Shown here: one piece after another, positions 1 to 64,000 of the stretch | How the letters are laid out: each line of letters begins with the position of its first letter | How positions within the stretch are numbered: position 1 is the first letter of the stretch | Assembly: GCA_019973575.1 (NCBI GenBank) | Contig: BPUI01000001.1 | Span: forward strand, 1,996,342-2,060,341 | Source: Gemmatimonadetes bacterium T265 | GTDB lineage: Bacteria; Gemmatimonadota; Gemmatimonadetes; Gemmatimonadales; Gemmatimonadaceae | DNA length: 64,000 nucleotides | Reading direction: 5' to 3' | Program-made: the position numbers and the translations under genes | The notes under the pieces: model-generated | Seen by the model: only the letters and a program-made list of their open reading frames with translations | Databases searched by the model: none | What the model was told of the DNA's origin: nothing

Positions 1-99
1 GTCGCGCGCCCAGGTGCCGGGCGCCATCCACGGGTTGATCGCGTACGACACGTCGTAGTGTGCGGGATCGACCATGAGGAGGGTGGGGGCGGACGGCAT
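1..99 (-). CDS. Arginine deiminase/dimethylargininase-fold protein, N-terminal part only
   Basis: Only the first 33 codons are inside the window; the gene runs off the left edge. The translation begins MPSAPTLLMVDPAHYDVSYA and continues with an INPWM segment. This is the typical opening of the amidinotransferase/arginine deiminase superfamily branch holding dimethylarginine dimethylaminohydrolase and ornithine-forming citrulline hydrolase (CtlX). The catalytic Cys/His region is not visible, so the exact substrate cannot be assigned. I chose ATG at 99; an internal ATG at 75 is the alternative. It is divergent from the Lrp/AsnC regulator at 281, the usual arrangement for an amino-acid catabolic gene and its regulator, which supports a role in arginine or citrulline breakdown by inference. 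Confidence 0.75.
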   Translation of the reverse strand, partial: MPSAPTLLMVDPAHYDVSYAINPWMAPGTWARD

Positions 100-280
100 G
101 GGAGCGGGCGGATGGAGGGACGGGGCCGGCGCGCGGGTCCGGGACGCCCGCGGCGGTACCTCGGGAGGATCGTGCACGAGCCCGTCAACGGACAGAGGGC
201 AAAGTGAACGGATTCGTGCATCTTTCTCGCGATCCGCGCACTCGGGTTGACGAACTGTCACATACCGCCGCCACACGCTC

Positions 281-703
281 GTGGACGAGATCGACCGCCG
301 CCTCGTGACGCTCCTGCGCGACGACGCGCGACGCAGCGCCGCGACGCTCGCGCGCACGCTCGGCGTGTCGCGGGCGACGGTGCAGAACCGGATCGCGCGA
401 CTGCAGCGTGAGGGCACGATCCTCGGCTTCACGTTGCGCGTGGGGCCCGAAGCCGACGCGCGGCGCGTGCGGGCGGTGATGATGGTCGCGGTCGAGGGGA
501 AGAGCTCCGCGCCGATCGTGCGCGCCCTGCGTGCGTTTCCGGAGGTGGTCGCGATCCACACGACGAACGGGCGGTGGGACCTCGTCGTCGAGCTCCGCAC
601 CGACGGGCTGGAAGCGTTCGACCACGCGCTCGGCCGCATCCGCCTGATCGAGGGGATCGCGGGGACGGAAACGAGCCTCCTCCTATCCTCGCCGCTGCTG
701 TAA
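281..703 (+). CDS. Lrp/AsnC family transcriptional regulator
   Basis: A 140-residue protein of normal size for the family. Residues 1-60 form the winged helix-turn-helix typical of Lrp/AsnC (opening DEIDRRLVTLLRDDARRSAA, then an LGVSRATVQNRIARL recognition region). Residues 65-140 are the RAM/AsnC ligand-binding domain that senses amino acids and drives oligomerisation. Translation starts at a GTG; no upstream ATG in frame fits the family start. The gene is divergent from the partial arginine-deiminase-fold gene at the left edge, so the 181-bp gap between them probably holds both promoters and its binding sites. Regulation of that neighbour is inference from orientation. Confidence 0.9.
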   Translation: MDEIDRRLVTLLRDDARRSAATLARTLGVSRATVQNRIARLQREGTILGFTLRVGPEADARRVRAVMMVAVEGKSSAPIVRALRAFPEVVAIHTTNGRWDLVVELRTDGLEAFDHALGRIRLIEGIAGTETSLLLSSPLL

Positions 704-747
704 GGGCCGTGACTTGCAGTGCCCGTGGCGTTTTCGAAGGTGACGAT

Positions 748-767
748 TTATCTTACCACTAAGATAA
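748..767. promoter_or_regulatory. AT-rich perfect dyad upstream of wrbA, probable operator
   Basis: TTATCTTA, 4-nt spacer CCAC, then TAAGATAA: a perfect 8-bp inverted repeat, 58 bp before the wrbA start. It is one of very few AT-rich stretches in the region. The symmetry and position fit the operator of a dimeric redox- or quinone-sensing repressor (HxlR- or MarR-type are known controllers of quinone reductase genes). No such regulator is encoded in the window, so the binding protein is unknown. Confidence 0.55.
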
Positions 768-825
768 CCTTGTGCCGGCACCTGCGCCGGCCGGGCTCCA
801 TCCGCACACCAACCGAGGATCACGC

Positions 826-1485
826 ATGGCCGTCAAAGTCGCCGTCATCTACTACAGCGCCACGGGTACCACCTATGCGCTCGCGAAGGCGATTGCCGAA
901 GGGGCCGAATCGGCGGGCGCGGAGGTGCGTCTGCGCAAGGTTCGCGAACTCGCGCCGGAGGAGGCGATCGCAAGCAACCAGGGGTGGGCCGCGCACCGGC
1001 TCGAAACGCAGGACGTGCCCGAGGCGACGCTGGCCGACGTCGAGGAGAGCGACGCCGTGATCTTCGGCTCGCCGACGCGCTACGGGCTGCCGGCCGCGCA
1101 GCTCAAGCAGTTCCTCGACACCACGGGGCCGCTCTGGGGCGCGGGGAAGCTCGTCAACAAGATCACGTCGGGGTTCACGAGCGCGGCCACGCTGCACGGC
1201 GGGCAGGAGTCGACGATCCTCGCGCTGTACAACACGTTCTACCACTGGAGCAGCATCACCGTGGCGCCGGGCTACGCGGACCCGATCCAGTTTGCCGCGG
1301 GGAACCCGTACGGCACGTCGTTCGTGAGCCAGAACGGGGCCGTGAAGCCGGACGACACGGCGCTCGCCGCCGCGCGGTTCCAGGGCAAGCGGGTGGCCGA
1401 GGTAGCGGCACAGTTCCTGGCCGGTAAGTCGGCGGCGGGCGTTGGGCAGGGCGCGACGCCCGAGGCCGTGGGCGCGAACCGGTAA
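826..1485 (+). CDS. wrbA: NAD(P)H:quinone oxidoreductase, WrbA type
   Basis: A 219-residue flavodoxin-fold protein of typical WrbA length. It carries the FMN phosphate-binding loop YYSATGTT near residues 8-15, the FGSPTRYG loop near 78-85 and the family segment TSAATLHGGQE. WrbA enzymes are cytoplasmic tetrameric FMN proteins that reduce quinones by two electrons and limit redox cycling. I chose ATG 826 rather than the longer in-frame ATG at 772, because an upstream GAGGA lies at 815-819 and MAVKVAVIYYS matches the family start. The dyad at 748-767 probably controls it. It is a single gene, with the next same-strand gene 212 bp away. Confidence 0.95.
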   Translation: MAVKVAVIYYSATGTTYALAKAIAEGAESAGAEVRLRKVRELAPEEAIASNQGWAAHRLETQDVPEATLADVEESDAVIFGSPTRYGLPAAQLKQFLDTTGPLWGAGKLVNKITSGFTSAATLHGGQESTILALYNTFYHWSSITVAPGYADPIQFAAGNPYGTSFVSQNGAVKPDDTALAAARFQGKRVAEVAAQFLAGKSAAGVGQGATPEAVGANR

Positions 1486-1502
1486 CGGGGGCGCCGATGA
1501 AC

Positions 1503-1530
1503 GGTGGACCCTCGCTTCGGCGGGGGTGAC
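1503..1530. repeat. Intergenic palindromic repeat, copy 1
   Basis: A short GC-rich imperfect palindrome of the form GTGGACCC-TCGC-TTCG-GCGGGGGTGAC. It resembles a second copy at 4884-4912. The class is the widespread intergenic element often mis-translated as HPRESGGP-like peptides in high-GC genomes. It lies just after wrbA, so it could also act as a weak terminator. Confidence 0.5.
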
Positions 1531-1619
1531 GGCGGCTCACAAAGCAGCTCGCAACTCCTCGGCGGTCCGCCCCGTATTGTGGGGCACGATGGTCACACAC
1601 ATGATGGGGGTGTCTGGTT

Positions 1620-1679
1620 CGCCGCGGAATCGCGGCGGCGCTGGGCACCCCCGTCGCTTTCGGACCCCCGCGGGGTCCG
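1620..1679. other. Two GC-rich hairpins in the leader of the SPFH operon
   Basis: Two perfect stems sit back to back: CGCCGCG-GAAT-CGCGGCG (1620-1637) and CGGACCCC-3 nt-GGGGTCCG (1661-1679). The second ends 18 bp before the ATG of the SPFH gene at 1698. They may form a wrbA terminator or a structured 5' leader. There is no U-tract to decide. Confidence 0.45.
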
Positions 1680-1697
1680 CGACTCCGAGGAATTCAC

Positions 1698-2780
1698 ATG
1701 TCGACGTCCGATAACGGTCGTCCGCTCGATGACCTGTCGCCCGCCATCTCTGCCCCGACCGAGGAGGCCGCGGCGTTCGCGCCGCGCGCCAGACGCCGGG
1801 CCGCCGTCGGCAGTCCGGGAACGAGCGCGTTCGGCGACGCGCTGAACGGACTGCGGTCGAGTGGCGGCGCGTTGGGTGAGACGCCGCCCCGTCGTCCGCG
1901 CGAGGAGGTCGGGCGGATGGTGCGGCGCGCGCTCGGCGCGGTAGGAGTGCTGGTGTTGCTGCTCGTGCTGATGCCGACGATGGTCACGTACATCAACCCC
2001 GGCCACGTCGGGATCGTGATCCACCGGGCGGGCGGCGGCGTGGACCCCACGCCGTGGGGGCCGGGGCTGCACCTGCGCAACCCGGTGCTGACGGCGGTCG
2101 AGGAGTACCCGACGTTCATGCAGACGCTGGTGCTGACGCGCGGGACGACCGAGGGGTCTCCGGAGAACGAGGAGATCAACGTCAACTCGCAGGAAGGGCA
2201 GCCGCTCTCGGTGGACGCGTCGATGTCGTTCGAGCTCGACCAGACGAAGGTGCCGCAGCTCTACCAGACGTTCCGCACGGACATCAGCACGATCCAGCAC
2301 GGCTACGTGAAGCAGACGATCCGCCAGGCGCTCCAGGAGGTAATCGGGAGCGAGCAGATCGCGGACATCATCGGGCCGAAGAAGGCCGAGGTGGTGAACC
2401 GGACGCAGATGCTGATCGCGCAGCGGCTCGCGCAGTACGGGATCGTCGTGAAGCAGTTCACGCTGAACGAGCTGCGGGCGCCGGAGGCGGTGATGCAGGC
2501 GATCAACCAGAAGAACGTGATGCAGCAGCAGGCGCTGACGGCGCAGAACGAGCTGCAAAAGAACACCTTCAACGCGCAGGGCGACTCGATCAAGGCCGCG
2601 GGGCGCGCGAAGGCGATCACGGCGGAGGCGGAGGCGCAGGCGAAGGCGAACGAGCTGCTGTCGCGGAGCATCACGCCGACGCTCGTGCAGTATCAGATGG
2701 CGAACAAGTGGAACGGCCAGATGCCGACGGTGTCGGGGAGCGCCATCCCGATGATCCAGATGCCGGGGCAGAAGCCGTAA
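1698..2780 (+). CDS. SPFH/band-7 (prohibitin-like) membrane protein
   Basis: A 360-residue protein with a charged, proline-rich cytoplasmic leader (1-75), one transmembrane segment (about 79-97) and an SPFH domain (about 100-280) starting NPGHVGIVIHRAGGG. A helical region near 280-335 is rich in Ala, Glu and Gln, as in prohibitins and HflK/HflC. Such proteins form large oligomeric rings that organise membrane microdomains and regulate membrane proteases. ATG 1698 is preceded by GAGGA at a suitable distance. The two following genes (NfeD-like, 15 bp away, and flotillin-like) form an operon with it. The first 75 residues are longer than usual and look low-complexity. Confidence 0.85.
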   Translation: MSTSDNGRPLDDLSPAISAPTEEAAAFAPRARRRAAVGSPGTSAFGDALNGLRSSGGALGETPPRRPREEVGRMVRRALGAVGVLVLLLVLMPTMVTYINPGHVGIVIHRAGGGVDPTPWGPGLHLRNPVLTAVEEYPTFMQTLVLTRGTTEGSPENEEINVNSQEGQPLSVDASMSFELDQTKVPQLYQTFRTDISTIQHGYVKQTIRQALQEVIGSEQIADIIGPKKAEVVNRTQMLIAQRLAQYGIVVKQFTLNELRAPEAVMQAINQKNVMQQQALTAQNELQKNTFNAQGDSIKAAGRAKAITAEAEAQAKANELLSRSITPTLVQYQMANKWNGQMPTVSGSAIPMIQMPGQKP

Positions 2781-2795
2781 CGGGTTTCACGGGGT

Positions 2796-3431
2796 ATGGA
2801 CTTGTATCTGCTGGCGTTCGTGCTCGGCGTGGCCGGGCTGGTGGTGATGGCGGCCGGCGGCCTCGGTCATCGAGGCGGCGGCCACGCCGGGCCCGGGCAC
2901 GCGGGGCACGGCCACACCGGACACGCGCACGCGGCGCGCGGCCACGGCGCTCGTGGCGGACGTGTCGCACACGGGCAGCGCGACGCGGCGGGCGCGGGGC
3001 GCGACCTGCTGCTCGCGCTCGCCTCGCCGCGGGTGGTGTTTGCGGTGCTGCTCGGGCTCGGGGCAGCGGGGCTGCTCCTGCGCCCGGTGCTGCACGGCGG
3101 CGTGCTACTGGCCGCGGCGGCGGTCGCGCTCGGGGTCGCGTTCGAGCGCGCGGCGGTCGCGCCGGTGTGGCGCTTCACGGAGCGGTTCGCGTCGGCGCCC
3201 GCGCAGACGCTCGAGACCGCGCTGTACGACCACGCGCGCGCGGCGAGCGGGTTCGACGCGCGCGGGGAGGGGCTGGTCGCGCTGGAGGTGGACGGGCAGG
3301 TCGTCCAGCTGCTCGGCCGGCTCCGCCCCGAAGACCGGGCGCGGCGCGTGCGCGCCGGCGACCGACTGCGCGTGGAGGAGGTCGACGCGGAGCGGCACCG
3401 CTGCACCGTGTCGGCCGCCGGACCTGCCTAA
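2796..3431 (+). CDS. NfeD-like membrane protein with His-rich loop
   Basis: A 211-residue protein. Residues 3-22 form a transmembrane helix, 25-60 a Gly/His-rich stretch, 78-116 two further membrane segments, and 150-208 a small beta-rich domain matching the OB-fold of NfeD proteins (conserved glycines, VALEVDGQVVQLLGRL, then an RAGDRLRVEEVD segment). NfeD proteins are the usual operon partners of SPFH proteins and are thought to scaffold them. It lies between two SPFH genes, which fits that role. The assignment is by layout and fold pattern, not by strong motif identity. The His-rich loop (about nine histidines in 30 residues) is unusual and could bind metal, but that is speculative. Confidence 0.6.
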   Translation: MDLYLLAFVLGVAGLVVMAAGGLGHRGGGHAGPGHAGHGHTGHAHAARGHGARGGRVAHGQRDAAGAGRDLLLALASPRVVFAVLLGLGAAGLLLRPVLHGGVLLAAAAVALGVAFERAAVAPVWRFTERFASAPAQTLETALYDHARAASGFDARGEGLVALEVDGQVVQLLGRLRPEDRARRVRAGDRLRVEEVDAERHRCTVSAAGPA

Positions 3432-3470
3432 CGTTAGTTCCAGAACACTTCCGCTTCCCACAGGTTTCGC

Positions 3471-4868
3471 ATGCTGCTTCCCTCGTCGGTCCTCGTCGTC
3501 GTCGTCCTGCTCGTGGCGGTGTTCGTGCTCGTGCCGCTCGTCGTCGCGTCGTTCCTGCGCAACGTCGAGGCGGGCGAGATCCGGCTCGTGAGCTGGCTGC
3601 ACGGCGGCACCGTCATCTACCGCGGCCCGGGCAAGAGCAAGGAGATCCCGCTGCTCACCACGGGCACCACCATCAGCTCGAAGGTCATCAACGTCGACCT
3701 CGACATCACCGACCAGACCGCGGACGTCGACGAGACCGGGACGCCGCGCCCGATCAAGGTGCGCGTGCTGGCGAGCGCGATCGTCTCGGTCGGCGACACG
3801 GACGCGCTCATCAAGACGGCGGCGAACCGCTTCTTCTCGAAGGGCGAGGGCGACCAGGTGAGCACGCTCACCGACCTGCTCTCCAGCTCGGGGCGCCGGG
3901 CGATCAACCTGCTCACGCACGACCAGCTGTTCTCGGCGAAGACGGCGCCGGTGCGCGCGCTGCCGGGGCCCAGCGCGCAGGCAGCGTTAGGCGCTGGCGG
4001 CGGCGGGGCGCTCGTGCCCGCCGGCGGGCTCGAGGTCGTGCCGTCGGCCGCGGGCGCGGTCGCGGCGGTCGAGGACGACGACGACCCTCTCGCGGTGATC
4101 ATCCGCAAGGCGTGCTCGCGCGAGCTGACGGACCTCGGGCTGATCTTTAACTCGCTGAACATCAAGGTGGTGCAGAGCGAGGTCGCGGACGCGCGGCGGC
4201 GGCAGAGTGCGGCGGAGGCGCAGGCGAACGCGGAGATCGTCGCGGCCAACCAGACGCGGCGCGCGCGCGAGGCGCAGCTCGAGGCCGACCGGGCGATCAG
4301 CGACAAGCAGCGCGAGCTGGAGCAGACGCGCGCGTCGAACGCCGCCCTGATCGCGCAGGCGGAGGCGAAGAAGCAGGACGCGCTTGCCGTGCAGCGCACC
4401 GCGGAGCTCGACGCGACGCAGATCGCGCAGGCGCGCGCGGACGCGGAGCGGGTGCGCATCGAGGCGCAGGCGGCGGCCGAGGCGGAGGCGATCCGGATCA
4501 AGACGGTCGCGGCCGCGCAGGCGGAGAGCATCCAGAAGGTGAACGAGGCGATCCAGGCGGGCGGGGAGGCGTACTTCCGCTACCGGCAGATTGAGCTCGT
4601 GCCGCAGGTCGCGCCGGCGATCGCGCGCGCGCTCGCGTCGGCGAAGCTCGTGACGATCGCGAGCGACGGGCGGGGCGCGCCGGACTCGGCAACGCAGAAC
4701 ATCGCGGGGGTGATCCAGACGGTGCTCGCCGCGCAGCTCGTGAGCCGCGCGGGGGTGCTGGACGGCGGCTCGGCGGACGGGGAGTCGAACGGGGCCGGCA
4801 GGGGGGTCGCGAACGGTCCCGCGAACGGCGCGTCGACCGCCGCACCCGTGGTGACGCGGACGCGCTGA
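3471..4868 (+). CDS. Flotillin-like SPFH protein
   Basis: A 465-residue protein. An N-terminal membrane helix (about 5-28) is followed by an SPFH domain running from the VEAGEIRLVSWLHGG segment to about 230. A long Ala/Glu/Gln/Arg coiled coil follows (about 235-370), then the flotillin-type end with EAYFRYRQIELVPQVAPAIA and a polar tail. Flotillins oligomerise at the inner membrane and organise lipid microdomains. A Gly/Ala-rich insertion near 165-205 interrupts the SPFH domain and ends in an acidic EDDDD run, unlike textbook flotillins. It is the third gene of the operon with the prohibitin-like and NfeD-like genes. Confidence 0.85.
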   Translation: MLLPSSVLVVVVLLVAVFVLVPLVVASFLRNVEAGEIRLVSWLHGGTVIYRGPGKSKEIPLLTTGTTISSKVINVDLDITDQTADVDETGTPRPIKVRVLASAIVSVGDTDALIKTAANRFFSKGEGDQVSTLTDLLSSSGRRAINLLTHDQLFSAKTAPVRALPGPSAQAALGAGGGGALVPAGGLEVVPSAAGAVAAVEDDDDPLAVIIRKACSRELTDLGLIFNSLNIKVVQSEVADARRRQSAAEAQANAEIVAANQTRRAREAQLEADRAISDKQRELEQTRASNAALIAQAEAKKQDALAVQRTAELDATQIAQARADAERVRIEAQAAAEAEAIRIKTVAAAQAESIQKVNEAIQAGGEAYFRYRQIELVPQVAPAIARALASAKLVTIASDGRGAPDSATQNIAGVIQTVLAAQLVSRAGVLDGGSADGESNGAGRGVANGPANGASTAAPVVTRTR

Positions 4869-4883
4869 GTTCTACGCAGGGAC

Positions 4884-4912
4884 GGATGGACCCCCGCTCT
4901 CGCGGGGGTGAC
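4884..4912. repeat. Intergenic palindromic repeat, copy 2
   Basis: A 7-bp perfect stem (CCCCCGC/GCGGGGG around TCTC) lies inside a GGATGGA...GTGAC frame. It is the same family as 1503-1530. A looser related palindrome (CGCTCCGC/GGGGGCGAC region) follows up to about 4960. The element follows the flotillin gene and may double as its terminator. Confidence 0.55.
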
Positions 4913-5040
4913 AGTGCGAGCGGAGCGGGGTTCGCAAACCGCTCCGCGGGGGCGACGGTGCGGGGGCATCGCGCGGTCGAGGACCGGGCAACTCCGGCCG
5001 TGGTGGGTTGGCGGCCCTGGCGGCGTTAGCCTTCCCGCTC

Positions 5041-6261
5041 ATGCACCACTTGCTCGGCACGCTCGTCGCGCTGCTCGTCGCGACCAAACTGCTCGGGGCC
5101 CTCGCCCAGCGCTTCGGCCAACCCGCGGTGCTCGGCGAGTTGCTCGCCGGCGTGCTGCTCGGGGGCTCGCTGCTCGGCGTGCTCGACCCGGCGGATCCGG
5201 TGCTGCACGCGTTCTCGGAGCTGGGCGTGCTCGTGCTGCTCTTCGAGATCGGGCTGGAGACGGACCTGCGCGCGCTCGTGCGCGTGGGGGGCGCGGCGAC
5301 GACGGTCGCGCTCGTCGGGGTCGCGCTGCCGTGCGCGCTCGGCTACGCGGCGGCGGTCGCGCTCGGGCTGTCACCGATCGCGGCGACGGTCGCCGCGGCG
5401 TCGCTTTCGGCGACGTCGATCGGGATTTCGGCGCGGGTGCTGAGCGACCTCGGGCAGCTGGAGACGCCGGAGGGGCAGGTCGTGTTAGGCGCGGCGGTGC
5501 TCGACGACGTGGTCGGGCTGGTGATCCTCGCGGTGGTCGGGGCGGCGGTGGCGGGGGCGGGGGTGAGCGCGGGGCTGGTCGCGCGCACGACGGCGGTCGC
5601 GGCGGGGTTCATCGCGGGGGCGCTCGTGCTCGGGCGGCTGCTGGTGCCGCCGCTGTTCCGGCTGATCGCCCGGGTGGAGACGCCGGGGACGCTCGTCGTG
5701 CTCGGGCTCGCGCTGGCCTACGCGGCGGCGTGGCTGGCCGAGGGGGCGGGGTCGGCGACGATCATCGGGGCGTTCGCGGCGGGGCTGGTGCTGCACGACA
5801 CGCCGCAGCGCGAGGAGCTCGAGCACGCGGTGACGACCGTGGGGCACGTGATCGTGCCGGTGTTCTTTGCGGTCGTCGGGGCGTCGGTGGACGTGCGGAC
5901 GCTGGCGGACCCGCGGACGCTCGCGGTGGGCGGGGCGCTCGTCGCGGCGGGGGTGGTGGGGAAGTTCGCGGCGGGGTACGCGCCGGTGTGGTTCCGGGGG
6001 CGGAAGGCGCTGATCGGGGCGGCGATGATCCCGCGCGGGGAAGTGGGGTTGATCTTCGCGCAGGCGGGGCTGGCGAGTCGGGCGCTGTCGCCGGCGTTGT
6101 TCAGCGCGGTCGCGATGATGGTGCTGGCGACGACGTTTCTCGCGCCGCCGCTGTTGGCGCGGATTGCGGGGCGGGGTGGCGTGCCGGACGAGGAGGCGCG
6201 GCCGGGGGACGGGGGGGTGGATGATTTGGTGTTCGGCGAGGAAGGGGCGGTAGGGGACTAA
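5041..6261 (+). CDS. Cation:proton antiporter, CPA2 (KefB/NapA) family
   Basis: A 406-residue integral membrane protein with about 12 hydrophobic segments and no cytoplasmic RCK domain. Family marks include FGQPAVLGELLAGVLLG near the start, LVLLFEIGLETDL after the third helix, and AAVLDDVVGLVIL, whose adjacent Asp pair is the ion-binding site of electrogenic and neutral CPA2 exchangers. It exchanges Na+ or K+ for H+ across the inner membrane. I chose ATG 5041; an in-frame TTG at 5008 would add 11 residues. It is convergent with the GNAT gene at 6661, with a large inverted repeat between them. Confidence 0.9.
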   Translation: MHHLLGTLVALLVATKLLGALAQRFGQPAVLGELLAGVLLGGSLLGVLDPADPVLHAFSELGVLVLLFEIGLETDLRALVRVGGAATTVALVGVALPCALGYAAAVALGLSPIAATVAAASLSATSIGISARVLSDLGQLETPEGQVVLGAAVLDDVVGLVILAVVGAAVAGAGVSAGLVARTTAVAAGFIAGALVLGRLLVPPLFRLIARVETPGTLVVLGLALAYAAAWLAEGAGSATIIGAFAAGLVLHDTPQREELEHAVTTVGHVIVPVFFAVVGASVDVRTLADPRTLAVGGALVAAGVVGKFAAGYAPVWFRGRKALIGAAMIPRGEVGLIFAQAGLASRALSPALFSAVAMMVLATTFLAPPLLARIAGRGGVPDEEARPGDGGVDDLVFGEEGAVGD

Positions 6262-6314
6262 CGACTGTTTGGGCGCGCGGGGCCGTGAAGGGCCGGGGGC
6301 GGCGGTACCGTCGG

Positions 6315-6618
6315 CGGTCGTGCTGCACCCGGGGTGGTCCGTCGCGCGGGTCCGTAACCGGCCGGGGTCGGTGGGGCAGCGGGGGTCCGGCGGGGGATGA
6401 TCGGGCCGGGGTTGGTGAACCCGGGGCGAGGGACGGCCTCGGCCCGCCGGGGCCCGCGTCTCCAGTCTCCCGTCCCGCCGGCGCTGGCGCGCTGCGCTCG
6501 CCTTCGACCCGGCCCCATCATCCCCGGCCGTATCATCCCCTGCACGATCCCAGCGGCGCCACCGACCCCGGCCGGTTACGGACGAGCGGGACGACCCACC
6601 CCGGGTGCAGCACGACCG
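6315..6618. repeat. Long intergenic inverted repeat
   Basis: Two pairs of perfect complementary blocks occur in the same spacing: 6315-6337 with 6596-6618 (23 bp), and 6350-6374 with 6559-6583 (25 bp). Each pair is separated by 12 unpaired nucleotides on both arms. Weaker complementarity continues inward (about 6391-6410 with 6522-6540). Arms of roughly 100 bp surround a loop of about 110 nt. The element fills almost the whole gap between the convergent antiporter and GNAT genes. It could be a bidirectional terminator, a MITE-like element or a cruciform site. No transposase is nearby. Confidence 0.9.
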
Positions 6619-6660
6619 TCAGCCGCCCCACCGCGAACGGTACGACCGCCCGCGACACGC

Positions 6661-7140
6661 CTAACGCGCGCCGGGCCGGATCATTTCAAGGTGTACGATT
6701 CCGTCCTCGAGGTAGTCCGCGCCGTCGCGCACGAAGCCGAAGCCGCCGTAGAACCGTTCGAGGTATTTCTGGGCGCCGATGCGGACGGGGGCGCCGGGGG
6801 CGAGGGTGTCTAACGTTCGGAGCGCCTCGGCCATGAGCGCGCGCCCCGCGCCGGCGCGGCGGGCGTCGGGGTGGGTGACGACGCGGCCGACGGACGCCTC
6901 GGCGTACTTGAGGCCGGGGGCGAAGAGGCGGGCGTAGGCGGCGAGGCGGTCCGCGTGCCAGCCGAGGAGGTGCCAGGCTTGGTCGTCGTCGCCGTCGGGG
7001 TCGAGGAACGGGCAGGCCTGTTCGACGACGAAGACGAGGGAGCGGAGTTGGAGGGCGGCGTAGAGGTCGTGCGGGGTGAGGTCGGCGAACGGGGCGCAGC
7101 GCCACTCGAGGGCGGCGGGTGCTGCTTCGGGCGCGCTCAC
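6661..7140 (-). CDS. GNAT N-acetyltransferase, ElaA-like
   Basis: A 159-residue single-domain GNAT protein. LRSLVFVVEQACPFLDPDGDD near residues 32-52 is the ElaA-type opening. RVVTHPDARRAGAGRALM near 85-102 is motif A, the acetyl-CoA pyrophosphate loop, and QKYLERFYGGFGFVRDG near 122-139 is the C-terminal GNAT signature. The acceptor is unknown. The GTG start at 7140 overlaps the stop of the histidine kinase gene by 4 bp, so translation is probably coupled. It is the last gene of the minus-strand envelope operon, and its stop codon lies inside a GTTAGGC heptamer. Confidence 0.85.
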   Translation of the reverse strand: MSAPEAAPAALEWRCAPFADLTPHDLYAALQLRSLVFVVEQACPFLDPDGDDDQAWHLLGWHADRLAAYARLFAPGLKYAEASVGRVVTHPDARRAGAGRALMAEALRTLDTLAPGAPVRIGAQKYLERFYGGFGFVRDGADYLEDGIVHLEMIRPGAR

Positions 7141-8417
7141 GCCGGCGGGGTGCCACCCGCCGCGGCGCCCCCCTCCGCGGTGGGGCGGTCGGCGCCGCGG
7201 CGAGCCGGGAGCGCGAAGGCGAACACCGTCCCGACCTCGGGGAACTCGGCCCACACCCGGCCGCCTAACGCGCGCACCGTCTCGCGCACGATGCTGAGGC
7301 CGAGGCCGGTGCCCTCGACGTGCGAGGCGGAGTGCTCGTGGGCGCGGAAGAAGCGGCGGAAGAGGCCCTCGCGCTGCGGCTCGGGGACGCCGAGGCCGTT
7401 GTCGCGGACGCGGATGATGACCTCGCGGCCGTCCTCGGCGTCGGCGGCGAGCTCGCCCTCGACGACGACCCAGCGGACGGGCTTGGCGGGGTCGGCGTAC
7501 TTGACCGCGTTGGAGATGAGGTTCGTGAGGCACAGTTCGACGGCGGCCGCGCTCACCTCGACCTCGGGCATCGGCTCGACGCGCACGTCGACTCGGTGCG
7601 CGGTGGCGAAGTCGCGCAGCGAGCGCGCCGCCTCGGCGGCCGCGCGCGGGAGCAGGACGTGGCGCTGCTGGCGCGTGTCAGCCTGGCCCATGCGCGAGAG
7701 CTCGAGGAGGTTCTCGAGCGTGGCGCGCATGCCGTCGACGTTGCGGACGACGACGTCGGCCATGGCGCGGCGGTCGGCGTCGGGGAGCTCGATCATGCCT
7801 AACAACTGCGCCGCGCCGGAGGCCGCGCCGATGCGGTTGCGGAACTCGTGGGCGAGCGTGCGGTTGAAGGCGCGAAGCCGCTCGTCGCGCTCCTGCAGGC
7901 GCTCGGTCGTGCGCTGGAGGAACTGGACGGTGGTCGCCTGCTGGATGAGCGTGATCGCGTGGAAGACGCGGTGCGCGCAGACGAACAGCTCGGCGCGCGA
8001 GCACTCCTCCGGGATCTCGTCGACGATGGTCGTGAGGTAGGCGTAGAGGATGCCGCCGAGGATCTCGTACTCCTTGAGCACCTCGTAGGCGTCGAAGCCC
8101 TGCGCGTGGCGCAGCGCGCCCAACTCCATCGCCTTCGCCACGACCGCGGAGTCGGCCTGCACCGCGGCGCCCGGGCTCTCGATGTAGTCGGCCACGCCGG
8201 CCAAGAGCAGCGGCACGTGGTCGAGCAGTTCGTCGGTCGGGAAGACGCGGTTGGCGTCGAGGGCGACGCGCTGCGTGATGCGCTCGAGCCAGCGCGCGGT
8301 GAGCTCGTCGCGGGCGTCGCGCAGGCGACGTGCGAGGGTGAGCGCGAGCGGGCAGGGGACCTGGGCCGCGTCGGGTGCGGTGTCCGGCGCGGCGCCGCCG
8401 ACGGCGGGGCCGCTCAC
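7137..8417 (-). CDS. Soluble sensor histidine kinase with RsbRD-like N-terminus
   Basis: A 426-residue protein without membrane segments. Residues 20-170 form an all-helical sensory region resembling the RsbRD/RsbR N-terminal domain. The phosphoacceptor His is at about 190 in LAHEFRNRI. The ATPase domain follows, with N box LISNAVKYA, G1 box RDNGLGVPE, and an FFRAHEHSA-GTGLGLSIV segment. It should autophosphorylate and pass phosphate to a response regulator, but none is encoded in the window, so it is an orphan here. Its GTG start overlaps the AcvB-like stop by 4 bp and its stop overlaps the GNAT start by 4 bp. This placement suggests it senses an envelope or lipid-related state. Confidence 0.9.
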   Translation of the reverse strand: MSGPAVGGAAPDTAPDAAQVPCPLALTLARRLRDARDELTARWLERITQRVALDANRVFPTDELLDHVPLLLAGVADYIESPGAAVQADSAVVAKAMELGALRHAQGFDAYEVLKEYEILGGILYAYLTTIVDEIPEECSRAELFVCAHRVFHAITLIQQATTVQFLQRTTERLQERDERLRAFNRTLAHEFRNRIGAASGAAQLLGMIELPDADRRAMADVVVRNVDGMRATLENLLELSRMGQADTRQQRHVLLPRAAAEAARSLRDFATAHRVDVRVEPMPEVEVSAAAVELCLTNLISNAVKYADPAKPVRWVVVEGELAADAEDGREVIIRVRDNGLGVPEPQREGLFRRFFRAHEHSASHVEGTGLGLSIVRETVRALGGRVWAEFPEVGTVFAFALPARRGADRPTAEGGAAAGGTPPA

Positions 8418-9151
8418 CGGCCGAGCTCCTCGAGCGCGAGGCGGCCGAGGCCGGGGTAGTTCTTGTCGAAGTGGTGGGCACCGCCGCGCTCGATCTTCCG
8501 CAGCGCCGGCGCGTCGGGGGCGTTCTTGCACGCCGAGTCGTTCTCGTCGGCGCCGTAGACGCAGAACGCGCGCAGGCCGGGGAGCGCGACCATGCGCGCG
8601 AGTTCCGGGGCGACGGGGACGTCGGAGGCGCGGTGCTGGTTGGTGAACAGGTCGAGGAAGTGGTACTCGAAGCTCGCGTTCTCTTCCGGGCCGTACATGC
8701 CGACGAGCGCGATGTGGTCGCGGAGGTCGGGGGCGATGCGGTTCATGATGAAGGGCGCGTACTCGGCGCCGCGCGAGAAGCCGAGCAGCAGCACGCGGTC
8801 GCGGTTCCAGCGCGCCATGTAGGCGCGCGCGAGGCGCTCGACGTCGCGCGTGAGGCCGTCGGGGGTGCGCTTCCCGTGCTCCAGGTAGGCGCGCACCTTC
8901 AGTCCGACGACGGGCACGCCGCCGGCGGCGACGGCGCCCGCGATCCCCTTGTCGATCGCGGCCCAGTCGCCGTCGCCGGTGATGAGGATGGCGAGGCTGC
9001 GTTGGGCGAGCGCGGACGGCGCGGCCGGGGCCACCGCGCCGGGCACCTCGACGAGCGGCAGGTCGCGCACGTCGGGGGGCGCCGGCGGCTGGGCGGCGAG
9101 CGGGGCGGCGAGCGCGGCGGCTGGGAGGAGCGCGGAGACGAAGCGACGCAT
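8414..9151 (-). CDS. AcvB/VirJ-type periplasmic serine hydrolase
   Basis: A 245-residue protein. Residues 1-22 are a signal peptide ending in a PLAAQ site. The rest is the VirJ alpha/beta-hydrolase domain, with oxyanion strand ILITGDGDW, nucleophile elbow LLLGFSRGAEYAPF, and a late His in GGAHHFDKNYPG. In Agrobacterium AcvB hydrolyses lysyl-phosphatidylglycerol, and acvB homologues sit beside lpiA/mprF in rhizobia. Here too it follows the MprF gene, with only a repeat element between, so a role in trimming aminoacylated lipids is well supported by context. It has only the single VirJ domain rather than the longer two-domain AcvB form. Confidence 0.85.
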   Translation of the reverse strand: MRRFVSALLPAAALAAPLAAQPPAPPDVRDLPLVEVPGAVAPAAPSALAQRSLAILITGDGDWAAIDKGIAGAVAAGGVPVVGLKVRAYLEHGKRTPDGLTRDVERLARAYMARWNRDRVLLLGFSRGAEYAPFIMNRIAPDLRDHIALVGMYGPEENASFEYHFLDLFTNQHRASDVPVAPELARMVALPGLRAFCVYGADENDSACKNAPDAPALRKIERGGAHHFDKNYPGLGRLALEELGR

Positions 9152-9183
9152 CAACGAGGGAATCGTCCCGGCCACGCCGCGTG

Positions 9184-9306
9184 TCGTCCTGAGCGTAGCG
9201 AAGGATCTTGGCTGCGAGACGCGGGGACGGGTCGACGGGGCCGGTCCGCCCCCGCCGGCGGTGCTCCGCGTGAGGCACACAAGATCCTTCGCTGCGCTCA
9301 GGATGA
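9184..9306. repeat. Inverted repeat of the CCTGAGC...GAAGGATCTT family
   Basis: The arms 9184-9209 and 9281-9306 are complementary at 24 of 26 positions around a 71-nt loop. The core CCTGAGCG-AGCGAAGGATCTT belongs to a repeat commonly found between genes in environmental bacteria of several phyla. It is inserted between mprF and the acvB-like gene and could reduce or stabilise read-through between them. Confidence 0.85.
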
Positions 9307-9354
9307 CAACGGCTCCGTGCCGGACGCGCACGCCGTCGCCCGCCGCGGCGCCGC

Positions 9355-12300
9355 TCACCGCGCGACCACGCCCTTCAGTCCGCCGGAGATCAGCGCCGTG
9401 ACGTTGGCGAGGATACGCGGCAGGGCGAGCCCGCCGGGCGACGCAAGGTAACGCGGCTCCCACACCGGGTCGAACTTTTCCTTGTAACGCCGGAGCCCCT
9501 GGAAGTTGTAGAAGTTCTCGCCGTGTTGGTAAACGAGCGCGCCGGCGCGGATCCAGAGGGGGGCGAGCGAGCGGCTCTCGAAGCCGGAAAGCGGGGCCAT
9601 GCCGAGGTTGAACTCCGCGTAGCCCTGCGCCTTGCCCCAGAGCATGAGCTGGAGGAAGAGGTACTCCATGACGCTCTCGGGCGCCTCGGGCGCGTAGCGC
9701 ATGAGGTCCATCGACAGCTCGTGCTTGCCCGCGCCCGTCCACAGGTTGGCGAAGGCGACGATCTCCTCGCCGGTGCGGTCGCCGCCGTCGCGGCGGGGCG
9801 CGCGGACGAGGGCGAGCGGGAAGTGGCGCAGGTACGCCTCGTCGAAGTAGCCGAGCGAGAAGCCCTTCTCGCGGACGCGCTTGCTCGCGAGCCAGGCGTC
9901 GCTGACGCGCCGGAGCTCGGGGAGGAGCGCGGGGACGGCCTCGGGCCCGACGACCTCGAAGCGCGCCCCGGTTTTGTCGACCGCGTTGACGATGCGGCGC
10001 ATGCTCTTGCGCGCGCCCCCGTCGAGCGAGAAGCGGTCGAGCGGGATGCGGGCCTCCTCGCCGAGCTTGAGGAGCGTGAGGCCGAGGTCGATGTAGAGTG
10101 GCAGGTGGTCGACGCTGATCTGGTAGAACACGGGCCAGCCGCCGTGCTCGTCGGCGGCCTCCTTGAAGGCCCAGGCCAGCTCGGCGTGTTCGTCGACCGG
10201 GCCGACGGGGTCGCCTAACGCGACCCAGCTGCGGCCGGCGACGCCGTACATGACGAACGCGTTGCCGCTGGCCGAGAAGAGGAGCGACTTGTCGCCGAGG
10301 AGGGCGAGGTTGGCCTCGGTGTTGGGCGCGGTGCGGACGACCGCGGCGGCGCGCTCGACGTCGGCGGGGGCCGGCGGGTCGGGCTCGGCGGGGGCGTGGC
10401 GGAGGAGCCGGGCGAGGCCGAAGAGGAGGAGGCCGCCCGCCGCGCCGACGGTCGCGCGGAGGAAGCGCGGCGCGTCGCCGCGCGCGGTGAAGCGCCACCA
10501 GAGGTCGTTCGAGTACTCGACGTGCTTGTACGAGAAGAAGCCGAGCCAGAGCGAGATGCCGAGCACGAGCGCGACCGCGACCGTCCACCCCGGGGTGAAC
10601 GACTCGCTCATGAGCGCCGCCTTGCGGTAGAACGCCTTGCGGCTCGGCAGGAGTGCGGCGAGGACCAGCGCGAGGATCGTCGCCTCCTCGTAGTCGAGTC
10701 CCTTGAGGAGGGAGCCGACGATCCCGACGCCGAGGAGCGCGGCCGCCAGCCCCCACGCGGCGTCGAGCCGGCGCCGCAGCGCCCAGGCGACGACGAGGAG
10801 CGCCGCGCCGGCGAGCGAGGCGGCGAGGTGGGAGAGTTCGATGACGCCGAGCGGGAGTTGGGTATGGAGGACCGCGACGCGCGCGTGGAGCGACGGCGTC
10901 GACCCGGAGACGAGCAGTACCGCGCCGGCCGCGAAGGTGGCGAAGCTGAGCGCGGCCGGCACGACGGCGGGGCCCACGCGCCCGACGACGCGCGCGCCGC
11001 TCCGCGCGCCCCGTACGGCGGCGAGCGCGCCGCGCTGCGTGACGTAGCGCGTCTCGTACAGCCCGAAGGCGGCGACGGCCGTCGCGAAGGGGAGCAGGTA
11101 GTAGACCGCGCGGTAGGCGAACAGCGCGCCGAGGACCGTGGCGCCCGGCACGTACCGGCCTAACAGCAGGACGAGCAGCGACTCGAAGACGCCGAGCCCG
11201 CCGGGCACGTGGCTCAGCACGCCCGCGAACTGCGCGAGGAGGAACGCGCCGAGGAAGGGGAGGAACGGCACCGCGTCGGGCACCGCGCCGGGCGCGCCGC
11301 CGTGCGGCAGGAGCGACCAGAGCACCACGCCCGCGACGGTCCAGTCGACGGCGGCGAGGACGAGCTGCGAGAGCGCGAGCCGGGGCGCGGGGATCGGGAA
11401 CGCCCAACCGCCGATGCGGACGCGGCCGGTCGTGCTCGCGCGCCCCCGGGCGTCGCGTCTGCCCGCCGGGCGTTCGGCGGCCACCGCCGCGAGCGCGAGC
11501 GGGGTCGTGTCGGAGAGCACCGAAGCGTCCGCGTCTGCGGCAGCATCCGCGCCGGCCGAGCGGACCGGGAAGACCGGGGTGAGCCCCGCGCCCGCGGTCG
11601 GCGATGCGACGAGCGCCGGCCCGTCGGCGTGCGCGGCGTCGACCGCGGCGCAGTCGGCCCCGTCGCCGGTCGCGGCGCCGGCGCGGACCGCGTCGCCGGC
11701 GCGGCGCCCGTATGCGGGCGCGGCCGGCCCGCCGCGCGCCGCGGTCACGACGCTCCATGCGACGTAGGCCGCGACGACGGCGAGGAGCACGACGCCCGCC
11801 GGGCGGAGCGACGCGAACGGGAGATGGAGGAGCCGCGTCATCTCGGCGGGCGCGGCGACGAAGACCACGCCGGCCATGAGGACCATGCCGAGCGTGAACG
11901 CGAAGCCGGCGAAGCTGACGGCCTGCGCGATCTCGCCCGTCGAAAGCCCCCACGCGCTCCAGAAGCGCACGCGCACCGCGCCGCCGGTGAGCACCGGGAA
12001 GCCGAGCGTGTGCGAGATGGCGTAGGAGAGGAACGACGCGAAGGCGACGCGCCGCAGCGGCAGGGAGCGCCGCACGTAGGCGAGTGCGAGCGCGTCGTAG
12101 CCGGGGAGCACCGCGTAGCTCAGCGCGGTGAAGGCGAGCGCGGTGCCGAGCTGCGCGGCGGGGATCGCGTGGAAGGCGCGGAGGACGTCGCCGAAGCGGT
12201 AGGCGCGCAGCTCGCGCTGGAGCACGACGAGCGCGAGCGCGAAGAGCACGATCGCGAGCGCGGGCCCGATCCAGCGCGCCCGCTCGGCGATCTGCGCTTC

Positions 12301-12372
12301 GGCGGCCGGGGTCACGACCGGGCGGGCGCCCGCGTCGGTGGCGCGCGACGCGGGGGCCGACGGGGCCGTCAT
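9355..12372 (-). CDS. mprF: Bifunctional lysylphosphatidylglycerol flippase/synthetase
   Basis: A 1005-residue protein. The N-terminal half (about 30-560) is a polytopic flippase domain with roughly 12 or more membrane helices. The C-terminal cytosolic half (about 600-1005) is the DUF2156 aminoacyl-tRNA-dependent transferase, containing SLLFSASGNAFVMYGVAGRS, a WALGDPVGP-like segment and MEYLFLQLMLWGKAQGYAEF. MprF adds lysine or alanine to phosphatidylglycerol and moves it to the outer leaflet, lowering surface charge and raising cationic-peptide resistance. An Ala/Gly/Asp-rich insertion near 216-325 enlarges one loop, and total length exceeds the usual 840-880. It begins 10 bp after the upstream glycosyltransferase fusion stops. 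Confidence 0.9.
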   Translation of the reverse strand: MTAPSAPASRATDAGARPVVTPAAEAQIAERARWIGPALAIVLFALALVVLQRELRAYRFGDVLRAFHAIPAAQLGTALAFTALSYAVLPGYDALALAYVRRSLPLRRVAFASFLSYAISHTLGFPVLTGGAVRVRFWSAWGLSTGEIAQAVSFAGFAFTLGMVLMAGVVFVAAPAEMTRLLHLPFASLRPAGVVLLAVVAAYVAWSVVTAARGGPAAPAYGRRAGDAVRAGAATGDGADCAAVDAAHADGPALVASPTAGAGLTPVFPVRSAGADAAADADASVLSDTTPLALAAVAAERPAGRRDARGRASTTGRVRIGGWAFPIPAPRLALSQLVLAAVDWTVAGVVLWSLLPHGGAPGAVPDAVPFLPFLGAFLLAQFAGVLSHVPGGLGVFESLLVLLLGRYVPGATVLGALFAYRAVYYLLPFATAVAAFGLYETRYVTQRGALAAVRGARSGARVVGRVGPAVVPAALSFATFAAGAVLLVSGSTPSLHARVAVLHTQLPLGVIELSHLAASLAGAALLVVAWALRRRLDAAWGLAAALLGVGIVGSLLKGLDYEEATILALVLAALLPSRKAFYRKAALMSESFTPGWTVAVALVLGISLWLGFFSYKHVEYSNDLWWRFTARGDAPRFLRATVGAAGGLLLFGLARLLRHAPAEPDPPAPADVERAAAVVRTAPNTEANLALLGDKSLLFSASGNAFVMYGVAGRSWVALGDPVGPVDEHAELAWAFKEAADEHGGWPVFYQISVDHLPLYIDLGLTLLKLGEEARIPLDRFSLDGGARKSMRRIVNAVDKTGARFEVVGPEAVPALLPELRRVSDAWLASKRVREKGFSLGYFDEAYLRHFPLALVRAPRRDGGDRTGEEIVAFANLWTGAGKHELSMDLMRYAPEAPESVMEYLFLQLMLWGKAQGYAEFNLGMAPLSGFESRSLAPLWIRAGALVYQHGENFYNFQGLRRYKEKFDPVWEPRYLASPGGLALPRILANVTALISGGLKGVVAR

Positions 12373-12382
12373 CCGGGGGCCG

Positions 12383-15300
12383 TCATACGGGCAAGGTAGC
12401 CGCCGCGGGGGTGGCGCGCGGGACCGAGACCGCGCCGGTGCGGTCGAGCTTCCCCCAGCCGACGACGCGCCCGCGCAGGGCGGCGGCGAACGACTTCACG
12501 ACGACCCAGTACATCACCTGCCGGTAGGCGAAGCGCTGCAGGAAGATGAGCCAGGTGAGGCGGCGGTCCTCGCCCGACTCCATGAAGAACGCGAGCACCG
12601 CGGCGAGCCAGTCGACGACGAGGAAGATCGCGTAGTAGATGAGGATCTGCCGCAGGTTGACGAGCGCGTAGGTGGCGCCGTGCTGGACCTTGTTGAACCA
12701 GACCGAGAGGAGGCTCAGCACGAACATCAGGTCGGCCACCGGCCCGATGGCCGCGAAGACGAGCTGGAAGAGCCACACGTTAGGCATCGCGACCATGCCG
12801 AGCGAGCCGTAGCGCGGGCGGAGGAGGACGTCGCGGTGCTTCCACATGCACTGCAGCGTGCCGAAGCTCCAGCGGAAGCGCTGCTTGGCGAGGCCGCGCA
12901 GCGTGTCGGGCGCCTCGGTGTAGGCGATCGCGCGGTCGGCGTAGGCCACGGAGTGGCCGCGGCGGCGGATCTCGAGCGTGAGGTCCTGGTCCTCGGCGAG
13001 CGTGTCGTCGCTGAAGCCGCCGACCTCGAGCACGAGCGCGCGCCGCCACGCGCCGACCGCGCCCGGCACGACGGTAATGCAGTCGAGCAGGGAGAAGGCG
13101 CGCCGGTCGAGGTTCTGGCTCGTCACGTACTCGACGGCCTGCCACTGCGTGACGATGTTGACGCGGTTGCCGACCTTCGCGTTCCCGGCGACCGCGCCGA
13201 CCCGCGGGTCGGCGAGCGGCGCGACCAGCTCGGCCGTGGTGTTGGGCAGGAACACGGTGTCGGCGTCGAGGCCGATGACGACCTCGCCGCGGGCGCGCGC
13301 GATGCCGAAGTTGAGCGCGCTCGCCTTGCCGCCGTTGGGCTTCGTGTAGACCGAGACCTGCGGGTGGGCGCCGTACGCGTGCTCGGCGATCTCGTAGGTG
13401 CTGTCGGGGGAGCCGTCGTCGACGACGACGATCTCGAGCGCGCCCGCGTAGCGTTGGGACAGGAGCGAGGTGATCGTCTTCACGATCACCTTCTCCTCGT
13501 TGTAGGCGGGCACGATCACGCTCACGCTCGGCGCGTAGTCGTGACCGGGGGTGGGCTGTCCCTCGGCGGCGAGCGCGTCGAGGCGCGCGCCGCGGCGGTC
13601 GGAGCGCACGCGGTGCACGGCGGCGAGCGTCATGATGAAGGCGAGGCGCGCGAGGCCGAGGACGACGGCCGTGGTGAGCACCCAGAAGAGCGCCCACTCG
13701 CCGACGCCGAAGAGCCCGAAGCCGGCGAGTTCGGCCCAGCGGAGGGCGAGGCTCCCGCGCGGGAGCGGCGGCATCGCGACGTCGCGCGGCACGCCCGTGA
13801 GCTGGGAAAAGAGCACGAGCGTGTCGCCGCGGGCGCGCAGCGAATCGATGAGCGGGCCTAACGCGGCGACGGTGAGGGAGCGGTTGCCGCCGCCGTCGTG
13901 GAGCAGCACGACGTTGCCGTCGAGCGGGTGCGCCTCGCGGGCGTCGAGCACGTTGGCGACGATCTGGTCGGCCGTCTTCACGTGCTGCAGGTCCCAGTCC
14001 TCGGCGTCGAGGTGGAGGCCGGCGGTGATGAAGCCGAGCCGGCTCGCCACGCTCACCGGCCCGAGTTCGTCGGTGGTCGTCGGCTCGGCGTCCCCGAAAA
14101 AGGGGGGGCGGAAGAGGGCGGTGCGCCGGTCGATCGCGGCCTCGATGACGCGGTTGGTTGCGTCGAGTTCGAGCCGGGCGAGCCAGCTCGGCTCGAGGGC
14201 GAGGTTGGGGTGCGTGTAGGTGTGGTTGCCGATCTCGTGCCCCTCGCGGTAGATGCGCCGCGTGAGGGCGAGGTGGCGTTGGGCGTTCTCGCCGATGACG
14301 AAGAAGGTCGCGGGCGCGCCGTACTTCTTGAGGGTGTCGAGGATCGGCGGCGTCCACTGCCCGTCGGGGCCGTCGTCGAAGGTGAGCGCGATCTTGCGCC
14401 CGCCCTGGCCGGGCGGCGCGCCCGGGTGGGCGCCGGCGCGCTGCACGACGTAGGGCGACGGCAGCACGGTGGTGGTCTGCCCGACGACGAGGCCGCTCGC
14501 CGAGTCGACGCGGACGGTGCGCGCGCCGACCGTGGGGGTGGCGACGACCTTGAGCACCTCGCCCGTGCCGACGAAGTCGACGTCGTAGAGCGAGTCGATG
14601 GTCGTCAGACGCTGGGGGTCGGGGCGGACGCCGGTACGGTCGATGACGCGCCAGAGCGACGGGTCCTCGGAGCCGAGGCGCCAGACGCCGAGGCCGGCGG
14701 CGCCGAGGCGCATCGCGGCGCGCGCCTGGTTGTACGCGCTCGCGCCGTCGAGGTACCAGATGACGTGGTCGGTCGAGTCGGGGTCGGTCCAGGTGAGGTA
14801 GGGGTTGAGCGAGCGCGCGTCCCAGCGCAGGGGCGCGGCGTTGTTGCGCGCGAGCTCGACGGCCTCCTGGAACTTGATCTCCGAGACCTTGCTCTCGCCG
14901 TCGTTCCAGTCGTAGCCGTAGGCGCCTAACGCAACGATCGCCTTCTTGGCCGGCACGTAGCGCAGGTAGTCGCGCGCGTGCTGCTCGAACCACGCCTGGC
15001 TCGCGACGGGCCCCGCGCCGCTCGACGCGTAGTGCTCGTCGTAGAGCATCAGGAACACGTAGTCGTTGAACGACGCGTAGCGCGCGGCGCGCTCGCCCTC
15101 GATCTGGTCGGTCGCGATGGTCTGCGTGACGATCGCGCCGAGCGGGCGGACGGCGTCGCCGACGGCGCGGACGAAGGCGAGCATCCCCGGGTCCGCGGAG
15201 GCGGGGAAGTTCTCGAAGTCGAGCGTGACGCCGGCGAAGCCGTACTGTTTGACCGCGGCGGCGAGCTGCGCGACGGCGCGCGCGCGCCCCGCGGCGGTCG

Positions 15301-16009
15301 AGACGAGCCTGACGAGCGGGCCGGCGGTGAACTCGCCCTGGTTCGCGTTCGACACCATGAGGAAGACGCGCGGCCGGTCGGCCGGCGCGACGGTGTCGAT
15401 GATCGAGAACACGCGCTTGTCGACGTCGATCCGGAGCGAGTCCCCCGCGGGCGCGACGAACGCGAACTCGCCGACGACCCAGTCGAGGTGGCGCACGTAG
15501 CGGGCGAGGGCGACGTGCGACGCGGTGTCCCAGGAGACGTAGAAGCCGGCGACGATCGGGTCGGTGCGCTCGTCGGCGAGGGGGACGCGGCCGGGCTTTT
15601 TGGCCCGCGGGTCGACGCGGATCTCGGAGGCGCGCACGCCGCTCGGCACGCGGTGGCGCTCGAGCGCGCCGTAGAGGCGCAGCTCCTGGCGGGCCCGCTC
15701 GCGGGCGTTCTTCGTCAGCAGCAATCGCGGCGGCCGCCCGAGCACCTGGTGGTCGGGGAGCAGCACGTTGCCCAGTCCGCCGAGGTTCGGCGCGACGAGC
15801 GCGACAACGATCACGACCAGGGCGAGCAGGCTCGTGAGGACGGCCGCCGCCCGCACGGTCGTCCGGACGCGTTCCCAGCGGCGCCCGGTCGGCTCGAGGA
15901 AGACGGGCAGGCGGTTCGGGCCGCGCCGCTCGGGGCCCGTGTAGTGTGGACCTGAAACGGCGGGCGAACTGGCGACGGCGGGCGTGTCGGGCGGGGTACG
16001 GTCGGTCAC
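12383..16009 (-). CDS. GH18-like / NodB deacetylase / GT2 glycosyltransferase fusion
   Basis: A 1208-residue three-enzyme membrane protein. A transmembrane helix lies near 52-74. A GH18-like barrel (about 140-450) has GVTLDFENF at 260-268 with the catalytic-type Glu. A NodB deacetylase domain (about 535-735) has TFDDGPD at 543-549 and metal-binding HTYTH at 596-600. A GT2 domain (about 825-1060) has DDGSPD near 864, DADTVF near 915, EDQD at 1006 and QRFRW at 1043-1047, followed by C-terminal membrane helices. GT2 and NodB together indicate synthesis and partial deacetylation of a poly-N-acetylhexosamine, like PgaC plus PgaB; the GH18 part may trim it. It is the first gene of the envelope operon containing mprF. 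Confidence 0.9.
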   Translation of the reverse strand: MTDRTPPDTPAVASSPAVSGPHYTGPERRGPNRLPVFLEPTGRRWERVRTTVRAAAVLTSLLALVVIVVALVAPNLGGLGNVLLPDHQVLGRPPRLLLTKNARERARQELRLYGALERHRVPSGVRASEIRVDPRAKKPGRVPLADERTDPIVAGFYVSWDTASHVALARYVRHLDWVVGEFAFVAPAGDSLRIDVDKRVFSIIDTVAPADRPRVFLMVSNANQGEFTAGPLVRLVSTAAGRARAVAQLAAAVKQYGFAGVTLDFENFPASADPGMLAFVRAVGDAVRPLGAIVTQTIATDQIEGERAARYASFNDYVFLMLYDEHYASSGAGPVASQAWFEQHARDYLRYVPAKKAIVALGAYGYDWNDGESKVSEIKFQEAVELARNNAAPLRWDARSLNPYLTWTDPDSTDHVIWYLDGASAYNQARAAMRLGAAGLGVWRLGSEDPSLWRVIDRTGVRPDPQRLTTIDSLYDVDFVGTGEVLKVVATPTVGARTVRVDSASGLVVGQTTTVLPSPYVVQRAGAHPGAPPGQGGRKIALTFDDGPDGQWTPPILDTLKKYGAPATFFVIGENAQRHLALTRRIYREGHEIGNHTYTHPNLALEPSWLARLELDATNRVIEAAIDRRTALFRPPFFGDAEPTTTDELGPVSVASRLGFITAGLHLDAEDWDLQHVKTADQIVANVLDAREAHPLDGNVVLLHDGGGNRSLTVAALGPLIDSLRARGDTLVLFSQLTGVPRDVAMPPLPRGSLALRWAELAGFGLFGVGEWALFWVLTTAVVLGLARLAFIMTLAAVHRVRSDRRGARLDALAAEGQPTPGHDYAPSVSVIVPAYNEEKVIVKTITSLLSQRYAGALEIVVVDDGSPDSTYEIAEHAYGAHPQVSVYTKPNGGKASALNFGIARARGEVVIGLDADTVFLPNTTAELVAPLADPRVGAVAGNAKVGNRVNIVTQWQAVEYVTSQNLDRRAFSLLDCITVVPGAVGAWRRALVLEVGGFSDDTLAEDQDLTLEIRRRGHSVAYADRAIAYTEAPDTLRGLAKQRFRWSFGTLQCMWKHRDVLLRPRYGSLGMVAMPNVWLFQLVFAAIGPVADLMFVLSLLSVWFNKVQHGATYALVNLRQILIYYAIFLVVDWLAAVLAFFMESGEDRRLTWLIFLQRFAYRQVMYWVVVKSFAAALRGRVVGWGKLDRTGAVSVPRATPAAATLPV

Positions 16010-16134
16010 GGGCGTAAGGTAGGCGGGGCGCCGGGGCGAATCTGGCGAGCCCGCACGAAGGTGGCGCTACATTGCCACGTATTGCACACCGAACGCCGCT
16101 CCGACGTGTCCCGCGTGTTCTGATTCCTGTTCTG

Positions 16135-16647
16135 ATGCCTGCCGTCGCCTTCGACTCCCTTCCGGACGACGCCCGCCTGTGGGTGTTCGCCGCCGCCGAC
16201 CCGCTCGACGCGGACGGCGAAGCCGAGCTGCTCGCCGCCGCGGACGCGTTTCTCGCCGGGTGGGCGGCGCACGGCGCGCCGCTGCGCGCGGCGCGCGAAT
16301 GGCGGGACGGCCGCTTCCTCGCGGTCGCGGTGGACCAGTCGACGGCCGGCGCGTCGGGCTGCTCGATCGACGGGCTGTTTCGCTCGCTCCGCGCGCTCGA
16401 GCCCACGCTCGGCACGTCGCTGCTTGCGGCGGGGCGCGTGTACTGGCGCGACGCGGACGGCCGCGTGCGGGGGGGCGACCGCGCGGCGCTGCGCGGCGCG
16501 GCGGCCGCGGGCGCGGTCGACGAGGGGACGCCGGTGTTCGACACGACGGTGACGACCGTGGCGGACTGGCGCGCGCGCTTCGAGCGGCCGCTCGCCGAGT
16601 CGTGGCACGCGCGGATCGTCGCGCCAGCGGCGGCCCGTGGCGTCTGA
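16135..16647 (+). CDS. Conserved hypothetical of the family often labelled ABC transporter ATPase
   Basis: A 170-residue soluble protein. It matches a small conserved family common in Bacteroidetes and relatives: an opening FDSLPDDARLWVF, an AAHGAPLRAAREWRDGRFLAVAVD stretch and the signature ASGCSIDGLFRSLRALE. The family is frequently misnamed as an ABC transporter ATPase but shows no Walker motifs here. Its function is unknown. ATG 16135 matches the family start. It heads a three-gene overlapping operon: the thioesterase begins inside its last 11 bp. Confidence 0.7.
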   Translation: MPAVAFDSLPDDARLWVFAAADPLDADGEAELLAAADAFLAGWAAHGAPLRAAREWRDGRFLAVAVDQSTAGASGCSIDGLFRSLRALEPTLGTSLLAAGRVYWRDADGRVRGGDRAALRGAAAAGAVDEGTPVFDTTVTTVADWRARFERPLAESWHARIVAPAAARGV

Positions 16648-17104
16648 GGCGGCGCCCGCGATTCCGCCCGGCACGCGCGATCGGCTCGAGGGCTCGGGGC
16701 TCGCGGCCACGCTCGGCATCACCTTCGTCGAACTCACGCGCGAGCGGGTCGTCGCGCGCATGCCGGTCGGACCGCGCGTGCACCAGCCGTTCGGGCTCCT
16801 GCACGGCGGGGCGAGCGTCGCGCTCGCCGAGTCGGTCGCGAGCGTGGGCGCGTGGCTCAACCTCGACCGGGAGCGCGAGGGGGCGGTGGGGCTCGAGATC
16901 AACGCCAACCACGTGCGCGGGCTGCGCGACGGCGTCGTGACGGCGACCGCGACGCCCGCGCACCTCGGCCGGACGACGCACGTGTGGGACGTACGGATCG
17001 TCGACGAGGCGGACCGGCTGGTGTGCGTGTCGCGCTGCACGGTCGCGATCATCCCACTCGCGCGGCCCGACGCGCCTGCGCCCGGCGCGGACGGGGCGGG
17101 ATGA
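16637..17104 (+). CDS. Hotdog-fold thioesterase (PaaI/MenI type)
   Basis: A 155-residue single hotdog-domain protein. GLLHGGASVALAESVASVGA near 54-73 carries the HGG and catalytic acidic residue of the PaaI/YbdB/MenI (4HBT) group. GLEINANHVRGLRDG near 88-102 and the closing beta strands complete the domain. The group hydrolyses acyl-CoA thioesters such as 1,4-dihydroxy-2-naphthoyl-CoA or hydroxybenzoyl-CoA; the substrate cannot be read from sequence. The GTG start at 16637 overlaps the upstream gene, and its TGA overlaps the ATG of the isochorismatase-family gene (ATGA), which suggests coupled translation. Confidence 0.85.
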   Translation: MASEAAPAIPPGTRDRLEGSGLAATLGITFVELTRERVVARMPVGPRVHQPFGLLHGGASVALAESVASVGAWLNLDREREGAVGLEINANHVRGLRDGVVTATATPAHLGRTTHVWDVRIVDEADRLVCVSRCTVAIIPLARPDAPAPGADGAG

Positions 17105-17853
17105 GCGCGCGCCCGGTCGTCGGCTGGGTGGTCGACATGCAGCGTGACTTCATGGACCCGCCCTCCGCGGGCGGGCGGCTCTACGTGCACGACCTTTTCG
17201 ACCCCGCCGACGTCGGGGCGACGCAGGCGCTCCCGGCGATCGAGCGGACGGTCGCGTGGCTGCGCGCCCACGCGGACGCGCTGGTCTACACCGGCGACTG
17301 GCACGCGCCCGACGACCGCGAGATCGACGCGGTCGCGCCCGACGCGACGCGCGGCACGTACCCGCCGCACTGCATGGGGCTCTCCCTCGACCCGGCCGAG
17401 CGGGCGGGGGCGGCGCTGTTGCCGACCATCGCGCCGGACGCGGAGGCGGTGGTCGTGCTCGGGCGCGACGCGACGGCGGCCGACGCGCGGACCGCGGCCG
17501 CTGCGGCAGCGGCCGGGCGCCCGGTGTTCATCCACAAGCGCGAGTTCTCGGTGTTCGACGGCAACCCCGGGGCGGACGCGTTCGTGGCGGCGCTCGCGGC
17601 CGATGTCGCGGCGCGCGCGGGGGCGGCGCCGACGTTCGTCGTCTGCGGGGTCGCGGCCGACGTCTGCGTGCGGCAGGCGGTCGACGGGCTGCTCGCGCGC
17701 GGGCACGCCGTCGTCGTGGTGCGCGACGCCACGTGGGGGCTCGGCCTCGAGCGGCTGGACGCGATGCTGGCGCGGTGGGCGGCCGCGGGCGCGCGGGCGG
17801 TGACGAGCGATGGGCTGGAGGCGATCCTGGAGACGGCCGGGGCGGGCGCCTAA
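17101..17853 (+). CDS. Isochorismatase/nicotinamidase-family hydrolase
   Basis: A 250-residue cysteine hydrolase. The catalytic triad is visible as Asp in VVDMQRDFM (near 13), Lys in VFIHKREFSVF (near 147) and Cys in VVCGVAADVCVRQ (near 190). GDWHAPDD supplies the metal-ligand region seen in nicotinamidases (PncA). Nicotinamidase, converting nicotinamide to nicotinate for NAD salvage, is the closest functional guess, but isochorismatase-like amidases share all of these motifs. It ends the operon with the hotdog thioesterase, and its stop codon TAA forms part of a GCCTAAC heptamer. Confidence 0.9.
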   Translation: MSARPVVGWVVDMQRDFMDPPSAGGRLYVHDLFDPADVGATQALPAIERTVAWLRAHADALVYTGDWHAPDDREIDAVAPDATRGTYPPHCMGLSLDPAERAGAALLPTIAPDAEAVVVLGRDATAADARTAAAAAAAGRPVFIHKREFSVFDGNPGADAFVAALAADVAARAGAAPTFVVCGVAADVCVRQAVDGLLARGHAVVVVRDATWGLGLERLDAMLARWAAAGARAVTSDGLEAILETAGAGA

Positions 17854-17863
17854 CGGACGGCGC

Positions 17864-18367
17864 CTAACCGGCGGCGCCCGCCCGCCGCTTCGGGGGGACG
17901 CGGGGGCGGCAGGCGAAGCGCGCGCGGAGCGGCACCGTGTCGCCGCGCGGGCCGACGAGGCGCGCGTCGAGGTCGGCGGTCAGCAGCTCGGCGCCGACCG
18001 TGACCGAGCCGCCGAGCCCCGGAAGCCAGACGTAGCGGCCGTCCGGGCCGTCGACGACGAGGGTGACGCGGGCGGGGTCCTGCGCGCCCGGCGTGCGGGC
18101 GAGCGAGTCGGTGAGCGCGAGCGTGCGGGCGCCCGGGAGGAGGACCGTGTAGGCGTAGCCGCGCTGGGTGGCGACGTTCCCGTAGGAGCCGCAGTAGCGC
18201 GCGGCGTACGTACCGGCGGGGACGGGCGAGCCGGGCGCGATGGTGATGGTGCCCGTGGCGGTCGCCCGCGGCGCGTAGCCGCCCGAGCGGACGGCGAGGG
18301 CGACCCCGCCGGCGGTGGCCGCGAGGGCCACGGCGACCGCGACGACGAGGGCGGGGTTGGCGCGCAT
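17864..18367 (-). CDS. Hypothetical membrane-anchored or secreted protein
   Basis: A 167-residue protein I do not recognise. A hydrophobic N-terminal segment (about 5-27) could be an uncleaved signal anchor. The rest is predicted beta-rich and extracytoplasmic, with two cysteines (in AARYCGSYGN and ARFACRP) that could form a disulphide. It lies convergent to the isochorismatase-family gene with only 10 bp between the stops, and both stops sit in overlapping GCCTAAC contexts. No function is proposed. Confidence 0.65.
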   Translation of the reverse strand: MRANPALVVAVAVALAATAGGVALAVRSGGYAPRATATGTITIAPGSPVPAGTYAARYCGSYGNVATQRGYAYTVLLPGARTLALTDSLARTPGAQDPARVTLVVDGPDGRYVWLPGLGGSVTVGAELLTADLDARLVGPRGDTVPLRARFACRPRVPPKRRAGAAG

Positions 18368-18480
18368 CGGCCGAAGTTAGTGGGCTCACTCCAGTTGAGC
18401 ACGTGACGCTCGGCGAGTCGGCGCGACTCCGCGACGTCGGCGCGCGCTTGGGTCTGCGCAGTCGCGAGGAGTGGTAGTCG

Positions 18481-20019
18481 TCAGGGCGCGAGGAGCGCGC
18501 GCAGGGTGCTGTCCGGCGTGGCGCGCGGTCCCACGCGTTCGACCCCGAGCTCCTGCACGGCCGCGCGACGCGGATCGAAGGCCGGCCACGCCGGCAGCCC
18601 CGCGCCGTTCGGGTCGCCCCGCGCCACGAAGTTGACCCAGTACGCCATGATCGTCGCGGAAAGCCGCCGGTCCGCCGCCGTCCAGGGGCGCGGGAGCGCG
18701 TCGAGCGTCCCGAACACGTACGGTACCTCCGCCGTGTGGAACGCGCCGAACTCCGGGTGCTCCGGCCACGGGATCGCCCGGTCGAAGAGGTACGCGTACG
18801 CCGGCGTCCGCGCCGTCCTCGCGCGCTCGGCGAGGACCCGGTGCAGGCTCGCCAACCCGAGGTCGCGCAGGCGCACCGTGTCGGACCGGCCGTAGGTGGG
18901 CGAGGCGCTGCCCTCGTCGGCGTTGATCCCCGTCAGCGTCGGGACGTCGCTCTGCCGGCCCGCGGCGACGACCGCGTCCACCGGCTCGGGGAGGAACCGG
19001 CCGTCGACGACGGGGCCGAAGCGGATTCGCGGCGGGGCCGCCGCGCCCGCCGCTCCCGGGGCGGCGACGAACGCGCTCGCCGGCAGCGCGCGGAGGGCGG
19101 CGAGCGACGGCGCGCGCCCACCGGCGGCGCCCAACGCCGCCGCGAACGCGACGCCGTCGCGCTCCGCCTCGGCGAGCGGACGGGTGATCGCGCGCGTGGT
19201 CGCCATCCCGAACGCGGCGAGTCCGCCCGGGCCGCTCTCCACCACCGCGCGCTGGAAGAGGCCCCTGGCCAGCGGCGACGCGGTGAGCAGGACCACCGAG
19301 GCCGCCCCCGCGGACTGCCCCGCGACCGTCACGCGCGCCGGGTCGCCGCCGAACGCCGCGACGTTGTCGCGCACCCACCGGAGCGCGGCCACCTGGTCGA
19401 GGAGCCCGTAGTCGCCCGACGCGTGCTCCGGCGACTCGGCCGTCAGCGCCGGGTGCGCGAGGAAGCCGAGGGCGCCTAACCGGTAGTTGAGCGTGACGAC
19501 GACGAGGCCGCGCGCGGCGAGCGCCGCGCCGTCGTAGACCGGCACGTCGCCCGAGCCGCCGGTGAACCCGCCGCCGTGGACCCAGACCAGCACCGGCCGC
19601 CCCGCGCCGTTTCTGTTAGGCCCGGCACCGGTCCAGACGTTGAGCGTGAGGCAGTCCTCGCTCACCGGCCCGCGGAGCAGGAACTCGAGCGTCCACGGCC
19701 CGAACGCGGCGGGGCCCGGCTGCACGCACGCGGGCGCGAAGTGGTCGGCCGCGCGCATCCCGGGCCACGCGGGGGCGGGCTGCGGCGGGCGCCAGCGGAG
19801 CGGACCGACCGGCGGCGCGGCGTATGGGACGCCGAGGTACGCGCGCCCGCCCGCCCGGTCGGACGCGGTGCCGGTGAGCAGGCCGGCCGAGGTGCGGACC
19901 GTGTCGCCCGCCGGCGGCCGGTTGTTGGGCGCGGGGCGGCCGGCGGCGCGGGCCGTGACCACGGCCGAGCCGGCGAGCGCCAGCGCGCCCAGGGCCGTGG
20001 ACCACCGATTTAGGGACAA
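18481..20019 (-). CDS. Type B carboxylesterase
   Basis: A 512-residue protein with an N-terminal signal-like segment (about 8-26). The family signature EDCLTLNVW is at 121-129, the oxyanion hole WVHGGGF near 146, and the nucleophile elbow GQSAG has Ser236. The acid is probably Glu in INADEGS and the base His in AFHTAEVPYVFG. It is expected to hydrolyse carboxylic esters, probably outside the cytoplasm. Length matches the bacterial pNB-esterase group. It is a monocistronic gene followed by a 113-bp gap before the next minus-strand gene. A GTTAGGC heptamer supplies a TTA-GGC pair at about 19477. Confidence 0.92.
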   Translation of the reverse strand: MSLNRWSTALGALALAGSAVVTARAAGRPAPNNRPPAGDTVRTSAGLLTGTASDRAGGRAYLGVPYAAPPVGPLRWRPPQPAPAWPGMRAADHFAPACVQPGPAAFGPWTLEFLLRGPVSEDCLTLNVWTGAGPNRNGAGRPVLVWVHGGGFTGGSGDVPVYDGAALAARGLVVVTLNYRLGALGFLAHPALTAESPEHASGDYGLLDQVAALRWVRDNVAAFGGDPARVTVAGQSAGAASVVLLTASPLARGLFQRAVVESGPGGLAAFGMATTRAITRPLAEAERDGVAFAAALGAAGGRAPSLAALRALPASAFVAAPGAAGAAAPPRIRFGPVVDGRFLPEPVDAVVAAGRQSDVPTLTGINADEGSASPTYGRSDTVRLRDLGLASLHRVLAERARTARTPAYAYLFDRAIPWPEHPEFGAFHTAEVPYVFGTLDALPRPWTAADRRLSATIMAYWVNFVARGDPNGAGLPAWPAFDPRRAAVQELGVERVGPRATPDSTLRALLAP

Positions 20020-20030
20020 CGCGATACCTC

Positions 20031-20172
20031 TCAGCGCACCACGGTGATGACGACCCGCGCGTACCGGGTCAGGGCGGGCGTACCGTCGTCGGTCGTCTCG
20101 AGCACCAGCCGGATGGTCTGCCCCGCCGCCGTGTCGTTAGGAAACTCGAGGCGCGGGCCGCCAGCAGGCGCC
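20031..20172 (-). pseudogene. C-terminal remnant of a DUF1593 (Sde182-like) protein
   Basis: Reading the minus strand to the stop at 20031-20033 gives a 46-codon tail with LEFPNDTAAGQTIRLVLETT and TDDGTPALTRYARVVITVV. This closely follows the C-terminal Ig-like end of DUF1593/cellulose-binding Sde182 proteins. An in-frame TAG immediately precedes the tail and no start or upstream domain remains. I read it as the decayed end of a deleted gene. It lies 12 bp upstream of the carboxylesterase start, so its tail may now serve as that gene's leader. Confidence 0.65.
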
Positions 20173-20298
20173 GGAAGCTAATCCGGGCGCCGCGGCATCC
20201 AGCCGGCGTTCGCGTGGACGACCGCCGTGGGCACTCGCGCGACTCCGCGCTTGTGGTCCGACCGCACGATAGCGCGGCGGACGAGCGCCGACCGCGCA

Positions 20299-20336
20299 CG
20301 ACGCCCCGCCGGTCGAGGGCTACCGGCGGGGCGTCG
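20299..20336 (-). terminator. Strong hairpin terminator of the repeat lipoprotein gene
   Basis: A perfect 15-bp stem (20299-20313 with 20322-20336) around an 8-nt loop lies 18 bp after the stop of the minus-strand lipoprotein gene at 20355. It has no clear U-tract, which is common for terminators in high-GC genomes. Confidence 0.7.
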
Positions 20337-20354
20337 CACGTGGCCGGCGTGCAC

Positions 20355-20669
20355 TTACGGCTTGGTCGTCGACGCTCCGCCGTCCTTCGTCCACGTGACC
20401 ATGTAGCCGCCGTTCGTGGTGGCGCCGGCGTTGCCGCCGCCGTCCTTGGTCCAGGTCACCATGTACCCGCTGTTGGCGGTGGCACCGGGGGTGCTGCCGT
20501 CCTTCGTCCAGGTGACCATGTACCCGCTGGAGAGGGACGGGCCGGCGGTCGGGGTCGGCGCGCGGACTGCGGTCGCGGGGCGGGGGGCGAGGGGGTCGCT
20601 GCTGGAGCAGGCGGCGAGGGCTGCGGCAGCGAGGAGGAGGGCGGTGCTGCAGGGGGCGAAGCGCTTCAT
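20355..20669 (-). CDS. Small lipoprotein with three GYMVTWTKDG repeats
   Basis: A 104-residue protein. Residues 1-20 form a lipoprotein signal ending LAAC (lipobox), followed by an SSSDP start and a Pro/Ala/Thr linker. The rest is three tandem units of about 19 residues, each beginning with GYMVTWTKDG (two preceded by Ser, one by Gly) and separated by Gly/Asn/Thr/Ala spacers. The decamer is identical in all three copies. I do not recognise the repeat. The protein is predicted to be anchored in the inner or outer membrane and displayed outside the cytoplasm. It lies downstream of a PLP decarboxylase gene on the same strand, 153 bp apart, and has its own strong terminator. Confidence 0.75.
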   Translation of the reverse strand: MKRFAPCSTALLLAAAALAACSSSDPLAPRPATAVRAPTPTAGPSLSSGYMVTWTKDGSTPGATANSGYMVTWTKDGGGNAGATTNGGYMVTWTKDGGASTTKP

Positions 20670-20822
20670 GCGCGGGGGGTCTCCACGGTCGGCTGCCCGG
20701 AGGCGGGCGCGGCGGGGCCGGTCACGACGTCCGCTACACGCCGCGGGTGACCGGTCCCGCGACGCGGCGCCAACATTGTGACGCGCGGCACATCGCGCAA
20801 GAGGGGGTGCGCGCCGCGCGCG

Positions 20823-22301
20823 TCACAGACTGCGCGCGGCCTGGCGTAGCAGCTCCCACGCGCGCGCGACGTGGCGCTCTTCGGTGCGGATGTTCCCAAC
20901 CGCGAGGCGGAGCACGTAGCGCCCGCGGAGCCGCGTGTGCGAGAGGAACACCTCGCCGCCCGCGTTCACCGCGGCGAGGATGCGCGCGTTGGCCGCGTCC
21001 TGCGCCTCGGGGTCGACGCCGGGCGGCGCGTGCCGGAAGCAGACGAGGGAGAGCGGGTGCGGCGCGCTCACCTCCCACCCCGGCTCGGCGGCGACCCAGG
21101 CGGCGAACGTCTGCGCGAGCTGCACGTGGTAGCGCAGGCGTTCGGCCAGCCCCTCGGCGCCGAACGCGCGGAGCACCATCCACAGTTTGAGCGCGCGGAA
21201 ACGCCGGCCGAGCTGGACGCCGTAGTCCATGAGGTCGACGCGCGCGGCCTCGCCGCCCTCGGCCTCGCCGCCGTCGGCCGCGGGGACGTGGGTGACGAGG
21301 TACTCGGGGACGAGCGAGAATGCGCGCCGGAGCACGTCGGGGCGGCGCGTGTAGAGCACCGAGCAGTCGAGCGGCGTGAAGAGCCACTTGTGCGGGTTGA
21401 CGACGAGCGAGTCGGCGAGTTCGACCCCGTCGAGCACGCCGCGCAGTTCGGGGACGACCGCGGCCGCCCCGCCGTACGCGCCGTCGACGTGGAGCCACGC
21501 GCCGCGCGCGCGGCACACGGCGGCGACCGCGCGCACGGGGTCGACGCTCGTCGTGCCGGTCGTCCCGGTGGTCGCGACGACGGCGACCGGGCGCATCCCG
21601 CGCGCGACGTCGTCGTCCATCGCGGCGGCGAGCAGGTCGGGGCGGAGGCGGAACGCGTCGTCCGCGGGGACCTTGACGACGTTCGCGTGGCCGATGCCTA
21701 ACGTGATCGCGGCCTTGTCGACGGAGGAGTGGGCGTGCTCGGAGCAGTACACCCGGAGCGGCGGCAGGTCGGCGCGCCCGGCCATGCCGCGCTCGCGCAC
21801 GGCGAGCGCGGGGTCGGCCTCGCGGGCGGCCGTGAGGGCGACGAGCGTCGACACGGACGCGGTGTCGTGGATCAGGCCGAACCAGCCGGGGCCCATGCCC
21901 AACAGCTGTCGCAGCCAGTCGAGGGCGACGCGCTCGAGCTCGGTCGCGGACGGGGCGGCGGTCCAGATCATCGCGTTGACGTTGAGCGCGGCGGCGAGCA
22001 TCTCGCCGAGGAGGCCCGGGACGCTGCTGGAGATGGCGAAGTAGGCGAAGAAGCCGGGGTGGTTCCAGTGGGTGACCCCGGGGAGCAGCACGCGCTCGGC
22101 GTCGGCGAGGATGTCGGCGAGGGACTCGCCGCGGACGGGCGGCGAGGGGGAAAGGGCCGCGGTGACGTCGCCGGGGCGGACGCGGGCAAGGACGGGGTAG
22201 CGTTCGGGGTCGGAGAGGTAGGCCGAGATCCAGTCGAGCAGTTCGCGGCCGTAGCGCTGGAGGGCCGAGGGGGGGAGGTCGCCGAGGTACGATGCGGTCA
22301 T
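20823..22301 (-). CDS. PLP-dependent group II decarboxylase (aromatic-L-amino-acid type)
   Basis: A 492-residue cytoplasmic enzyme of normal length for the aromatic amino-acid/tyrosine decarboxylase group. WNHPGFFAYFAISSSVPG near 79 and the HVDGAYGG segment binding the cofactor are present. The Schiff-base Lys305 lies in VVNPHKWLF. It converts an aromatic L-amino acid to the amine and CO2; choice among Tyr, Trp, Phe and DOPA cannot be made from sequence. It is monocistronic on the minus strand. A GTTAGGC heptamer lies 8 bp upstream of the start and another is inside the gene at about 21697. Confidence 0.93.
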   Translation of the reverse strand: MTASYLGDLPPSALQRYGRELLDWISAYLSDPERYPVLARVRPGDVTAALSPSPPVRGESLADILADAERVLLPGVTHWNHPGFFAYFAISSSVPGLLGEMLAAALNVNAMIWTAAPSATELERVALDWLRQLLGMGPGWFGLIHDTASVSTLVALTAAREADPALAVRERGMAGRADLPPLRVYCSEHAHSSVDKAAITLGIGHANVVKVPADDAFRLRPDLLAAAMDDDVARGMRPVAVVATTGTTGTTSVDPVRAVAAVCRARGAWLHVDGAYGGAAAVVPELRGVLDGVELADSLVVNPHKWLFTPLDCSVLYTRRPDVLRRAFSLVPEYLVTHVPAADGGEAEGGEAARVDLMDYGVQLGRRFRALKLWMVLRAFGAEGLAERLRYHVQLAQTFAAWVAAEPGWEVSAPHPLSLVCFRHAPPGVDPEAQDAANARILAAVNAGGEVFLSHTRLRGRYVLRLAVGNIRTEERHVARAWELLRQAARSL

Positions 22302-22349
22302 GGGGAATGTTAGGCGCGGCGGGGAGGGCGACGGGGAGGGCGGGGCGGG

Positions 22350-23147
22350 CTACGTCCCCCAAATTCTGCCCTCCAAAGCCTCCTCCCCCTCCGCCGTTCC
22401 AAGCGTGGCGAGTTCGTCGCGCCGGTCCCACATCGCCAGCGCGGCGGTCAGTGCGTCGAACGCGTGGTCGCTGCCGGCCGCGGCGTCGCGCTGCGCGTCG
22501 CTCACGCGGCCGCCGTAGCGGCCGAGGTACGCGCGCCGCGCGACGGCGTCGCCCTTGACGACCGCGTCGCCGTAGTACCGGCGGGGGTAGATCTCGACGA
22601 CCACCGACTGCGTTGGGCCGGGGGTTTCGAAGGGCCACACCGCGAGCCCCGCGGCGCGCAGGTCGCGGAGCAGCGGAATGCCGCGGATCGACATCGTCCC
22701 GACCTGCCCGGGTCCGCCGACCTGGAAGACCGACTTCGGCGAGACGCGCGCGCCCGCCGCCTCGCGCTCGGTCTCGCGGTAGGCGCGCGGGCCGGCCTCG
22801 CCCCGCGCGCGCGTGCCTAACGTCCAGAACGGGTACGCCGGCCGCGCGAGCCAGCCCTCGCCCTCGCGCGCGACGAGGTCCCAGAGCGCGAACGCGTCGG
22901 CGCAGCCGCGCGACTCGAGGAACCAGGCCGGGTACGAGAACGCGAAGTCGAGCCCGGCCGCGAGCCGCGGCCCCTCGCGCGACGCGGCGGCGACGCGCGC
23001 GACGGCGTGCTCGCGGCTCCCCGGGGCTTCGAGCCGGGTCACGACGCCGCGGTCCACCTCCGCGAGCCACACGCCCTTGGCGTCGCGGGCCCCGGACCAG
23101 TCGACGGCGACGACGCGCTCGATCGGGACCGGTTCTACGGCGCTCAC
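22350..23147 (-). CDS. DUF429-like protein
   Basis: A 265-residue protein. VVAVDWSGARDAKGVWLAEV near 12-31 is an RNase H-like first strand with a conserved Asp, and GLDFAFSYPAWF carries a second acidic residue. GSDHAFDALTAALAMW near 235-250 is the closing acidic motif of DUF429-type proteins. These share an RNase H fold; their biochemical role is not established. The GTG start at 23147 overlaps the stop of the MetX-like hydrolase gene by 4 bp, so the two are probably translated together even though their functions look unrelated. Confidence 0.75.
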   Translation of the reverse strand: MSAVEPVPIERVVAVDWSGARDAKGVWLAEVDRGVVTRLEAPGSREHAVARVAAASREGPRLAAGLDFAFSYPAWFLESRGCADAFALWDLVAREGEGWLARPAYPFWTLGTRARGEAGPRAYRETEREAAGARVSPKSVFQVGGPGQVGTMSIRGIPLLRDLRAAGLAVWPFETPGPTQSVVVEIYPRRYYGDAVVKGDAVARRAYLGRYGGRVSDAQRDAAAGSDHAFDALTAALAMWDRRDELATLGTAEGEEALEGRIWGT

Positions 23148-24268
23148 GGCGGCGTGATCTCCGCCGGCGGCAGCGCGTCGAGGAAGCGCGCCAGCTCGGC
23201 CTTCCACACCGCGGCCTGCGTGTGCGTGCCGTGGCCGCGCGTCGTCGGCCCCGCGGGGATCAGGACGTAGCGCGCGGTCGGCACGCGGGGGATCAGCCGC
23301 TCCATGATTCCGAGGTCGGGCGGGTTGATCTCGTCGTCGGCCGAGTTGATCGCGAGCACCGGGACGCGCACGCGGTCCAGCAGGGCGGACGGGTCGTAGT
23401 CGCGCGACGCGTCGAACTGGTAGAGGAAGTCGTTCGCGTCGGTGGCCACGCGCCGCGCGGCGAGGAACGCCGTGATAACGCTGTCGGCGGCGCGCTGCGT
23501 CGGGGCCTGCGCCTGCTGCACGAGCGGGGCGCTGCCCATGACGAACAGGACCTGCAGCGCCGCCGTGAGGCCGGGCGGCTGCGCGCGGTACTCGCCGTGC
23601 TGCCACGCCGGGTCGAGGCGGATGTCGTCCATCGCCATGCGGCGGAACATCCGGTTGCGCCCGGCGATCTGCGTCGGCAGGCAGGCGAACGGCGCGAGCG
23701 CGTCGGCGTAGCCGGGCCGCGTGGTGCCCCAGACCCACGCGTGCATGCACCCCATCGACGTCCCCAGGACCAGGCGCAGGTGCCTAACGCCGAGCCCCTC
23801 TTCGAGCAGGCGGCGCTCGGCGCGCACCATGTCGCCGTACGTGTAGTGCGGGAAGCGCGCGTGCAGGCCGTCGCTCGGCTTGCTCGACTGGCCGTGGCCG
23901 ATGCCGTCGGGGAGGACGACGTAGTAGCGCGCCGTGTCGAGCGGCTGGCCGGGGCCGAACAGTTCGCCGGCGAAGTTGGCGCCGAGGAACTGCGTGCCCG
24001 CGCCGCCGGTGCCGTGGAGGATGAGGACGGCGTTGCGCACGACGCCGGCCGCGTCGCGGCGGGGGCGGCCGAGCGTGCGGTAGTGGAGGCGCAGGGCGGG
24101 GAGCATGCCGCCGGAGTCGAAGCGGAAGTCGGGGAGGACGGCGTCCCCCTGGAGCGCGGCGGCGGCGCGCGGCCCCGGCGGGGCGGAGACCGCGCCGGGG
24201 TTCGTCTGCGCGCCGGCGCGGGCGGCGCCTAACGCGAAGAGGGCGGCGAGGAGGACGCGGTGTGACAC
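23144..24268 (-). CDS. Secreted alpha/beta hydrolase, MetX (homoserine acetyltransferase)-like
   Basis: A 374-residue protein with a cleavable signal peptide (about 1-21). The fold matches the MetX-type alpha/beta hydrolase: HYRTLGRPRRDAAGVVRNAVLILHGTGG, nucleophile elbow VLGTSMGCMHAW with Ser171, an Asp in NSADDEI and a C-terminal His in GHGTHTQA. True homoserine acetyltransferases are cytoplasmic; the signal peptide argues for a periplasmic esterase or acyltransferase of this superfamily rather than methionine synthesis. It may be co-transcribed with the upstream MDR gene (28 bp) and overlaps the DUF429-like gene. Confidence 0.88.
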   Translation of the reverse strand: MSHRVLLAALFALGAARAGAQTNPGAVSAPPGPRAAAALQGDAVLPDFRFDSGGMLPALRLHYRTLGRPRRDAAGVVRNAVLILHGTGGAGTQFLGANFAGELFGPGQPLDTARYYVVLPDGIGHGQSSKPSDGLHARFPHYTYGDMVRAERRLLEEGLGVRHLRLVLGTSMGCMHAWVWGTTRPGYADALAPFACLPTQIAGRNRMFRRMAMDDIRLDPAWQHGEYRAQPPGLTAALQVLFVMGSAPLVQQAQAPTQRAADSVITAFLAARRVATDANDFLYQFDASRDYDPSALLDRVRVPVLAINSADDEINPPDLGIMERLIPRVPTARYVLIPAGPTTRGHGTHTQAAVWKAELARFLDALPPAEITPP

Positions 24269-24296
24269 GGGCGGCTGGGTGGCGTGGGTCGCCGCG

Positions 24297-25292
24297 TCAG
24301 TCGGCGACGAGGAGGACCTTGCCGTCGCGCCCCTCGCGCGCGGCGTGGGCGGCGGCCTCGCGCGCGCGCGCGAGGGGGTACGTCGCTCCGACGGGGACGC
24401 GGACCGTGCCGTCGGCGACGTAGCGCGCGACCGTGCCGAAGACGCGCGAGACGTCCGCCGGCCCCGCGCGGCCGATCCAGCGCGTGAGCCAGAAGCCGCG
24501 GAGCGTGACGTCGCGGAAGATCGTGTCGCGCGCCTCGACCGCGCACGGCTCGCCGGAGAGCGACCCGTAGCTCACCACCGTGCCGCCCTCGGCGACCGCC
24601 CGGGCGAGGCGCGCCGTCGCGTGCCCGCCGACCGCGTCGACGCCGAGGCGGAGCGCGCCCGGCTCGGCGCCCGCGCCGCCGAGCGCGGCGCGCACGCGCT
24701 TCGCGAGGTCGGGCCCGTCGACGAGCACGACGTCGGCGCCGGCCTCGGCGAGCTGCGGGGCGAGCGACGCGCGGCGGACGACGTTCACCGTGCGCAGCCC
24801 GCGCGCGCGGGCGATCGCGATGAGCGCGACGCCGACGCCCGAGTTGGCCGCGTTCTGGATCACCCACTGCCCCGGCTCGAGGGCGACGAACTGCTCCAGC
24901 ATGAGCAGCGCGGTCGGCGGGTTGGCCGTCAGCATGGCGAGCTGCAGCGGGTCCGCTGGCGGGAGCGGGAAGAGGCGGGCCGCCTTCAGGTTGGCGCGCG
25001 CGCGCCACGTGCCGCGGCCGCCGATGAGCAGCACGAGGTCGCCGGCCGCGAGGTGCGCGACGCCGTCGCCTAACGCCGCGACCCGCCCGACCCCCTCGTA
25101 CCCCGGCGTGGCCGGGAGGTCGGGGCGCACGCCGTACTCGCCGCGCACGGTGAGCAGGTCGCTCGGGTTGAGCGGCGAGGCGACGAAGTCGACGGCGACC
25201 GCGCCCGCGGCGGGCGGGCCGGGGTCGGGCGCGTCGACGACGGCGAGGACCTCGGCGGGGTCGCCGAAACGGTCGAACCGCACGACGTGCAC
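24297..25292 (-). CDS. MDR-family NADPH oxidoreductase (trans-2-enoyl reductase-like)
   Basis: A 331-residue zinc-free medium-chain dehydrogenase/reductase. FVASPLNPSDLLTVRGEYG near 37-55 and PATPGYEGVGRVAALGDGV are typical of the MECR/ETR and quinone reductase groups. QNAANSGVGVALIAIARARG near 145-164 is the nucleotide-binding loop, and LRLGVDAVGGHATARLARAV follows. It should reduce enoyl thioesters or quinones with NADPH. The GTG start at 25292 lies 25 bp from the SDR stop upstream, so both are probably in one transcription unit with the MetX-like gene. Confidence 0.9.
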   Translation of the reverse strand: MHVVRFDRFGDPAEVLAVVDAPDPGPPAAGAVAVDFVASPLNPSDLLTVRGEYGVRPDLPATPGYEGVGRVAALGDGVAHLAAGDLVLLIGGRGTWRARANLKAARLFPLPPADPLQLAMLTANPPTALLMLEQFVALEPGQWVIQNAANSGVGVALIAIARARGLRTVNVVRRASLAPQLAEAGADVVLVDGPDLAKRVRAALGGAGAEPGALRLGVDAVGGHATARLARAVAEGGTVVSYGSLSGEPCAVEARDTIFRDVTLRGFWLTRWIGRAGPADVSRVFGTVARYVADGTVRVPVGATYPLARAREAAAHAAREGRDGKVLLVAD

Positions 25293-25317
25293 GGCGCGGC
25301 CGGGCGGAGGGGAGACG

Positions 25318-26148
25318 TTAGGCGCTCGCCCGCGCGCCCCAGGCGAGCGCGCGGAGGGGCAGCCGGCGGAGGACGGCGACCGTCGCGCGGTAGCCGAGCC
25401 CGGGGACGACCGTCACCGGCCCGCCGCGCGCGAGCGCGCGCAGCGAGGCGTCGACGACCGCGTCGGCGCTCATCCAGAGCGCCCCCGGGATCCGCGCCAC
25501 CGCGGCCGCGCCGCGGGCGCCCATGCGCGCGTGGAACTCGGTGCGCGTGAGCCCCGGGCAGAGCGCCTGCACGCGCACGCCCGAGGCCGCGACCTCCGCG
25601 GCGATCCCCTCGCTCAGGAGCTGCAGGAAAGCTTTCGTCGCGTTGTAGGTCGCGTAGCGCGCGTTGGGCGTGAACGCCGCGACCGAGGCGACGTTGACGA
25701 CCGCGCCCGCGTGCCGCGCGACCATCCCCGGGAGCACGGCCTGCGCGAGGCGCAGCGGGGCCGCGCAGTGCACGGCGATCATCCGCGCCTCCAACTCCGG
25801 ATCTCCGCCGACGATGCGGGCGTGCGTGCCGAAGCCGGCGTTGTTGACGAGGAGGTCCACGCGCGGGGCCGCGGAGAGGCGCGCGGCGAGTGTCCGGACG
25901 GCGTCCTCGTCGGCGAGGTCGGCGGGGTGCGTGTCGACGCGGACGCCGTGACGCGCGGCGAGGTCGGCCGCCGTCGCGCCCAGCCGTGCCGCGTCGCGCG
26001 AGACGAGCAGCAGGTCGTGCCCCGCCGCCGCGAGCCGCTCGGCGAAGGCGCGTCCGATCCCGGCGGTCGGGCCGGTGACGACCGCGAGCGGGCGGTCGCC
26101 GGCGTCGTCGTGCGGCGATCGACCGCGCGGCGCGGGGGTAAACGTCAC
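25318..26148 (-). CDS. SDR family oxidoreductase
   Basis: A 276-residue classical short-chain dehydrogenase. The nucleotide motif VVTGPTAGIGRAFAERL is near 30-46, NNAG is in LLVNNAGFGTHARIV, and the catalytic Ser and YxxxK appear in VVNVASVAAFTPNARYATYNATK. The group resembles DltE/YqjQ-like dehydrogenases; the substrate is unknown. I chose GTG 26148. An upstream in-frame ATG at 26241 would add 31 poorly conserved residues. It is the first gene of a minus-strand group that continues with the MDR, MetX-like and DUF429-like genes. Confidence 0.88.
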   Translation of the reverse strand: MTFTPAPRGRSPHDDAGDRPLAVVTGPTAGIGRAFAERLAAAGHDLLLVSRDAARLGATAADLAARHGVRVDTHPADLADEDAVRTLAARLSAAPRVDLLVNNAGFGTHARIVGGDPELEARMIAVHCAAPLRLAQAVLPGMVARHAGAVVNVASVAAFTPNARYATYNATKAFLQLLSEGIAAEVAASGVRVQALCPGLTRTEFHARMGARGAAAVARIPGALWMSADAVVDASLRALARGGPVTVVPGLGYRATVAVLRRLPLRALAWGARASA

Positions 26149-26272
26149 GAAAGTGCCGAGAGCGCGTCGGGAGCGGTGGGCCGACGGGGTCGGCACGAGC
26201 GGGTGGCCGGAATCCTGCCCTGCGGGCTGACCCCGCGGCAAGGCCGGCGGGGGATTTTCGCGAGTTTACGTC

Positions 26273-26920
26273 ATGGCGGATCGTCTCATACGCAACTGGT
26301 GGGCGCTCGGCGCGCGCGGCGTCGCGGCGCTGCTGTTCGGGCTGCTCACGCTCACGTGGCCCGACCTCACGGTCGGCGCGTTCGCGGGGCTGTTCACCAC
26401 GTACGCGCTCGTCGACGGCGTGCTCACGCTGCTCACCGCCGCGCGCTATCGCTCCCGCGCCCGCGACGCGGCTGGCCCGCGCGACCTCGTGCTCGTCGCC
26501 GGCGTCGGCGGGACTGCGCTCGGCGTGCTCGCGTTCGTGTGGCGCGACGCGACGACGGCCGCGCTGCTCGGCATCGTCGCGGCCTGGGCGCTCGTGACGG
26601 GGGCGTGCGAACTCGCGCTCGCGCTCCGCAACCGGCGCCGTATGCCGATGCCGACGGTGCTCGCGGGGGCGGGCGCGGTGCAGGTCGTGCTCGCGCTCGT
26701 CCTATGCGTCGCGGTCGCGGTCGGGACGGTGCGCGTCGGGTGGGAGATCGGGGCGGCGACGATCGCGGCGGGCGCGCTGCGAATCGCGCTCGCCGCGCGC
26801 GCGCGCCGCGTGCCGTTCGCCGCCCGCACGCCGAGCGACCGGAGCGGGGCGCCCGAGGCGCGGGCCGGCGCCGCGGGCGCCGCGGCGACGCCGGAAACCA
26901 GCTCCGGGGTGGCGGCGTAG
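26273..26920 (+). CDS. HdeD-family (DUF308) membrane protein
   Basis: A 215-residue protein with six hydrophobic segments in three helix pairs, opening NWWALGARGVAALLFGLLTL and TWPDLTVGAFAGLF. Repeats of this pattern define DUF308/HdeD. HdeD proteins sit in the inner membrane and are linked to acid resistance in enterobacteria; elsewhere the role is unproved. A polar Ala-rich tail (about 180-215) extends beyond the domain. It is divergent from the SDR gene, with the BamA-like gene 54 bp downstream. Confidence 0.85.
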   Translation: MADRLIRNWWALGARGVAALLFGLLTLTWPDLTVGAFAGLFTTYALVDGVLTLLTAARYRSRARDAAGPRDLVLVAGVGGTALGVLAFVWRDATTAALLGIVAAWALVTGACELALALRNRRRMPMPTVLAGAGAVQVVLALVLCVAVAVGTVRVGWEIGAATIAAGALRIALAARARRVPFAARTPSDRSGAPEARAGAAGAAATPETSSGVAA

Positions 26921-26974
26921 GACGACGCACGCGCGGCGTCCGGCCGGCCGCGTCCACCGCCGTTGCCCTGCCGC

Positions 26975-29749
26975 ATGCTCTCGTTCGCCCTGATCGCCGC
27001 GGCGCTGGTGCCGCAGCTCGCGCCGCTCGATGCGCGCCCGACCGCACGCCCGGACACGACGGCGCGGGACACCGCGACGCTCGCCACGCTGCCCGTGCGC
27101 GCCGACGCCGGCGACGCGGGCGCCCGCGCCCTCCTCGGCCGCGCGCGGGCGGCGCGGCTCGCGCAGGACGCCGCGCTGACGTCCTACGACGCGCACACGT
27201 ACCAGCGGTTCTCCGTCGGACTCGGGCTCGGCGCCTTCGCGCGCGAGCGGCTCCTGCTGCGCACCGAGGGCGCCGCGCACGTGACGTGGGCGCGCGGCGC
27301 GGGCGTGACCGTCGAACAGACCGGCAGCCGGGCCGTCTTCCCGCTCGCCAACGAGCAGCACACCACGGCCGACCTCGTCGACGCGACGCCGATCCCGTAC
27401 TTCCCGGGGCGCGAAACGCTCTGGTTCCCGTCGTCCTCGTTCGGCGTCGCGAAGCCGGACGTCGACCCGACGTCGTTCATCCACCCGCTCGCTAACGGGT
27501 CGGAGGCGTACTACCGCTACGCGCTCGGCGAGTCGTCGGGAATTCGTCTGCCCGACGGTCGCTCGATCGGGCTGCGCGAGCTGAAGATCACGCCGCGCCG
27601 GCCGAGTCCGCGGGCGTTCGTCGGCTCGTTCTGGTTCGACACGGCGAGCGGGCACGTGGTGCGCGCGGTGTACCGGATGAGCGTCGACTTCGACCTCTGG
27701 GCCGCCGCCGACGCGGACGTGCGGCGCCGGCTCGACTCGCTGCGGCAGGCGGCCGCGCATGATACGGCGACGGCGGGCGCGGCCGACCGCCGCCGCGCGC
27801 GGGCGGGCGCGGAGCAGGACATCCGCGAGGAGCACCCGCCGCGGTGGTTCACCTTCGCGACCGGGCCCGTGCGCGCGACGATCTCGGCCATCACGGTCGA
27901 GTACGGGCTGTTCCAGGGGCGCGTGTGGCTGCCGCGGCGGAGCGTCGCGGAAGGCCAGGCGACGAGCGGCTTCCTGCGCATGCCGGTGACGCTCGACGAG
28001 CGGTACCGGTACGACGCGGTGACCGTCGCGGGCGAGGGCGCTCCCGCCCGCGCCGTTTCGTCAGGCACGCCGGGGCGCGACTCTGTGCCTAACAGCGCGG
28101 TGCCTAACAGCGCGACTCGCGCCGCCGCGCCCGCGGTCCTGCGGACGGCGATCGACTCCGCCCTCGCCCTCGCGCCCGCCGACAGCGCCGCGCGGGGCGA
28201 GGTCATGGTCGGCACGTCGGGCGGCCGCGAGGCGCGCGCGGGCCTGCGCGGCACGACCGGCGCCGAGCGGCGGGCGCGGGTCGACTCGCTGCTGCGCGCG
28301 TGGGCGCGCGCCGGCGTCGACCTGACGCGGCGGTCGGACTCGCTCACCGCGCTCGGGGACAGCGCGGGCGCGCGGCGCCTAACGGGTGAGCGCGACCGGC
28401 TGCGGCGGCGCGCGGCGGGGCTCGCGCGGCGCGAGTCGCAGTGCGGGAGCGGGGCGACGTTCTACGACGCGGGCGCCTCGCACCGCGGCGACGACGGGCC
28501 GGTGGTGCGCGTGCGCCGGCCGTGCGACCGCTCGACGCTCGCCACCTCGCCCGACCTTCCGAAATCGCCGTACGACGCGGACGAAACCCCGACGGGAGCC
28601 GCCGACCGCGCGGCGCTGTTGTCGGCACTCGACGGGGTCGTGCCGGCGGCCTGGCCGCCGCACGCGCCCCGCCTGCGCACCGGGCTCGACCTCGTGCGCT
28701 TCAACCGCGTCGAGGGGCTCTCGGTCGGCGTCGGGGCGACGACCACGCTCCCCGCCGGCTACGCGGCCGACGCGACGCTCCGGCTCGGGCTCGCCGACTT
28801 CGTCCCGAACGCGGAGCTCGGCGTCACGCGCACGCGCGGCGCGTCGAACCCGTCGACCCTCCGCCTCGCGGCGTACCACCGCCTCGCGGTCGCGAACGAC
28901 GACTGGGGCAACCCGCTCGGCTTCGGCGCCTCGCTCGCGGCGGCGCTCTACGGGCGGGACGAAGGATTCTACTACCGGAGCTGGGGCGCGGAGCTGCGCG
29001 GGACGCGGCCGGCCGACGCACTCGTCGACCCGGACGCGACGCCCTCGACCGGCTGGAATCCGCTCGACCTCTTCCGCGGCGCCGCGCTCGGCTGGCGCGT
29101 GTTCGCGGAGGACGAGCGGGGCGCGGCGGCCGAGCTGCGCAAGGGCGCGATCGGCCCGCGCTACGTGCCGAACGTCGCGGCCGACCGACTCGCCGCGTTC
29201 GGCGTGGGCGGCGATCTGGCGCGGACGTTCGGGGCGGACCCGGCCGGGCTGCGGGCGACGGTGCGCGCCCGCGTGGAGGGAGCAGCCGCGCGCTATGCCG
29301 ATGACGGCCCCGGCCCGCGGACCGCGCCGTACGCCCGCGCGTTAGGCGAGGTGACACTCTCCCGCCCGCTCGGCTTCGTGACGCCGAGCGTGACGGCGGC
29401 GACGGGCGCGCTGGCCGGCGGGCGCGTGCCGGTGCAGCGTCTGTTCTACCTCGGCGGCTTGCAGACGGTGCGCGGCAACTTCCCGCGTGCGGAGGGGGAC
29501 GGGTACATCGGGCGCCAATTCTGGCTCACGCGCGCGGAGCTCGGGTTAGGTACCGGGACGCTCGTGCGGCCGGTGGTGTTCTTCGATGCGGGGCGGGCGG
29601 GGGAGCGGGCGTTCGCGCGCGGGGAGACGCTGCGCGGGGCGGGCGCGGGCGCGACGTTCCTCGACGGGCTGCTGCGGGCGGAGGTCGCGAAGGGGTTGGG
29701 GGCGCAGAAGGCGGTCCGGGTGGATCTGTCGCTCGGGGGGCGGTTCTAG
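26975..29749 (+). CDS. Large secreted protein with C-terminal BamA/surface-antigen-like barrel
   Basis: A 924-residue protein with a short signal peptide (about 1-18). The N-terminal half has beta-rich segments recalling DUF5686-type outer-membrane proteins (RVWLPRRSVAEGQA, DERYRYDAVTVAGEG). A long Ala/Arg/Asp/Ser-rich helical stretch near 395-480 interrupts it. The C-terminal third looks like an Omp85-type barrel, with a QRLFYLGGLQTVRGNF loop near 820, a VVFFDAGRAGERAF strand and a terminal Phe. It is likely an outer-membrane assembly or export protein, but POTRA repeats are not obvious. I chose ATG 26975 rather than TTG 26963. Two adjacent identical GCCTAAC-containing units near 28085-28105 encode VPNSAVPNSA. 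Confidence 0.75.
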   Translation: MLSFALIAAALVPQLAPLDARPTARPDTTARDTATLATLPVRADAGDAGARALLGRARAARLAQDAALTSYDAHTYQRFSVGLGLGAFARERLLLRTEGAAHVTWARGAGVTVEQTGSRAVFPLANEQHTTADLVDATPIPYFPGRETLWFPSSSFGVAKPDVDPTSFIHPLANGSEAYYRYALGESSGIRLPDGRSIGLRELKITPRRPSPRAFVGSFWFDTASGHVVRAVYRMSVDFDLWAAADADVRRRLDSLRQAAAHDTATAGAADRRRARAGAEQDIREEHPPRWFTFATGPVRATISAITVEYGLFQGRVWLPRRSVAEGQATSGFLRMPVTLDERYRYDAVTVAGEGAPARAVSSGTPGRDSVPNSAVPNSATRAAAPAVLRTAIDSALALAPADSAARGEVMVGTSGGREARAGLRGTTGAERRARVDSLLRAWARAGVDLTRRSDSLTALGDSAGARRLTGERDRLRRRAAGLARRESQCGSGATFYDAGASHRGDDGPVVRVRRPCDRSTLATSPDLPKSPYDADETPTGAADRAALLSALDGVVPAAWPPHAPRLRTGLDLVRFNRVEGLSVGVGATTTLPAGYAADATLRLGLADFVPNAELGVTRTRGASNPSTLRLAAYHRLAVANDDWGNPLGFGASLAAALYGRDEGFYYRSWGAELRGTRPADALVDPDATPSTGWNPLDLFRGAALGWRVFAEDERGAAAELRKGAIGPRYVPNVAADRLAAFGVGGDLARTFGADPAGLRATVRARVEGAAARYADDGPGPRTAPYARALGEVTLSRPLGFVTPSVTAATGALAGGRVPVQRLFYLGGLQTVRGNFPRAEGDGYIGRQFWLTRAELGLGTGTLVRPVVFFDAGRAGERAFARGETLRGAGAGATFLDGLLRAEVAKGLGAQKAVRVDLSLGGRF

Positions 29750-29907
29750 CGGGACGAGGGTGCTGGCGCGCCACCGCGTCACTATTGCTACTTCGGGGCG
29801 CGCGTGGTACGCTGGCGCCGGCGCTCGGACGCGGGCGCGCTCGTTTGGCCGACGTCCTCCTGCGCGGCGTAGGGGTGGGCGCGGCCGTTCTCCCTCCCCC
29901 CCTCGCC

Positions 29908-31458
29908 ATGACAGACCGCCGTTTGTCGCAGGGCGCCCCCGCCGCGCTCCGCACGTCTCTCGCGCTTGCCCCGCTCGCGCTCGCGGCGGCGGGATGCGCC
30001 GACCGCGTCCCGACCGGTCCGACGTCCGCGCTCAGTGCCGCCCGGCAGGTGCCGGGCGTGCCGGCGACGCCGCGCTACTGGGTCGCGCTGGCGACGCCTG
30101 GTACCACACTGCCCACCGCGGCGCTCGCCGCGGCGGGCGGGGCGAAGGTGGTGGGCGCGATCCGGCAACTCAACGTCCTCGTCGTCGCGAACGCGACCAA
30201 TCCGGCGGCGCTCGTCACGACCGGGGTCCGCGGCGTCCAGCGGGAGTTCATGGGGCAGGTCGACGACCAGGTGCTGCCGGCCGCAGGCCTCGGCGGGAAC
30301 GCGGCGGCCGGAACGCCGCCGTGGTACCGGAGCGGCGTCCAGTGGGACATGCGCGTGATGCACGCCGACTATGGCTGGGCCAACACGACGCAGGGCGCCG
30401 GGATCAACGTCTGCATCGTCGACTCGGGCGTCGACCAGGGGCACCAGGAGCTTGCCGGGCGCGTGACGACGCGCGTCAACCTCGTCACCGACACCGCGGC
30501 CGTGGAGCAAACCGTCGAGGACCTCGTCGGGCACGGCTCGCACGTCGCGGGGACGGTCGCTGCCGGCGGCGTCGTCATCAACGGCGTCGCGCCGCGGGCC
30601 AACATCTTGAGCGCCCGTGTGCTGGGCGCGTCGGGCTACGGGTCGGGTACCGACATCGTGAACGGCATCCTGTGGTGTGCGGACCACGGCGCGCACGTCG
30701 TGAACATGAGCATCCAGGGCCGCCTCTACGGCGACCGGGCCTTCATCGACTACTACGGCCCGTACGTCCTCGACCTCTACGGGTCGGCCGTCAAGTACGC
30801 GACCGACCGCGGGACGGCCGTCGTCACGATCGCCGGCAACTTCAACTTGCAGCTGCCGAACCCGGGCGGGTTGCAGCTCGAGTACCCGGGACAGGTGCCG
30901 GAGGCACTCACGGTCGGCGCGACCGGACCGGTGACCAAGCACGCGTACGCGACCGTCGCGAGCGGCTTCGACCCGTTCGACCCCGCCAAGGTGTGGCAGG
31001 GGCCCGACGGCCGCGCGTTCTACTCCGACTACGGCACCGCGGTCGACGTGTTCGGGCCGGGAGGGCGCGGCGGCATCCCGTACTCGTTCCCGCACTACTT
31101 GGTGAACGGCGTGCCCCAGGGCAGCGCGCTCGACTTCGTCTGGTCGCTGTGCGCCGGGACGACCGCCCAGGCCGGCGCGATCAACGTCGGCGGGGTACCC
31201 GGCGCGCCCGCCACCTGCGCCGGGCAGCGAGACCGCTACATCGGCTACTCCGGGACGAGCATGGCCGCCCCGCACGTCGCGGGAATCGCGGCGCTCCTCT
31301 ACGCCGCCGTCGGCGGGACGCGGAGCGCGACGAACGTCGCGCGGATCGTGCAGTGCATCAAGAGTACGACCGACGTCATCGGCCCCGCGAGCGTCTTCGG
31401 CGGCGGCCGCGTGAACGAGCAGAAGGCGCTCGCCGCGGTGCGGGCCGGCGCCTGCTGA
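29908..31458 (+). CDS. Subtilisin-like (S8) serine peptidase lipoprotein
   Basis: A 516-residue lipoprotein precursor with a lipobox at Cys30 (LALAAAGC). An inhibitor-I9-like propeptide region lies near 55-120. The S8 catalytic domain has Asp172 in VCIVDSGVD, His209 in LVGHGSHVAGT, an oxyanion Asn in TIAGNFN and Ser451 in GYSGTSMAAPHVAG. It should be a surface- or periplasm-anchored endopeptidase, autoprocessed after export. It precedes the PEP-CTERM protein gene by 90 bp on the same strand. The 158-bp gap upstream holds no gene that I can see and may contain its promoter. Confidence 0.92.
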   Translation: MTDRRLSQGAPAALRTSLALAPLALAAAGCADRVPTGPTSALSAARQVPGVPATPRYWVALATPGTTLPTAALAAAGGAKVVGAIRQLNVLVVANATNPAALVTTGVRGVQREFMGQVDDQVLPAAGLGGNAAAGTPPWYRSGVQWDMRVMHADYGWANTTQGAGINVCIVDSGVDQGHQELAGRVTTRVNLVTDTAAVEQTVEDLVGHGSHVAGTVAAGGVVINGVAPRANILSARVLGASGYGSGTDIVNGILWCADHGAHVVNMSIQGRLYGDRAFIDYYGPYVLDLYGSAVKYATDRGTAVVTIAGNFNLQLPNPGGLQLEYPGQVPEALTVGATGPVTKHAYATVASGFDPFDPAKVWQGPDGRAFYSDYGTAVDVFGPGGRGGIPYSFPHYLVNGVPQGSALDFVWSLCAGTTAQAGAINVGGVPGAPATCAGQRDRYIGYSGTSMAAPHVAGIAALLYAAVGGTRSATNVARIVQCIKSTTDVIGPASVFGGGRVNEQKALAAVRAGAC

Positions 31459-31548
31459 CTCCGGCGGCCCCACCCGCGACTCGCCGGTCTCCGACCGCGG
31501 CGGCCGGCGGCCGCCGAGGCCTTTCCAACGCTTCGATCGCCTAACATC

Positions 31549-32262
31549 ATGCTTCGTCGCCTCGCCCGCGCCGCGTCCGCCGCGGCGCTCACCCTGCTCG
31601 CCGCCGCGCCGCTCGCCGCGCAGGCGGTCCGCATCGACTTCGCCGAGTACGCGAGCGACACGACGCGCGAGTACGCGGCGACCGTCGGCCAGCCGCTGAC
31701 GTCCAAGGGCTTCGACTTCTACGAGGCGTTCGGCTCCTCGACGCGCAACGTGCTCGGCACGTGGGGGACCGCCGACGCCGGGGCGGTCAACCGCCCGTCG
31801 AACGGCGGTACGTCGACGGGCCTCTACGCCACGGTGCCGGGCGCGGAGATCGACATGTACGTGGCCGGGGACGACCCGTTCGTCCCGGTGCGCACGTTCA
31901 ACCTGTACTCGATCGACGTCGCGCACCTGTTCTCGACGCCCTACGCGCCGTTCCTGCAGCCCTTCGACCTCACGTTCTTCGGCATCCTCGCGTCCGGCGG
32001 GTTCGTTTACCAGACGTTCACGATTCCCGCCCCGCCGCTGATCGGAGGCCAACAAACGCCCGTCTACCACACGCTCACGTTCGACGCCGACTTCCGCGGC
32101 CTCGACGACGTGTTCTGGGATCAAGACTATTCCTACGTGTCGGTCGAGCACCAGTTCACGAACGTCGTGGCCGAGGTGACGCCGGAGCCGTCGACATACG
32201 CGCTGCTCGGCGTCGGGCTCGCGGGCGTGCTGGTCGTCGCGCGGCGCCGCCGCGAGGCCTAA
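31549..32262 (+). CDS. PEP-CTERM sorting-domain protein
   Basis: A 237-residue secreted protein with a signal peptide (about 1-25, ending LAAQA) and a beta-rich, aromatic central region without recognised domain. The C-terminus is a classical PEP-CTERM tag: TPEPSTYALLG, hydrophobic helix, then an ARRRREA basic end. Such proteins are processed by the exosortase/EpsH system during export to the surface or exopolysaccharide. No exosortase is in the window, so it must be encoded elsewhere. The stop codon TAA is part of GCCTAAC, and another copy of the heptamer lies just before the ATG. Confidence 0.85.
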   Translation: MLRRLARAASAAALTLLAAAPLAAQAVRIDFAEYASDTTREYAATVGQPLTSKGFDFYEAFGSSTRNVLGTWGTADAGAVNRPSNGGTSTGLYATVPGAEIDMYVAGDDPFVPVRTFNLYSIDVAHLFSTPYAPFLQPFDLTFFGILASGGFVYQTFTIPAPPLIGGQQTPVYHTLTFDADFRGLDDVFWDQDYSYVSVEHQFTNVVAEVTPEPSTYALLGVGLAGVLVVARRRREA

Positions 32263-32295
32263 CGGCGGCAGCCTGACGGGGTCCGTCCGGCGCCC

Positions 32296-32793
32296 TCAGC
32301 AGGGGCGCCGGACCGTGCGGCGCGCGAACCGCACGACGCCGTCCGGGCGCGGCACGCGCACGACGTCGACCGGCGCGGTCATCACCGCGGCCGTCATGCA
32401 GCCCGGCCCCGGTTCGGTGACGGTGTAGTCCACCACCGTGTCGGGGCCGTCGCGCCGGACGTTGGTGACCCGCACGTCGTACCCGCCCGAGCTCCGCGGT
32501 CCGATCGCGACGAGCACGACGCTCGACGTCGTGAAGTCGACCGCCGGGAGTGGGGGCGCGACCATCCCGTTGTTCAGCTGCGCCCACGCCGCCTCCCACG
32601 CGGCGCGGTCGCGCAGGACGGTCTCCTCGCCGGTCGGGTACTGGCTCATCTGCGCGTGGTAGATCGATTCGGGCGCGGCGGGCTGTGACACGGGGGGCGG
32701 GTGGTGGTCCGGGCGTGCGGCCGGCGCCGGCCCGCCCGGCGTGCAGGCGGCGAGGGCGGCCGTTAGGCCGAGGATGACGCGGAAGCCTGGCAT
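32296..32793 (-). CDS. PrcB-like lipoprotein
   Basis: A 165-residue lipoprotein with a lipobox near residue 16 (LTAALAAC). The C-terminal domain (about 60-160) matches PrcB_C: an ERDRAAW-like segment, VVLVAIGPRSSGGYDVRV, VDYTVTEPGPGC and a VVRVPRPDGVVRFAR ending. In oral spirochaetes PrcB is a lipoprotein partner of the dentilisin subtilase. The neighbouring subtilase lipoprotein at 29908 makes a functional link plausible, though the genes are convergent and separated by the PEP-CTERM gene. Confidence 0.75.
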   Translation of the reverse strand: MPGFRVILGLTAALAACTPGGPAPAARPDHHPPPVSQPAAPESIYHAQMSQYPTGEETVLRDRAAWEAAWAQLNNGMVAPPLPAVDFTTSSVVLVAIGPRSSGGYDVRVTNVRRDGPDTVVDYTVTEPGPGCMTAAVMTAPVDVVRVPRPDGVVRFARRTVRRPC

Positions 32794-32871
32794 CGGACGG
32801 TGACCGGAGGGTGAGCGTCGGCCGGCCTCGTACCCGCCGGGGCCGGACGCGTGCCGGGGCGCAACCCGGGT

Positions 32872-34566
32872 TCAATCCGTCGCGCCGAGTACGTGCACGG
32901 ACGCGACCCGGTCCGCGACGCGCGCGATCGAGGCGGGCTCGCCGCCGCGGACGACGGCGAGCGGTCCCGGGTTCGCCTCCTCGCCGGGCGCGAGGACGCG
33001 CGTGGCGCCCTGTTCGGCGAGCAGCGCGTCGGTCCGCGCGCGCAGCCGCCCGCTGCTCCACTCCGGGTGCTCGAATTCCACCGCGATCGGGAGCCCGCCC
33101 CACCGCGCGAGACAGCCGCGGAGTGCCTCCGCCCGCTCGCGGCTCGGCCCGAACTCGCGCGGCGCCCGGACGAGCACCGCGCCGAGCGCGCCGCGCCCGG
33201 CGAGCACGTCGACCGCTGCGCGGAAGCGGGCGTGGAGCGCGTCGCGGACCGCGTCGGGCACGTGTTCGCCCGCGACGCGCTCCGCGCCGGCGAGTGCGGG
33301 CGGGAGCAGGTCGCGGACGGCCCGCGGGAGGCGGTGCGGGCGGACGGGTCCGCCGAGCAGGGCGGTGTGCGCGTAGACGTCGAAGAGGAGGCCGGCGGGG
33401 GCGCGGGCCGCCCAGAGCGCGGCGAGGGCCGGAGCGAACACCCGCGCGCGCGTCGACGCGGCGACCGCGAGCGGGTAGCGGGCGGCGTAGTGACGCAGCC
33501 GCGCGGCGGCGTCGGGCGGCGGGTCGGCGTTAGGGGCGAGGGCGTCGGCGTCGTCCCGCTCCCAGGCCGAGGTGCCGGCGTAGACGAGCGCGCGGCCGAC
33601 CCGCCGCGGCGCGACGGCGTACCCCGCGTCGCCGCGCTCCTCGTCGGCGCGCTCGTGGTCGGCACACTCGTCGTCGGCGCGCCCCTCGGCCGCAGGCGGC
33701 GCCGCGTCCGGGGCGGCCCCGACCGCGGCCGGCGCGGGCGTGCGGCGCGTCGCCGCGGCTTCGACCATGCGGCGCACGCGGGCGGGCGCGTCGCGGACCA
33801 TCGGCGCGATGAGCGGCGCCTCGGGGAGGTTCCGCCAGTAGCGCTTCGGCATCTCCGCGCGCATCGCCTGCAGCTTGACGCGCGCCGGGTTGAAGACGTG
33901 CGCGTAGTACGTGCCCCAGAGGTGCTCGAGCGCGTCGGCCGAGGGGGCGGCGCGGCGGGGGACGCCGGGGCCGACGCTGAGCGCGGCGCCGTCCCAGCGG
34001 ACCGAGACGCGCGGCGTGAGCACGGCCCAGCGCATGTTGGCGAAGCGGCGGACGAAGAGCTCGGCCGCCTGCTCGACGACGTCGTGCTCGGGCTCGAACC
34101 AGGCGACGTACTCGTCGACGCCGTCGGCCGCGCGCACGAGGCGGAAGCGCACGAACGCGTGCAGCTTGTGCACCTCGCGCCGGACCGCCTTCGCCATGCG
34201 GGCGAGCTGGAGCACGTCGGGGTCGACGGCCACGGCGAGCAGGTGCGGCTCCCCGCCGCGCGTGAGCCGCCAGAGGACGCGGTAGAGCGTCGCCCAGCGC
34301 TCCGGGTCGCGGTGGCAGGCGACCATCGCGCCGAGCGCGAGGAAGCGGCGCGGCACGGCGGCGGCGGGGTGCGCGGCCGGAACGCTGGCCGCGTTAGGCG
34401 CTGGCGCCGGGCGCGGCGCGGCGTCGGGCGCGTCGAGCGGGAGGGCGTGCTGCGCGTCGCCGGCGGGCTGCCAGACGGCGTGCGCCGGCGCGAGGTCGGC
34501 CGCGAGCGCCGCGCGCGCCGCCGCGCGCCAGCCCTCGAACGTGCCGTCGAAGGGGACGGCCGGCAT
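32872..34566 (-). CDS. TIGR03915 (DUF4130) DNA repair-associated domain fused to DUF72
   Basis: A 564-residue fusion. Residues 1-275 follow TIGR03915/DUF4130: FDGTFEGWRAAARAAL at the start, a KLHAFVRFRLV segment, WFEPEHDVVEQAAELFVRRF, and KRYWRNLPEA near 255. This family always accompanies the radical SAM protein encoded just upstream. After an acidic linker (about 275-325), residues 326-560 resemble a DUF72 TIM barrel: YAGTSAWE, RLRHYAARYPLAVAAST, a FDVYAHTALLGG segment and IAVEFEHPEW. In known genomes the C-terminal partner is a uracil-DNA-glycosylase-like domain; DUF72 here is unusual. The gene lies 21 bp after the radical SAM gene. Confidence 0.8.
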   Translation of the reverse strand: MPAVPFDGTFEGWRAAARAALAADLAPAHAVWQPAGDAQHALPLDAPDAAPRPAPAPNAASVPAAHPAAAVPRRFLALGAMVACHRDPERWATLYRVLWRLTRGGEPHLLAVAVDPDVLQLARMAKAVRREVHKLHAFVRFRLVRAADGVDEYVAWFEPEHDVVEQAAELFVRRFANMRWAVLTPRVSVRWDGAALSVGPGVPRRAAPSADALEHLWGTYYAHVFNPARVKLQAMRAEMPKRYWRNLPEAPLIAPMVRDAPARVRRMVEAAATRRTPAPAAVGAAPDAAPPAAEGRADDECADHERADEERGDAGYAVAPRRVGRALVYAGTSAWERDDADALAPNADPPPDAAARLRHYAARYPLAVAASTRARVFAPALAALWAARAPAGLLFDVYAHTALLGGPVRPHRLPRAVRDLLPPALAGAERVAGEHVPDAVRDALHARFRAAVDVLAGRGALGAVLVRAPREFGPSRERAEALRGCLARWGGLPIAVEFEHPEWSSGRLRARTDALLAEQGATRVLAPGEEANPGPLAVVRGGEPASIARVADRVASVHVLGATD

Positions 34567-34587
34567 CAGCGCGCGCTCACGCCGCGG

Positions 34588-35988
34588 TCACAGCTCGCCG
34601 AGGAGTACCGAGCGCGCGGACGCGCCGGCTGTAGCCGCGCCGGCCGTGAAGCCACCGCCGGTCCCCACCCCCGCGAACAGGTCGGTCTGGACCGCCGCGG
34701 CGCGCGGCCGCGCCGCGAGCAGCCGCTCGCGCAGGTCGCCCGCGTCGAGCAGCCGCGGCGTGTGGTCGGCGGTGACGACGAAGGGCAGCGCGCGCTTCAC
34801 CACGACCTTGAGTGCAACGAGATCGGCGAGCCGCAGCCGGCACCAGCGCCGGGTCGCGAGGATGCGCTCGACGCTCCGCGCGCCGACGCCGGGGACGCGC
34901 AGCAGCACCGCCTTCGGCGCGCGGTTCACGTCGACCGGGAAGTCGGCCCGGTTGCGGAGCGCCCACGCCAGCTTCGGGTCGAGCGCGAGGTCGAGGTCCG
35001 GCGCGTCCGGCGTCGTCAGCTCCGCCGCCCGGAAGCCGTAGAAGCGCACGAGCCAGTCGGCCTGGTACAGCCGGTGCTCGCGCACGAGCGGCGGCGACAG
35101 GCTCGGCAGCGCCGTCGGCGCGTCGGGGATCGGGCTGAAGGCGGAGTAGTAGACGCGCCGCAGGCGGTGCGTCGCGTAGAGCGAGGTCGCGGTCGCGAGG
35201 ATCGTCGCGTCGGTCGCGGGCGTGGCGCCGACGATGAGTTGCGTGCTCTGCCCCGCGGGCGCGAACAGCGCGGGTGCGGCGGCCGCCCCCGGGGCCGCGT
35301 TGGGCCGCCGCGCGGCCGCGCGCCGCAGCGTGACGAGCGCGGGCCCGCGCGGCGCCCGGGTGTCGGCCGCGGCCGCGCGCGCCTCGTCGATACGCCCGCG
35401 GATCGCGGTCATCGCGCCGCGGATGACGCCGAGATCCTTTTCCGGCGCGAGCGCGGCGAGATCCCCCGCCGTCGGCAGTTCGGCGTTGATGCTCAGCCGG
35501 TCCGCCCAGCGCCCCGCCTCCGCGATCAGCTCGGGGCTCGCGTGCGGGATCGTCTTGAGATGGATGTATCCCTGGAAGTCGTGCGCGACGCGGAGCGTGC
35601 GCGCGACCTCGACGAGTTGCTCCATCGTGTGGTCGGGCGACCGCGCGATGCCGGACGAGAGGAACAGCCCCTCGATGTAGTTGCGGCGGTAGAAGTCGAG
35701 CGTGAGGCGGACGACTTCGGCCGGCGTGAAGCGGGCGCGCGCCACGCCGCTCGACCGGCGGTTGACGCAGTAGAGGCAGTCGTAGACGCAGTAGTTGGTG
35801 AGCAGGACCTTGAGCAGCGACACGCAGCGCCCGTCGGGCGTGTAGCTGTGGCAGATGCCCATCCCCTCGGTCGAGCCGACGCCGCCGGTGCCCGCGGCGG
35901 CCCGGCGCCCCTTGGAGCCGCTCGACGCGCACGACGCGTCGTACTTCGCCGCGTCGGCCAGGATCGCCAGCTTCGCTTCGAGGTCCAC
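34588..35988 (-). CDS. Putative DNA modification/repair radical SAM protein (TIGR03916)
   Basis: A 466-residue protein. KLAILADAAKYDASCASSG at 6-24 is the family opening, followed by GICHSYTPDGRCVSLLKVL. The [4Fe-4S] motif CxxxCxxC occurs in TNYCVYDCLYCVNRRSSG near 70. The HhH-like DNA-contact segment VPGVGARSVERILATRRW lies near 367-384. The family binds SAM and an iron-sulphur cluster and is always linked to TIGR03915 or UDG-like partners; the reaction is unknown. An Ala/Arg/Pro-rich insertion near 200-245 and a Gly/Ala-rich tail after 435 extend it. It forms a two-gene operon with the DUF4130-DUF72 fusion. Confidence 0.9.
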   Translation of the reverse strand: MDLEAKLAILADAAKYDASCASSGSKGRRAAAGTGGVGSTEGMGICHSYTPDGRCVSLLKVLLTNYCVYDCLYCVNRRSSGVARARFTPAEVVRLTLDFYRRNYIEGLFLSSGIARSPDHTMEQLVEVARTLRVAHDFQGYIHLKTIPHASPELIAEAGRWADRLSINAELPTAGDLAALAPEKDLGVIRGAMTAIRGRIDEARAAAADTRAPRGPALVTLRRAAARRPNAAPGAAAAPALFAPAGQSTQLIVGATPATDATILATATSLYATHRLRRVYYSAFSPIPDAPTALPSLSPPLVREHRLYQADWLVRFYGFRAAELTTPDAPDLDLALDPKLAWALRNRADFPVDVNRAPKAVLLRVPGVGARSVERILATRRWCRLRLADLVALKVVVKRALPFVVTADHTPRLLDAGDLRERLLAARPRAAAVQTDLFAGVGTGGGFTAGAATAGASARSVLLGEL

Positions 35989-36079
35989 GTGTGCTCCTGG
36001 TGAGGCGGTGGGGGTACCGAATAACGGCCGAAAGCTAGTCTAACGTGGTGTGTTGGGCAGGGTGGGGGACGGCGCGGGT

Positions 36080-36256
36080 GGTGACGCGCTGTTCGAGAGG
36101 CGTTGTTGATACCACGCTGTTGGAACGGCGCGTTTGAGACGGCGGGAGAGCCGGGGCACCCGGACCCGGGCGCTGCCACCCGTGTCCTTCCCGCCGTTCC
36201 AACAGCGTCCCACCAACCGCGCCGCATCAACAGCGCCCGATCAACAGCGCGTCACC
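36080..36256. repeat. Second long intergenic inverted repeat
   Basis: Perfect complementary blocks at 36080-36093 with 36243-36256 (14 bp) and 36114-36130 with 36192-36208 (17 bp) are joined by imperfect pairing, with a loop of about 60 nt. The arms are built from repeated GCTGTTG/CAACAGC units, and the right arm has an extra 14 nt. The element sits in the 365-bp divergent gap between the radical SAM gene and the DUF6941-like gene. No gene is visible in the remainder of the gap. Confidence 0.8.
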
Positions 36257-36353
36257 AACCGCGCGGTACCCCCGCCCGATCCCCCGCGCCCCACCCGCTA
36301 GTTTACCCACGCTTTCCCGAACCGCCCTTCCCAGACCCCTTCCGCGCTTCTCG

Positions 36354-36767
36354 ATGCACGTCCAGTACGTCGCCGTGTGCGACCACGTCCTCGTCGGGGC
36401 TGACGGCAAGCCGTCGCTCATCGGCGTTTTCAGCGACATCCAGGCCGTCCAGGTCCCGGTCACGCTCCCCCGCCTCTCGTTCGCCGCGCGCCTCCTGCTC
36501 ACGGGCGACGAGACCGGGCGCACCTACAAGGCCGAAGTCGTCATCAAGGACCCTAAGGGCCAGGAGCTCGCGCGGCCCGGCGGCGAGATCAACGTCCCGC
36601 AGGTCCCGGCCGGGATCGACTCGATCGCGATCGACCTGCCGATGATCTTCGACATGTTCGGGCTCCCCGAGTTCGGCCGCTACACCTTCATGCTCGAGAT
36701 CGACGGCGAGCCCAAGGCGGGGGTGCAGATCGCCGTGCGCGAGGGCGCGCCGGGGCCGATGGCCTGA
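36354..36767 (+). CDS. DUF6941-like conserved hypothetical
   Basis: A 137-residue soluble beta-rich protein: VQYVAVCDHVLVGADGKPSLIGVF at the start, a LLLTGDETGRTYKAEVVIKDP strand pair and FGRYTFMLEIDGE near the end. This pattern matches the DUF6941 family, found widely in environmental bacteria without known function. It has no signal peptide. It is a single gene transcribed away from the radical SAM operon and convergent with the hypothetical at 36790. Confidence 0.75.
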   Translation: MHVQYVAVCDHVLVGADGKPSLIGVFSDIQAVQVPVTLPRLSFAARLLLTGDETGRTYKAEVVIKDPKGQELARPGGEINVPQVPAGIDSIAIDLPMIFDMFGLPEFGRYTFMLEIDGEPKAGVQIAVREGAPGPMA

Positions 36768-36789
36768 GGCCCGACGGCCTAACGCCGCG

Positions 36790-37602
36790 TCAGTCCCGCA
36801 CCCGGCGCCGGGCTTCGGCCCGGAGCCGCGCCACCTCCCGCTCCGCGGCCGCCTCGACGGCGGCCGCGACCTCGCGCCCGGGCCGTCCGACGACGACGCC
36901 CGGGCGCAGTGTTTTGCGTTCCGCCTCCGGCACGAGCCGCTCCACGCGCCCCCACGCCCGCGCGTCGACGGCGCCGAGGGTGGCGAGCGAGGCGCCGCGC
37001 TCGCGGAAGCGGCGGAGCGTGCGGAGGATCGCGCTCACGCGCGGCGTCCACCCCGGGTCGTTCACCCCGCGCGGCGGCTCGCGGCGCGCGTCGTCGCCGA
37101 CGACGAGCTCCCCCCACGGGCGCACCGCGTAGCGGAGCGTGCCGTCGGCCGGCGGTTCGAAGCGGAACGCCGGACCGCCCTGGTCGGCGAGGAGCACCGT
37201 CTCGTCCTCGTCATCCTCGTCGTCGAGCGCGTCGAACGACGAGACCGGCGGGTCGCCGACGAACACCGTCGCGCCCGCGGCGAGCGCGACGTCGCGCGCG
37301 ACCGCGAGTTCGGCCGCGGGGATCCGCGACGCGTCGCGGACGAGCGAGGCCCCCGCGGCGGGCGCGTCGGCGCGGCCCGCCGGGCCGTAGCGCACGCCCC
37401 CGCGGCGGTCGATGAGGTAGGCGAGGTCGCGCACGTCCTCGGGCGGCTCGCCCGCGAGGCGGCGCGTGCCGGTCGCCGGGTCGCGTACCGCGAACACCGG
37501 CCGCCCGGAGCGCCGGGCCACCGCCCGCGCGACCATCAACTCCGCGCCCGGCACGACCGACGGCGGGGGCGGCGGCGCGTCGTCGGAGAACGAGTCTGCC
37601 AT
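36790..37602 (-). CDS. Hypothetical protein with internal duplication
   Basis: A 270-residue cytoplasmic protein I do not recognise. Two similar segments are visible: GAELMVARAVARRSGRPVFA near 19-38 and AAELAVARDVALAAGATVFV near 96-115, suggesting a duplicated nucleotide-binding-like or Rossmann-type half. Acidic runs (DDEDDEDE near 127) separate them from a C-terminal helical Arg/Ala/Glu-rich tail. It is divergent from the first Oar-like receptor. No function is proposed. Confidence 0.6.
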   Translation of the reverse strand: MADSFSDDAPPPPPSVVPGAELMVARAVARRSGRPVFAVRDPATGTRRLAGEPPEDVRDLAYLIDRRGGVRYGPAGRADAPAAGASLVRDASRIPAAELAVARDVALAAGATVFVGDPPVSSFDALDDEDDEDETVLLADQGGPAFRFEPPADGTLRYAVRPWGELVVGDDARREPPRGVNDPGWTPRVSAILRTLRRFRERGASLATLGAVDARAWGRVERLVPEAERKTLRPGVVVGRPGREVAAAVEAAAEREVARLRAEARRRVRD

Positions 37603-37630
37603 GCCGGAATGTACCAGGCCGGAATGTACC
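37603..37630. repeat. Direct repeat in divergent promoter region
   Basis: The 13-mer GCCGGAATGTACC occurs twice, at 37603-37615 and 37618-37630, directly before the start of the minus-strand hypothetical (37602). The pair sits in the only gap between that gene and the receptor at 37737. It could be a regulator-binding direct repeat. Confidence 0.45.
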
Positions 37631-37736
37631 CGGGCGCGCCACGCCGCCGTCCGTGCGGCCCGCGGGCGGAGGCAGCACTCGGACGGCGGACTGCGTTCTG
37701 CAGACGTACGCCGCCGTCTCCCTGTCCCACACCTTC

Positions 37737-40700
37737 ATGTCGCGATCATTCCGCGTCGGCGCCCTCGCGGCCGTCGGCGTTTCTGTTGTGGCCGCCGTCC
37801 CCGCCGCCCTGGCGGCGCAGGTCGGCAGCACCACCGACATCGTCACCGGCAAGGTCGTCGGGGCCGGCAGCCAGCCGGTCGCCGGCGCCCAGGTCACGGT
37901 CACCTCGCTCGAGACCGGCGTCAGCCGCAGCCGCACGACCAACGACAAGGGGACGTACACGGTCCTCTTCCCCGACGGCGGCGGGCGCTACCGGATCGTC
38001 GTGCGCGCCATCGGTCAGCAGCCGCGCACGATCACCGTGCAGCGCGAGGGGGACGAGGACCGCCTCGTCGCCAACGTCTCGCTCGCCCAGGCCAGCACGA
38101 CGCTCGCCGGGGTGCGCGTGACCGCCCGCGCCCCGACGACCGGCGGCCAGCGCCAGGAACCCGGCAACTCCGAGCGCACGGTGAGCGGCGAACAGGCGCT
38201 CCGCCTCCCGGTGGACGCGACCGACCCGAACGCGCTCGCCGCCCTCACGCCCGGCGTGCTCGGGCAGGCGGGGAACGACACGACGCAGGCGGGCTTCAAC
38301 GTCGCGGGGCAGCGCGCCTCGCAGAACAACGTCACGCTCGACGGGATCACCTTCGGCGGCGCGAGCTTCCCGCAGGAGGCGGTGCGCGCGACGCGCGTGA
38401 TCACCAACACCTTCGACGTCGCGCGCGGGCAGTTCTCCGGCGGCCAGGTGGCGAGCACGACCCGTTCGGGGACCAACAACCTCTACCTCGGCGGGACTTA
38501 CACGCTGCGCGCGCCGCAGCTGCAGGTGACGCCCGACTACAGCGGCGCCTACGGCACGGGCTACACCTCCAACCAGCTCTCGGCCGGCGTCGGCGGCGCG
38601 TTCAAGCCCGACAAGGCGTTCTACTTCGTCGCGCTCCAGGGCTCGCGCCGCACCGACCCCCTCACCTCGTTGTTAGGCGCCGACCCGCGCGCCCTCGCGG
38701 GGCTCGGCGCGAGCAGCGACTCCGCGGCGCGCTTCCTCGCGGCCCTCGGCGCGCGCGGCATCCCGGCCACCGCGTCCGGGATTCCGGGCACGCGCGTGAA
38801 CGATCAGGCCACCGGCATCGCGCGCCTCGACTTCAACCTCTCCGAGTCGCAGACGCTCACCCTGCGCGGCGACTTCCGCTACCAGGGGCAGGACGCGACG
38901 CGCATCTCGCCGTTCGCCGTGCCGACCAACGGCGGGGAGAGCGCGAACCACGGCGGCGGCCTCTTCGCCTCGCTCTCGTCGCGCTTCCCGAACGAGGTGT
39001 TCGGCGGCGCGCTGCTCAACGAGGGGCGCGTCTACGTGAACCGGGCGACCAACAACGCCTCGCCCTACGTCGAGATCCCCGGCGGGCGCGTGCGCGTGAC
39101 GAGCACGCTCGCCGACGGCACGACGGGGATCAGCTCGTTCGGCTTCGGCGCGAACGCGGGGCTGCCCAACGAGGGGCAGACGAACTACGTCGAGGCCACC
39201 GACGAGCTCTCGCTGCTCACCGGCGACGGCCAGCACCGGATCAAGCTCGGCGGCCTGCTCAACGCGAGCCGCTTCGCCCAGCAGACGTCGACGAGCCCGT
39301 ACGGCACCTACACGTACAACACGCTCGCCGACTTCCTCGCCAACACGCCGGCGCTCTACCAACGCACGCTCGCCGCGGCGGACGTACACGGCGGCGCGCT
39401 CAACCTCAACGGCTACCTCGGCGACACCTGGCGCCAGAGCCGCAATTTCCAGCTCACCTACGGCGTGCGCGTCGAGGGCACGGCGTACTCCGGCGCGCCC
39501 GGCTACAACCGCGGCGTCGACTCGGCGTTCGGCCTGCGCACCGACCGCTTCCCGGGCGAGTTCCGCGCGAGCCCGCGCGTCGGCTTCACGTACACGTTCT
39601 TTCCCGACAGCGCCAAACAGGCGGCCGCGCAGCAGCGGCAGGCCGCGGGCGGCGCGCCGTCGCTCTTCCGCGGCGGCCCGACGCTCTTCGTGCGCGGCGG
39701 GATCGGCGAGTTCCGCGGGCGCGCGCCGACGCAGCTCTTCTCCGCGGCGCAGCAGGGCTCGGGGCTCCCGGGCGGCCAGACGCAGCTCGTCTGCCTCGAC
39801 CCGGTCGGCCCGGACTACGCGGCCATCCTCGCCGAGGGGGTGTCGGCGATCCCGACGACCTGCGACCCACGCGCGGGCGCGCCGGCCGCCACCGTCCTGA
39901 CCTCGGGCGGGGTGCCGACGGTGACCGCGTTCGCGCCCGACTTCCGCTCGCCGCGCTCGGTGCGCGCGGCGTTAGGCGTGACGCGCCGCTTCTGGCAGAG
40001 CTGGACCGCCGGCGTCGACGCGAGCTACGCGTGGGGCGTCGCGCAGTACGGCGTCTCGGACGCGAACCTCAACACGACGCCGCGGTTCGCGCTCGCCGAG
40101 GAGGCCAACCGCCCGGTCTACGCGCCCGCGGCGGCGATCTCCCCGCTCACGGGCGCGACGGCGCTCGCCGCGAGCCGGCTCGACCCGGCCTACGGGCAGG
40201 TGTTCGCGGTGGGCTCGGGGCTCCGCTCGCGGAACGCGCAGGTCACCGCGTCGCTCGGCGGCTTCACCTCGCGCGGGGCGATCTTCAACCTCTCGTGGAC
40301 GATCGCGCGCAACCGCGACCAGAGCTCGTACGCGTTCGGGCCGCCGGCGTTCGGCTACCAGCAGACGGTCACGGGCGGCAACCCGAACGTGCTCGCCTTC
40401 GCGGCCGCCGACCAGGACGTCCGGCACAACATCATCGGGACGGCGACGTTCCCGCTCAACGCCTCGTTCGAGGTCACCGGGATCGGCCGCCTGACGAGCG
40501 GCTCGCCCTACACGCCGACGGTCAACGGCGACGTGAACGGCGACGGCGCGCGCAACGACGCGGCGTTCGTCTTCAACCCGGCGACGGTGGCCGACACCGC
40601 GCTCGCCGCCGGCATGCGGCGCGTGCTCGCCGACGCGCCGAGTGCGGCTCGGAACTGCCTCATGTCGCAGATGGGGCAGGTGGCCGCACGGAACAGCTGC

Positions 40701-41510
40701 CGCGGCCCGTGGGTGCCCGGGCTCGACCTGCAGTTCAACTACAAGCCGGACCGCTTGGGCCTGCAGCGCCGCCTCACAATTTCGGCGACGCTCCTCAACA
40801 CGCTCGCGGGGCTCGACCAGCTCTTCCACGGCGCGGACAACCTGCGCGGCTGGGGCCAGACGGTGCGCCCGGACCAGACGCTACTCGCGATCACCGGCTT
40901 CAACCCGGCGACGCAGGCGTACGCGTACACGGTCAACCAGCGGTTCGGGAACACGGTCGGGCAGGCGGCGGTCTTCCGGCAGACGTTCCAGCTCGGCATC
41001 CAGGCGCGCTACGTCTACGGTGCGAACCCGTTCGGCGCCTTCGGTTTCGGTGGGGGTGGGCCGGGGGGCGGCGGTGGGGGTGGGGGTGGCGGCGGCTTGC
41101 TCGCCGGCCTCCTCGGCGGCGCGAGCGGGAGCGGCAACGCGCCGAGCACCTCGCTCGCGGCGAGTCTGAATCCGGCCGCCAAGCTGATCGACCTGCGCGA
41201 CTCGCTCGGGCTCGATTCGGCGCAGGTCACCAAACTGTCGGTCGTCCGCGACACGCTCGCCGCGCAGTACCAGCGCTTCCGGACCGACCTCCGGGCCAAG
41301 GTGCAGAAGCTCGGCAACAACGCCGATCCGGCGGTGATCTTCTCGACGATCCGGCCCGACCTCGCGCGGGGGCGGCAGTTGCTTCAGGACGCGGTGCAGC
41401 AGTCACAGGCGATCCTCACGCCGGCGCAGTGGGCGAAGGTCGGGGACGACGTGAAGAACCCGTTCCGGCAGGCGTTTGGGGGGCCGCCGGGGGGCGGCGG
41501 ACGGCCGTAA
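37737..41510 (+). CDS. Oar-like TonB-dependent receptor with C-terminal Spy-like extension
   Basis: A 1257-residue outer-membrane protein. A signal peptide (about 1-27, ending LAAQ) is followed by a carboxypeptidase-regulatory domain (about 30-110, TGKVVGAGSQPVAGAQVTV). A plug-like region (about 145-245) has NNVTLDGITFGGASFPQEAV and VARGQFSGGQVASTTRSGTN, and a large barrel runs to about 1100. A Gly-rich linker (about 1104-1125) then leads to a helical tail (about 1145-1257) with an LRDSLGLDSAQVTKL unit and an AILTPAQWAKV unit, the spacing of Spy/LTXXQ periplasmic proteins. The tail would lie in the periplasm. It is paralogous to the gene at 41556, which converges on it with a 45-bp gap. Confidence 0.88.
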   Translation: MSRSFRVGALAAVGVSVVAAVPAALAAQVGSTTDIVTGKVVGAGSQPVAGAQVTVTSLETGVSRSRTTNDKGTYTVLFPDGGGRYRIVVRAIGQQPRTITVQREGDEDRLVANVSLAQASTTLAGVRVTARAPTTGGQRQEPGNSERTVSGEQALRLPVDATDPNALAALTPGVLGQAGNDTTQAGFNVAGQRASQNNVTLDGITFGGASFPQEAVRATRVITNTFDVARGQFSGGQVASTTRSGTNNLYLGGTYTLRAPQLQVTPDYSGAYGTGYTSNQLSAGVGGAFKPDKAFYFVALQGSRRTDPLTSLLGADPRALAGLGASSDSAARFLAALGARGIPATASGIPGTRVNDQATGIARLDFNLSESQTLTLRGDFRYQGQDATRISPFAVPTNGGESANHGGGLFASLSSRFPNEVFGGALLNEGRVYVNRATNNASPYVEIPGGRVRVTSTLADGTTGISSFGFGANAGLPNEGQTNYVEATDELSLLTGDGQHRIKLGGLLNASRFAQQTSTSPYGTYTYNTLADFLANTPALYQRTLAAADVHGGALNLNGYLGDTWRQSRNFQLTYGVRVEGTAYSGAPGYNRGVDSAFGLRTDRFPGEFRASPRVGFTYTFFPDSAKQAAAQQRQAAGGAPSLFRGGPTLFVRGGIGEFRGRAPTQLFSAAQQGSGLPGGQTQLVCLDPVGPDYAAILAEGVSAIPTTCDPRAGAPAATVLTSGGVPTVTAFAPDFRSPRSVRAALGVTRRFWQSWTAGVDASYAWGVAQYGVSDANLNTTPRFALAEEANRPVYAPAAAISPLTGATALAASRLDPAYGQVFAVGSGLRSRNAQVTASLGGFTSRGAIFNLSWTIARNRDQSSYAFGPPAFGYQQTVTGGNPNVLAFAAADQDVRHNIIGTATFPLNASFEVTGIGRLTSGSPYTPTVNGDVNGDGARNDAAFVFNPATVADTALAAGMRRVLADAPSAARNCLMSQMGQVAARNSCRGPWVPGLDLQFNYKPDRLGLQRRLTISATLLNTLAGLDQLFHGADNLRGWGQTVRPDQTLLAITGFNPATQAYAYTVNQRFGNTVGQAAVFRQTFQLGIQARYVYGANPFGAFGFGGGGPGGGGGGGGGGGLLAGLLGGASGSGNAPSTSLAASLNPAAKLIDLRDSLGLDSAQVTKLSVVRDTLAAQYQRFRTDLRAKVQKLGNNADPAVIFSTIRPDLARGRQLLQDAVQQSQAILTPAQWAKVGDDVKNPFRQAFGGPPGGGGRP

Positions 41511-41555
41511 CCGGGAGAGTGCGCCCTCGGTCGGATCGTTAGGCGCGACGGACGG

Positions 41556-44500
41556 TCACGGAGGCGGTCCTCCCGGCCGTCCCGCACCGCGTCCGCCCCC
41601 CAGCCCGCCCCGCGGCGGCCGCTTCACGCTCTCCGGGACCCGCGCCCACTGCTCGGGCGTCAGCACGGCCTTCGCCGCTTCCAGCGTCGCCGCCGCGTTG
41701 GCCCGCGCCTGTTGGAGCAGGGGCGCGACCGTCGCGAACGCCTGGCGCGGGTCGGGCGCGCTCTGCGCGGCGGCGAGTCGCACGCGGAGCGAGTCGGCGA
41801 CCGGCGCGTTGCGCGCGCGGAGCGAGTCGCGGAGCCCGGTCAGCGCGGTGACCTGCGCCGGCGAGAGCGCGAGGGTGTCGCGGAGCGCGAGGATCGTGTC
41901 GACCGGGTTGGGGACGAGGCGCGCGAAGCGCTCGCCGAACGCGGCCGCCGCGTCGGCGCCGCGCGCGCGCGGGTCCCCGAACACCTGGCGCAGCCGGTCG
42001 CGCGCCGGGTCGGGGCCGATCGCGAGGCGGGCCTGGAGGCCGAGCGAGAACGGGACGCGGAACGCGTTCGCGCCCGCGTTCGTCTGGCCGAACCGCTCGT
42101 TCACCGTGTAGAGGAACTGCCGCGTCGCGGGGTCGAAGCCGCGCACGGTGAGCAGCGTGGCGTCGGGGCGCGCGGGGTTGCCCCAGCCCTGGACGTTACT
42201 GCCGCCGTGGATCAGCTGGTCGAGGCCGGCGAGGAAGTTGGTCGTCGAGAGCGACAGCGAGAGCCGGCGGTCGAGCCCGAAGACGGTCGGGCGGATGTTG
42301 GCCTGGAAGTCGAGCGACGGCGTCCACGGGCCCGTGCAGCTGTTGCGCGCGGCAACGGCGCCGAGCTGCGACGTGAGGCAGCGCCGGACGCCGGCGGGGA
42401 CCGCGGCGAGCACGCGGCGCATGCCGGCCGCCACGGCGGTGTCGCCCGTCGCGGCGGGGTCGAAGACGAACGCCTGGTCGTCGCGCGCGCCGTCGCCGTT
42501 GACGTCGTTGCCGACGAGCGGGGTGAACGGCGCGCCCGAGGATAGCCGCGCGATCGACGTCAGCTCCACCGTGGGGGTGACCGGGTAGGTGAGCGTGGTG
42601 ATGAACTGGTGCGCGCGCTGCAGGTCGCTCGTCGCCCACTGCACGAGGTTGGGGTTGCCGGGCGTCGTCCCGGCGACGCCCGCGCCGCCTAACGCTCCGG
42701 GGAACGACGATTGGTCGCGCGAGTGGGTGAACGTGTAGGTCGCGCTCAGCAGCAGCCCGCGCGCGGTGCTCGTGTTCAGGCCGACCGTCGCCTGCTGCGT
42801 GCTCGACCGGAGCCCGCTTTCGGCCAGCAGCACACGGCCGAACGCCGGGTCGACGCGCGAGTTGAAGAGGGAGAGCGCGCCGGTCGCAGGGACGATCGTC
42901 GACGCCGGGACGTAGACCGGGCGGTTCCCCTCGTTGGCGAGCGTGAACTGCGGCGCCGTGTTGAGGTTGAGGTCGCGGAACCCGTACTGCGCGACGCCGA
43001 GCGCCCAGTTGCCGTCGAGCGAGAGCGCGGTGCGCTCGCCGACGCGGCGCTGGACGCCTAACGAAGCGCGCCACGAGCGCGGGGCTTGGAAGTTCTGGCC
43101 GATGACGACCGCGTTGGGACGCGCGGCGCCGGTCGCCGCGCCGAGCCCGACGCCCTCGGTCGGGACCGCGAGACAGGAGGACGGGATGGCCGCGGGGTCG
43201 GTGGTCCAGTCGCCGTAGTCGGGGGTGGGGACGTCGGCGCCGGTGCAGACGAGCTGCGACTGGGTGGCGAGGAAGCCGGGCGCGCCCTGCGCGGCCGCGA
43301 AGAGGCCGGCGGGCGCGAGACCGCGGAACTCGCCCACGCCGCCGCGGACGACCGTCGTCGGGCCGCCGCTGCGGCCGTTGCCGAAGCCGCCCGCGAACCC
43401 ACCGCCCCCGCGTCCGCCGAAGCCGCCGCCCCCACTTCCGCGGCCGCCGCCGTCGGGCGGCGGGCCGCCGCGGGTCGTCGCGGCGGTGTCGTTGGGCGCC
43501 GCGTTCGGCGCGGGCGCGCTCGTCGGGGCCCACGTGAAGCCGACGCGCGGGCTGAAGTGCGTCTCGGCCGGGAAGCGCCCCGTGCGCACGCCGAACGCGG
43601 AGTCGAGCGTCGTGTTAGGCGCGGGGGCGTGGGTGTAGTCGGAGTGCTCGAGGCGCAGCCCGTAGGTCAGCTGCACGCCCGGCGCGGCGCGCCACGTGTC
43701 GCCCGCGTAGAGCGCCGCGTTCACCGACCCGCCGAGCCGCTCGGTGGGCGTGAGCGTGCGCGTGAACTGCGACGGGCGGGCGGCGAGGAAGTCGGCGAGC
43801 GAGGCGAAGGTGTACGTGCCGTAGCTGTTGGTCGCCGTGGTCTGGTCGAGGTGGCTGAGGTTGAGCAGGGCGCCGAGCTTGACGCGGTGCGGCCGCCCCG
43901 CGGGGATGAAGGAGAGCTCCTCCGTCCCCTCGAACCCGGTCGTCGTGCTCGCCTGGGGGAGCGACGCGTTGCCGCCGAACTGGAGCACGGTCGCGCCCAC
44001 CCCGGTGGCGCCCCCGGCCGCCGCGGGGAGCGCGGAGAGGATCTGCACGCGCCCCGCGGGCGCGTCGAGGTAGGCGTCGGTGGCCTGGTCGCCTAACGAC
44101 CGGTAGGCGCGCACCTCGTTGATGAGGGCGCCGGCGAACGGGCCGTCGGTCGCGGTGAGCTGCGAGGTGAGCGAGGCGAACACGCCGCCGCCGGTCTGGT
44201 GCTGCGTGCCGCCCGCGGAGGGGAGGCCGAGGGCGCTGATCCGCGTCGCGTCGGCGGTCGTGCGGCGCGTGTCGAGGCGGAGGGTGAGCGTCTCGCCCTG
44301 CGAGAGCACCGCGTCGAGGCGGGCGAAGAGCTGGTCGCCGTCGGTCGTGCGGCGCGACGGGATCCCGGCGAGCGTCGACGCGACGCCGTACTGCGAGAGC
44401 CCGCCGAGGAAGCGCGTGACCGAGTCGGGGCTGACGCCGAGCCGCTGGAGCGTGGTCGCGTTGGCCGTCGTGAGCGACTGGATCGGGTCGTAGCGCTCGC

Positions 44501-45455
44501 GCAGCTGGAACGCGCCGAAAAAGAAGAGGCGGTCCTTGACGAGCGGGCCGCCGACGCCGCCCGAGAAGCTGTTCTGCAGGTACCCCTGTCCGAAGGCGCC
44601 CGCGCCGGCCGGCGCCCACGACAGGCTCGGGTTGCGGTACTGCTCGGTGAAGCTGCCCTGCAGCAGGTTCGTGCCCGAGCGGGTCGTGCTCGCGATCTGC
44701 CCGCCGGAGAACTGCCCGCGCGCGACGTCGAAGGTGCTCGTGATGACGCGCGTGTTGCGCACCGCGTCCTGCGGCACCGAGCTGGAGCCGAAGGTGAGGC
44801 CGTCGAGCGTGACGTTGTTCTGGTCGGTGCGCTGCCCCGCGACCGAGAAGCTGTTCGCGGTCGAGTCGGTGCCCGCGATGCTGACGACGCCGGGCGCGAG
44901 GGCGGCGAGCGCGGTGAGGTCGCTCTGGTCCTCGATCGGGAGCCGGAACACCTGGTCCGGCGTGAGCAGCCGCTCGGTCGAGCCGGGGGACGGGCGGTCG
45001 TTGCCCCCGCGCGGGGTGCGCTGGCCGCGCACGACGACGCGGTCGAGCGTCGGCGCGCCCGCCGCGCCGGGTGCGCCTAACGTGACGTTCGCGATCAGCT
45101 GGTCCTCGTCCACCTGCCGCTGCACGAGCAGCGTGCGCGGCGCGAGGCCGATGCTACGTACCGACACCTGGTAGCGCCCGCCGCCCTCGGGGAAGACGAT
45201 GACGTAGCGCCCCTTCGCGTCGGTCTGCCGGTTGCGCGAGACCTGCGTCTCGACCGACGTCGCGGTGACCGTGGCGTTGGCGACCGGCTTGCCGGCCGGG
45301 TCGCGCACGGTGCCGGTGAGCACGTCGGTGGTGGTGCCGACCTGGGCGGCGACGAGGGCCGGCGCGGCGAGGGCAGGCACGGCGAGCGCCGCGACGGCCG
45401 CCAGGCAATGGCGGGCGAGCCGCGGCCGGGGCGAACGGCGCAGGAGGCGGGGCAT
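41556..45455 (-). CDS. Second Oar-like TonB-dependent receptor with Spy-like extension
   Basis: A 1299-residue paralogue of the receptor at 37737 with the same order: signal peptide, carboxypeptidase-regulatory domain (TGTVRDPAGKPVANATVTAT), plug-like region with QNNVTLDGLTFGSSSVPQDA, barrel, then a helical tail after about 1180 carrying LALSPAQVTAL and AVLTPEQWARV. A long Gly-rich loop (about 672-690) sits inside the barrel. Many barrel segments match the paralogue nearly word for word, for example NDVNGDGARDDQAFVF. I chose ATG 45455, which gives a normal signal peptide; an in-frame ATG at 45488 adds 11 residues. Four coding GTTAGGC heptamers and one GCCTAAC occur in it. Confidence 0.88.
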   Translation of the reverse strand: MPRLLRRSPRPRLARHCLAAVAALAVPALAAPALVAAQVGTTTDVLTGTVRDPAGKPVANATVTATSVETQVSRNRQTDAKGRYVIVFPEGGGRYQVSVRSIGLAPRTLLVQRQVDEDQLIANVTLGAPGAAGAPTLDRVVVRGQRTPRGGNDRPSPGSTERLLTPDQVFRLPIEDQSDLTALAALAPGVVSIAGTDSTANSFSVAGQRTDQNNVTLDGLTFGSSSVPQDAVRNTRVITSTFDVARGQFSGGQIASTTRSGTNLLQGSFTEQYRNPSLSWAPAGAGAFGQGYLQNSFSGGVGGPLVKDRLFFFGAFQLRERYDPIQSLTTANATTLQRLGVSPDSVTRFLGGLSQYGVASTLAGIPSRRTTDGDQLFARLDAVLSQGETLTLRLDTRRTTADATRISALGLPSAGGTQHQTGGGVFASLTSQLTATDGPFAGALINEVRAYRSLGDQATDAYLDAPAGRVQILSALPAAAGGATGVGATVLQFGGNASLPQASTTTGFEGTEELSFIPAGRPHRVKLGALLNLSHLDQTTATNSYGTYTFASLADFLAARPSQFTRTLTPTERLGGSVNAALYAGDTWRAAPGVQLTYGLRLEHSDYTHAPAPNTTLDSAFGVRTGRFPAETHFSPRVGFTWAPTSAPAPNAAPNDTAATTRGGPPPDGGGRGSGGGGFGGRGGGGFAGGFGNGRSGGPTTVVRGGVGEFRGLAPAGLFAAAQGAPGFLATQSQLVCTGADVPTPDYGDWTTDPAAIPSSCLAVPTEGVGLGAATGAARPNAVVIGQNFQAPRSWRASLGVQRRVGERTALSLDGNWALGVAQYGFRDLNLNTAPQFTLANEGNRPVYVPASTIVPATGALSLFNSRVDPAFGRVLLAESGLRSSTQQATVGLNTSTARGLLLSATYTFTHSRDQSSFPGALGGAGVAGTTPGNPNLVQWATSDLQRAHQFITTLTYPVTPTVELTSIARLSSGAPFTPLVGNDVNGDGARDDQAFVFDPAATGDTAVAAGMRRVLAAVPAGVRRCLTSQLGAVAARNSCTGPWTPSLDFQANIRPTVFGLDRRLSLSLSTTNFLAGLDQLIHGGSNVQGWGNPARPDATLLTVRGFDPATRQFLYTVNERFGQTNAGANAFRVPFSLGLQARLAIGPDPARDRLRQVFGDPRARGADAAAAFGERFARLVPNPVDTILALRDTLALSPAQVTALTGLRDSLRARNAPVADSLRVRLAAAQSAPDPRQAFATVAPLLQQARANAAATLEAAKAVLTPEQWARVPESVKRPPRGGLGGGRGAGRPGGPPP

Positions 45456-45702
45456 GTTGGGAGACGCGGGACGGGTCCTGCCCTCCACACGCGAACCGGA
45501 CGGGCCACGTTTACACGCGGGTCACAGGCGCGTGGGATTCTCAGGATCGCCTCACACGGTGGACTAAACGCTTCCTTTGTGCGCCGCGTCTTCCTTACAG
45601 ACGTGCCCGACCGCACCCGCGGGCACTCGGCCCTCCGGCGTCACGTCGCGGCCTTCGCTGCGGTGCGCGTGTTTTCACCCGTAGCTTTCTGTGAGACCTG
45701 TC

Positions 45703-46191
45703 ATGACTTCGACGATCCGTTCGACCCGCGGCGGCATGCTGGCCGCGTCCATCGCGGCGATCCTCGCTGCCACCCCCGCGCTGCTCTCCGCGCAATCCGC
45801 CACCGAGCAGCCGCCGGCAGGCGGCGCGATGGGCCAGCCCCCGGCGGGCGCGCCCGGCATGGGCGGCCGCCGCGGCGGCGGGATGCAGATGCTCCTCGAG
45901 GGCATCACGCTGACCGACGCGCAGCGCGCGAAGCTCGATTCGCTGCAGAGCGCCAACCGCGCCCGCATGGAGGCGATGCGGAGCCAGATGCAGGCGGGCA
46001 CCCCGCCGGACAGCGCGACGCGCGCGCAGCGCCGGCAGGAGATGGAGGCGCAGCGCGCCGCCGTCCGCGGGATGCTCACGCCCGACCAGCAGAAGACGTT
46101 CGACGCCAACGTCGCCCACATGCGCGAGCGCATGCAGCAGCGCATGGGCAACGGCGGCCCGGGCGGCAACGGCTCCTCGGGGAGCCGCTGA
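45703..46191 (+). CDS. Secreted Spy/LTXXQ-like protein
   Basis: A 162-residue periplasmic protein. A signal peptide (about 12-34, ending LLSAQ) is followed by a short Gly/Pro/Met-rich stretch. A helical core carries GITLTDAQRAKLDSL near 69 and RGMLTPDQQKTFDANV near 126, the paired LTxxQ helices of Spy/CpxP/heavy-metal-resistance proteins. A Gly-rich end follows. Such proteins act as periplasmic chaperones or stress sensors. I chose ATG 45703; an in-frame GTG at 45691 adds four residues. It is divergent from the second receptor and lies 32 bp before the ECF sigma operon, so it may be part of that transcription unit. Confidence 0.85.
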   Translation: MTSTIRSTRGGMLAASIAAILAATPALLSAQSATEQPPAGGAMGQPPAGAPGMGGRRGGGMQMLLEGITLTDAQRAKLDSLQSANRARMEAMRSQMQAGTPPDSATRAQRRQEMEAQRAAVRGMLTPDQQKTFDANVAHMRERMQQRMGNGGPGGNGSSGSR

Positions 46192-46223
46192 CCCGTCGAA
46201 TCGTGGCGCGGGTCGCCTAGTCG

Positions 46224-46913
46224 GTGGCCGCCGCTGACGCGCGCCGCACGGTCGCCTTCGTCGCCGACGCGGCCGCGCCCCCTGCGGGCGCGGCCCGCAC
46301 GGACGCGGGCGGCGACGTGCCCGACGCGGTGCTCGTCGAGGGCGCGGCGGCTGGCGACCGCGAGGCGTTCGGCGCGCTCGTCCGCCGCCACCTCGCGGCT
46401 GCGCGCGGCGCCGCCCTCTCGGTCCTCGGCGATCCGGCGGACGCGGACGACTGCGCCCAGGACGCGTTCGTGACCGCGCTGACGCGCATCGAGGAGTGCC
46501 GGCCCGCGGAGAAGTTCCGCGCCTGGCTGCTCGTCATCGTGCGCAACCGCGCGATCGACCTCCGCCGCCGCGCCCGCGTGCGGCGCGCGGAGTCGCTCGA
46601 CGACGACGACCGCGCGGCGGGCCTCGCCGGCGCGCTCGCGACCGGCGGGCTCGCGGTCGGGGCGTCCGGTGCGGGCACGCTGGACGCGGCCGAGCGGGCG
46701 GACGCGCGCGCACACCTGCGCGCCGCGCTCGCCTCGCTCACCGAGACCCGCCGCGCCGTCGTCGTGCTGCACGACGTGGAGGGGTGGACCCACCGCGAGA
46801 TCGGAGACCATCTAGGGATCGCCGAGGGGACCGTGCGCGCGCACCTGTTCTGGGCGCGGCGCGCGCTCCGCGAGCGGTTGAGCGCCGAATGGCGGCGCGG
46901 AGCTGACGGATGA
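46224..46913 (+). CDS. ECF sigma factor
   Basis: A 229-residue sigma-70 family protein. Region 2 (about 45-115) contains DPADADDCAQDAFVTALTRI and FRAWLLVIVRNRAIDLRRR. A Gly/Ala-rich linker separates it from region 4 (about 165-220), where GWTHREIGDHLGIAEGTVRA is the helix-turn-helix. It directs RNA polymerase to ECF promoters. The GTG start at 46224 gives a somewhat long, Ala-rich leader. Its stop overlaps the start of the next gene (ATGA), whose product is the probable anti-sigma factor, the usual arrangement. Confidence 0.9.
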   Translation: MAAADARRTVAFVADAAAPPAGAARTDAGGDVPDAVLVEGAAAGDREAFGALVRRHLAAARGAALSVLGDPADADDCAQDAFVTALTRIEECRPAEKFRAWLLVIVRNRAIDLRRRARVRRAESLDDDDRAAGLAGALATGGLAVGASGAGTLDAAERADARAHLRAALASLTETRRAVVVLHDVEGWTHREIGDHLGIAEGTVRAHLFWARRALRERLSAEWRRGADG

Positions 46914-47401
46914 CGGACCACACAGCAGATCACTTCCCTCCCGGGCCGCCGTCGGACGACGTGACGGCCGAGCAGTTGGCGTCCGAGCCGGCGCTCGCGC
47001 TGCTCGGCGCGCTCCGACTCACCGCGGCGGACGAGGACGCGCTCGCGCGCCGCATCGAGGCCGCGGCCGCGGCGGAGCTCGCGCGACGACGGGAGGGCAC
47101 GGTGCATCGCCCGCGGCTCGTCGTGACGTCGGTCCCGCGGCGGTCTGCCGTCCGGGACCTCGCGCCCCTGATCGCCCGCGCGCTGCGCCCGGCGATGCTC
47201 GCCGCGGCCGCCGCGGCGGTGTTCGCGGTCGGCCTCTCGGAGTGGTCGGGTACGACGGAGCCCACGGGTCAGCAGGTGAGCGACGCGTCCGCCGTGCAGG
47301 CGCTGAACCTGCACGACCCGAGCGCGCAGTGGCCGGATCAGGCCAGCGCTCCAACCGTCGACGCGCTCGGCCGTGCGATCGGGCTGGGAGGGGCGCCGTG
47401 A
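46910..47401 (+). CDS. Probable anti-sigma factor
   Basis: A 163-residue protein with one hydrophobic segment (about 88-108, a PAMLAAAAAAVFAVGL run) between an acidic cytoplasmic N-terminal part and a short periplasmic part. No canonical zinc-binding HxxxCxxC anti-sigma motif is visible. Assignment rests on its position directly after an ECF sigma gene, 4-bp overlaps at both ends and single-pass topology. It would hold the sigma factor inactive at the membrane, perhaps released through the Spy-like protein encoded next. Confidence 0.6.
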   Translation: MTDHTADHFPPGPPSDDVTAEQLASEPALALLGALRLTAADEDALARRIEAAAAAELARRREGTVHRPRLVVTSVPRRSAVRDLAPLIARALRPAMLAAAAAAVFAVGLSEWSGTTEPTGQQVSDASAVQALNLHDPSAQWPDQASAPTVDALGRAIGLGGAP

Positions 47402-47892
47402 GCACATCCGCAGGGCCGGCCGCGGGGAACACTCGCTGGCTCGCCGCCCTCGCGCTCCTGCTCGTCTTCGTCGCGGGAGCGGGGACCGGCTGGGGCGTGG
47501 GCTCGCGCTTCGGCCGGGGGTTCGGGCCCGGGCGGTGGGGCGGCCCACGAAACGGCATGTTGCTCGACGGCGGCCCGATCGATCGGTACGGCCTCGACGC
47601 CGCCCAGCGTACCCGCATCGACAGCGTGCTCGTCGCGCGACGCGGTCAGATCGACGCGTTCTGGCGCGGGCCGGGCCAGTCGCTCCGTGCCATTCTCGAT
47701 TCCACGCGTGCGGACGTCCGGGCGGTCCTCACCCCCGAGCAGCGGGCGCGGTTCGACGCCGCACACGCCGAGCACGAGCGGCGGATGCGGGGGCGATTTG
47801 GCCCGGGCGGCGGGCCGGGGCCGATGGGCGGCGGGCGGCCGGGTGGTCCGGGCGGCGGGCCCGGGGGACCGCCGGGCGGGCCATCGTCCTGA
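47398..47892 (+). CDS. Membrane-anchored Spy-like (heavy-metal sensor type) protein
   Basis: A 164-residue protein starting at GTG 47398 inside the stop of the anti-sigma gene. A transmembrane helix (about 14-34) lacks an obvious cleavage site, so the protein is probably tethered with its C-terminus in the periplasm. A helical core carries GLDAAQRTRIDSVL and RAVLTPEQRARFDAAH, the two LTxxQ-like helices of the Spy/CnrX fold, followed by a Gly/Pro-rich tail. CnrX-type proteins sense metals and act on ECF/anti-sigma pairs, which fits this operon well. No Met/His metal site can be confirmed by eye. Confidence 0.8.
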   Translation: MSTSAGPAAGNTRWLAALALLLVFVAGAGTGWGVGSRFGRGFGPGRWGGPRNGMLLDGGPIDRYGLDAAQRTRIDSVLVARRGQIDAFWRGPGQSLRAILDSTRADVRAVLTPEQRARFDAAHAEHERRMRGRFGPGGGPGPMGGGRPGGPGGGPGGPPGGPSS

Positions 47893-47933
47893 ACGCCTCG
47901 TGCCGTCCGGACGAACCCCGACGGCGGGTGCGC

Positions 47934-50510
47934 TCAGAACTGCGCGCGCACACCCGCGGTGAGGGTTCGTCCCGGTAGCACGGTGACGTTGTCCGGCTCG
48001 CCCCGTTGCCGATCGAGCAGATTCTCGCCCGTCAGCACGACGGCCAGACCGCGTGAGAGGTCGCGAGTGATGTCGGCGCGTAGCCGGGTCACGCCGGCGT
48101 AGCTGCGCCAGTACGCGCGCACCGCCGGCCCGGTGATCGCGGAGTAGGACTGGCCCGCGAGGACCGCCGCGTCGAGCCTAACGCGGTCGTAGTTGATCCA
48201 ATCGGCCGCGCGCGACACGGCGACGTTCGTCGTCCAGCCGGCCGCGCGCCACCCCGCCGTCGCGCCGAGCGTCCAGCGCGGGACTTCCAACATGCGGTCG
48301 CCGGCGCGGAGCTCGCCCGTGTAGCCGTACGCGGTGCGCCGGACTCGGCTGTCCACATAGGCGAGCGTCGTGCCGAGCGTGAACACGCCTGGGGCGCCGC
48401 GGGCGAGGCGGAGTTGGGCTTCGCCTTCGAACCCGCGGTTCGCGATCGCGCCGACGTTCTGCAGCACGTAGTCGAGGTGGCCCTCGGGCGACCACTGCGG
48501 TCCCCACCGGGGCCAGTTCCACGACCTCGACACGTCGGACTCTGGGCCGCCGCCGTCCGCCCCGTTCGGCGCGAAGGCGACCTGTTGAACGAGTCCGGAC
48601 GCGAGCTGGCTGTAGCCGGTCACGTGGACGGCGAACGTCGTCGCGGCGGCGCCGTCGCGCGTGCCGCGACCGCCGACGAACAGGTCGGCCCCGCCTTCGA
48701 CGCCGGTCTGCGACTCGGGTGCGAGGGACGACGGGAGTGCGCCGCCGCCGGCTGCGTGCCACGACATCTGCCGCGCCGCGCTCTGGACCGGCCGCAGGCC
48801 GCTGCCGTACGCCGTCCGGAGCTTGAGCGTCGCGTCGCCGAGCGTGTGCACGGTCGACACGCCGAGCGAGGGGAGGAGCGCCGCGCGGCTGGCCGACGTG
48901 AACCCGTCGTTGCGTTCGCCGCGCAGTCCGGCGGTTACGAACACCGCGTCGCGCCAGGCGAGCGTCGTCTGGCCGACCAGCCCGGCGGTGCCGAGCCAGG
49001 TGACGGGGGTGACGGGGACGTACCCGGGGCCAGCGGTCTGCATGCCGTCGTAGCCGCCGCGCCCGCGAATCAGCGTCGTGATCGTTTCGCCCGGGTACGC
49101 GGCGTTGCCGAGCCGCGTGGCGTCGCGGAGGAGGCCGTAGTCGGCGATCCCGGTTACCGTCACGGCGAGGTCGCGGGCGGCGTCGTAGGTCGCCGTCGTA
49201 CTCGCGCGCAGGGTGCCGCGGGCCGCGCCCCCGCGTGCGGTCCGCTGTGTCGAGTCGAGTTGTGACGACAGCGCGGCCATGTTTGCGGCCGACACGCCGC
49301 TCAGCTGGTACGCATCGAGGCCGGCCGTCAGCGTGTGCGTCCAGCGGCCGCCCGTCGTGCGCACGGCGTTGGCGGCGAGCGTCAGCTCGGAGAGGTGCTG
49401 CGTGGTGAGGGCCGTCGTTCGGGTGGCCGTGGTTCCGGTGCCGGCGGTCGCGAACAGGTCCGTGTCGGGCGGGGCGACGGCGTCGGCGAAGCGCGCAGTG
49501 AGGGTGAGCACGCCCGCCTGCCCGACGCGGCGTGCGTCGGCGAGCGCCGTGAGCTGGTGGGCGGTACTCCCCGGAACGACCGGTCCGAGCGCCGCGAGCC
49601 CGATCGACGCCCCGGCCGTTTGCGCGCCCGAGCCCGTCCGGACCGTGAGTCCGTAGTCCTGCGTGAACGCCGGTCGCGTCGCGAATGCCGTGGCGGCCGC
49701 GCCGACGCCGGAGCGCAGGGTGACGGCGGGTCCGCCGTCGGCGCCGTCGTGGCGCGTGATGACGTTGATGACGCCGCTGATCGCGTCGGCGCCGTAGAGC
49801 GCGGCCCCTTGTGGGCCGCGGATGACCTCGATGCGCTCGATCTGGTCGGCGCTCAGCGCGGTGACGAACAGGGGGTTGGCGACTTCGACGCCGTCGAGGT
49901 ACAACTTGGGCGTCGTGAGGCCGAAGGAGCTGGCGCCGCGGAGGCTGCCGTAGCGCGCGAGCAGCGACGTTGTCGGCTGGTTCCAGAGCCAGAGGCCGGG
50001 GACGACGCCGTCGAGCGCGGTCGCGAGCGGCGTCGCCGCACGCGGGCCGAACGCCGAGCCGTCGAGGACGGAGAGCGCGACTGGGAGGGAGCGCGCCGGT
50101 GCGCCGGCCGGGCTCCCGGTGACGACGATGCGGTCGAGGACAGCCGGACGGGAAGCGCTTCCGGTCGCGTCGCCGGTCGCGTGCGGCGACGGCGCGAGCA
50201 CGATCTGGCCGCCGCCGACCGTGACGGCTTCGACGCCGGTGCCGCGCAGCAGGGAGTCGAGCGCCGCGAGCACCGGCTGGCCGGGTGCGGGCGCACACAC
50301 CGTGCGGTCGAGGTCGACGAGTTCGCGGCTGTACGACAGCCGCACGCCCGCTTCGGCCGCGACCCGCTGTAATGCGTCGCGGAGCGGGACGAGCGTGCAC
50401 GCCGTCGCCTGCGCCCGGGCGTCCCCGGGGCCGACGACGAGCATGACGGCCGTTGTTGCGCCGGCGGCCCCGGCGAGGCGCCACGAACGCCGGACCGAAC
50501 GGGACGGCAC
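47934..50510 (-). CDS. FecA-like TonB-dependent receptor with STN signalling domain
   Basis: An 858-residue outer-membrane receptor. A signal peptide (about 10-34) is followed by a secretin/TonB short N-terminal domain (about 38-100, LRDALQRVAAEAGVRLSYSREL). A plug (about 125-245) includes LYLDGVEVANPLFVTALSAD and IEVIRGPQGAALYGADAISG. The barrel ends in Phe. STN domains relay ligand binding to a FecR-type anti-sigma regulator, and the FecR gene lies 5 bp upstream. The ligand is unknown; siderophores, sugars and peptides are all possible. I chose GTG 50510 as the start. Confidence 0.9.
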   Translation of the reverse strand: MPSRSVRRSWRLAGAAGATTAVMLVVGPGDARAQATACTLVPLRDALQRVAAEAGVRLSYSRELVDLDRTVCAPAPGQPVLAALDSLLRGTGVEAVTVGGGQIVLAPSPHATGDATGSASRPAVLDRIVVTGSPAGAPARSLPVALSVLDGSAFGPRAATPLATALDGVVPGLWLWNQPTTSLLARYGSLRGASSFGLTTPKLYLDGVEVANPLFVTALSADQIERIEVIRGPQGAALYGADAISGVINVITRHDGADGGPAVTLRSGVGAAATAFATRPAFTQDYGLTVRTGSGAQTAGASIGLAALGPVVPGSTAHQLTALADARRVGQAGVLTLTARFADAVAPPDTDLFATAGTGTTATRTTALTTQHLSELTLAANAVRTTGGRWTHTLTAGLDAYQLSGVSAANMAALSSQLDSTQRTARGGAARGTLRASTTATYDAARDLAVTVTGIADYGLLRDATRLGNAAYPGETITTLIRGRGGYDGMQTAGPGYVPVTPVTWLGTAGLVGQTTLAWRDAVFVTAGLRGERNDGFTSASRAALLPSLGVSTVHTLGDATLKLRTAYGSGLRPVQSAARQMSWHAAGGGALPSSLAPESQTGVEGGADLFVGGRGTRDGAAATTFAVHVTGYSQLASGLVQQVAFAPNGADGGGPESDVSRSWNWPRWGPQWSPEGHLDYVLQNVGAIANRGFEGEAQLRLARGAPGVFTLGTTLAYVDSRVRRTAYGYTGELRAGDRMLEVPRWTLGATAGWRAAGWTTNVAVSRAADWINYDRVRLDAAVLAGQSYSAITGPAVRAYWRSYAGVTRLRADITRDLSRGLAVVLTGENLLDRQRGEPDNVTVLPGRTLTAGVRAQF

Positions 50511-50515
50511 GGGGG

Positions 50516-51775
50516 TCAGGGCGACGGCGTCGCCTCCCGCACGACGACCGTATCGCCCCGACGCTCGAGGCGCGCGCCCGTCGCGAGTCCGACCACGCGC
50601 AGCACCGCGTCCGTCGATTCGCCCGCGAACGTGGCGGTGAGGTGGCGTCCGGCCACGGACGAATCGGCGAAGCGCAGCTCGACGCCGTACCAGCGGCGGA
50701 GCGCGCCGGCGACGTCGCGGAGTGGGGTGTCGCGGAAGACGAGTCGCCCGGTCGTCCACGCGGTGTCGGCGGCGATGTCGGCGCCGCGGACGACGACGGT
50801 CACGGCCGGCGCGCTCGATCCCGTACGGGCGACGACGCGGCCGCGGTCGCCGGCGTGGAGCAGCACGCCGGCCGCCGGCGACGACCCCGAGCCCGCACTG
50901 TCGGCGGCGCGCAGTTGGACCGCGCCGGTGGTGACCGAGACGTCGACGACCGGCCGAGCGCCGCCCGGCTGCGCGCTGGCGGCGGGGGCGCGGACGACGA
51001 ACGCCGTGCCGATGTCGCGGACGACCGCGTCGCCGGCCGCGACCTCGAACGGGCGCCGCGGGTCATGGACCGCGCGGAAGTACGCCTCGCCGGTAAGGTG
51101 GACGCGTCGCGCGGTGCCGCCGTACCCGGCCGGGACGTCGAGCAGGCTGGCCGGGCCGAGGACGACCTGCGAGCCGTCGGCGAGATGGAGGAGCTGTCGT
51201 TCGCCGACCGCGGTCGCGTAGCGTTGGGCCGTGACGGTACCGCCCGTCGAGGCGACCGTCGGTCCGAGCACCGTACGTCCGGCCAGGCCGCCGGTTCGCC
51301 ACCACGTGACACCGGCCGTGAGCAGGGCGGTCGCCGCCACCAACCCGGTTACACGACGCCACCCACGCGCCCGTGAGGGCTCGAGCACGGTCCGGGAGGT
51401 CACCGCCCGCGAGGGCTCGCCGTCGCGCGGGCGCGGCGCGCCACCGCGGATGACCGTCAGCTGCGGAGCGGCGGGCGTGGCCGCGGGCGCCTGACGGTCG
51501 AGCCCCGCCGCGGCCCGCACCCGCGCGAGCGCCGCTTCGACGTCGACCGGCGGGACGGCCGCGGTCTCGACCGTCACGCCGGTGAGGGCGCGGCCGAGCA
51601 CGGCGAGTCGCGCCGCCTCGGCCGGGTGGGCGGCGAGCCAGGCACGGGCGGCGTCGTCGCGCGCCCGCGCCTCGGCGTCGGCCGCCGGCTCGTTCGCGGT
51701 GAGTCGCGCGAGCGTCGCCCAGTCCGGCGCCGACTCTGGCGGCACGCTGGAGGATGAACGCGCGTTATCGGTCAT
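50516..51775 (-). CDS. FecR-family anti-sigma/transmembrane regulator
   Basis: A 419-residue protein. An N-terminal helical region resembles DUF4880 (about 15-70). One membrane helix lies near 128-148. The periplasmic FecR domain (about 165-290) contains LHLADGSQVVLGPASLLDV and RRVHLTGEAYFRAVHD. A C-terminal DUF4974-like region (about 335-410) has LRDVAGALRRWYGVELRFAD and resembles an STN fold. It should link the STN-bearing receptor downstream with the ECF sigma factor encoded divergently at 51883. ATG 51775 is preferred over an in-frame ATG at 51799. Confidence 0.9.
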   Translation of the reverse strand: MTDNARSSSSVPPESAPDWATLARLTANEPAADAEARARDDAARAWLAAHPAEAARLAVLGRALTGVTVETAAVPPVDVEAALARVRAAAGLDRQAPAATPAAPQLTVIRGGAPRPRDGEPSRAVTSRTVLEPSRARGWRRVTGLVAATALLTAGVTWWRTGGLAGRTVLGPTVASTGGTVTAQRYATAVGERQLLHLADGSQVVLGPASLLDVPAGYGGTARRVHLTGEAYFRAVHDPRRPFEVAAGDAVVRDIGTAFVVRAPAASAQPGGARPVVDVSVTTGAVQLRAADSAGSGSSPAAGVLLHAGDRGRVVARTGSSAPAVTVVVRGADIAADTAWTTGRLVFRDTPLRDVAGALRRWYGVELRFADSSVAGRHLTATFAGESTDAVLRVVGLATGARLERRGDTVVVREATPSP

Positions 51776-51882
51776 GCCCTTGTAGACACAAGACCTCAAC
51801 GCTACCCCTACGCCGCACCGGTTGGTAGTCCGCTGCGGGAGTCCGCTCGGTCGCCGGTCGCCGTCTCCTGCTGCCCGATCCG

Positions 51883-52503
51883 TTGCGTTCTCCAGCCGCC
51901 GCGTTTCACGAGGGCGATTCGCCAGCCGAGGACGACCGCGCCCTGCTCGCGCGACTGCGGACCGGCGCCGACGACGACCCGGGGACGTCCGCGGCGTTCG
52001 ACGCGATCTTCCGGCGGTGGTACGCGCCGCTCGTCGGCGTCGCCGATCGCATGCTGCGCGACACGGCGGCGGCCGAGGAACTCGCGCAGGACGTACTACT
52101 CGAACTCTGGCGACGTCGCGCGACCCTCGACACGGGGGACGAGCCCGGGCCGTACCTCATCCGTGCGGTCCGCAACCGCGCCCTCAACCGCCTGCGCCAC
52201 GCGCGCGTCGCCACGCGCGCGGCCCCGCTCCTCGCCGTCGACGAAGCGTCGCCCGTCGCCGGGCCCGCGGCCGAAGCGGTCGAGCGCGAGCTCGCGATGG
52301 CGATCGATGCGGCGGTCGCGGCACTCCCGCCGGGGTGCCGCCAGGTGTTCCTGATGAGCCGCGCGCAGGGCCTTCGCTACAGCGACATCGCCGCCACGCT
52401 CGGCATTTCCCCAAAAACTGTCGAGGCACAGATGGGGCGTGCCCTCCGCCTCCTCCGCGCCCGGCTCGGCCCGTGGTTGCCGGGGGGCGACGAGGCGGGT
52501 TAA
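51883..52503 (+). CDS. ECF sigma factor, FecI/HmuI-like
   Basis: A 206-residue sigma factor. Region 2 includes DTAAAEELAQDVLLELWRRR and PYLIRAVRNRALNRLRHA. Region 4 includes LPPGCRQVFLMSRAQGLRYS and the helix-turn-helix ATLGISPKTVEAQMGRAL. It belongs to the group pairing with FecR. The likely start is TTG 51883, since no better in-frame start with a ribosome site is visible. It is divergent from fecR and its receptor; the 107-bp gap should hold the promoters. Confidence 0.88.
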   Translation: MRSPAAAFHEGDSPAEDDRALLARLRTGADDDPGTSAAFDAIFRRWYAPLVGVADRMLRDTAAAEELAQDVLLELWRRRATLDTGDEPGPYLIRAVRNRALNRLRHARVATRAAPLLAVDEASPVAGPAAEAVERELAMAIDAAVAALPPGCRQVFLMSRAQGLRYSDIAATLGISPKTVEAQMGRALRLLRARLGPWLPGGDEAG

Positions 52504-52619
52504 GACGAGGCGGATCAACGGGCGCGGCGCGGGATTCGTGTGAAGGCGGACGGCAACATATGGGAGGCCCGGGGTAGCTTCCCGCGCCCCACGGTTCGTC
52601 CTCTCGTCCAGAGCCCCTC

Positions 52620-53204
52620 ATGTCACTCCGCCCGTCGCGCGTCGCGCCCGCCGTCGCCGTGTTTGCCGCCCTCGCATGCGCCGCGTTGCCCGCGCACGCC
52701 CAGTTCGGCGGCGGGGGGCGTCGCCGGCCGCCGAGCGGTGCGTCGGACGACAGCGCCGACGGCCGTCCGCGCCGCGACCCGAACACGATCAACACGGTCG
52801 ACGTGATCATCGAGCGCCGCGGCGACCTCGGCCTCACGCCCGAGCAGGCGGCGCGGGTGAGTGCGGCGAAGACGCGGCGCGACGCGGCCGTCGACACGCT
52901 GAGTGCCCGGGCGGCCGCGCTCCGGCCGCCGAGCGATCCGAATGTGTGGGCGACGATGAGCGACAGCGACCGGGTCGCGATGCGCGACCGGCTGCGGGCG
53001 CGCGCCGCGGCGCTCCGCGCCCAGCGCGACGCGGAGGCGCAGGCGCGCGAGGAGGCCCTGGCGGCGCTCACCCCCGAGCAGCGCGCGCGGGCGCAGAAGA
53101 TCGAGGACGACATGCGGAAGAGCGCGTTCGCTGAGGCGCGCCTGGGCGGCGCGGCGCGGGGGAATGGTCCGGGCGGCGCCGGGGGTCGCGGCGGCCCGCC
53201 CTGA
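52620..53204 (+). CDS. Secreted Spy/LTXXQ-like protein
   Basis: A 194-residue protein with a signal peptide (about 1-27, ending AHAQ) and a Gly/Arg-rich leader. A helical core has GDLGLTPEQAARVSAAK near 67 and AALTPEQRARAQKIEDDM near 152, the LTxxQ pair of Spy-like proteins, with a Gly-rich C-terminal tail. It is the third free Spy-like protein in the cluster. It lies between the FecI-like gene and the TolC operon, 117 bp after the former and 91 bp before the latter. Confidence 0.82.
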   Translation: MSLRPSRVAPAVAVFAALACAALPAHAQFGGGGRRRPPSGASDDSADGRPRRDPNTINTVDVIIERRGDLGLTPEQAARVSAAKTRRDAAVDTLSARAAALRPPSDPNVWATMSDSDRVAMRDRLRARAAALRAQRDAEAQAREEALAALTPEQRARAQKIEDDMRKSAFAEARLGGAARGNGPGGAGGRGGPP

Positions 53205-53295
53205 GCGGCGCGTTCGGGAGGCGGCGCGACGCGGGCTGCGCGGCACGCGATCTGAAGCGTCCCGCTAAGGGCGCGCTAAACGTCCGGACCCGGCC

Positions 53296-54720
53296 ATGCG
53301 TTCAGGTCGTGGAGGCCGGGCGGTCGGCGTGACCGCCCGGCCGCCTCGGCCTTTGCCCTTCGCGATGCTCATTGCCGCTCAGCCTCCCGTCACGCCGCCG
53401 GTCACACAGGCCCCTGTCGTCTTCGACACGGCCGCTCCTCCCGGCACGCTCGCCTCGGACAGCGCCACCGGGCGTCCGATCACGCTCGCCGACGCGATTC
53501 GTACGGCGCAGCGCGCCGCCCCGGGCGCGATCCAGGCGCGCGGGCAGGTGCGCGCGGCCGACGTCACGCGGCGCTTCGCCTACGCCCAGTTCCTGCCTAA
53601 CGTGCAGGTCACCGGCGGCCTCGTGCGGCAGATCAACGTCACGCAGCGCGTCAACTCGCAGACCGGCGAGCTCGTCACCGGGGCCTACCAGACGACGACG
53701 GGGCTGAGCGCCACGCTGACGCTCTTCGACGGCTTCCAGCGCGTCAACACGCTGCGTGCGGCGCGGGCGCAGGGCGTGGCCGCGGGCGCGAACACGCAGG
53801 CGACCAACGCGAGCCTGGCCCTCTCGGTCAAGCAGCAGTACTTCACCGCCGTCGCCGCGCGCGAGACCGAGGCGGCCACGCGCGACCAGCTCGCCCAGGC
53901 GCAGGCGCAGCTCGCGATCGCGAGCGCCAAGCTGCGCGCGCAGACCGCGACGAAGAGCGACTCGCTGCAGGCGGTGATCGCGGTCAACACGGCCCGGCTC
54001 GCGGCGCTCCAGGCGCAGACGGACCGCGCGAACGCCGACGCCACGCTCACCCGCGTGATCGGCGCCGACCGCCCGGTGAGCGCCACCGCGGATGGACTCC
54101 CCGACGACACCACGCTTACCGCCGACAGCGTCTCTCTCGCGCGCCTCGCGGCCGCGGGCCCGGTCGTGCGGCAGGCGCAGGCGACCGCGCAGCAGGCCCG
54201 GTACACGGCGAAGGCGGCGCGTGCGGCCTACTTCCCCTCGCTCTCGCTCGGCTACAGCCGCAATCTGTCGGGCGCGTCGAGCACACTCGACCCGTTCGGG
54301 ACGAGCTACGTGCCGAGCGGGCAGCTGCGCCTCTCGCTATCGCTGCCCGTGTTCGACCAGTTCAGCACGGCGGTCAACGTGGCCAACAGCGAGGTCTCGC
54401 TCGCCAACAGCGAGGCCAACGTGCGCGACCAGGAGCTCGCGGCACAACAAACGCTGGTGCAGGCGATCAACGGTCTGCGCACGGCACGGCAGCAGGTCGC
54501 GGCGGAGACCGACGCGATCGCCGCCGCGCAGGAGAACCTGCGCGTGCAGAGTCAGCGCTACCAACTCGGCGTCGCGACGTCGCTCGACGTGCTCACGGCG
54601 CAGTCGACGCTGACGCAGGCCCGGCTCGCGCTCGTGCAGGCCCGGTTCTCCGCCCGCACCGCGCGCGCGCAGCTCGAGGCGCTCGTCGGCGACGCGACGG
54701 CCGCCGGTACCACCCCGTGA
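53296..54720 (+). CDS. TolC-family outer-membrane efflux protein
   Basis: A 474-residue protein of normal TolC length. From ATG 53296 the N-terminus reads as a signal peptide with hydrophobic core LPFAMLIA and a site after AAQ; an in-frame GTG at 53329 would also keep it. Two OEP repeats follow: about 55-240 with AQFLPNVQVTGGLVRQINVT, and about 260-465 with ARAAYFPSLSLGYSRN. These build the trans-periplasmic channel. Its TGA overlaps the GTG of the MacA-like gene by 4 bp, so channel and adaptor are translationally coupled. Confidence 0.92.
   Translation: MRSGRGGRAVGVTARPPRPLPFAMLIAAQPPVTPPVTQAPVVFDTAAPPGTLASDSATGRPITLADAIRTAQRAAPGAIQARGQVRAADVTRRFAYAQFLPNVQVTGGLVRQINVTQRVNSQTGELVTGAYQTTTGLSATLTLFDGFQRVNTLRAARAQGVAAGANTQATNASLALSVKQQYFTAVAARETEAATRDQLAQAQAQLAIASAKLRAQTATKSDSLQAVIAVNTARLAALQAQTDRANADATLTRVIGADRPVSATADGLPDDTTLTADSVSLARLAAAGPVVRQAQATAQQARYTAKAARAAYFPSLSLGYSRNLSGASSTLDPFGTSYVPSGQLRLSLSLPVFDQFSTAVNVANSEVSLANSEANVRDQELAAQQTLVQAINGLRTARQQVAAETDAIAAAQENLRVQSQRYQLGVATSLDVLTAQSTLTQARLALVQARFSARTARAQLEALVGDATAAGTTP
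53314..53342. other. 12-bp perfect hairpin at the start of the TolC gene
   Basis: GGCCGGGCGGTC, a 5-nt loop and GACCGCCCGGCC form a strong stem 18 bp after the ATG at 53296. It covers the alternative GTG at 53329. It could hinder translation initiation or terminate transcription from upstream. Confidence 0.55.
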
Positions 54721-56285
54721 CCCCTGCTCCCGTGCCGCACCGCCCCGCCGGCCGCACCGCCGTCATCCCCGTTGTGCTCGCGGCGGGGGCCGCGCTCGCC
54801 GCCGCAGGCCTGGCCGGCTGCGCCAAGAAGCAGGCCGACGCGGCGAGCGTCGTGCAGACCGCGCCGGCCGCGCGGCAGACGATCGTCGTCGACGTCGAGG
54901 CCACGGGGCAGATCACCCCGATCAACGCGGTCGACGTCCGGTCGCAGGCGTCGGGGCAGATCACGGCGCTGCTCGTGCAGACCGGGTCGGCCGTCAAGCA
55001 GGGCGATGTCCTCGCCCGCATCGACCCGCGCATCTCGGCCGCGGCGTTCAACCAGGCCAACGCGGCCGTCACCGCGGCGCAGGCGCAGGTCCAGATCACC
55101 CGCACGCAATACGTGCGCGACACCACGCTGCTGCGTCAGGGCGTGCTCACCGCGACCGACGTCGAGAGCGCACGCCTGGCCTACGCCAACGCGCAGTCGG
55201 CGCTCGTCGCGTCGCAGTCGCAGCTGCAGAACGCGCGCATCGGGATCGAGAACGTCGTGATCCGGGCGCCGTCGGCGGGCGTGGTCATCGCGCGCCCGGT
55301 CTCGCTGGGGCAGGTCATCGCCTCGTCGACCAGCTCGCCGTCGGGCGGTACCGACCTCATGACCCTCGCCGACCTCGGCGCCGTCTACGACAGCACCCTC
55401 GTCAACGAGAGCGACATCGGGCGCGTGAAGTCCGGCCAGGAGGCGCGCGTGACGGTCGACGCGTACCCGGGGCGCACGTTCCGCGGCGTGGTGCAGAAAG
55501 TCGAGCCGCAGGCCACGGTGCAGCAGAGCGTGACGTTCTTCCCGGTGCTTATCCGCATCGACAATCCGGACCGCGCGCTCATGCCCGGGATGAACACCGA
55601 CGTCTCGGTACTTGTCTCGGAGCGCGACAACGTTCTCGCGGTGCCGCTCGACGCCGTACGCAGTGGGCGCGAGGCGGCGACCGCCGCGAGCGCGCTCGGC
55701 CTCGACGCGGACTCGGTCCGGGCGCTGTTGCAGGCCCAGCGCGGCCGCGGCGCCGGTGGCGTCGGCGCCGACACGCCCGGGAGCGTCCGAGTCGCCGCGG
55801 GCGGCGCCAGCGGCGGGCCCGGTGCGGGTGCGCAGGGTGCGGGTGGCGCGGGCCGCCGGGCGCGCGGCGGGACTGGCGCGGGTGGCGGTGGGCAGGGAGG
55901 CTCCGGCAGCGCGTCGGGCGGCGGACGCGGCGGCCAGGGCGGCGCAGGCGGCCAGGGCGGCGGCGGCGGCGCGCTCACCCCGGGGTCGCACGCCGTCGTC
56001 TTCGTGAAGCAGACCGCGCAGCAGAAACCGACCTTCACCCCGCGCGTGGTCACGATCGGCCTCTCGAACTACGACTACGCCGAGGTCACGAACGGCCTGC
56101 AGGAGGGCGAACAGGTCGCGCTCGTCTCGGCCGCGGTGTTGCAGCAGCAGCGGACGCAGCAGCAGGATCAGATCCGCAGTCGGACGGCGCTGCCCGGGAT
56201 TGGCGGCGGGTCCAACACGCGCTCGGGGTCCGGATCCGGCGGCTCGGGCGGAGGCAGCCGCGGCGGCGGCGGCCCGCCCCCCTGA
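54717..56285 (+). CDS. MacA-like periplasmic adaptor lipoprotein
   Basis: A 522-residue HlyD/RND-type adaptor beginning at GTG 54717. A lipoprotein signal has its lipobox near residue 35 (LAGCAKKQ). The biotinyl-lipoyl half-domains include GQITPINAVDVRSQASGQIT and VIRAPSAGVVIARPV, with the coiled-coil hairpin between them (about 105-185). The beta-barrel domain is near 225-300. A Gly/Ala/Gln-rich insertion of about 60 residues (about 360-420) interrupts the membrane-proximal part, and the C-terminus is also Gly-rich. It links the TolC channel to the MacB-like permease downstream. Confidence 0.9.
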   Translation: MTPAPVPHRPAGRTAVIPVVLAAGAALAAAGLAGCAKKQADAASVVQTAPAARQTIVVDVEATGQITPINAVDVRSQASGQITALLVQTGSAVKQGDVLARIDPRISAAAFNQANAAVTAAQAQVQITRTQYVRDTTLLRQGVLTATDVESARLAYANAQSALVASQSQLQNARIGIENVVIRAPSAGVVIARPVSLGQVIASSTSSPSGGTDLMTLADLGAVYDSTLVNESDIGRVKSGQEARVTVDAYPGRTFRGVVQKVEPQATVQQSVTFFPVLIRIDNPDRALMPGMNTDVSVLVSERDNVLAVPLDAVRSGREAATAASALGLDADSVRALLQAQRGRGAGGVGADTPGSVRVAAGGASGGPGAGAQGAGGAGRRARGGTGAGGGGQGGSGSASGGGRGGQGGAGGQGGGGGALTPGSHAVVFVKQTAQQKPTFTPRVVTIGLSNYDYAEVTNGLQEGEQVALVSAAVLQQQRTQQQDQIRSRTALPGIGGGSNTRSGSGSGGSGGGSRGGGGPPP

Positions 56286-56353
56286 CCGTGGCTGACCGCG
56301 CCGCCGACCCCGCCTTCGGGCCACCCCACGTTCGGGGCGCCGCGTTGGAGCAC

Positions 56354-56385
56354 GAAACGCCTAGCACCTGAAACGCCTAGCACCT
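56354..56385. repeat. 16-bp perfect tandem repeat before the macB-like gene
   Basis: GAAACGCCTAGCACCT occurs twice in immediate tandem (56354-56369, 56370-56385), ending 12 bp before the ATG at 56398. It lies in the 112-bp gap of the operon. It could alter the distance of upstream signals or bind a regulator. Confidence 0.7.
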
Positions 56386-56397
56386 GAGAGGTCCGAG

Positions 56398-57768
<1,371 letters not shown>

Positions 57769-57832
57769 TTCACGCTTCTCGCCCGCCGGACCCGCTCCGT
57801 TCGGCTGGGTGGGTGGGGCGGGTAGGGCGACC

Positions 57833-58735
57833 TTACAACACCTGCACCACCTTCGTCTCCGATCGCGCGAGTACCTCCTCCGGCACGAAAAAGTCCGCGA
57901 CGAGCCCCCCCTCTCCGCCCTGCGGCGCGTACCGGGCGAAGTCCGTCACCCCCTCCTCGCGGAGCACCTCCTCGTCGATGAAGAAGTTGCCGGTGCACTC
58001 CCGCGCTGGCCGCGCGAGGATCGCGTGCGCCGCGTCGGCGACGATCTCCGGGGACCGGCTCATGCGCGCCATCCGGTCTCCGCCGAGCACGTTGCGCACG
58101 GCCGCCGTGTCGATCGCGGTGAGCGGCCAGAGCGAGTTCACCGCGATCCCCTCTCCGCGGAACTCCTCGGCCATGCCGAGCGTGCACAGGCTCATGCCGT
58201 ACTTCGCGATCGAGTACGCCACGTGGCCCGCGAACCAGCGCGGGCGCAGGTCGAGCGGCGGCGAGAGCGTGAGCACGTGCGGGTTCGCCGCGCGGCGCAG
58301 GTGCGGCAGCGCGAGCTGCGTGCAGAGGAACGTCCCGCGCGCGTTCACCGCCTGCATCAGGTCGTAGCGCTTGATCGGCGTCTCGGCCGTCGGCGTGAGG
58401 CTGATCGCGCTCGCGTTGTTCACCACGACGTCGATCCCGCCGAACGCGGCCACCGCCCGATCGATCGCCGCCTGCACCTGCTCCTCGGAGCGGATGTCGC
58501 AGACGAGGCCGAGCGCCCGCCCCCCCGCCGCCTCGATCTCGGCGGCGGCGCTGTGCACCGTGCCCGGGAGCTTGGGGTGCGGCACGTCGGTCTTCGCCGC
58601 GACGACGACGTTCGCGCCGTCGCGCGCCGCCCGCCGCGCGATGGCGAGCCCGATGCCGCGGCTCCCCCCGGTGATGAACAACGTCTTGCCGGCGAGGGGG
58701 CCGGCGGCCCCGGCGGACGGGTCTGCGACGCTCAT
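57833..58735 (-). CDS. HSDL2-like short-chain dehydrogenase
   Basis: A 300-residue SDR. The opening LAGKTLFITGGSRGIGLAIA contains the glycine-rich cofactor loop. The AAKTDVPHPKLPGTVHSAA segment is characteristic of the hydroxysteroid dehydrogenase-like protein 2 group. NNASA and YSIAK (catalytic Tyr and Lys) are present in order. The sterol carrier domain found in eukaryotic HSDL2 is absent, as in other bacterial members. The substrate is unknown. It is convergent with the MacB-like gene. Confidence 0.9.
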   Translation of the reverse strand: MSVADPSAGAAGPLAGKTLFITGGSRGIGLAIARRAARDGANVVVAAKTDVPHPKLPGTVHSAAAEIEAAGGRALGLVCDIRSEEQVQAAIDRAVAAFGGIDVVVNNASAISLTPTAETPIKRYDLMQAVNARGTFLCTQLALPHLRRAANPHVLTLSPPLDLRPRWFAGHVAYSIAKYGMSLCTLGMAEEFRGEGIAVNSLWPLTAIDTAAVRNVLGGDRMARMSRSPEIVADAAHAILARPARECTGNFFIDEEVLREEGVTDFARYAPQGGEGGLVADFFVPEEVLARSETKVVQVL

Positions 58736-58856
58736 GGGTAGCGCTCCAAAGACTACCGGTAGGGTCGTGCGGTCGTCGCCACATCCAACCCGGCAGGGCC
58801 GGAGCTGTCAACCGGGCGGGGCCGCGCGCGCCCCGCCCGGGGCGCCTAACGCGCGG

Positions 58857-59474
58857 TCAGAACCGGATCCCGACCGTGATCGGGATGTAGGTGACCGGCG
58901 CCGCGTCGGTCTGGACGCCGTGCGCGCGCGCCTCGAGGAAGACCGTGATTCCCGAGAGCGGCAGTTCGATTCCGGCGCCGCCGTTGACGCCGAACTTCGT
59001 CTGCGAGTTGTCGTTCTGCGAGATCGTCGTCCCGCCGTCGGTGTAGCTCGTCCCGCCGCCGATGCTGTACACGCCGACGCCGCCGAGCAGGTAGGGCCGC
59101 AGGCCGCCCGTGGTCGGCAGGCGGTAGACGAGGTCGCCCGTGCCGCGGAAGAAGTGCGTGTTGGCGCTGACGTTCGCGCCGAACGCGTTCTCGACGTCGG
59201 TGAGCACCGAGCTCTTGACGTCGAACCGGTCGTACCCGACCTCGAGTCGGATCGAGAGCGGCCCGGGCGCCGGGTGGAAGTCGACGAGGCCGCCGACCGA
59301 GTACCCCGAATTCAGGTTGTCGCCGAGGCGTCCGACCGGCACGGCGAGTCCGCCCGAAACGCCGAACGAGAACGGGTTCGACACGGGCGACGGGAACTGT
59401 GCGCGCGCGGTGTGCGGCGCGGCCGCGAGGGCGGCGCCGACGGCGGCGAGGGCGAGCGGAGCGAGCTTGGTCAT
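58857..59474 (-). CDS. Small outer-membrane beta-barrel protein
   Basis: A 205-residue protein with a signal peptide (about 1-25, ending ARAQ). Alternating beta strands are typical of eight-stranded OmpA/OmpW-like barrels (SFGVSGGLAVPVGRLGDNL, LRPYLLGGVGVYSIGGG), and the C-terminus ends GIRF with the terminal Phe needed for BAM insertion. Function is unknown. Its ATG overlaps the stop of a tiny upstream ORF (ATGA). Confidence 0.8.
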   Translation of the reverse strand: MTKLAPLALAAVGAALAAAPHTARAQFPSPVSNPFSFGVSGGLAVPVGRLGDNLNSGYSVGGLVDFHPAPGPLSIRLEVGYDRFDVKSSVLTDVENAFGANVSANTHFFRGTGDLVYRLPTTGGLRPYLLGGVGVYSIGGGTSYTDGGTTISQNDNSQTKFGVNGGAGIELPLSGITVFLEARAHGVQTDAAPVTYIPITVGIRF

Positions 59475-59641
59475 CGGAAGAGGAAGGTGTGCGTGGCGAA
59501 GAGTGCCCCCGCCGCGCCGAGCGCGACCGCCGCCTCACACGCCGCCGACGCGAGCCAGAGCCGCGGCGGGATCGGCGACGTCGGACGTGGGTGGGGCGCG
59601 CGCAGTGCTGCGAGAGGCATCGGTGGAAGGCGGAGGCGCAT
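59471..59641 (-). CDS. Small hypothetical ORF with one hydrophobic segment
   Basis: A possible 56-residue protein starting at ATG 59641 (alternative ATG 59620). It has a basic, Pro-rich first half and one hydrophobic stretch (about 28-50). Its TGA overlaps the ATG of the outer-membrane barrel gene by 4 bp, so it may be a small membrane protein or a leader for translational coupling. I do not recognise it. Confidence 0.4.
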   Translation of the reverse strand: MRLRLPPMPLAALRAPHPRPTSPIPPRLWLASAACEAAVALGAAGALFATHTFLFR

Positions 59642-59899
59642 GGCCGTGGACCGGTGGAGGGTCGACGTGGAATCGAAGCGGGGCGCGGCGCGGCGCAGCA
59701 CCGCTGCTGCGCCCGCGGGCCGCTCGCGCGGCCTCCGTGCCTACCTCATTGGACGTCGCGACGCGCCCGAACGTTTAGACGCCGGATTCCCGGCGCCGGC
59801 CCTGCTGCCTAACGAACGGCGGCCGGTCCGCGTGTGTGGGGCGTCCGCCGGCCGCGCGCGCACCGGGCTTGCACCGGCACCCGCGAGCCGCCCCATTCG

Positions 59900-60982
59900 A
59901 TGACCCCGACGTCGACGCCCTCCCTACCTCCGCCCACGTCGCGCGACCGCCGCGCGGGCGACCGGCGCCGCGGCGGCCGCCGGCGCGCCGACGTGTGGGT
60001 GCGCCGCGCGCGGCGCGCCGCCTGGGGCGCCGCGGCGCTCGGCGCGGCGTTCCTCGCGCTGCGCGTCGTCTGGCCCGCGCTCGTCGTCGCCGCGCCGCGC
60101 ACCGAGACGCGGACGCTCGTCGTCGGTGGCCGCGCGCGGAGCTATCGGCTGCACCACCCCGAGGCGTGGGACCCCGAGCAGCCACTCCCCCTCGTGCTCG
60201 CCTTCCACGGCCACACCGCGACCGGACGCACGATGGAGTACGAGTCGGGGCTCGATGCGGCCGCCGACCGGGCGCGCGTGCTCGTCGCCTACCCCGACGG
60301 CGTGTCGCGCGTCCCCGCGCTCGCACGCGTGCCGCTCGTCGGCCCCGCGCTCGCCGGCCTCACGCGCACCTGGAACGTCGGCGCCTGCTGCGCGCCCGCG
60401 TCGACCGACGCCGTCGACGACGTCGCCTTCGCGGCCGCGGTGGTGCGTACGCTCGCCGCGGACGGGTCGGTGGACCCGGCGCGCGTCTACGCGACCGGCT
60501 TCTCGATCGGCGGCACGCTCGCCCTCAAGCTCGCGTGCGACCGCGCCGGGCTCGTCGCCGCGGTCGCGAGTATCGAAGGCACGATGCCCGACGTGGCGTG
60601 CGCGCCCCCGGCCCCGACGCCGGTCTGGCTCGTGCGCGGGGGCGAGGACGCGGAGCTGCGCGCCGACCTGGCCGAGAACCGCGGGCAGGGTGGGTCGTAT
60701 CGGTTTGCGGAGTCGATGCGGGTCGCCCTCGCGTTCTGGGCGCGCCGGAACGCGTGCGCGGGACCCGTGGTTCGGCACGCGACGGCGCGGGTCGCGACGG
60801 AAGCCTACGCGGGGTGCCCCGGCGCGCTCGCCGCGGCGCAGCTCCTCGTCCACGGCAACGCGCACGCGTGGCCGGGCGGGCGGCGGCCGTGGCTGCTCGC
60901 GCCGCGCCCGGCGCCGGGCGTGCCGCTGTCGCGCTGGCTGCTCACCTTCTTCCTCGCCCACGGCGGCGCGCCCACGCGCTGA
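59900..60982 (+). CDS. Membrane-anchored CE1/LpqC-like esterase (PHB depolymerase family)
   Basis: A 360-residue protein. An Arg-rich cytoplasmic leader (1-45) precedes a single membrane helix (about 46-66), so it is a signal anchor with the hydrolase outside. LVLAFHGHTATGRTMEYESG, nucleophile elbow ATGFSIGGTLALKLACD (Ser near 203), an Asp region and HGNAHAWPGG for the base match the LpqC/feruloyl esterase/PHB depolymerase group. Substrates in the family are aromatic or polyester esters; the actual one is unknown. Confidence 0.88.
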   Translation: MTPTSTPSLPPPTSRDRRAGDRRRGGRRRADVWVRRARRAAWGAAALGAAFLALRVVWPALVVAAPRTETRTLVVGGRARSYRLHHPEAWDPEQPLPLVLAFHGHTATGRTMEYESGLDAAADRARVLVAYPDGVSRVPALARVPLVGPALAGLTRTWNVGACCAPASTDAVDDVAFAAAVVRTLAADGSVDPARVYATGFSIGGTLALKLACDRAGLVAAVASIEGTMPDVACAPPAPTPVWLVRGGEDAELRADLAENRGQGGSYRFAESMRVALAFWARRNACAGPVVRHATARVATEAYAGCPGALAAAQLLVHGNAHAWPGGRRPWLLAPRPAPGVPLSRWLLTFFLAHGGAPTR

Positions 60983-61010
60983 CCCGTTCGGGCGCGGCTA
61001 CTTTGCGCGC

Positions 61011-61439
61011 ATGTCCGCGACGCTCGACGAACGCCCGGGCGGCCACGTCCTCCTGCTCGACGAACACCGCGTCACGCAGCTCCTCGTCGAGCTGCGGGCG
61101 ATCCGGCTGCTCACCTACTCGCTGAACGACGCGCTGGAACTCCGCGTGGGTGTGCCGTTCACGCTGCGGCAGGCCGACGGCGAGCCGCGCCGGATCGACC
61201 CCGCGGAGCCGGAGCAGCTCGCGCCGCTGCTCACGCTCGTCGGGCGCCGGGCGGAGGCGCTCGACGTGGCGGCACGGGGGGCGATCGAGGTCGCCTTCAG
61301 CGACGGCACGCTGCTCAGCGTCGACCCGCACCCGCGCCAGGAGGCGTGGCAGCTCCAGGGCGCGGGCGGGCTCGAAGGGTTGGTCTACCGGTCGCCGCCT
61401 GGGGGCGGGCGGCCGTGGACGCGCGTCAGCGGCCCGTAG
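61011..61439 (+). CDS. Hypothetical protein, DUF6188-like
   Basis: A 142-residue soluble protein: HRVTQLLVELRAIRLLTYSL, ELRVGVPFTLRQADGEPRRI, and a late AFSDGTLLSVDPHPRQEAWQ. The pattern of short beta strands resembles DUF6188 proteins, but this is a tentative match. Its 3' end overlaps the 3' end of the minus-strand gene at 61426 by 14 bp. It follows the esterase gene by 28 bp and may be co-transcribed. Confidence 0.6.
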   Translation: MSATLDERPGGHVLLLDEHRVTQLLVELRAIRLLTYSLNDALELRVGVPFTLRQADGEPRRIDPAEPEQLAPLLTLVGRRAEALDVAARGAIEVAFSDGTLLSVDPHPRQEAWQLQGAGGLEGLVYRSPPGGGRPWTRVSGP

Positions 61440-61746
61440 AGTCGGGCTTCGCCTTGTGGTGCGGCGTGACCCGGTGCTTTACGTAGGTCCCGGCCTTCTT
61501 GCCGGCCTTCGCCGTTGCGTCCGCGCCGGTGACCACGGCGTTCTTGGTGTCGACGGCCGCCTTGCCGACCGTTTTCTTCGAGCGCTTGAACACGCGCTTG
61601 GCTTCGTGGCCGGTATTGCTCGCGGCCTCCTTCACGTTGCGCGGGTGGTAGGCGGTGTCCTTCGTGGCGGCCTGCGCGCCCGCGTGGCGGGCGGGCACGG
61701 CAACGACGGCGGCCGCGATCAACGCGGCGGCGAACGTGCGCTTCAT
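61426..61746 (-). CDS. Small secreted basic protein, unknown function
   Basis: A 106-residue precursor with a signal peptide (about 1-25, ending AGAQ). The mature part is Lys/Ala-rich and probably helical (GHEAKRVFKRSKKTVGKAA, TGADATAKAGKKAGTYVKH). Such short basic exported proteins are common and unassigned; DNA or LPS binding would be speculation. It is divergent from the GNAT gene at 61770 with only 23 bp between the starts, so their control regions overlap. Confidence 0.65.
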   Translation of the reverse strand: MKRTFAAALIAAAVVAVPARHAGAQAATKDTAYHPRNVKEAASNTGHEAKRVFKRSKKTVGKAAVDTKNAVVTGADATAKAGKKAGTYVKHRVTPHHKAKPDSTGR

Positions 61747-61769
61747 GAAAACACTCCGGTGGAGGTGAT

Positions 61770-62399
61770 GTGACGGACCTGACGACGGCACGGACCGCGC
61801 CAGACTCGGCCGGCCCCCCCGTCCGCCTGCGCGTCGCCATGGCCGACGACGCGGACGCGCTGACCGCGTTCGCCGCGCGCGCGTTCACCGGCACGTACGC
61901 GCGCGGCGGCTCTGGGGTGACGGCCACGAGCCGCCCGGAGGACGTCGCCGCGTACGTGGCCGAGCGCTTCACGCCCGAACGGCAACGCGCGGAGCTGGCG
62001 GACGTCGACCTCGTCACGCTCGTCGCGGAGGTGCCGACCATGGAGGTGCCGACCGGCGGCGCGGCGGAGTGGGCCGGGTACGCGCAGCTTCGCCGCCGGC
62101 CGTCCGCCGCCGCGCCGACCCCGTCGGCGTGTGCGGGCGCGCACCCGCGCGAGCTCGCACGCTTGTACGTCGCGCCCGCGTGGCACGGACGCGGCGTGGC
62201 CGGCATGCTGATGGACGCGGTGCAGGTTCGCGCGAGCGCCGAACCGGGCGGGGCGGACCCGCTCTGGCTCGCCGTCGCCCAGGCGAACGTGCGCGCCGTC
62301 GCCTTCTACCGGCGGTGCGGCTTCGTCGTCGCGGGCGCGACGACGTTCACGATGGGCGCCGAGTGTCAGGACGACTGGCTCATGGTGTGGCGCGGGTGA
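61770..62399 (+). CDS. GNAT N-acetyltransferase
   Basis: A 209-residue GNAT protein. RLRVAMADDADALTAFAARA opens the domain, and ELARLYVAPAWHGRGVAGML (about 128-147) is motif A with the acetyl-CoA loop. LAVAQANVRAVAFYRRCGFV (about 170-189) is motif B. The early AARAFTGTYARGG stretch fits the RimI/YjaB-like subgroup. The acceptor is unknown. The start is GTG 61770. Confidence 0.88.
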   Translation: MTDLTTARTAPDSAGPPVRLRVAMADDADALTAFAARAFTGTYARGGSGVTATSRPEDVAAYVAERFTPERQRAELADVDLVTLVAEVPTMEVPTGGAAEWAGYAQLRRRPSAAAPTPSACAGAHPRELARLYVAPAWHGRGVAGMLMDAVQVRASAEPGGADPLWLAVAQANVRAVAFYRRCGFVVAGATTFTMGAECQDDWLMVWRG

Positions 62400-62496
62400 G
62401 GGAACGCGGGTCCCACGGAGCACGAAGCTCGTAGCAGCGCCGTTGCAACCGGCCGAACGGCCGGTTTGCCTCTTGCCCCTCCGCGTCGCCTTACTC

Positions 62497-64000
62497 ATGG
62501 ATCGTCGCTCCTTCCTCGGCGCCGGCGTGAGCGCCGGTGCGCTCGCCGCGGTCCGCCCCGGCGGCGTCGCGCCTGCCGCGCCCGCGCCGTTCACCCCGCC
62601 GCCGTTCGCCTTCGAGGAGGCGACCGTCGACGACCTGCAGCGGGCGATGGCGGGCGGGCAGACCTCGGCGCGCGCGCTCGCGGCGGCCTACCTCGCGCGC
62701 ATCGACGCGGTCGACCGCCCCGGCGGCGGCCGGCCGGGGATGGCCGCGGTGATCGAGGTGAACCCGGACGCGCTGGCGGAGGCGGCGCGTCTGGACGCGG
62801 AGCGCAAGGCCGGGCGCGTGCGCGGGCCGCTCCACGGCATCCCCGTGCTGCTCAAGGACAACGTCGACACCGGCGACCGGATGCAGACCACGGCGGGCTC
62901 GCTCGCCCTCGCCGGGCCGCCGGCGCCGCGCGACGCGACGCTCGCCGCCCGGCTGCGCGCGGCCGGCGCCGTGCTGTTAGGCAAGACCAACCTCAGCGAG
63001 TGGGCGAACTTCCGCTCGACGCGCTCGTCGAGCGGCTGGAGCGGGCGCGGCGGCCAGACGCGGAACCCGTACGCGCTCGACCGCTCGCCGTGCGGCTCGA
63101 GCTCCGGCTCGGGCGCGGCCGTCGCGGCCAACCTCTGCGCGCTCGCCGTCGGCACCGAGACCGACGGGTCGATCGTCTGCCCCTCGGGCGTCAACGGGGT
63201 CGTCGGCATCAAGCCCACGCTCGGCCTCGTCAGCCGCGCGGGCGTGATCCCGATCGCGCACTCGCAGGACACCGCCGGCCCGATGGCGCGCACGGTGCGC
63301 GACGCGGCGCTGTTGTTAGGCGCGCTCGCCGCCGGGGGCGCCGACCCGCGCGACGCCGCGACCGCCCCCGCCCAGGCGCACGTCGCGGCCGACTACGCGG
63401 CCGGCCTCGATGCCGGCGCGCTCCGCGGCGCCCGCGTCGGCGTGCTGCGCTCGAGCTTCGGCTTTCACGCCGAGACCGACCGCGTGATGGAGGGCGCGCT
63501 CCGGGTGCTCCGCGACGCGGGCGCCGTCCTCGTCGACCCGGTCGCGATCGCGACCACGGGCAAGTGGGACACGACCGAGAACGACGTTCTGCAGTACGAG
63601 CTCAAGGCCGACATGAACGCCTACCTCGCCGAGCGCGCGCGCGGGCTCGACGCCTCGGCGCAGAACGCGGCCGGGCGGAACGCGGCCGGCGACCCGATGC
63701 CTCGCACGCTCGCCGACCTGATCGCCTTCAACACCCGGCATGCCGACCGCGAGTTGCAGTGGTTCGGCCAGGAGTTGTTCGAGCAAAGCCAGGCGCGCGG
63801 CCCGCTCACCGACGCGGCGTACCAGAAGGCGCTCGCCGACAACCGGCGCCTCGCCGGCGCGGAGGGGATCGACGCGACGCTCGCCGCGCACCGCCTCGAC
63901 GCGATCGTCGCCCCGACGAACGGCCCGGCCTGGACGATCGACCTCGTCGTCGGCGACCACTTCGGCGGTGGCTACTCCTCGCCGTCGGCGGTCGCGGGCT
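62497..64000 (+). CDS. Amidase-signature family enzyme, 3' end missing
   Basis: At least 501 codons; the gene runs off the right edge. A Tat-type signal (MDRRSFLGAG) precedes an amidase-signature domain: PLHGIPVLLKDNVDTGDRMQ with the catalytic Lys near 122, the Gly/Ser-rich SPCGSSSGSGAAVAANLCAL with the cis-Ser, and GTETDGSIVCPSGVNGVVGI with the nucleophile Ser. These enzymes hydrolyse amides, outside the cytoplasm here if Tat export is real. TTA-GGC pairs occur at 62969 and 63314. Confidence 0.92.
   Translation, partial: MDRRSFLGAGVSAGALAAVRPGGVAPAAPAPFTPPPFAFEEATVDDLQRAMAGGQTSARALAAAYLARIDAVDRPGGGRPGMAAVIEVNPDALAEAARLDAERKAGRVRGPLHGIPVLLKDNVDTGDRMQTTAGSLALAGPPAPRDATLAARLRAAGAVLLGKTNLSEWANFRSTRSSSGWSGRGGQTRNPYALDRSPCGSSSGSGAAVAANLCALAVGTETDGSIVCPSGVNGVVGIKPTLGLVSRAGVIPIAHSQDTAGPMARTVRDAALLLGALAAGGADPRDAATAPAQAHVAADYAAGLDAGALRGARVGVLRSSFGFHAETDRVMEGALRVLRDAGAVLVDPVAIATTGKWDTTENDVLQYELKADMNAYLAERARGLDASAQNAAGRNAAGDPMPRTLADLIAFNTRHADRELQWFGQELFEQSQARGPLTDAAYQKALADNRRLAGAEGIDATLAAHRLDAIVAPTNGPAWTIDLVVGDHFGGGYSSPSAVAG

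Follow-up and report, generated by a model that had tools for sequence, protein, structure and literature searches.

A DUF4130-DUF72 fusion in a probable SOS operon of Gemmatimonadota, and erosion of its DUF72 domain in one lineage

COG4277 is a name that we take to denote the same radical SAM family as TIGR03916. The closest described relative of the locus analyzed here pairs a protein of this family with a DUF4130-UdgX protein in the COG1573-COG4277 operon, and SOS control of this uracil-DNA glycosylase (UDG)-radical SAM pair has been reported in Bacteroidetes, Verrucomicrobia and Alphaproteobacteria (PMC8565304). DUF72 is a widespread family, present in our control genomes from E. coli to archaea. 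Its member Tm1631 has been likened to endonuclease IV, with modeling that proposed phosphate/DNA contacts (PMC3828134), and DUF72 is enriched near polB2 and has a fold close to that of UV-damage endonuclease (PMC11791011). Our literature searches found no biochemistry for TIGR03916, DUF4130 or DUF72.

Here we describe a locus within a 64,000-nucleotide stretch of the genome of Gemmatimonadetes bacterium T265 (contig BPUI01000001.1; the window), in which DUF4130 is fused to DUF72. An earlier note on this DNA had reported the fusion and read it as a clue to the role of DUF72. Our analysis indicates that the association of DUF72 with repair is stronger than that note claimed, and that, of all copies, the one in the window offers the poorest prospect of learning what DUF72 does.

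The gene pair and its upstream box

The locus consists of two minus-strand genes separated by 21 bp, with the radical SAM gene preceding the fusion gene (Table 1). Profile searches bore out the pair as previously described. The radical SAM protein scores 546.6 bits against TIGR03916 (rSAM_link_UDG; cut-off 343.5; profile positions 1-401 of 415), with Pfam Radical_SAM slightly below its cut-off at 26.3 bits; no spore photoproduct lyase model appears among its NCBIfam matches at E <= 1. The fusion protein scores 211.6 bits against TIGR03915 (cut-off 112.25; positions 3-243 of 243) and 127.6 bits against Pfam DUF4130 over residues 88-249, matching the full profile (1-146 of 146). When aligned with 30 relatives, the DUF4130 part keeps every conserved motif. 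The claim that the two families always travel together finds no support in this very genome, which encodes a second TIGR03916 protein (393 bits) and only one TIGR03915 protein.

Beyond a linker, the fusion protein matches Pfam DUF72 (PF01904) over residues 353-529 with 50.1 bits (cut-off 25.3). The earlier assignment of residues 320-564 to DUF72 is thus upheld by score and falls short in extent: of the 217 profile positions, 7-143 are matched and the final third is absent, compared with coverage of 1-215 or 1-216 in intact fusions. Searches with Pfam, NCBIfam and a local profile detected no C-terminal UDG-type domain in the protein. Modeling of the DUF4130 part with AF2 (pLDDT 83.7) led to no confident fold in Foldseek (best E 0.034). 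The top VIA-align rows are mostly RecJ, Cdc45 and DHH proteins at Z about 7 to 8.2 and rmsd 4-5, Z values that are common for models without a clear match, and we treat the RecJ/DHH likeness of the predicted structure as a lead only.

Table 1. Features of the locus, in window coordinates
Feature	Coordinates	Strand	Basis or remark
Putative LexA-type box TTCGGCCGTTATTCGG	36017..36032	-	28 bp before radical SAM start codon
Radical SAM protein, 466 aa, TIGR03916	34588..35988	-	NCBIfam profile match
Radical SAM cluster motif CVYDCLYC (CX3CX2C)	35767..35790	-	Direct sequence reading
HhH-like stretch, radical SAM residues 337-380	34849..34980	-	HHH_3 and HHH_5 matches below Pfam cut-offs
DUF4130-DUF72 fusion gene, 564 aa	32872..34566	-	ORF and profile matches
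TIGR03915/DUF4130 part, residues 6-250	33817..34551	-	211.6 bits; alignment with 30 relatives; AF2 model
Linker, residues 251-322	33601..33816	-	Gap between domain matches; no family matched
Eroded DUF72 domain, residues 323-564	32875..33600	-	DUF72 50.1 bits; 20 of 47 conserved columns kept

The radical SAM gene is preceded by a TTCGG-N6-TTCGG box, which we found at this place in all nine Gemmatimonadota loci read, once with one mismatch. The genome of the window contains 27 matches to the box, compared with 1 for a reversed control. Two copies lie about 130 bp upstream of lexA, and recA is preceded by a site with one mismatch (TTCGTAGTTTGTTCGG). Exact boxes also precede uvrA (TIGR00630, 1119.9 bits), a Rad52/22 gene (PF04098), an imuA-imuB-dnaE2 cluster (in which the DnaE2 model exceeds its cut-off, while ImuA and ImuB match weakly), a gene for a DUF5131 protein, where the repeat is triple, and the second TIGR03916 gene. 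For several of the remaining sites no clear target is evident, or the match appears due to chance; of the genome's four other DUF72 genes, none shows a box in the 10 kb regions that we read. Because the box is common to lexA, uvrA, the rad52-like gene and imuA-imuB-dnaE2, and because it so outnumbers its control, the operon is probably SOS-controlled through this putative LexA box, to which LexA would bind.

Boxes of other kinds occupy the same place in other phyla. Verrucomicrobiota loci that we read have TGTTC-N4-GAACA-like boxes upstream of the radical SAM gene, in agreement with what we take to be the verrucomicrobial LexA motif. In the Pseudomonadota loci read, that place is taken by GAAC-N7-GAAC or GTTC-N7-GTTC, which is the published alphaproteobacterial LexA motif (PMC8565304). 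The literature we searched contains no report of a TTCGG-N6-TTCGG box in Gemmatimonadota; such a box would make the SOS regulon of this phylum predictable.

Recurrence of the fusion and exchange of its C-terminal module

A survey of DUF4130 proteins showed the fusion to be more than an isolated artefact, as it recurs in seven other genomes. TIGR03915 is present in 7 of 179 genomes of the same family, spanning four genera, and all seven proteins are DUF72 fusions, although the contig of one of them (G299) ends just past the DUF72 start (VRVGTASWTDPT). An eighth fusion occurs in a sister family of the same order, and five genomes from two other families of the same class encode DUF4130 without DUF72. 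Outside the phylum, we surveyed 80 loci (30 from Pseudomonadota, 6 from Planctomycetota, 14 from Verrucomicrobiota and 30 from Bacteroidota), none of which fuses DUF72 to DUF4130. Likewise, no DUF72 fusion was found at 31 loci in named genomes, no plasmid record spans both halves of the fusion, and no phage record with the fusion was seen when the DUF72 part served as query. With all seven family members and a sister family on one side and none of 80 loci on the other, the fusion is a lineage-specific, maintained architecture. Trees require one or two changes for its origin, and fission may account for a solitary Gemmatirosa DUF72 whose linker resembles that of the fusions.

In this architecture DUF72 takes the position that UdgX has elsewhere. 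As the earlier note had stated, the known extra domain is UDG-like, and among the loci surveyed a UDG-type domain fills the slot that DUF72 takes in our lineage at 23 of the 30 from Pseudomonadota, 5 of the 6 from Planctomycetota, 2 of the 14 from Verrucomicrobiota and none of the 30 from Bacteroidota. All 30 Bacteroidota DUF4130 proteins lack any C-terminal module; since so many DUF4130 proteins have none, the pair does not depend on the module. At one Bacteroidota locus, DUF72 is encoded two genes from DUF4130; it has no radical SAM gene within the 11 kb analyzed and was not counted.

Erosion of the window's DUF72 domain

The three flanking genes beyond the radical SAM gene are found in the same order in the window and in G234 (83%, 53% and 63% identity), and this conserved synteny makes the window gene and the G234 fusion (L010) positional orthologues. 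The DUF72 domain of L010 is canonical. To describe the copy in the window, we defined 47 invariant columns on five intact fused and eight stand-alone DUF72 proteins; it keeps 20 of these, mainly structural, and has lost 27. Intact fusions keep a polar pocket (E, D/N, K, T, H, Q, R, RLHG and FNN). In the window (intact family on the left), the substitutions include E368V and D370A of the V-E-x-D motif, Y373R, Y374A, K398Y, T404L, H406G, Q467R and R499E; substitution or deletion has also removed the RLHG, Y-x-Y and FNN motifs, and some 60 residues of the C-terminal third are gone. On our reading, which goes by place in the motifs, several of the lost positions correspond to those proposed in Tm1631 for phosphate/DNA contacts. 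Only one of the three hallmarks by which DUF72 had been recognized here, GTSAW, is kept whole. The stretch AAST aligns to the conserved V-E-[IV]-D-x-[ST]-Y-Y, of which E, D and YY are lost, and EFEHPEW aligns to E-[LF]-R-H-x-x-W, of which R is lost.

The erosion spares the DUF4130 part of the protein. Identity between the window and its sister lineage is 71% for DUF4130 and 41% for DUF72. The window's branch in the DUF72 tree measures 2.26 changes per column, about 20 times the 0.11-0.12 of two sisters, as against 0.23 in the DUF4130 tree; the DUF72 tree has a long branch to place, but its placement agrees with synteny. Judging from these comparisons, the window's DUF4130 is evolving normally while its DUF72 erodes. 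A frameshift can be ruled out as the cause, since residues 8-534 of L010 align to the window protein in a single, unbroken frame; the codon composition of the domain is still coding-like (GC3 0.94). The sequence has drifted so far that phmmer finds nothing in the PDB at E <= 10 with the window's DUF72 part, whereas the intact L010 part matches 1vpy and 1vpq.

An AF2 model of the window's DUF72, built with 10 related sequences, is a closed barrel (pLDDT 85.8, pTM 0.84). It resembles solved DUF72 structures in VIA (1vpy, Z 20.2, rmsd 2.3 over 198 residues; 1vpq, Z 17.5) and Foldseek (E 1.4e-9); as the model leans on homologues, these values show only that the sequence is compatible with a TIM barrel like those of 1vpq and 1vpy. 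The non-DUF72 barrels similar to the model are mostly sugar or small-molecule enzymes. A viral-contig scan with L010 alone gave no match, and one with alignment A1 returned 11 loci, which were used in the structure alignment. Overall, the window's DUF72 is probably a dead or repurposed barrel.

Repair neighborhoods, competing readings and known systems

Best among the stand-alone matches to the fused DUF72 subfamily are proteins encoded on plasmids. Relatives on Burkholderiales plasmids are 38-50% identical to L010 and belong to the same subfamily as the intact fusions. Ten annotated neighborhoods of stand-alone genes, mostly from Burkholderiales and not independent of one another, comprise three with imuA-imuB-dnaE2-DUF72 in one direction, two with imuA within about 6 kb, two with Ku (one also with LigD) and three without a repair gene of the imu/Ku kind. 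One Spartobacteria contig encodes, in a row, DUF72, an Fpg-type glycosylase, a radical SAM protein and DUF4130-UDG. A Gemmatimonadota MAG and a Gemmatirosa plasmid are among the near named matches. Like the LexA-type box shared with repair genes, these neighborhoods strengthen that part of the clue drawn earlier from the fusion which ties DUF72 to nucleic-acid repair; radical SAM action on nucleic acid is something that we, too, infer. As a view of DUF72 at work, the copy in the window fails, because its conserved pocket is gone.

We favor, at a probability of roughly 0.55, a LexA-controlled TIGR03916/TIGR03915 repair operon with an exchangeable module, in which the window's DUF72, stripped of almost all conserved polar residues of its pocket and of a large part of its last third, has most likely ceased to be catalytic. 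We infer substrate, chemistry and division of labor along the following lines. DNA damage would lift LexA repression of the operon; the radical SAM protein, with its CX3CX2C motif and HhH-like tail, would perform radical chemistry on a damaged base, and DUF4130 would act as its partner or adaptor. The C-terminal module of DUF4130, an exchangeable part, would bind, recognize or process the lesion or product, and would be a UdgX-like glycosylase in most Pseudomonadota and Planctomycetota and a DUF72 TIM barrel in the Gemmatimonadales lineage. In the window, DUF72 would be a leftover scaffold or clamp, or a decaying domain, on a working radical SAM/DUF4130 pair. Tentatively, one may go on to propose that intact DUF72 is an SOS lesion-recognizing or DNA-incising enzyme that replaces UdgX beside TIGR03916 and elsewhere acts together with ImuB/DnaE2, the window copy being naturally inactivated and its barrel a non-catalytic part of a repair complex.

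The barrel could instead have been repurposed, with a new pocket giving the fusion a different, still active function. An unbroken frame over 245 codons, coding-like GC3 and the closed, well-scored barrel of the model would all suit this. However, the loss of nearly all conserved polar positions at once, together with deletion of most of the last third, looks like relaxed constraint, and no second genome of the genus carries the gene to show new conservation; we regard repurposing as unlikely. If DUF72 served in all fusions as a structural or DNA-binding module without catalysis, losing the pocket would be cheap, and one lineage does survive without it while its DUF4130 stays conserved. Yet the pocket (E, D, K, T, H, Q, R, RLHG, Y-x-Y and FNN) is nearly or fully invariant in the other fusions and in eight stand-alone relatives, a pattern that speaks for catalysis or for specific binding of a ligand and leaves this alternative rather improbable.

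We are very doubtful that DUF72 is unrelated to DNA repair, acting for example on a small metabolite in an incidental fusion. The sugar and small-molecule enzymes that dominate among similar non-DUF72 barrels are in line with such a role, as is the lack of an SOS box at the genome's four other DUF72 genes; against it stand a fusion kept across four genera and two families, close stand-alone relatives behind imuA-imuB-dnaE2 and near Ku, and another DUF72 within an Fpg-radical SAM cluster. Sequencing or assembly error, finally, is hardly credible as the source of the erosion. The fusion gene occurs in only one genome of its genus, which precludes a cross-check, but alignments to six intact fusions all run in one frame, in-frame substitutions and deletions, scattered over the domain, account for the losses, and the adjoining DUF4130 is normal.

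The favored reading, that of a repair operon with an exchangeable module, gives DUF72, a widespread domain without an assigned function, a testable assignment, DNA-damage processing, drawn from a fusion in a probable SOS operon and from relatives beside imuA-imuB-dnaE2. That DUF72 can stand in the slot of UdgX hints at the kind of job to expect of DUF72, and the one lineage that has naturally lost the pocket can serve as a built-in negative control.

Compared with the TIGR03916 and DUF4130-UdgX pair of the COG1573-COG4277 operon (PMC8565304), the locus has the same two families in the same order with an SOS-type box upstream, but its C-terminal module is DUF72 rather than a uracil-DNA glycosylase, and in the window that module is eroded. 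SplB-like radical SAM repair enzymes, a comparison drawn in PMC3765255, are alike in joining a radical SAM protein to a repair setting, whereas the window protein belongs to TIGR03916 and matched no spore photoproduct lyase model. Among solved DUF72 proteins, TM1631 (1vpq) and EF0366 (1vpy, 1ztv) are nearest to the modeled barrel (Z 17.5 to 20.2), from which they differ in that the window's DUF72 is fused to DUF4130 and has lost pocket residues and much of the last third. The Burkholderiales plasmid DUF72 proteins behind imuA-imuB-dnaE2 share both the subfamily of the intact fusions and an SOS setting; there, DUF72 is a separate gene and a mutasome partner, with no DUF4130 or radical SAM gene annotated adjacent.

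A candidate LexA box

Across the source genome of the window, a pattern search located 27 sites of the form TTCGG-N6-TTCGG (loci L171-L197), a direct repeat with a period of 11 bp. Such sites lie upstream of uvrA, a rad52-like gene and imuA-imuB-dnaE2, and recA is preceded by one with a single mismatch. Contig C2 carries two lexA genes (at L198 and L199), and two copies of the repeat precede the first only. Judged from sequence, TTCGG-N6-TTCGG is a candidate LexA box of Gemmatimonadota.

Box-linked genes and the window operon

The same genome encodes a second TIGR03916 radical SAM protein, with its own TTCGG box ~16 bp upstream; a family search of the genome found no TIGR03915 partner for it. 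A DUF5131 gene that follows a triple TTCGG repeat weakly matches a radical SAM mobile-pair model. Of the window operon's neighbors, the DUF6941 protein has a counterpart in the same position in G234, a genome of the same family (83% identity). For the predicted DUF4130 structure (window 33697-34566), VIA-align returned mostly RecJ/DHH phosphoesterases, at Z scores of 7-8, near background.

Coordinates of features (L, extracted locus)
Feature	Location	Strand	Remark
TTCGG-N6-TTCGG site before window operon	36017-36032		sequence pattern
PrcB_C gene, operon neighbor	window 32299-32793	-	
DUF6941 gene, operon neighbor	window 36354-36764	+	
Second TIGR03916 gene	L203:3519-4841 (C1 about 2959518-2960840)	-	393 bits; cut-off 343.5
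DUF5131 gene	L211:4019-4821		
Stand-alone DUF72	L053:5878-6900		Gemmatirosa plasmid
DUF72, Fpg-type glycosylase, TIGR03916 radical SAM, DUF4130-UDG in a row	L015:2167-5825		Spartobacteria MAG
DUF72	L170:3944-5201		Rhizobium phage RHph_Y65

DUF72 on other replicons

The N-terminal tail of the Gemmatirosa plasmid DUF72, HDPGFDVARQRAEA, is similar to the linker of DUF4130-DUF72 fusions, and this stand-alone protein is possibly a fission product of the fusion. DUF72 genes also occur in the Spartobacteria MAG (see table), in the phage, where DUF72 overlaps a gene annotated as a DNA recombination-mediator protein, and on three Burkholderiales plasmids (L054, L056 and L058), where DUF72 follows imuA-imuB-dnaE2 as fourth gene.
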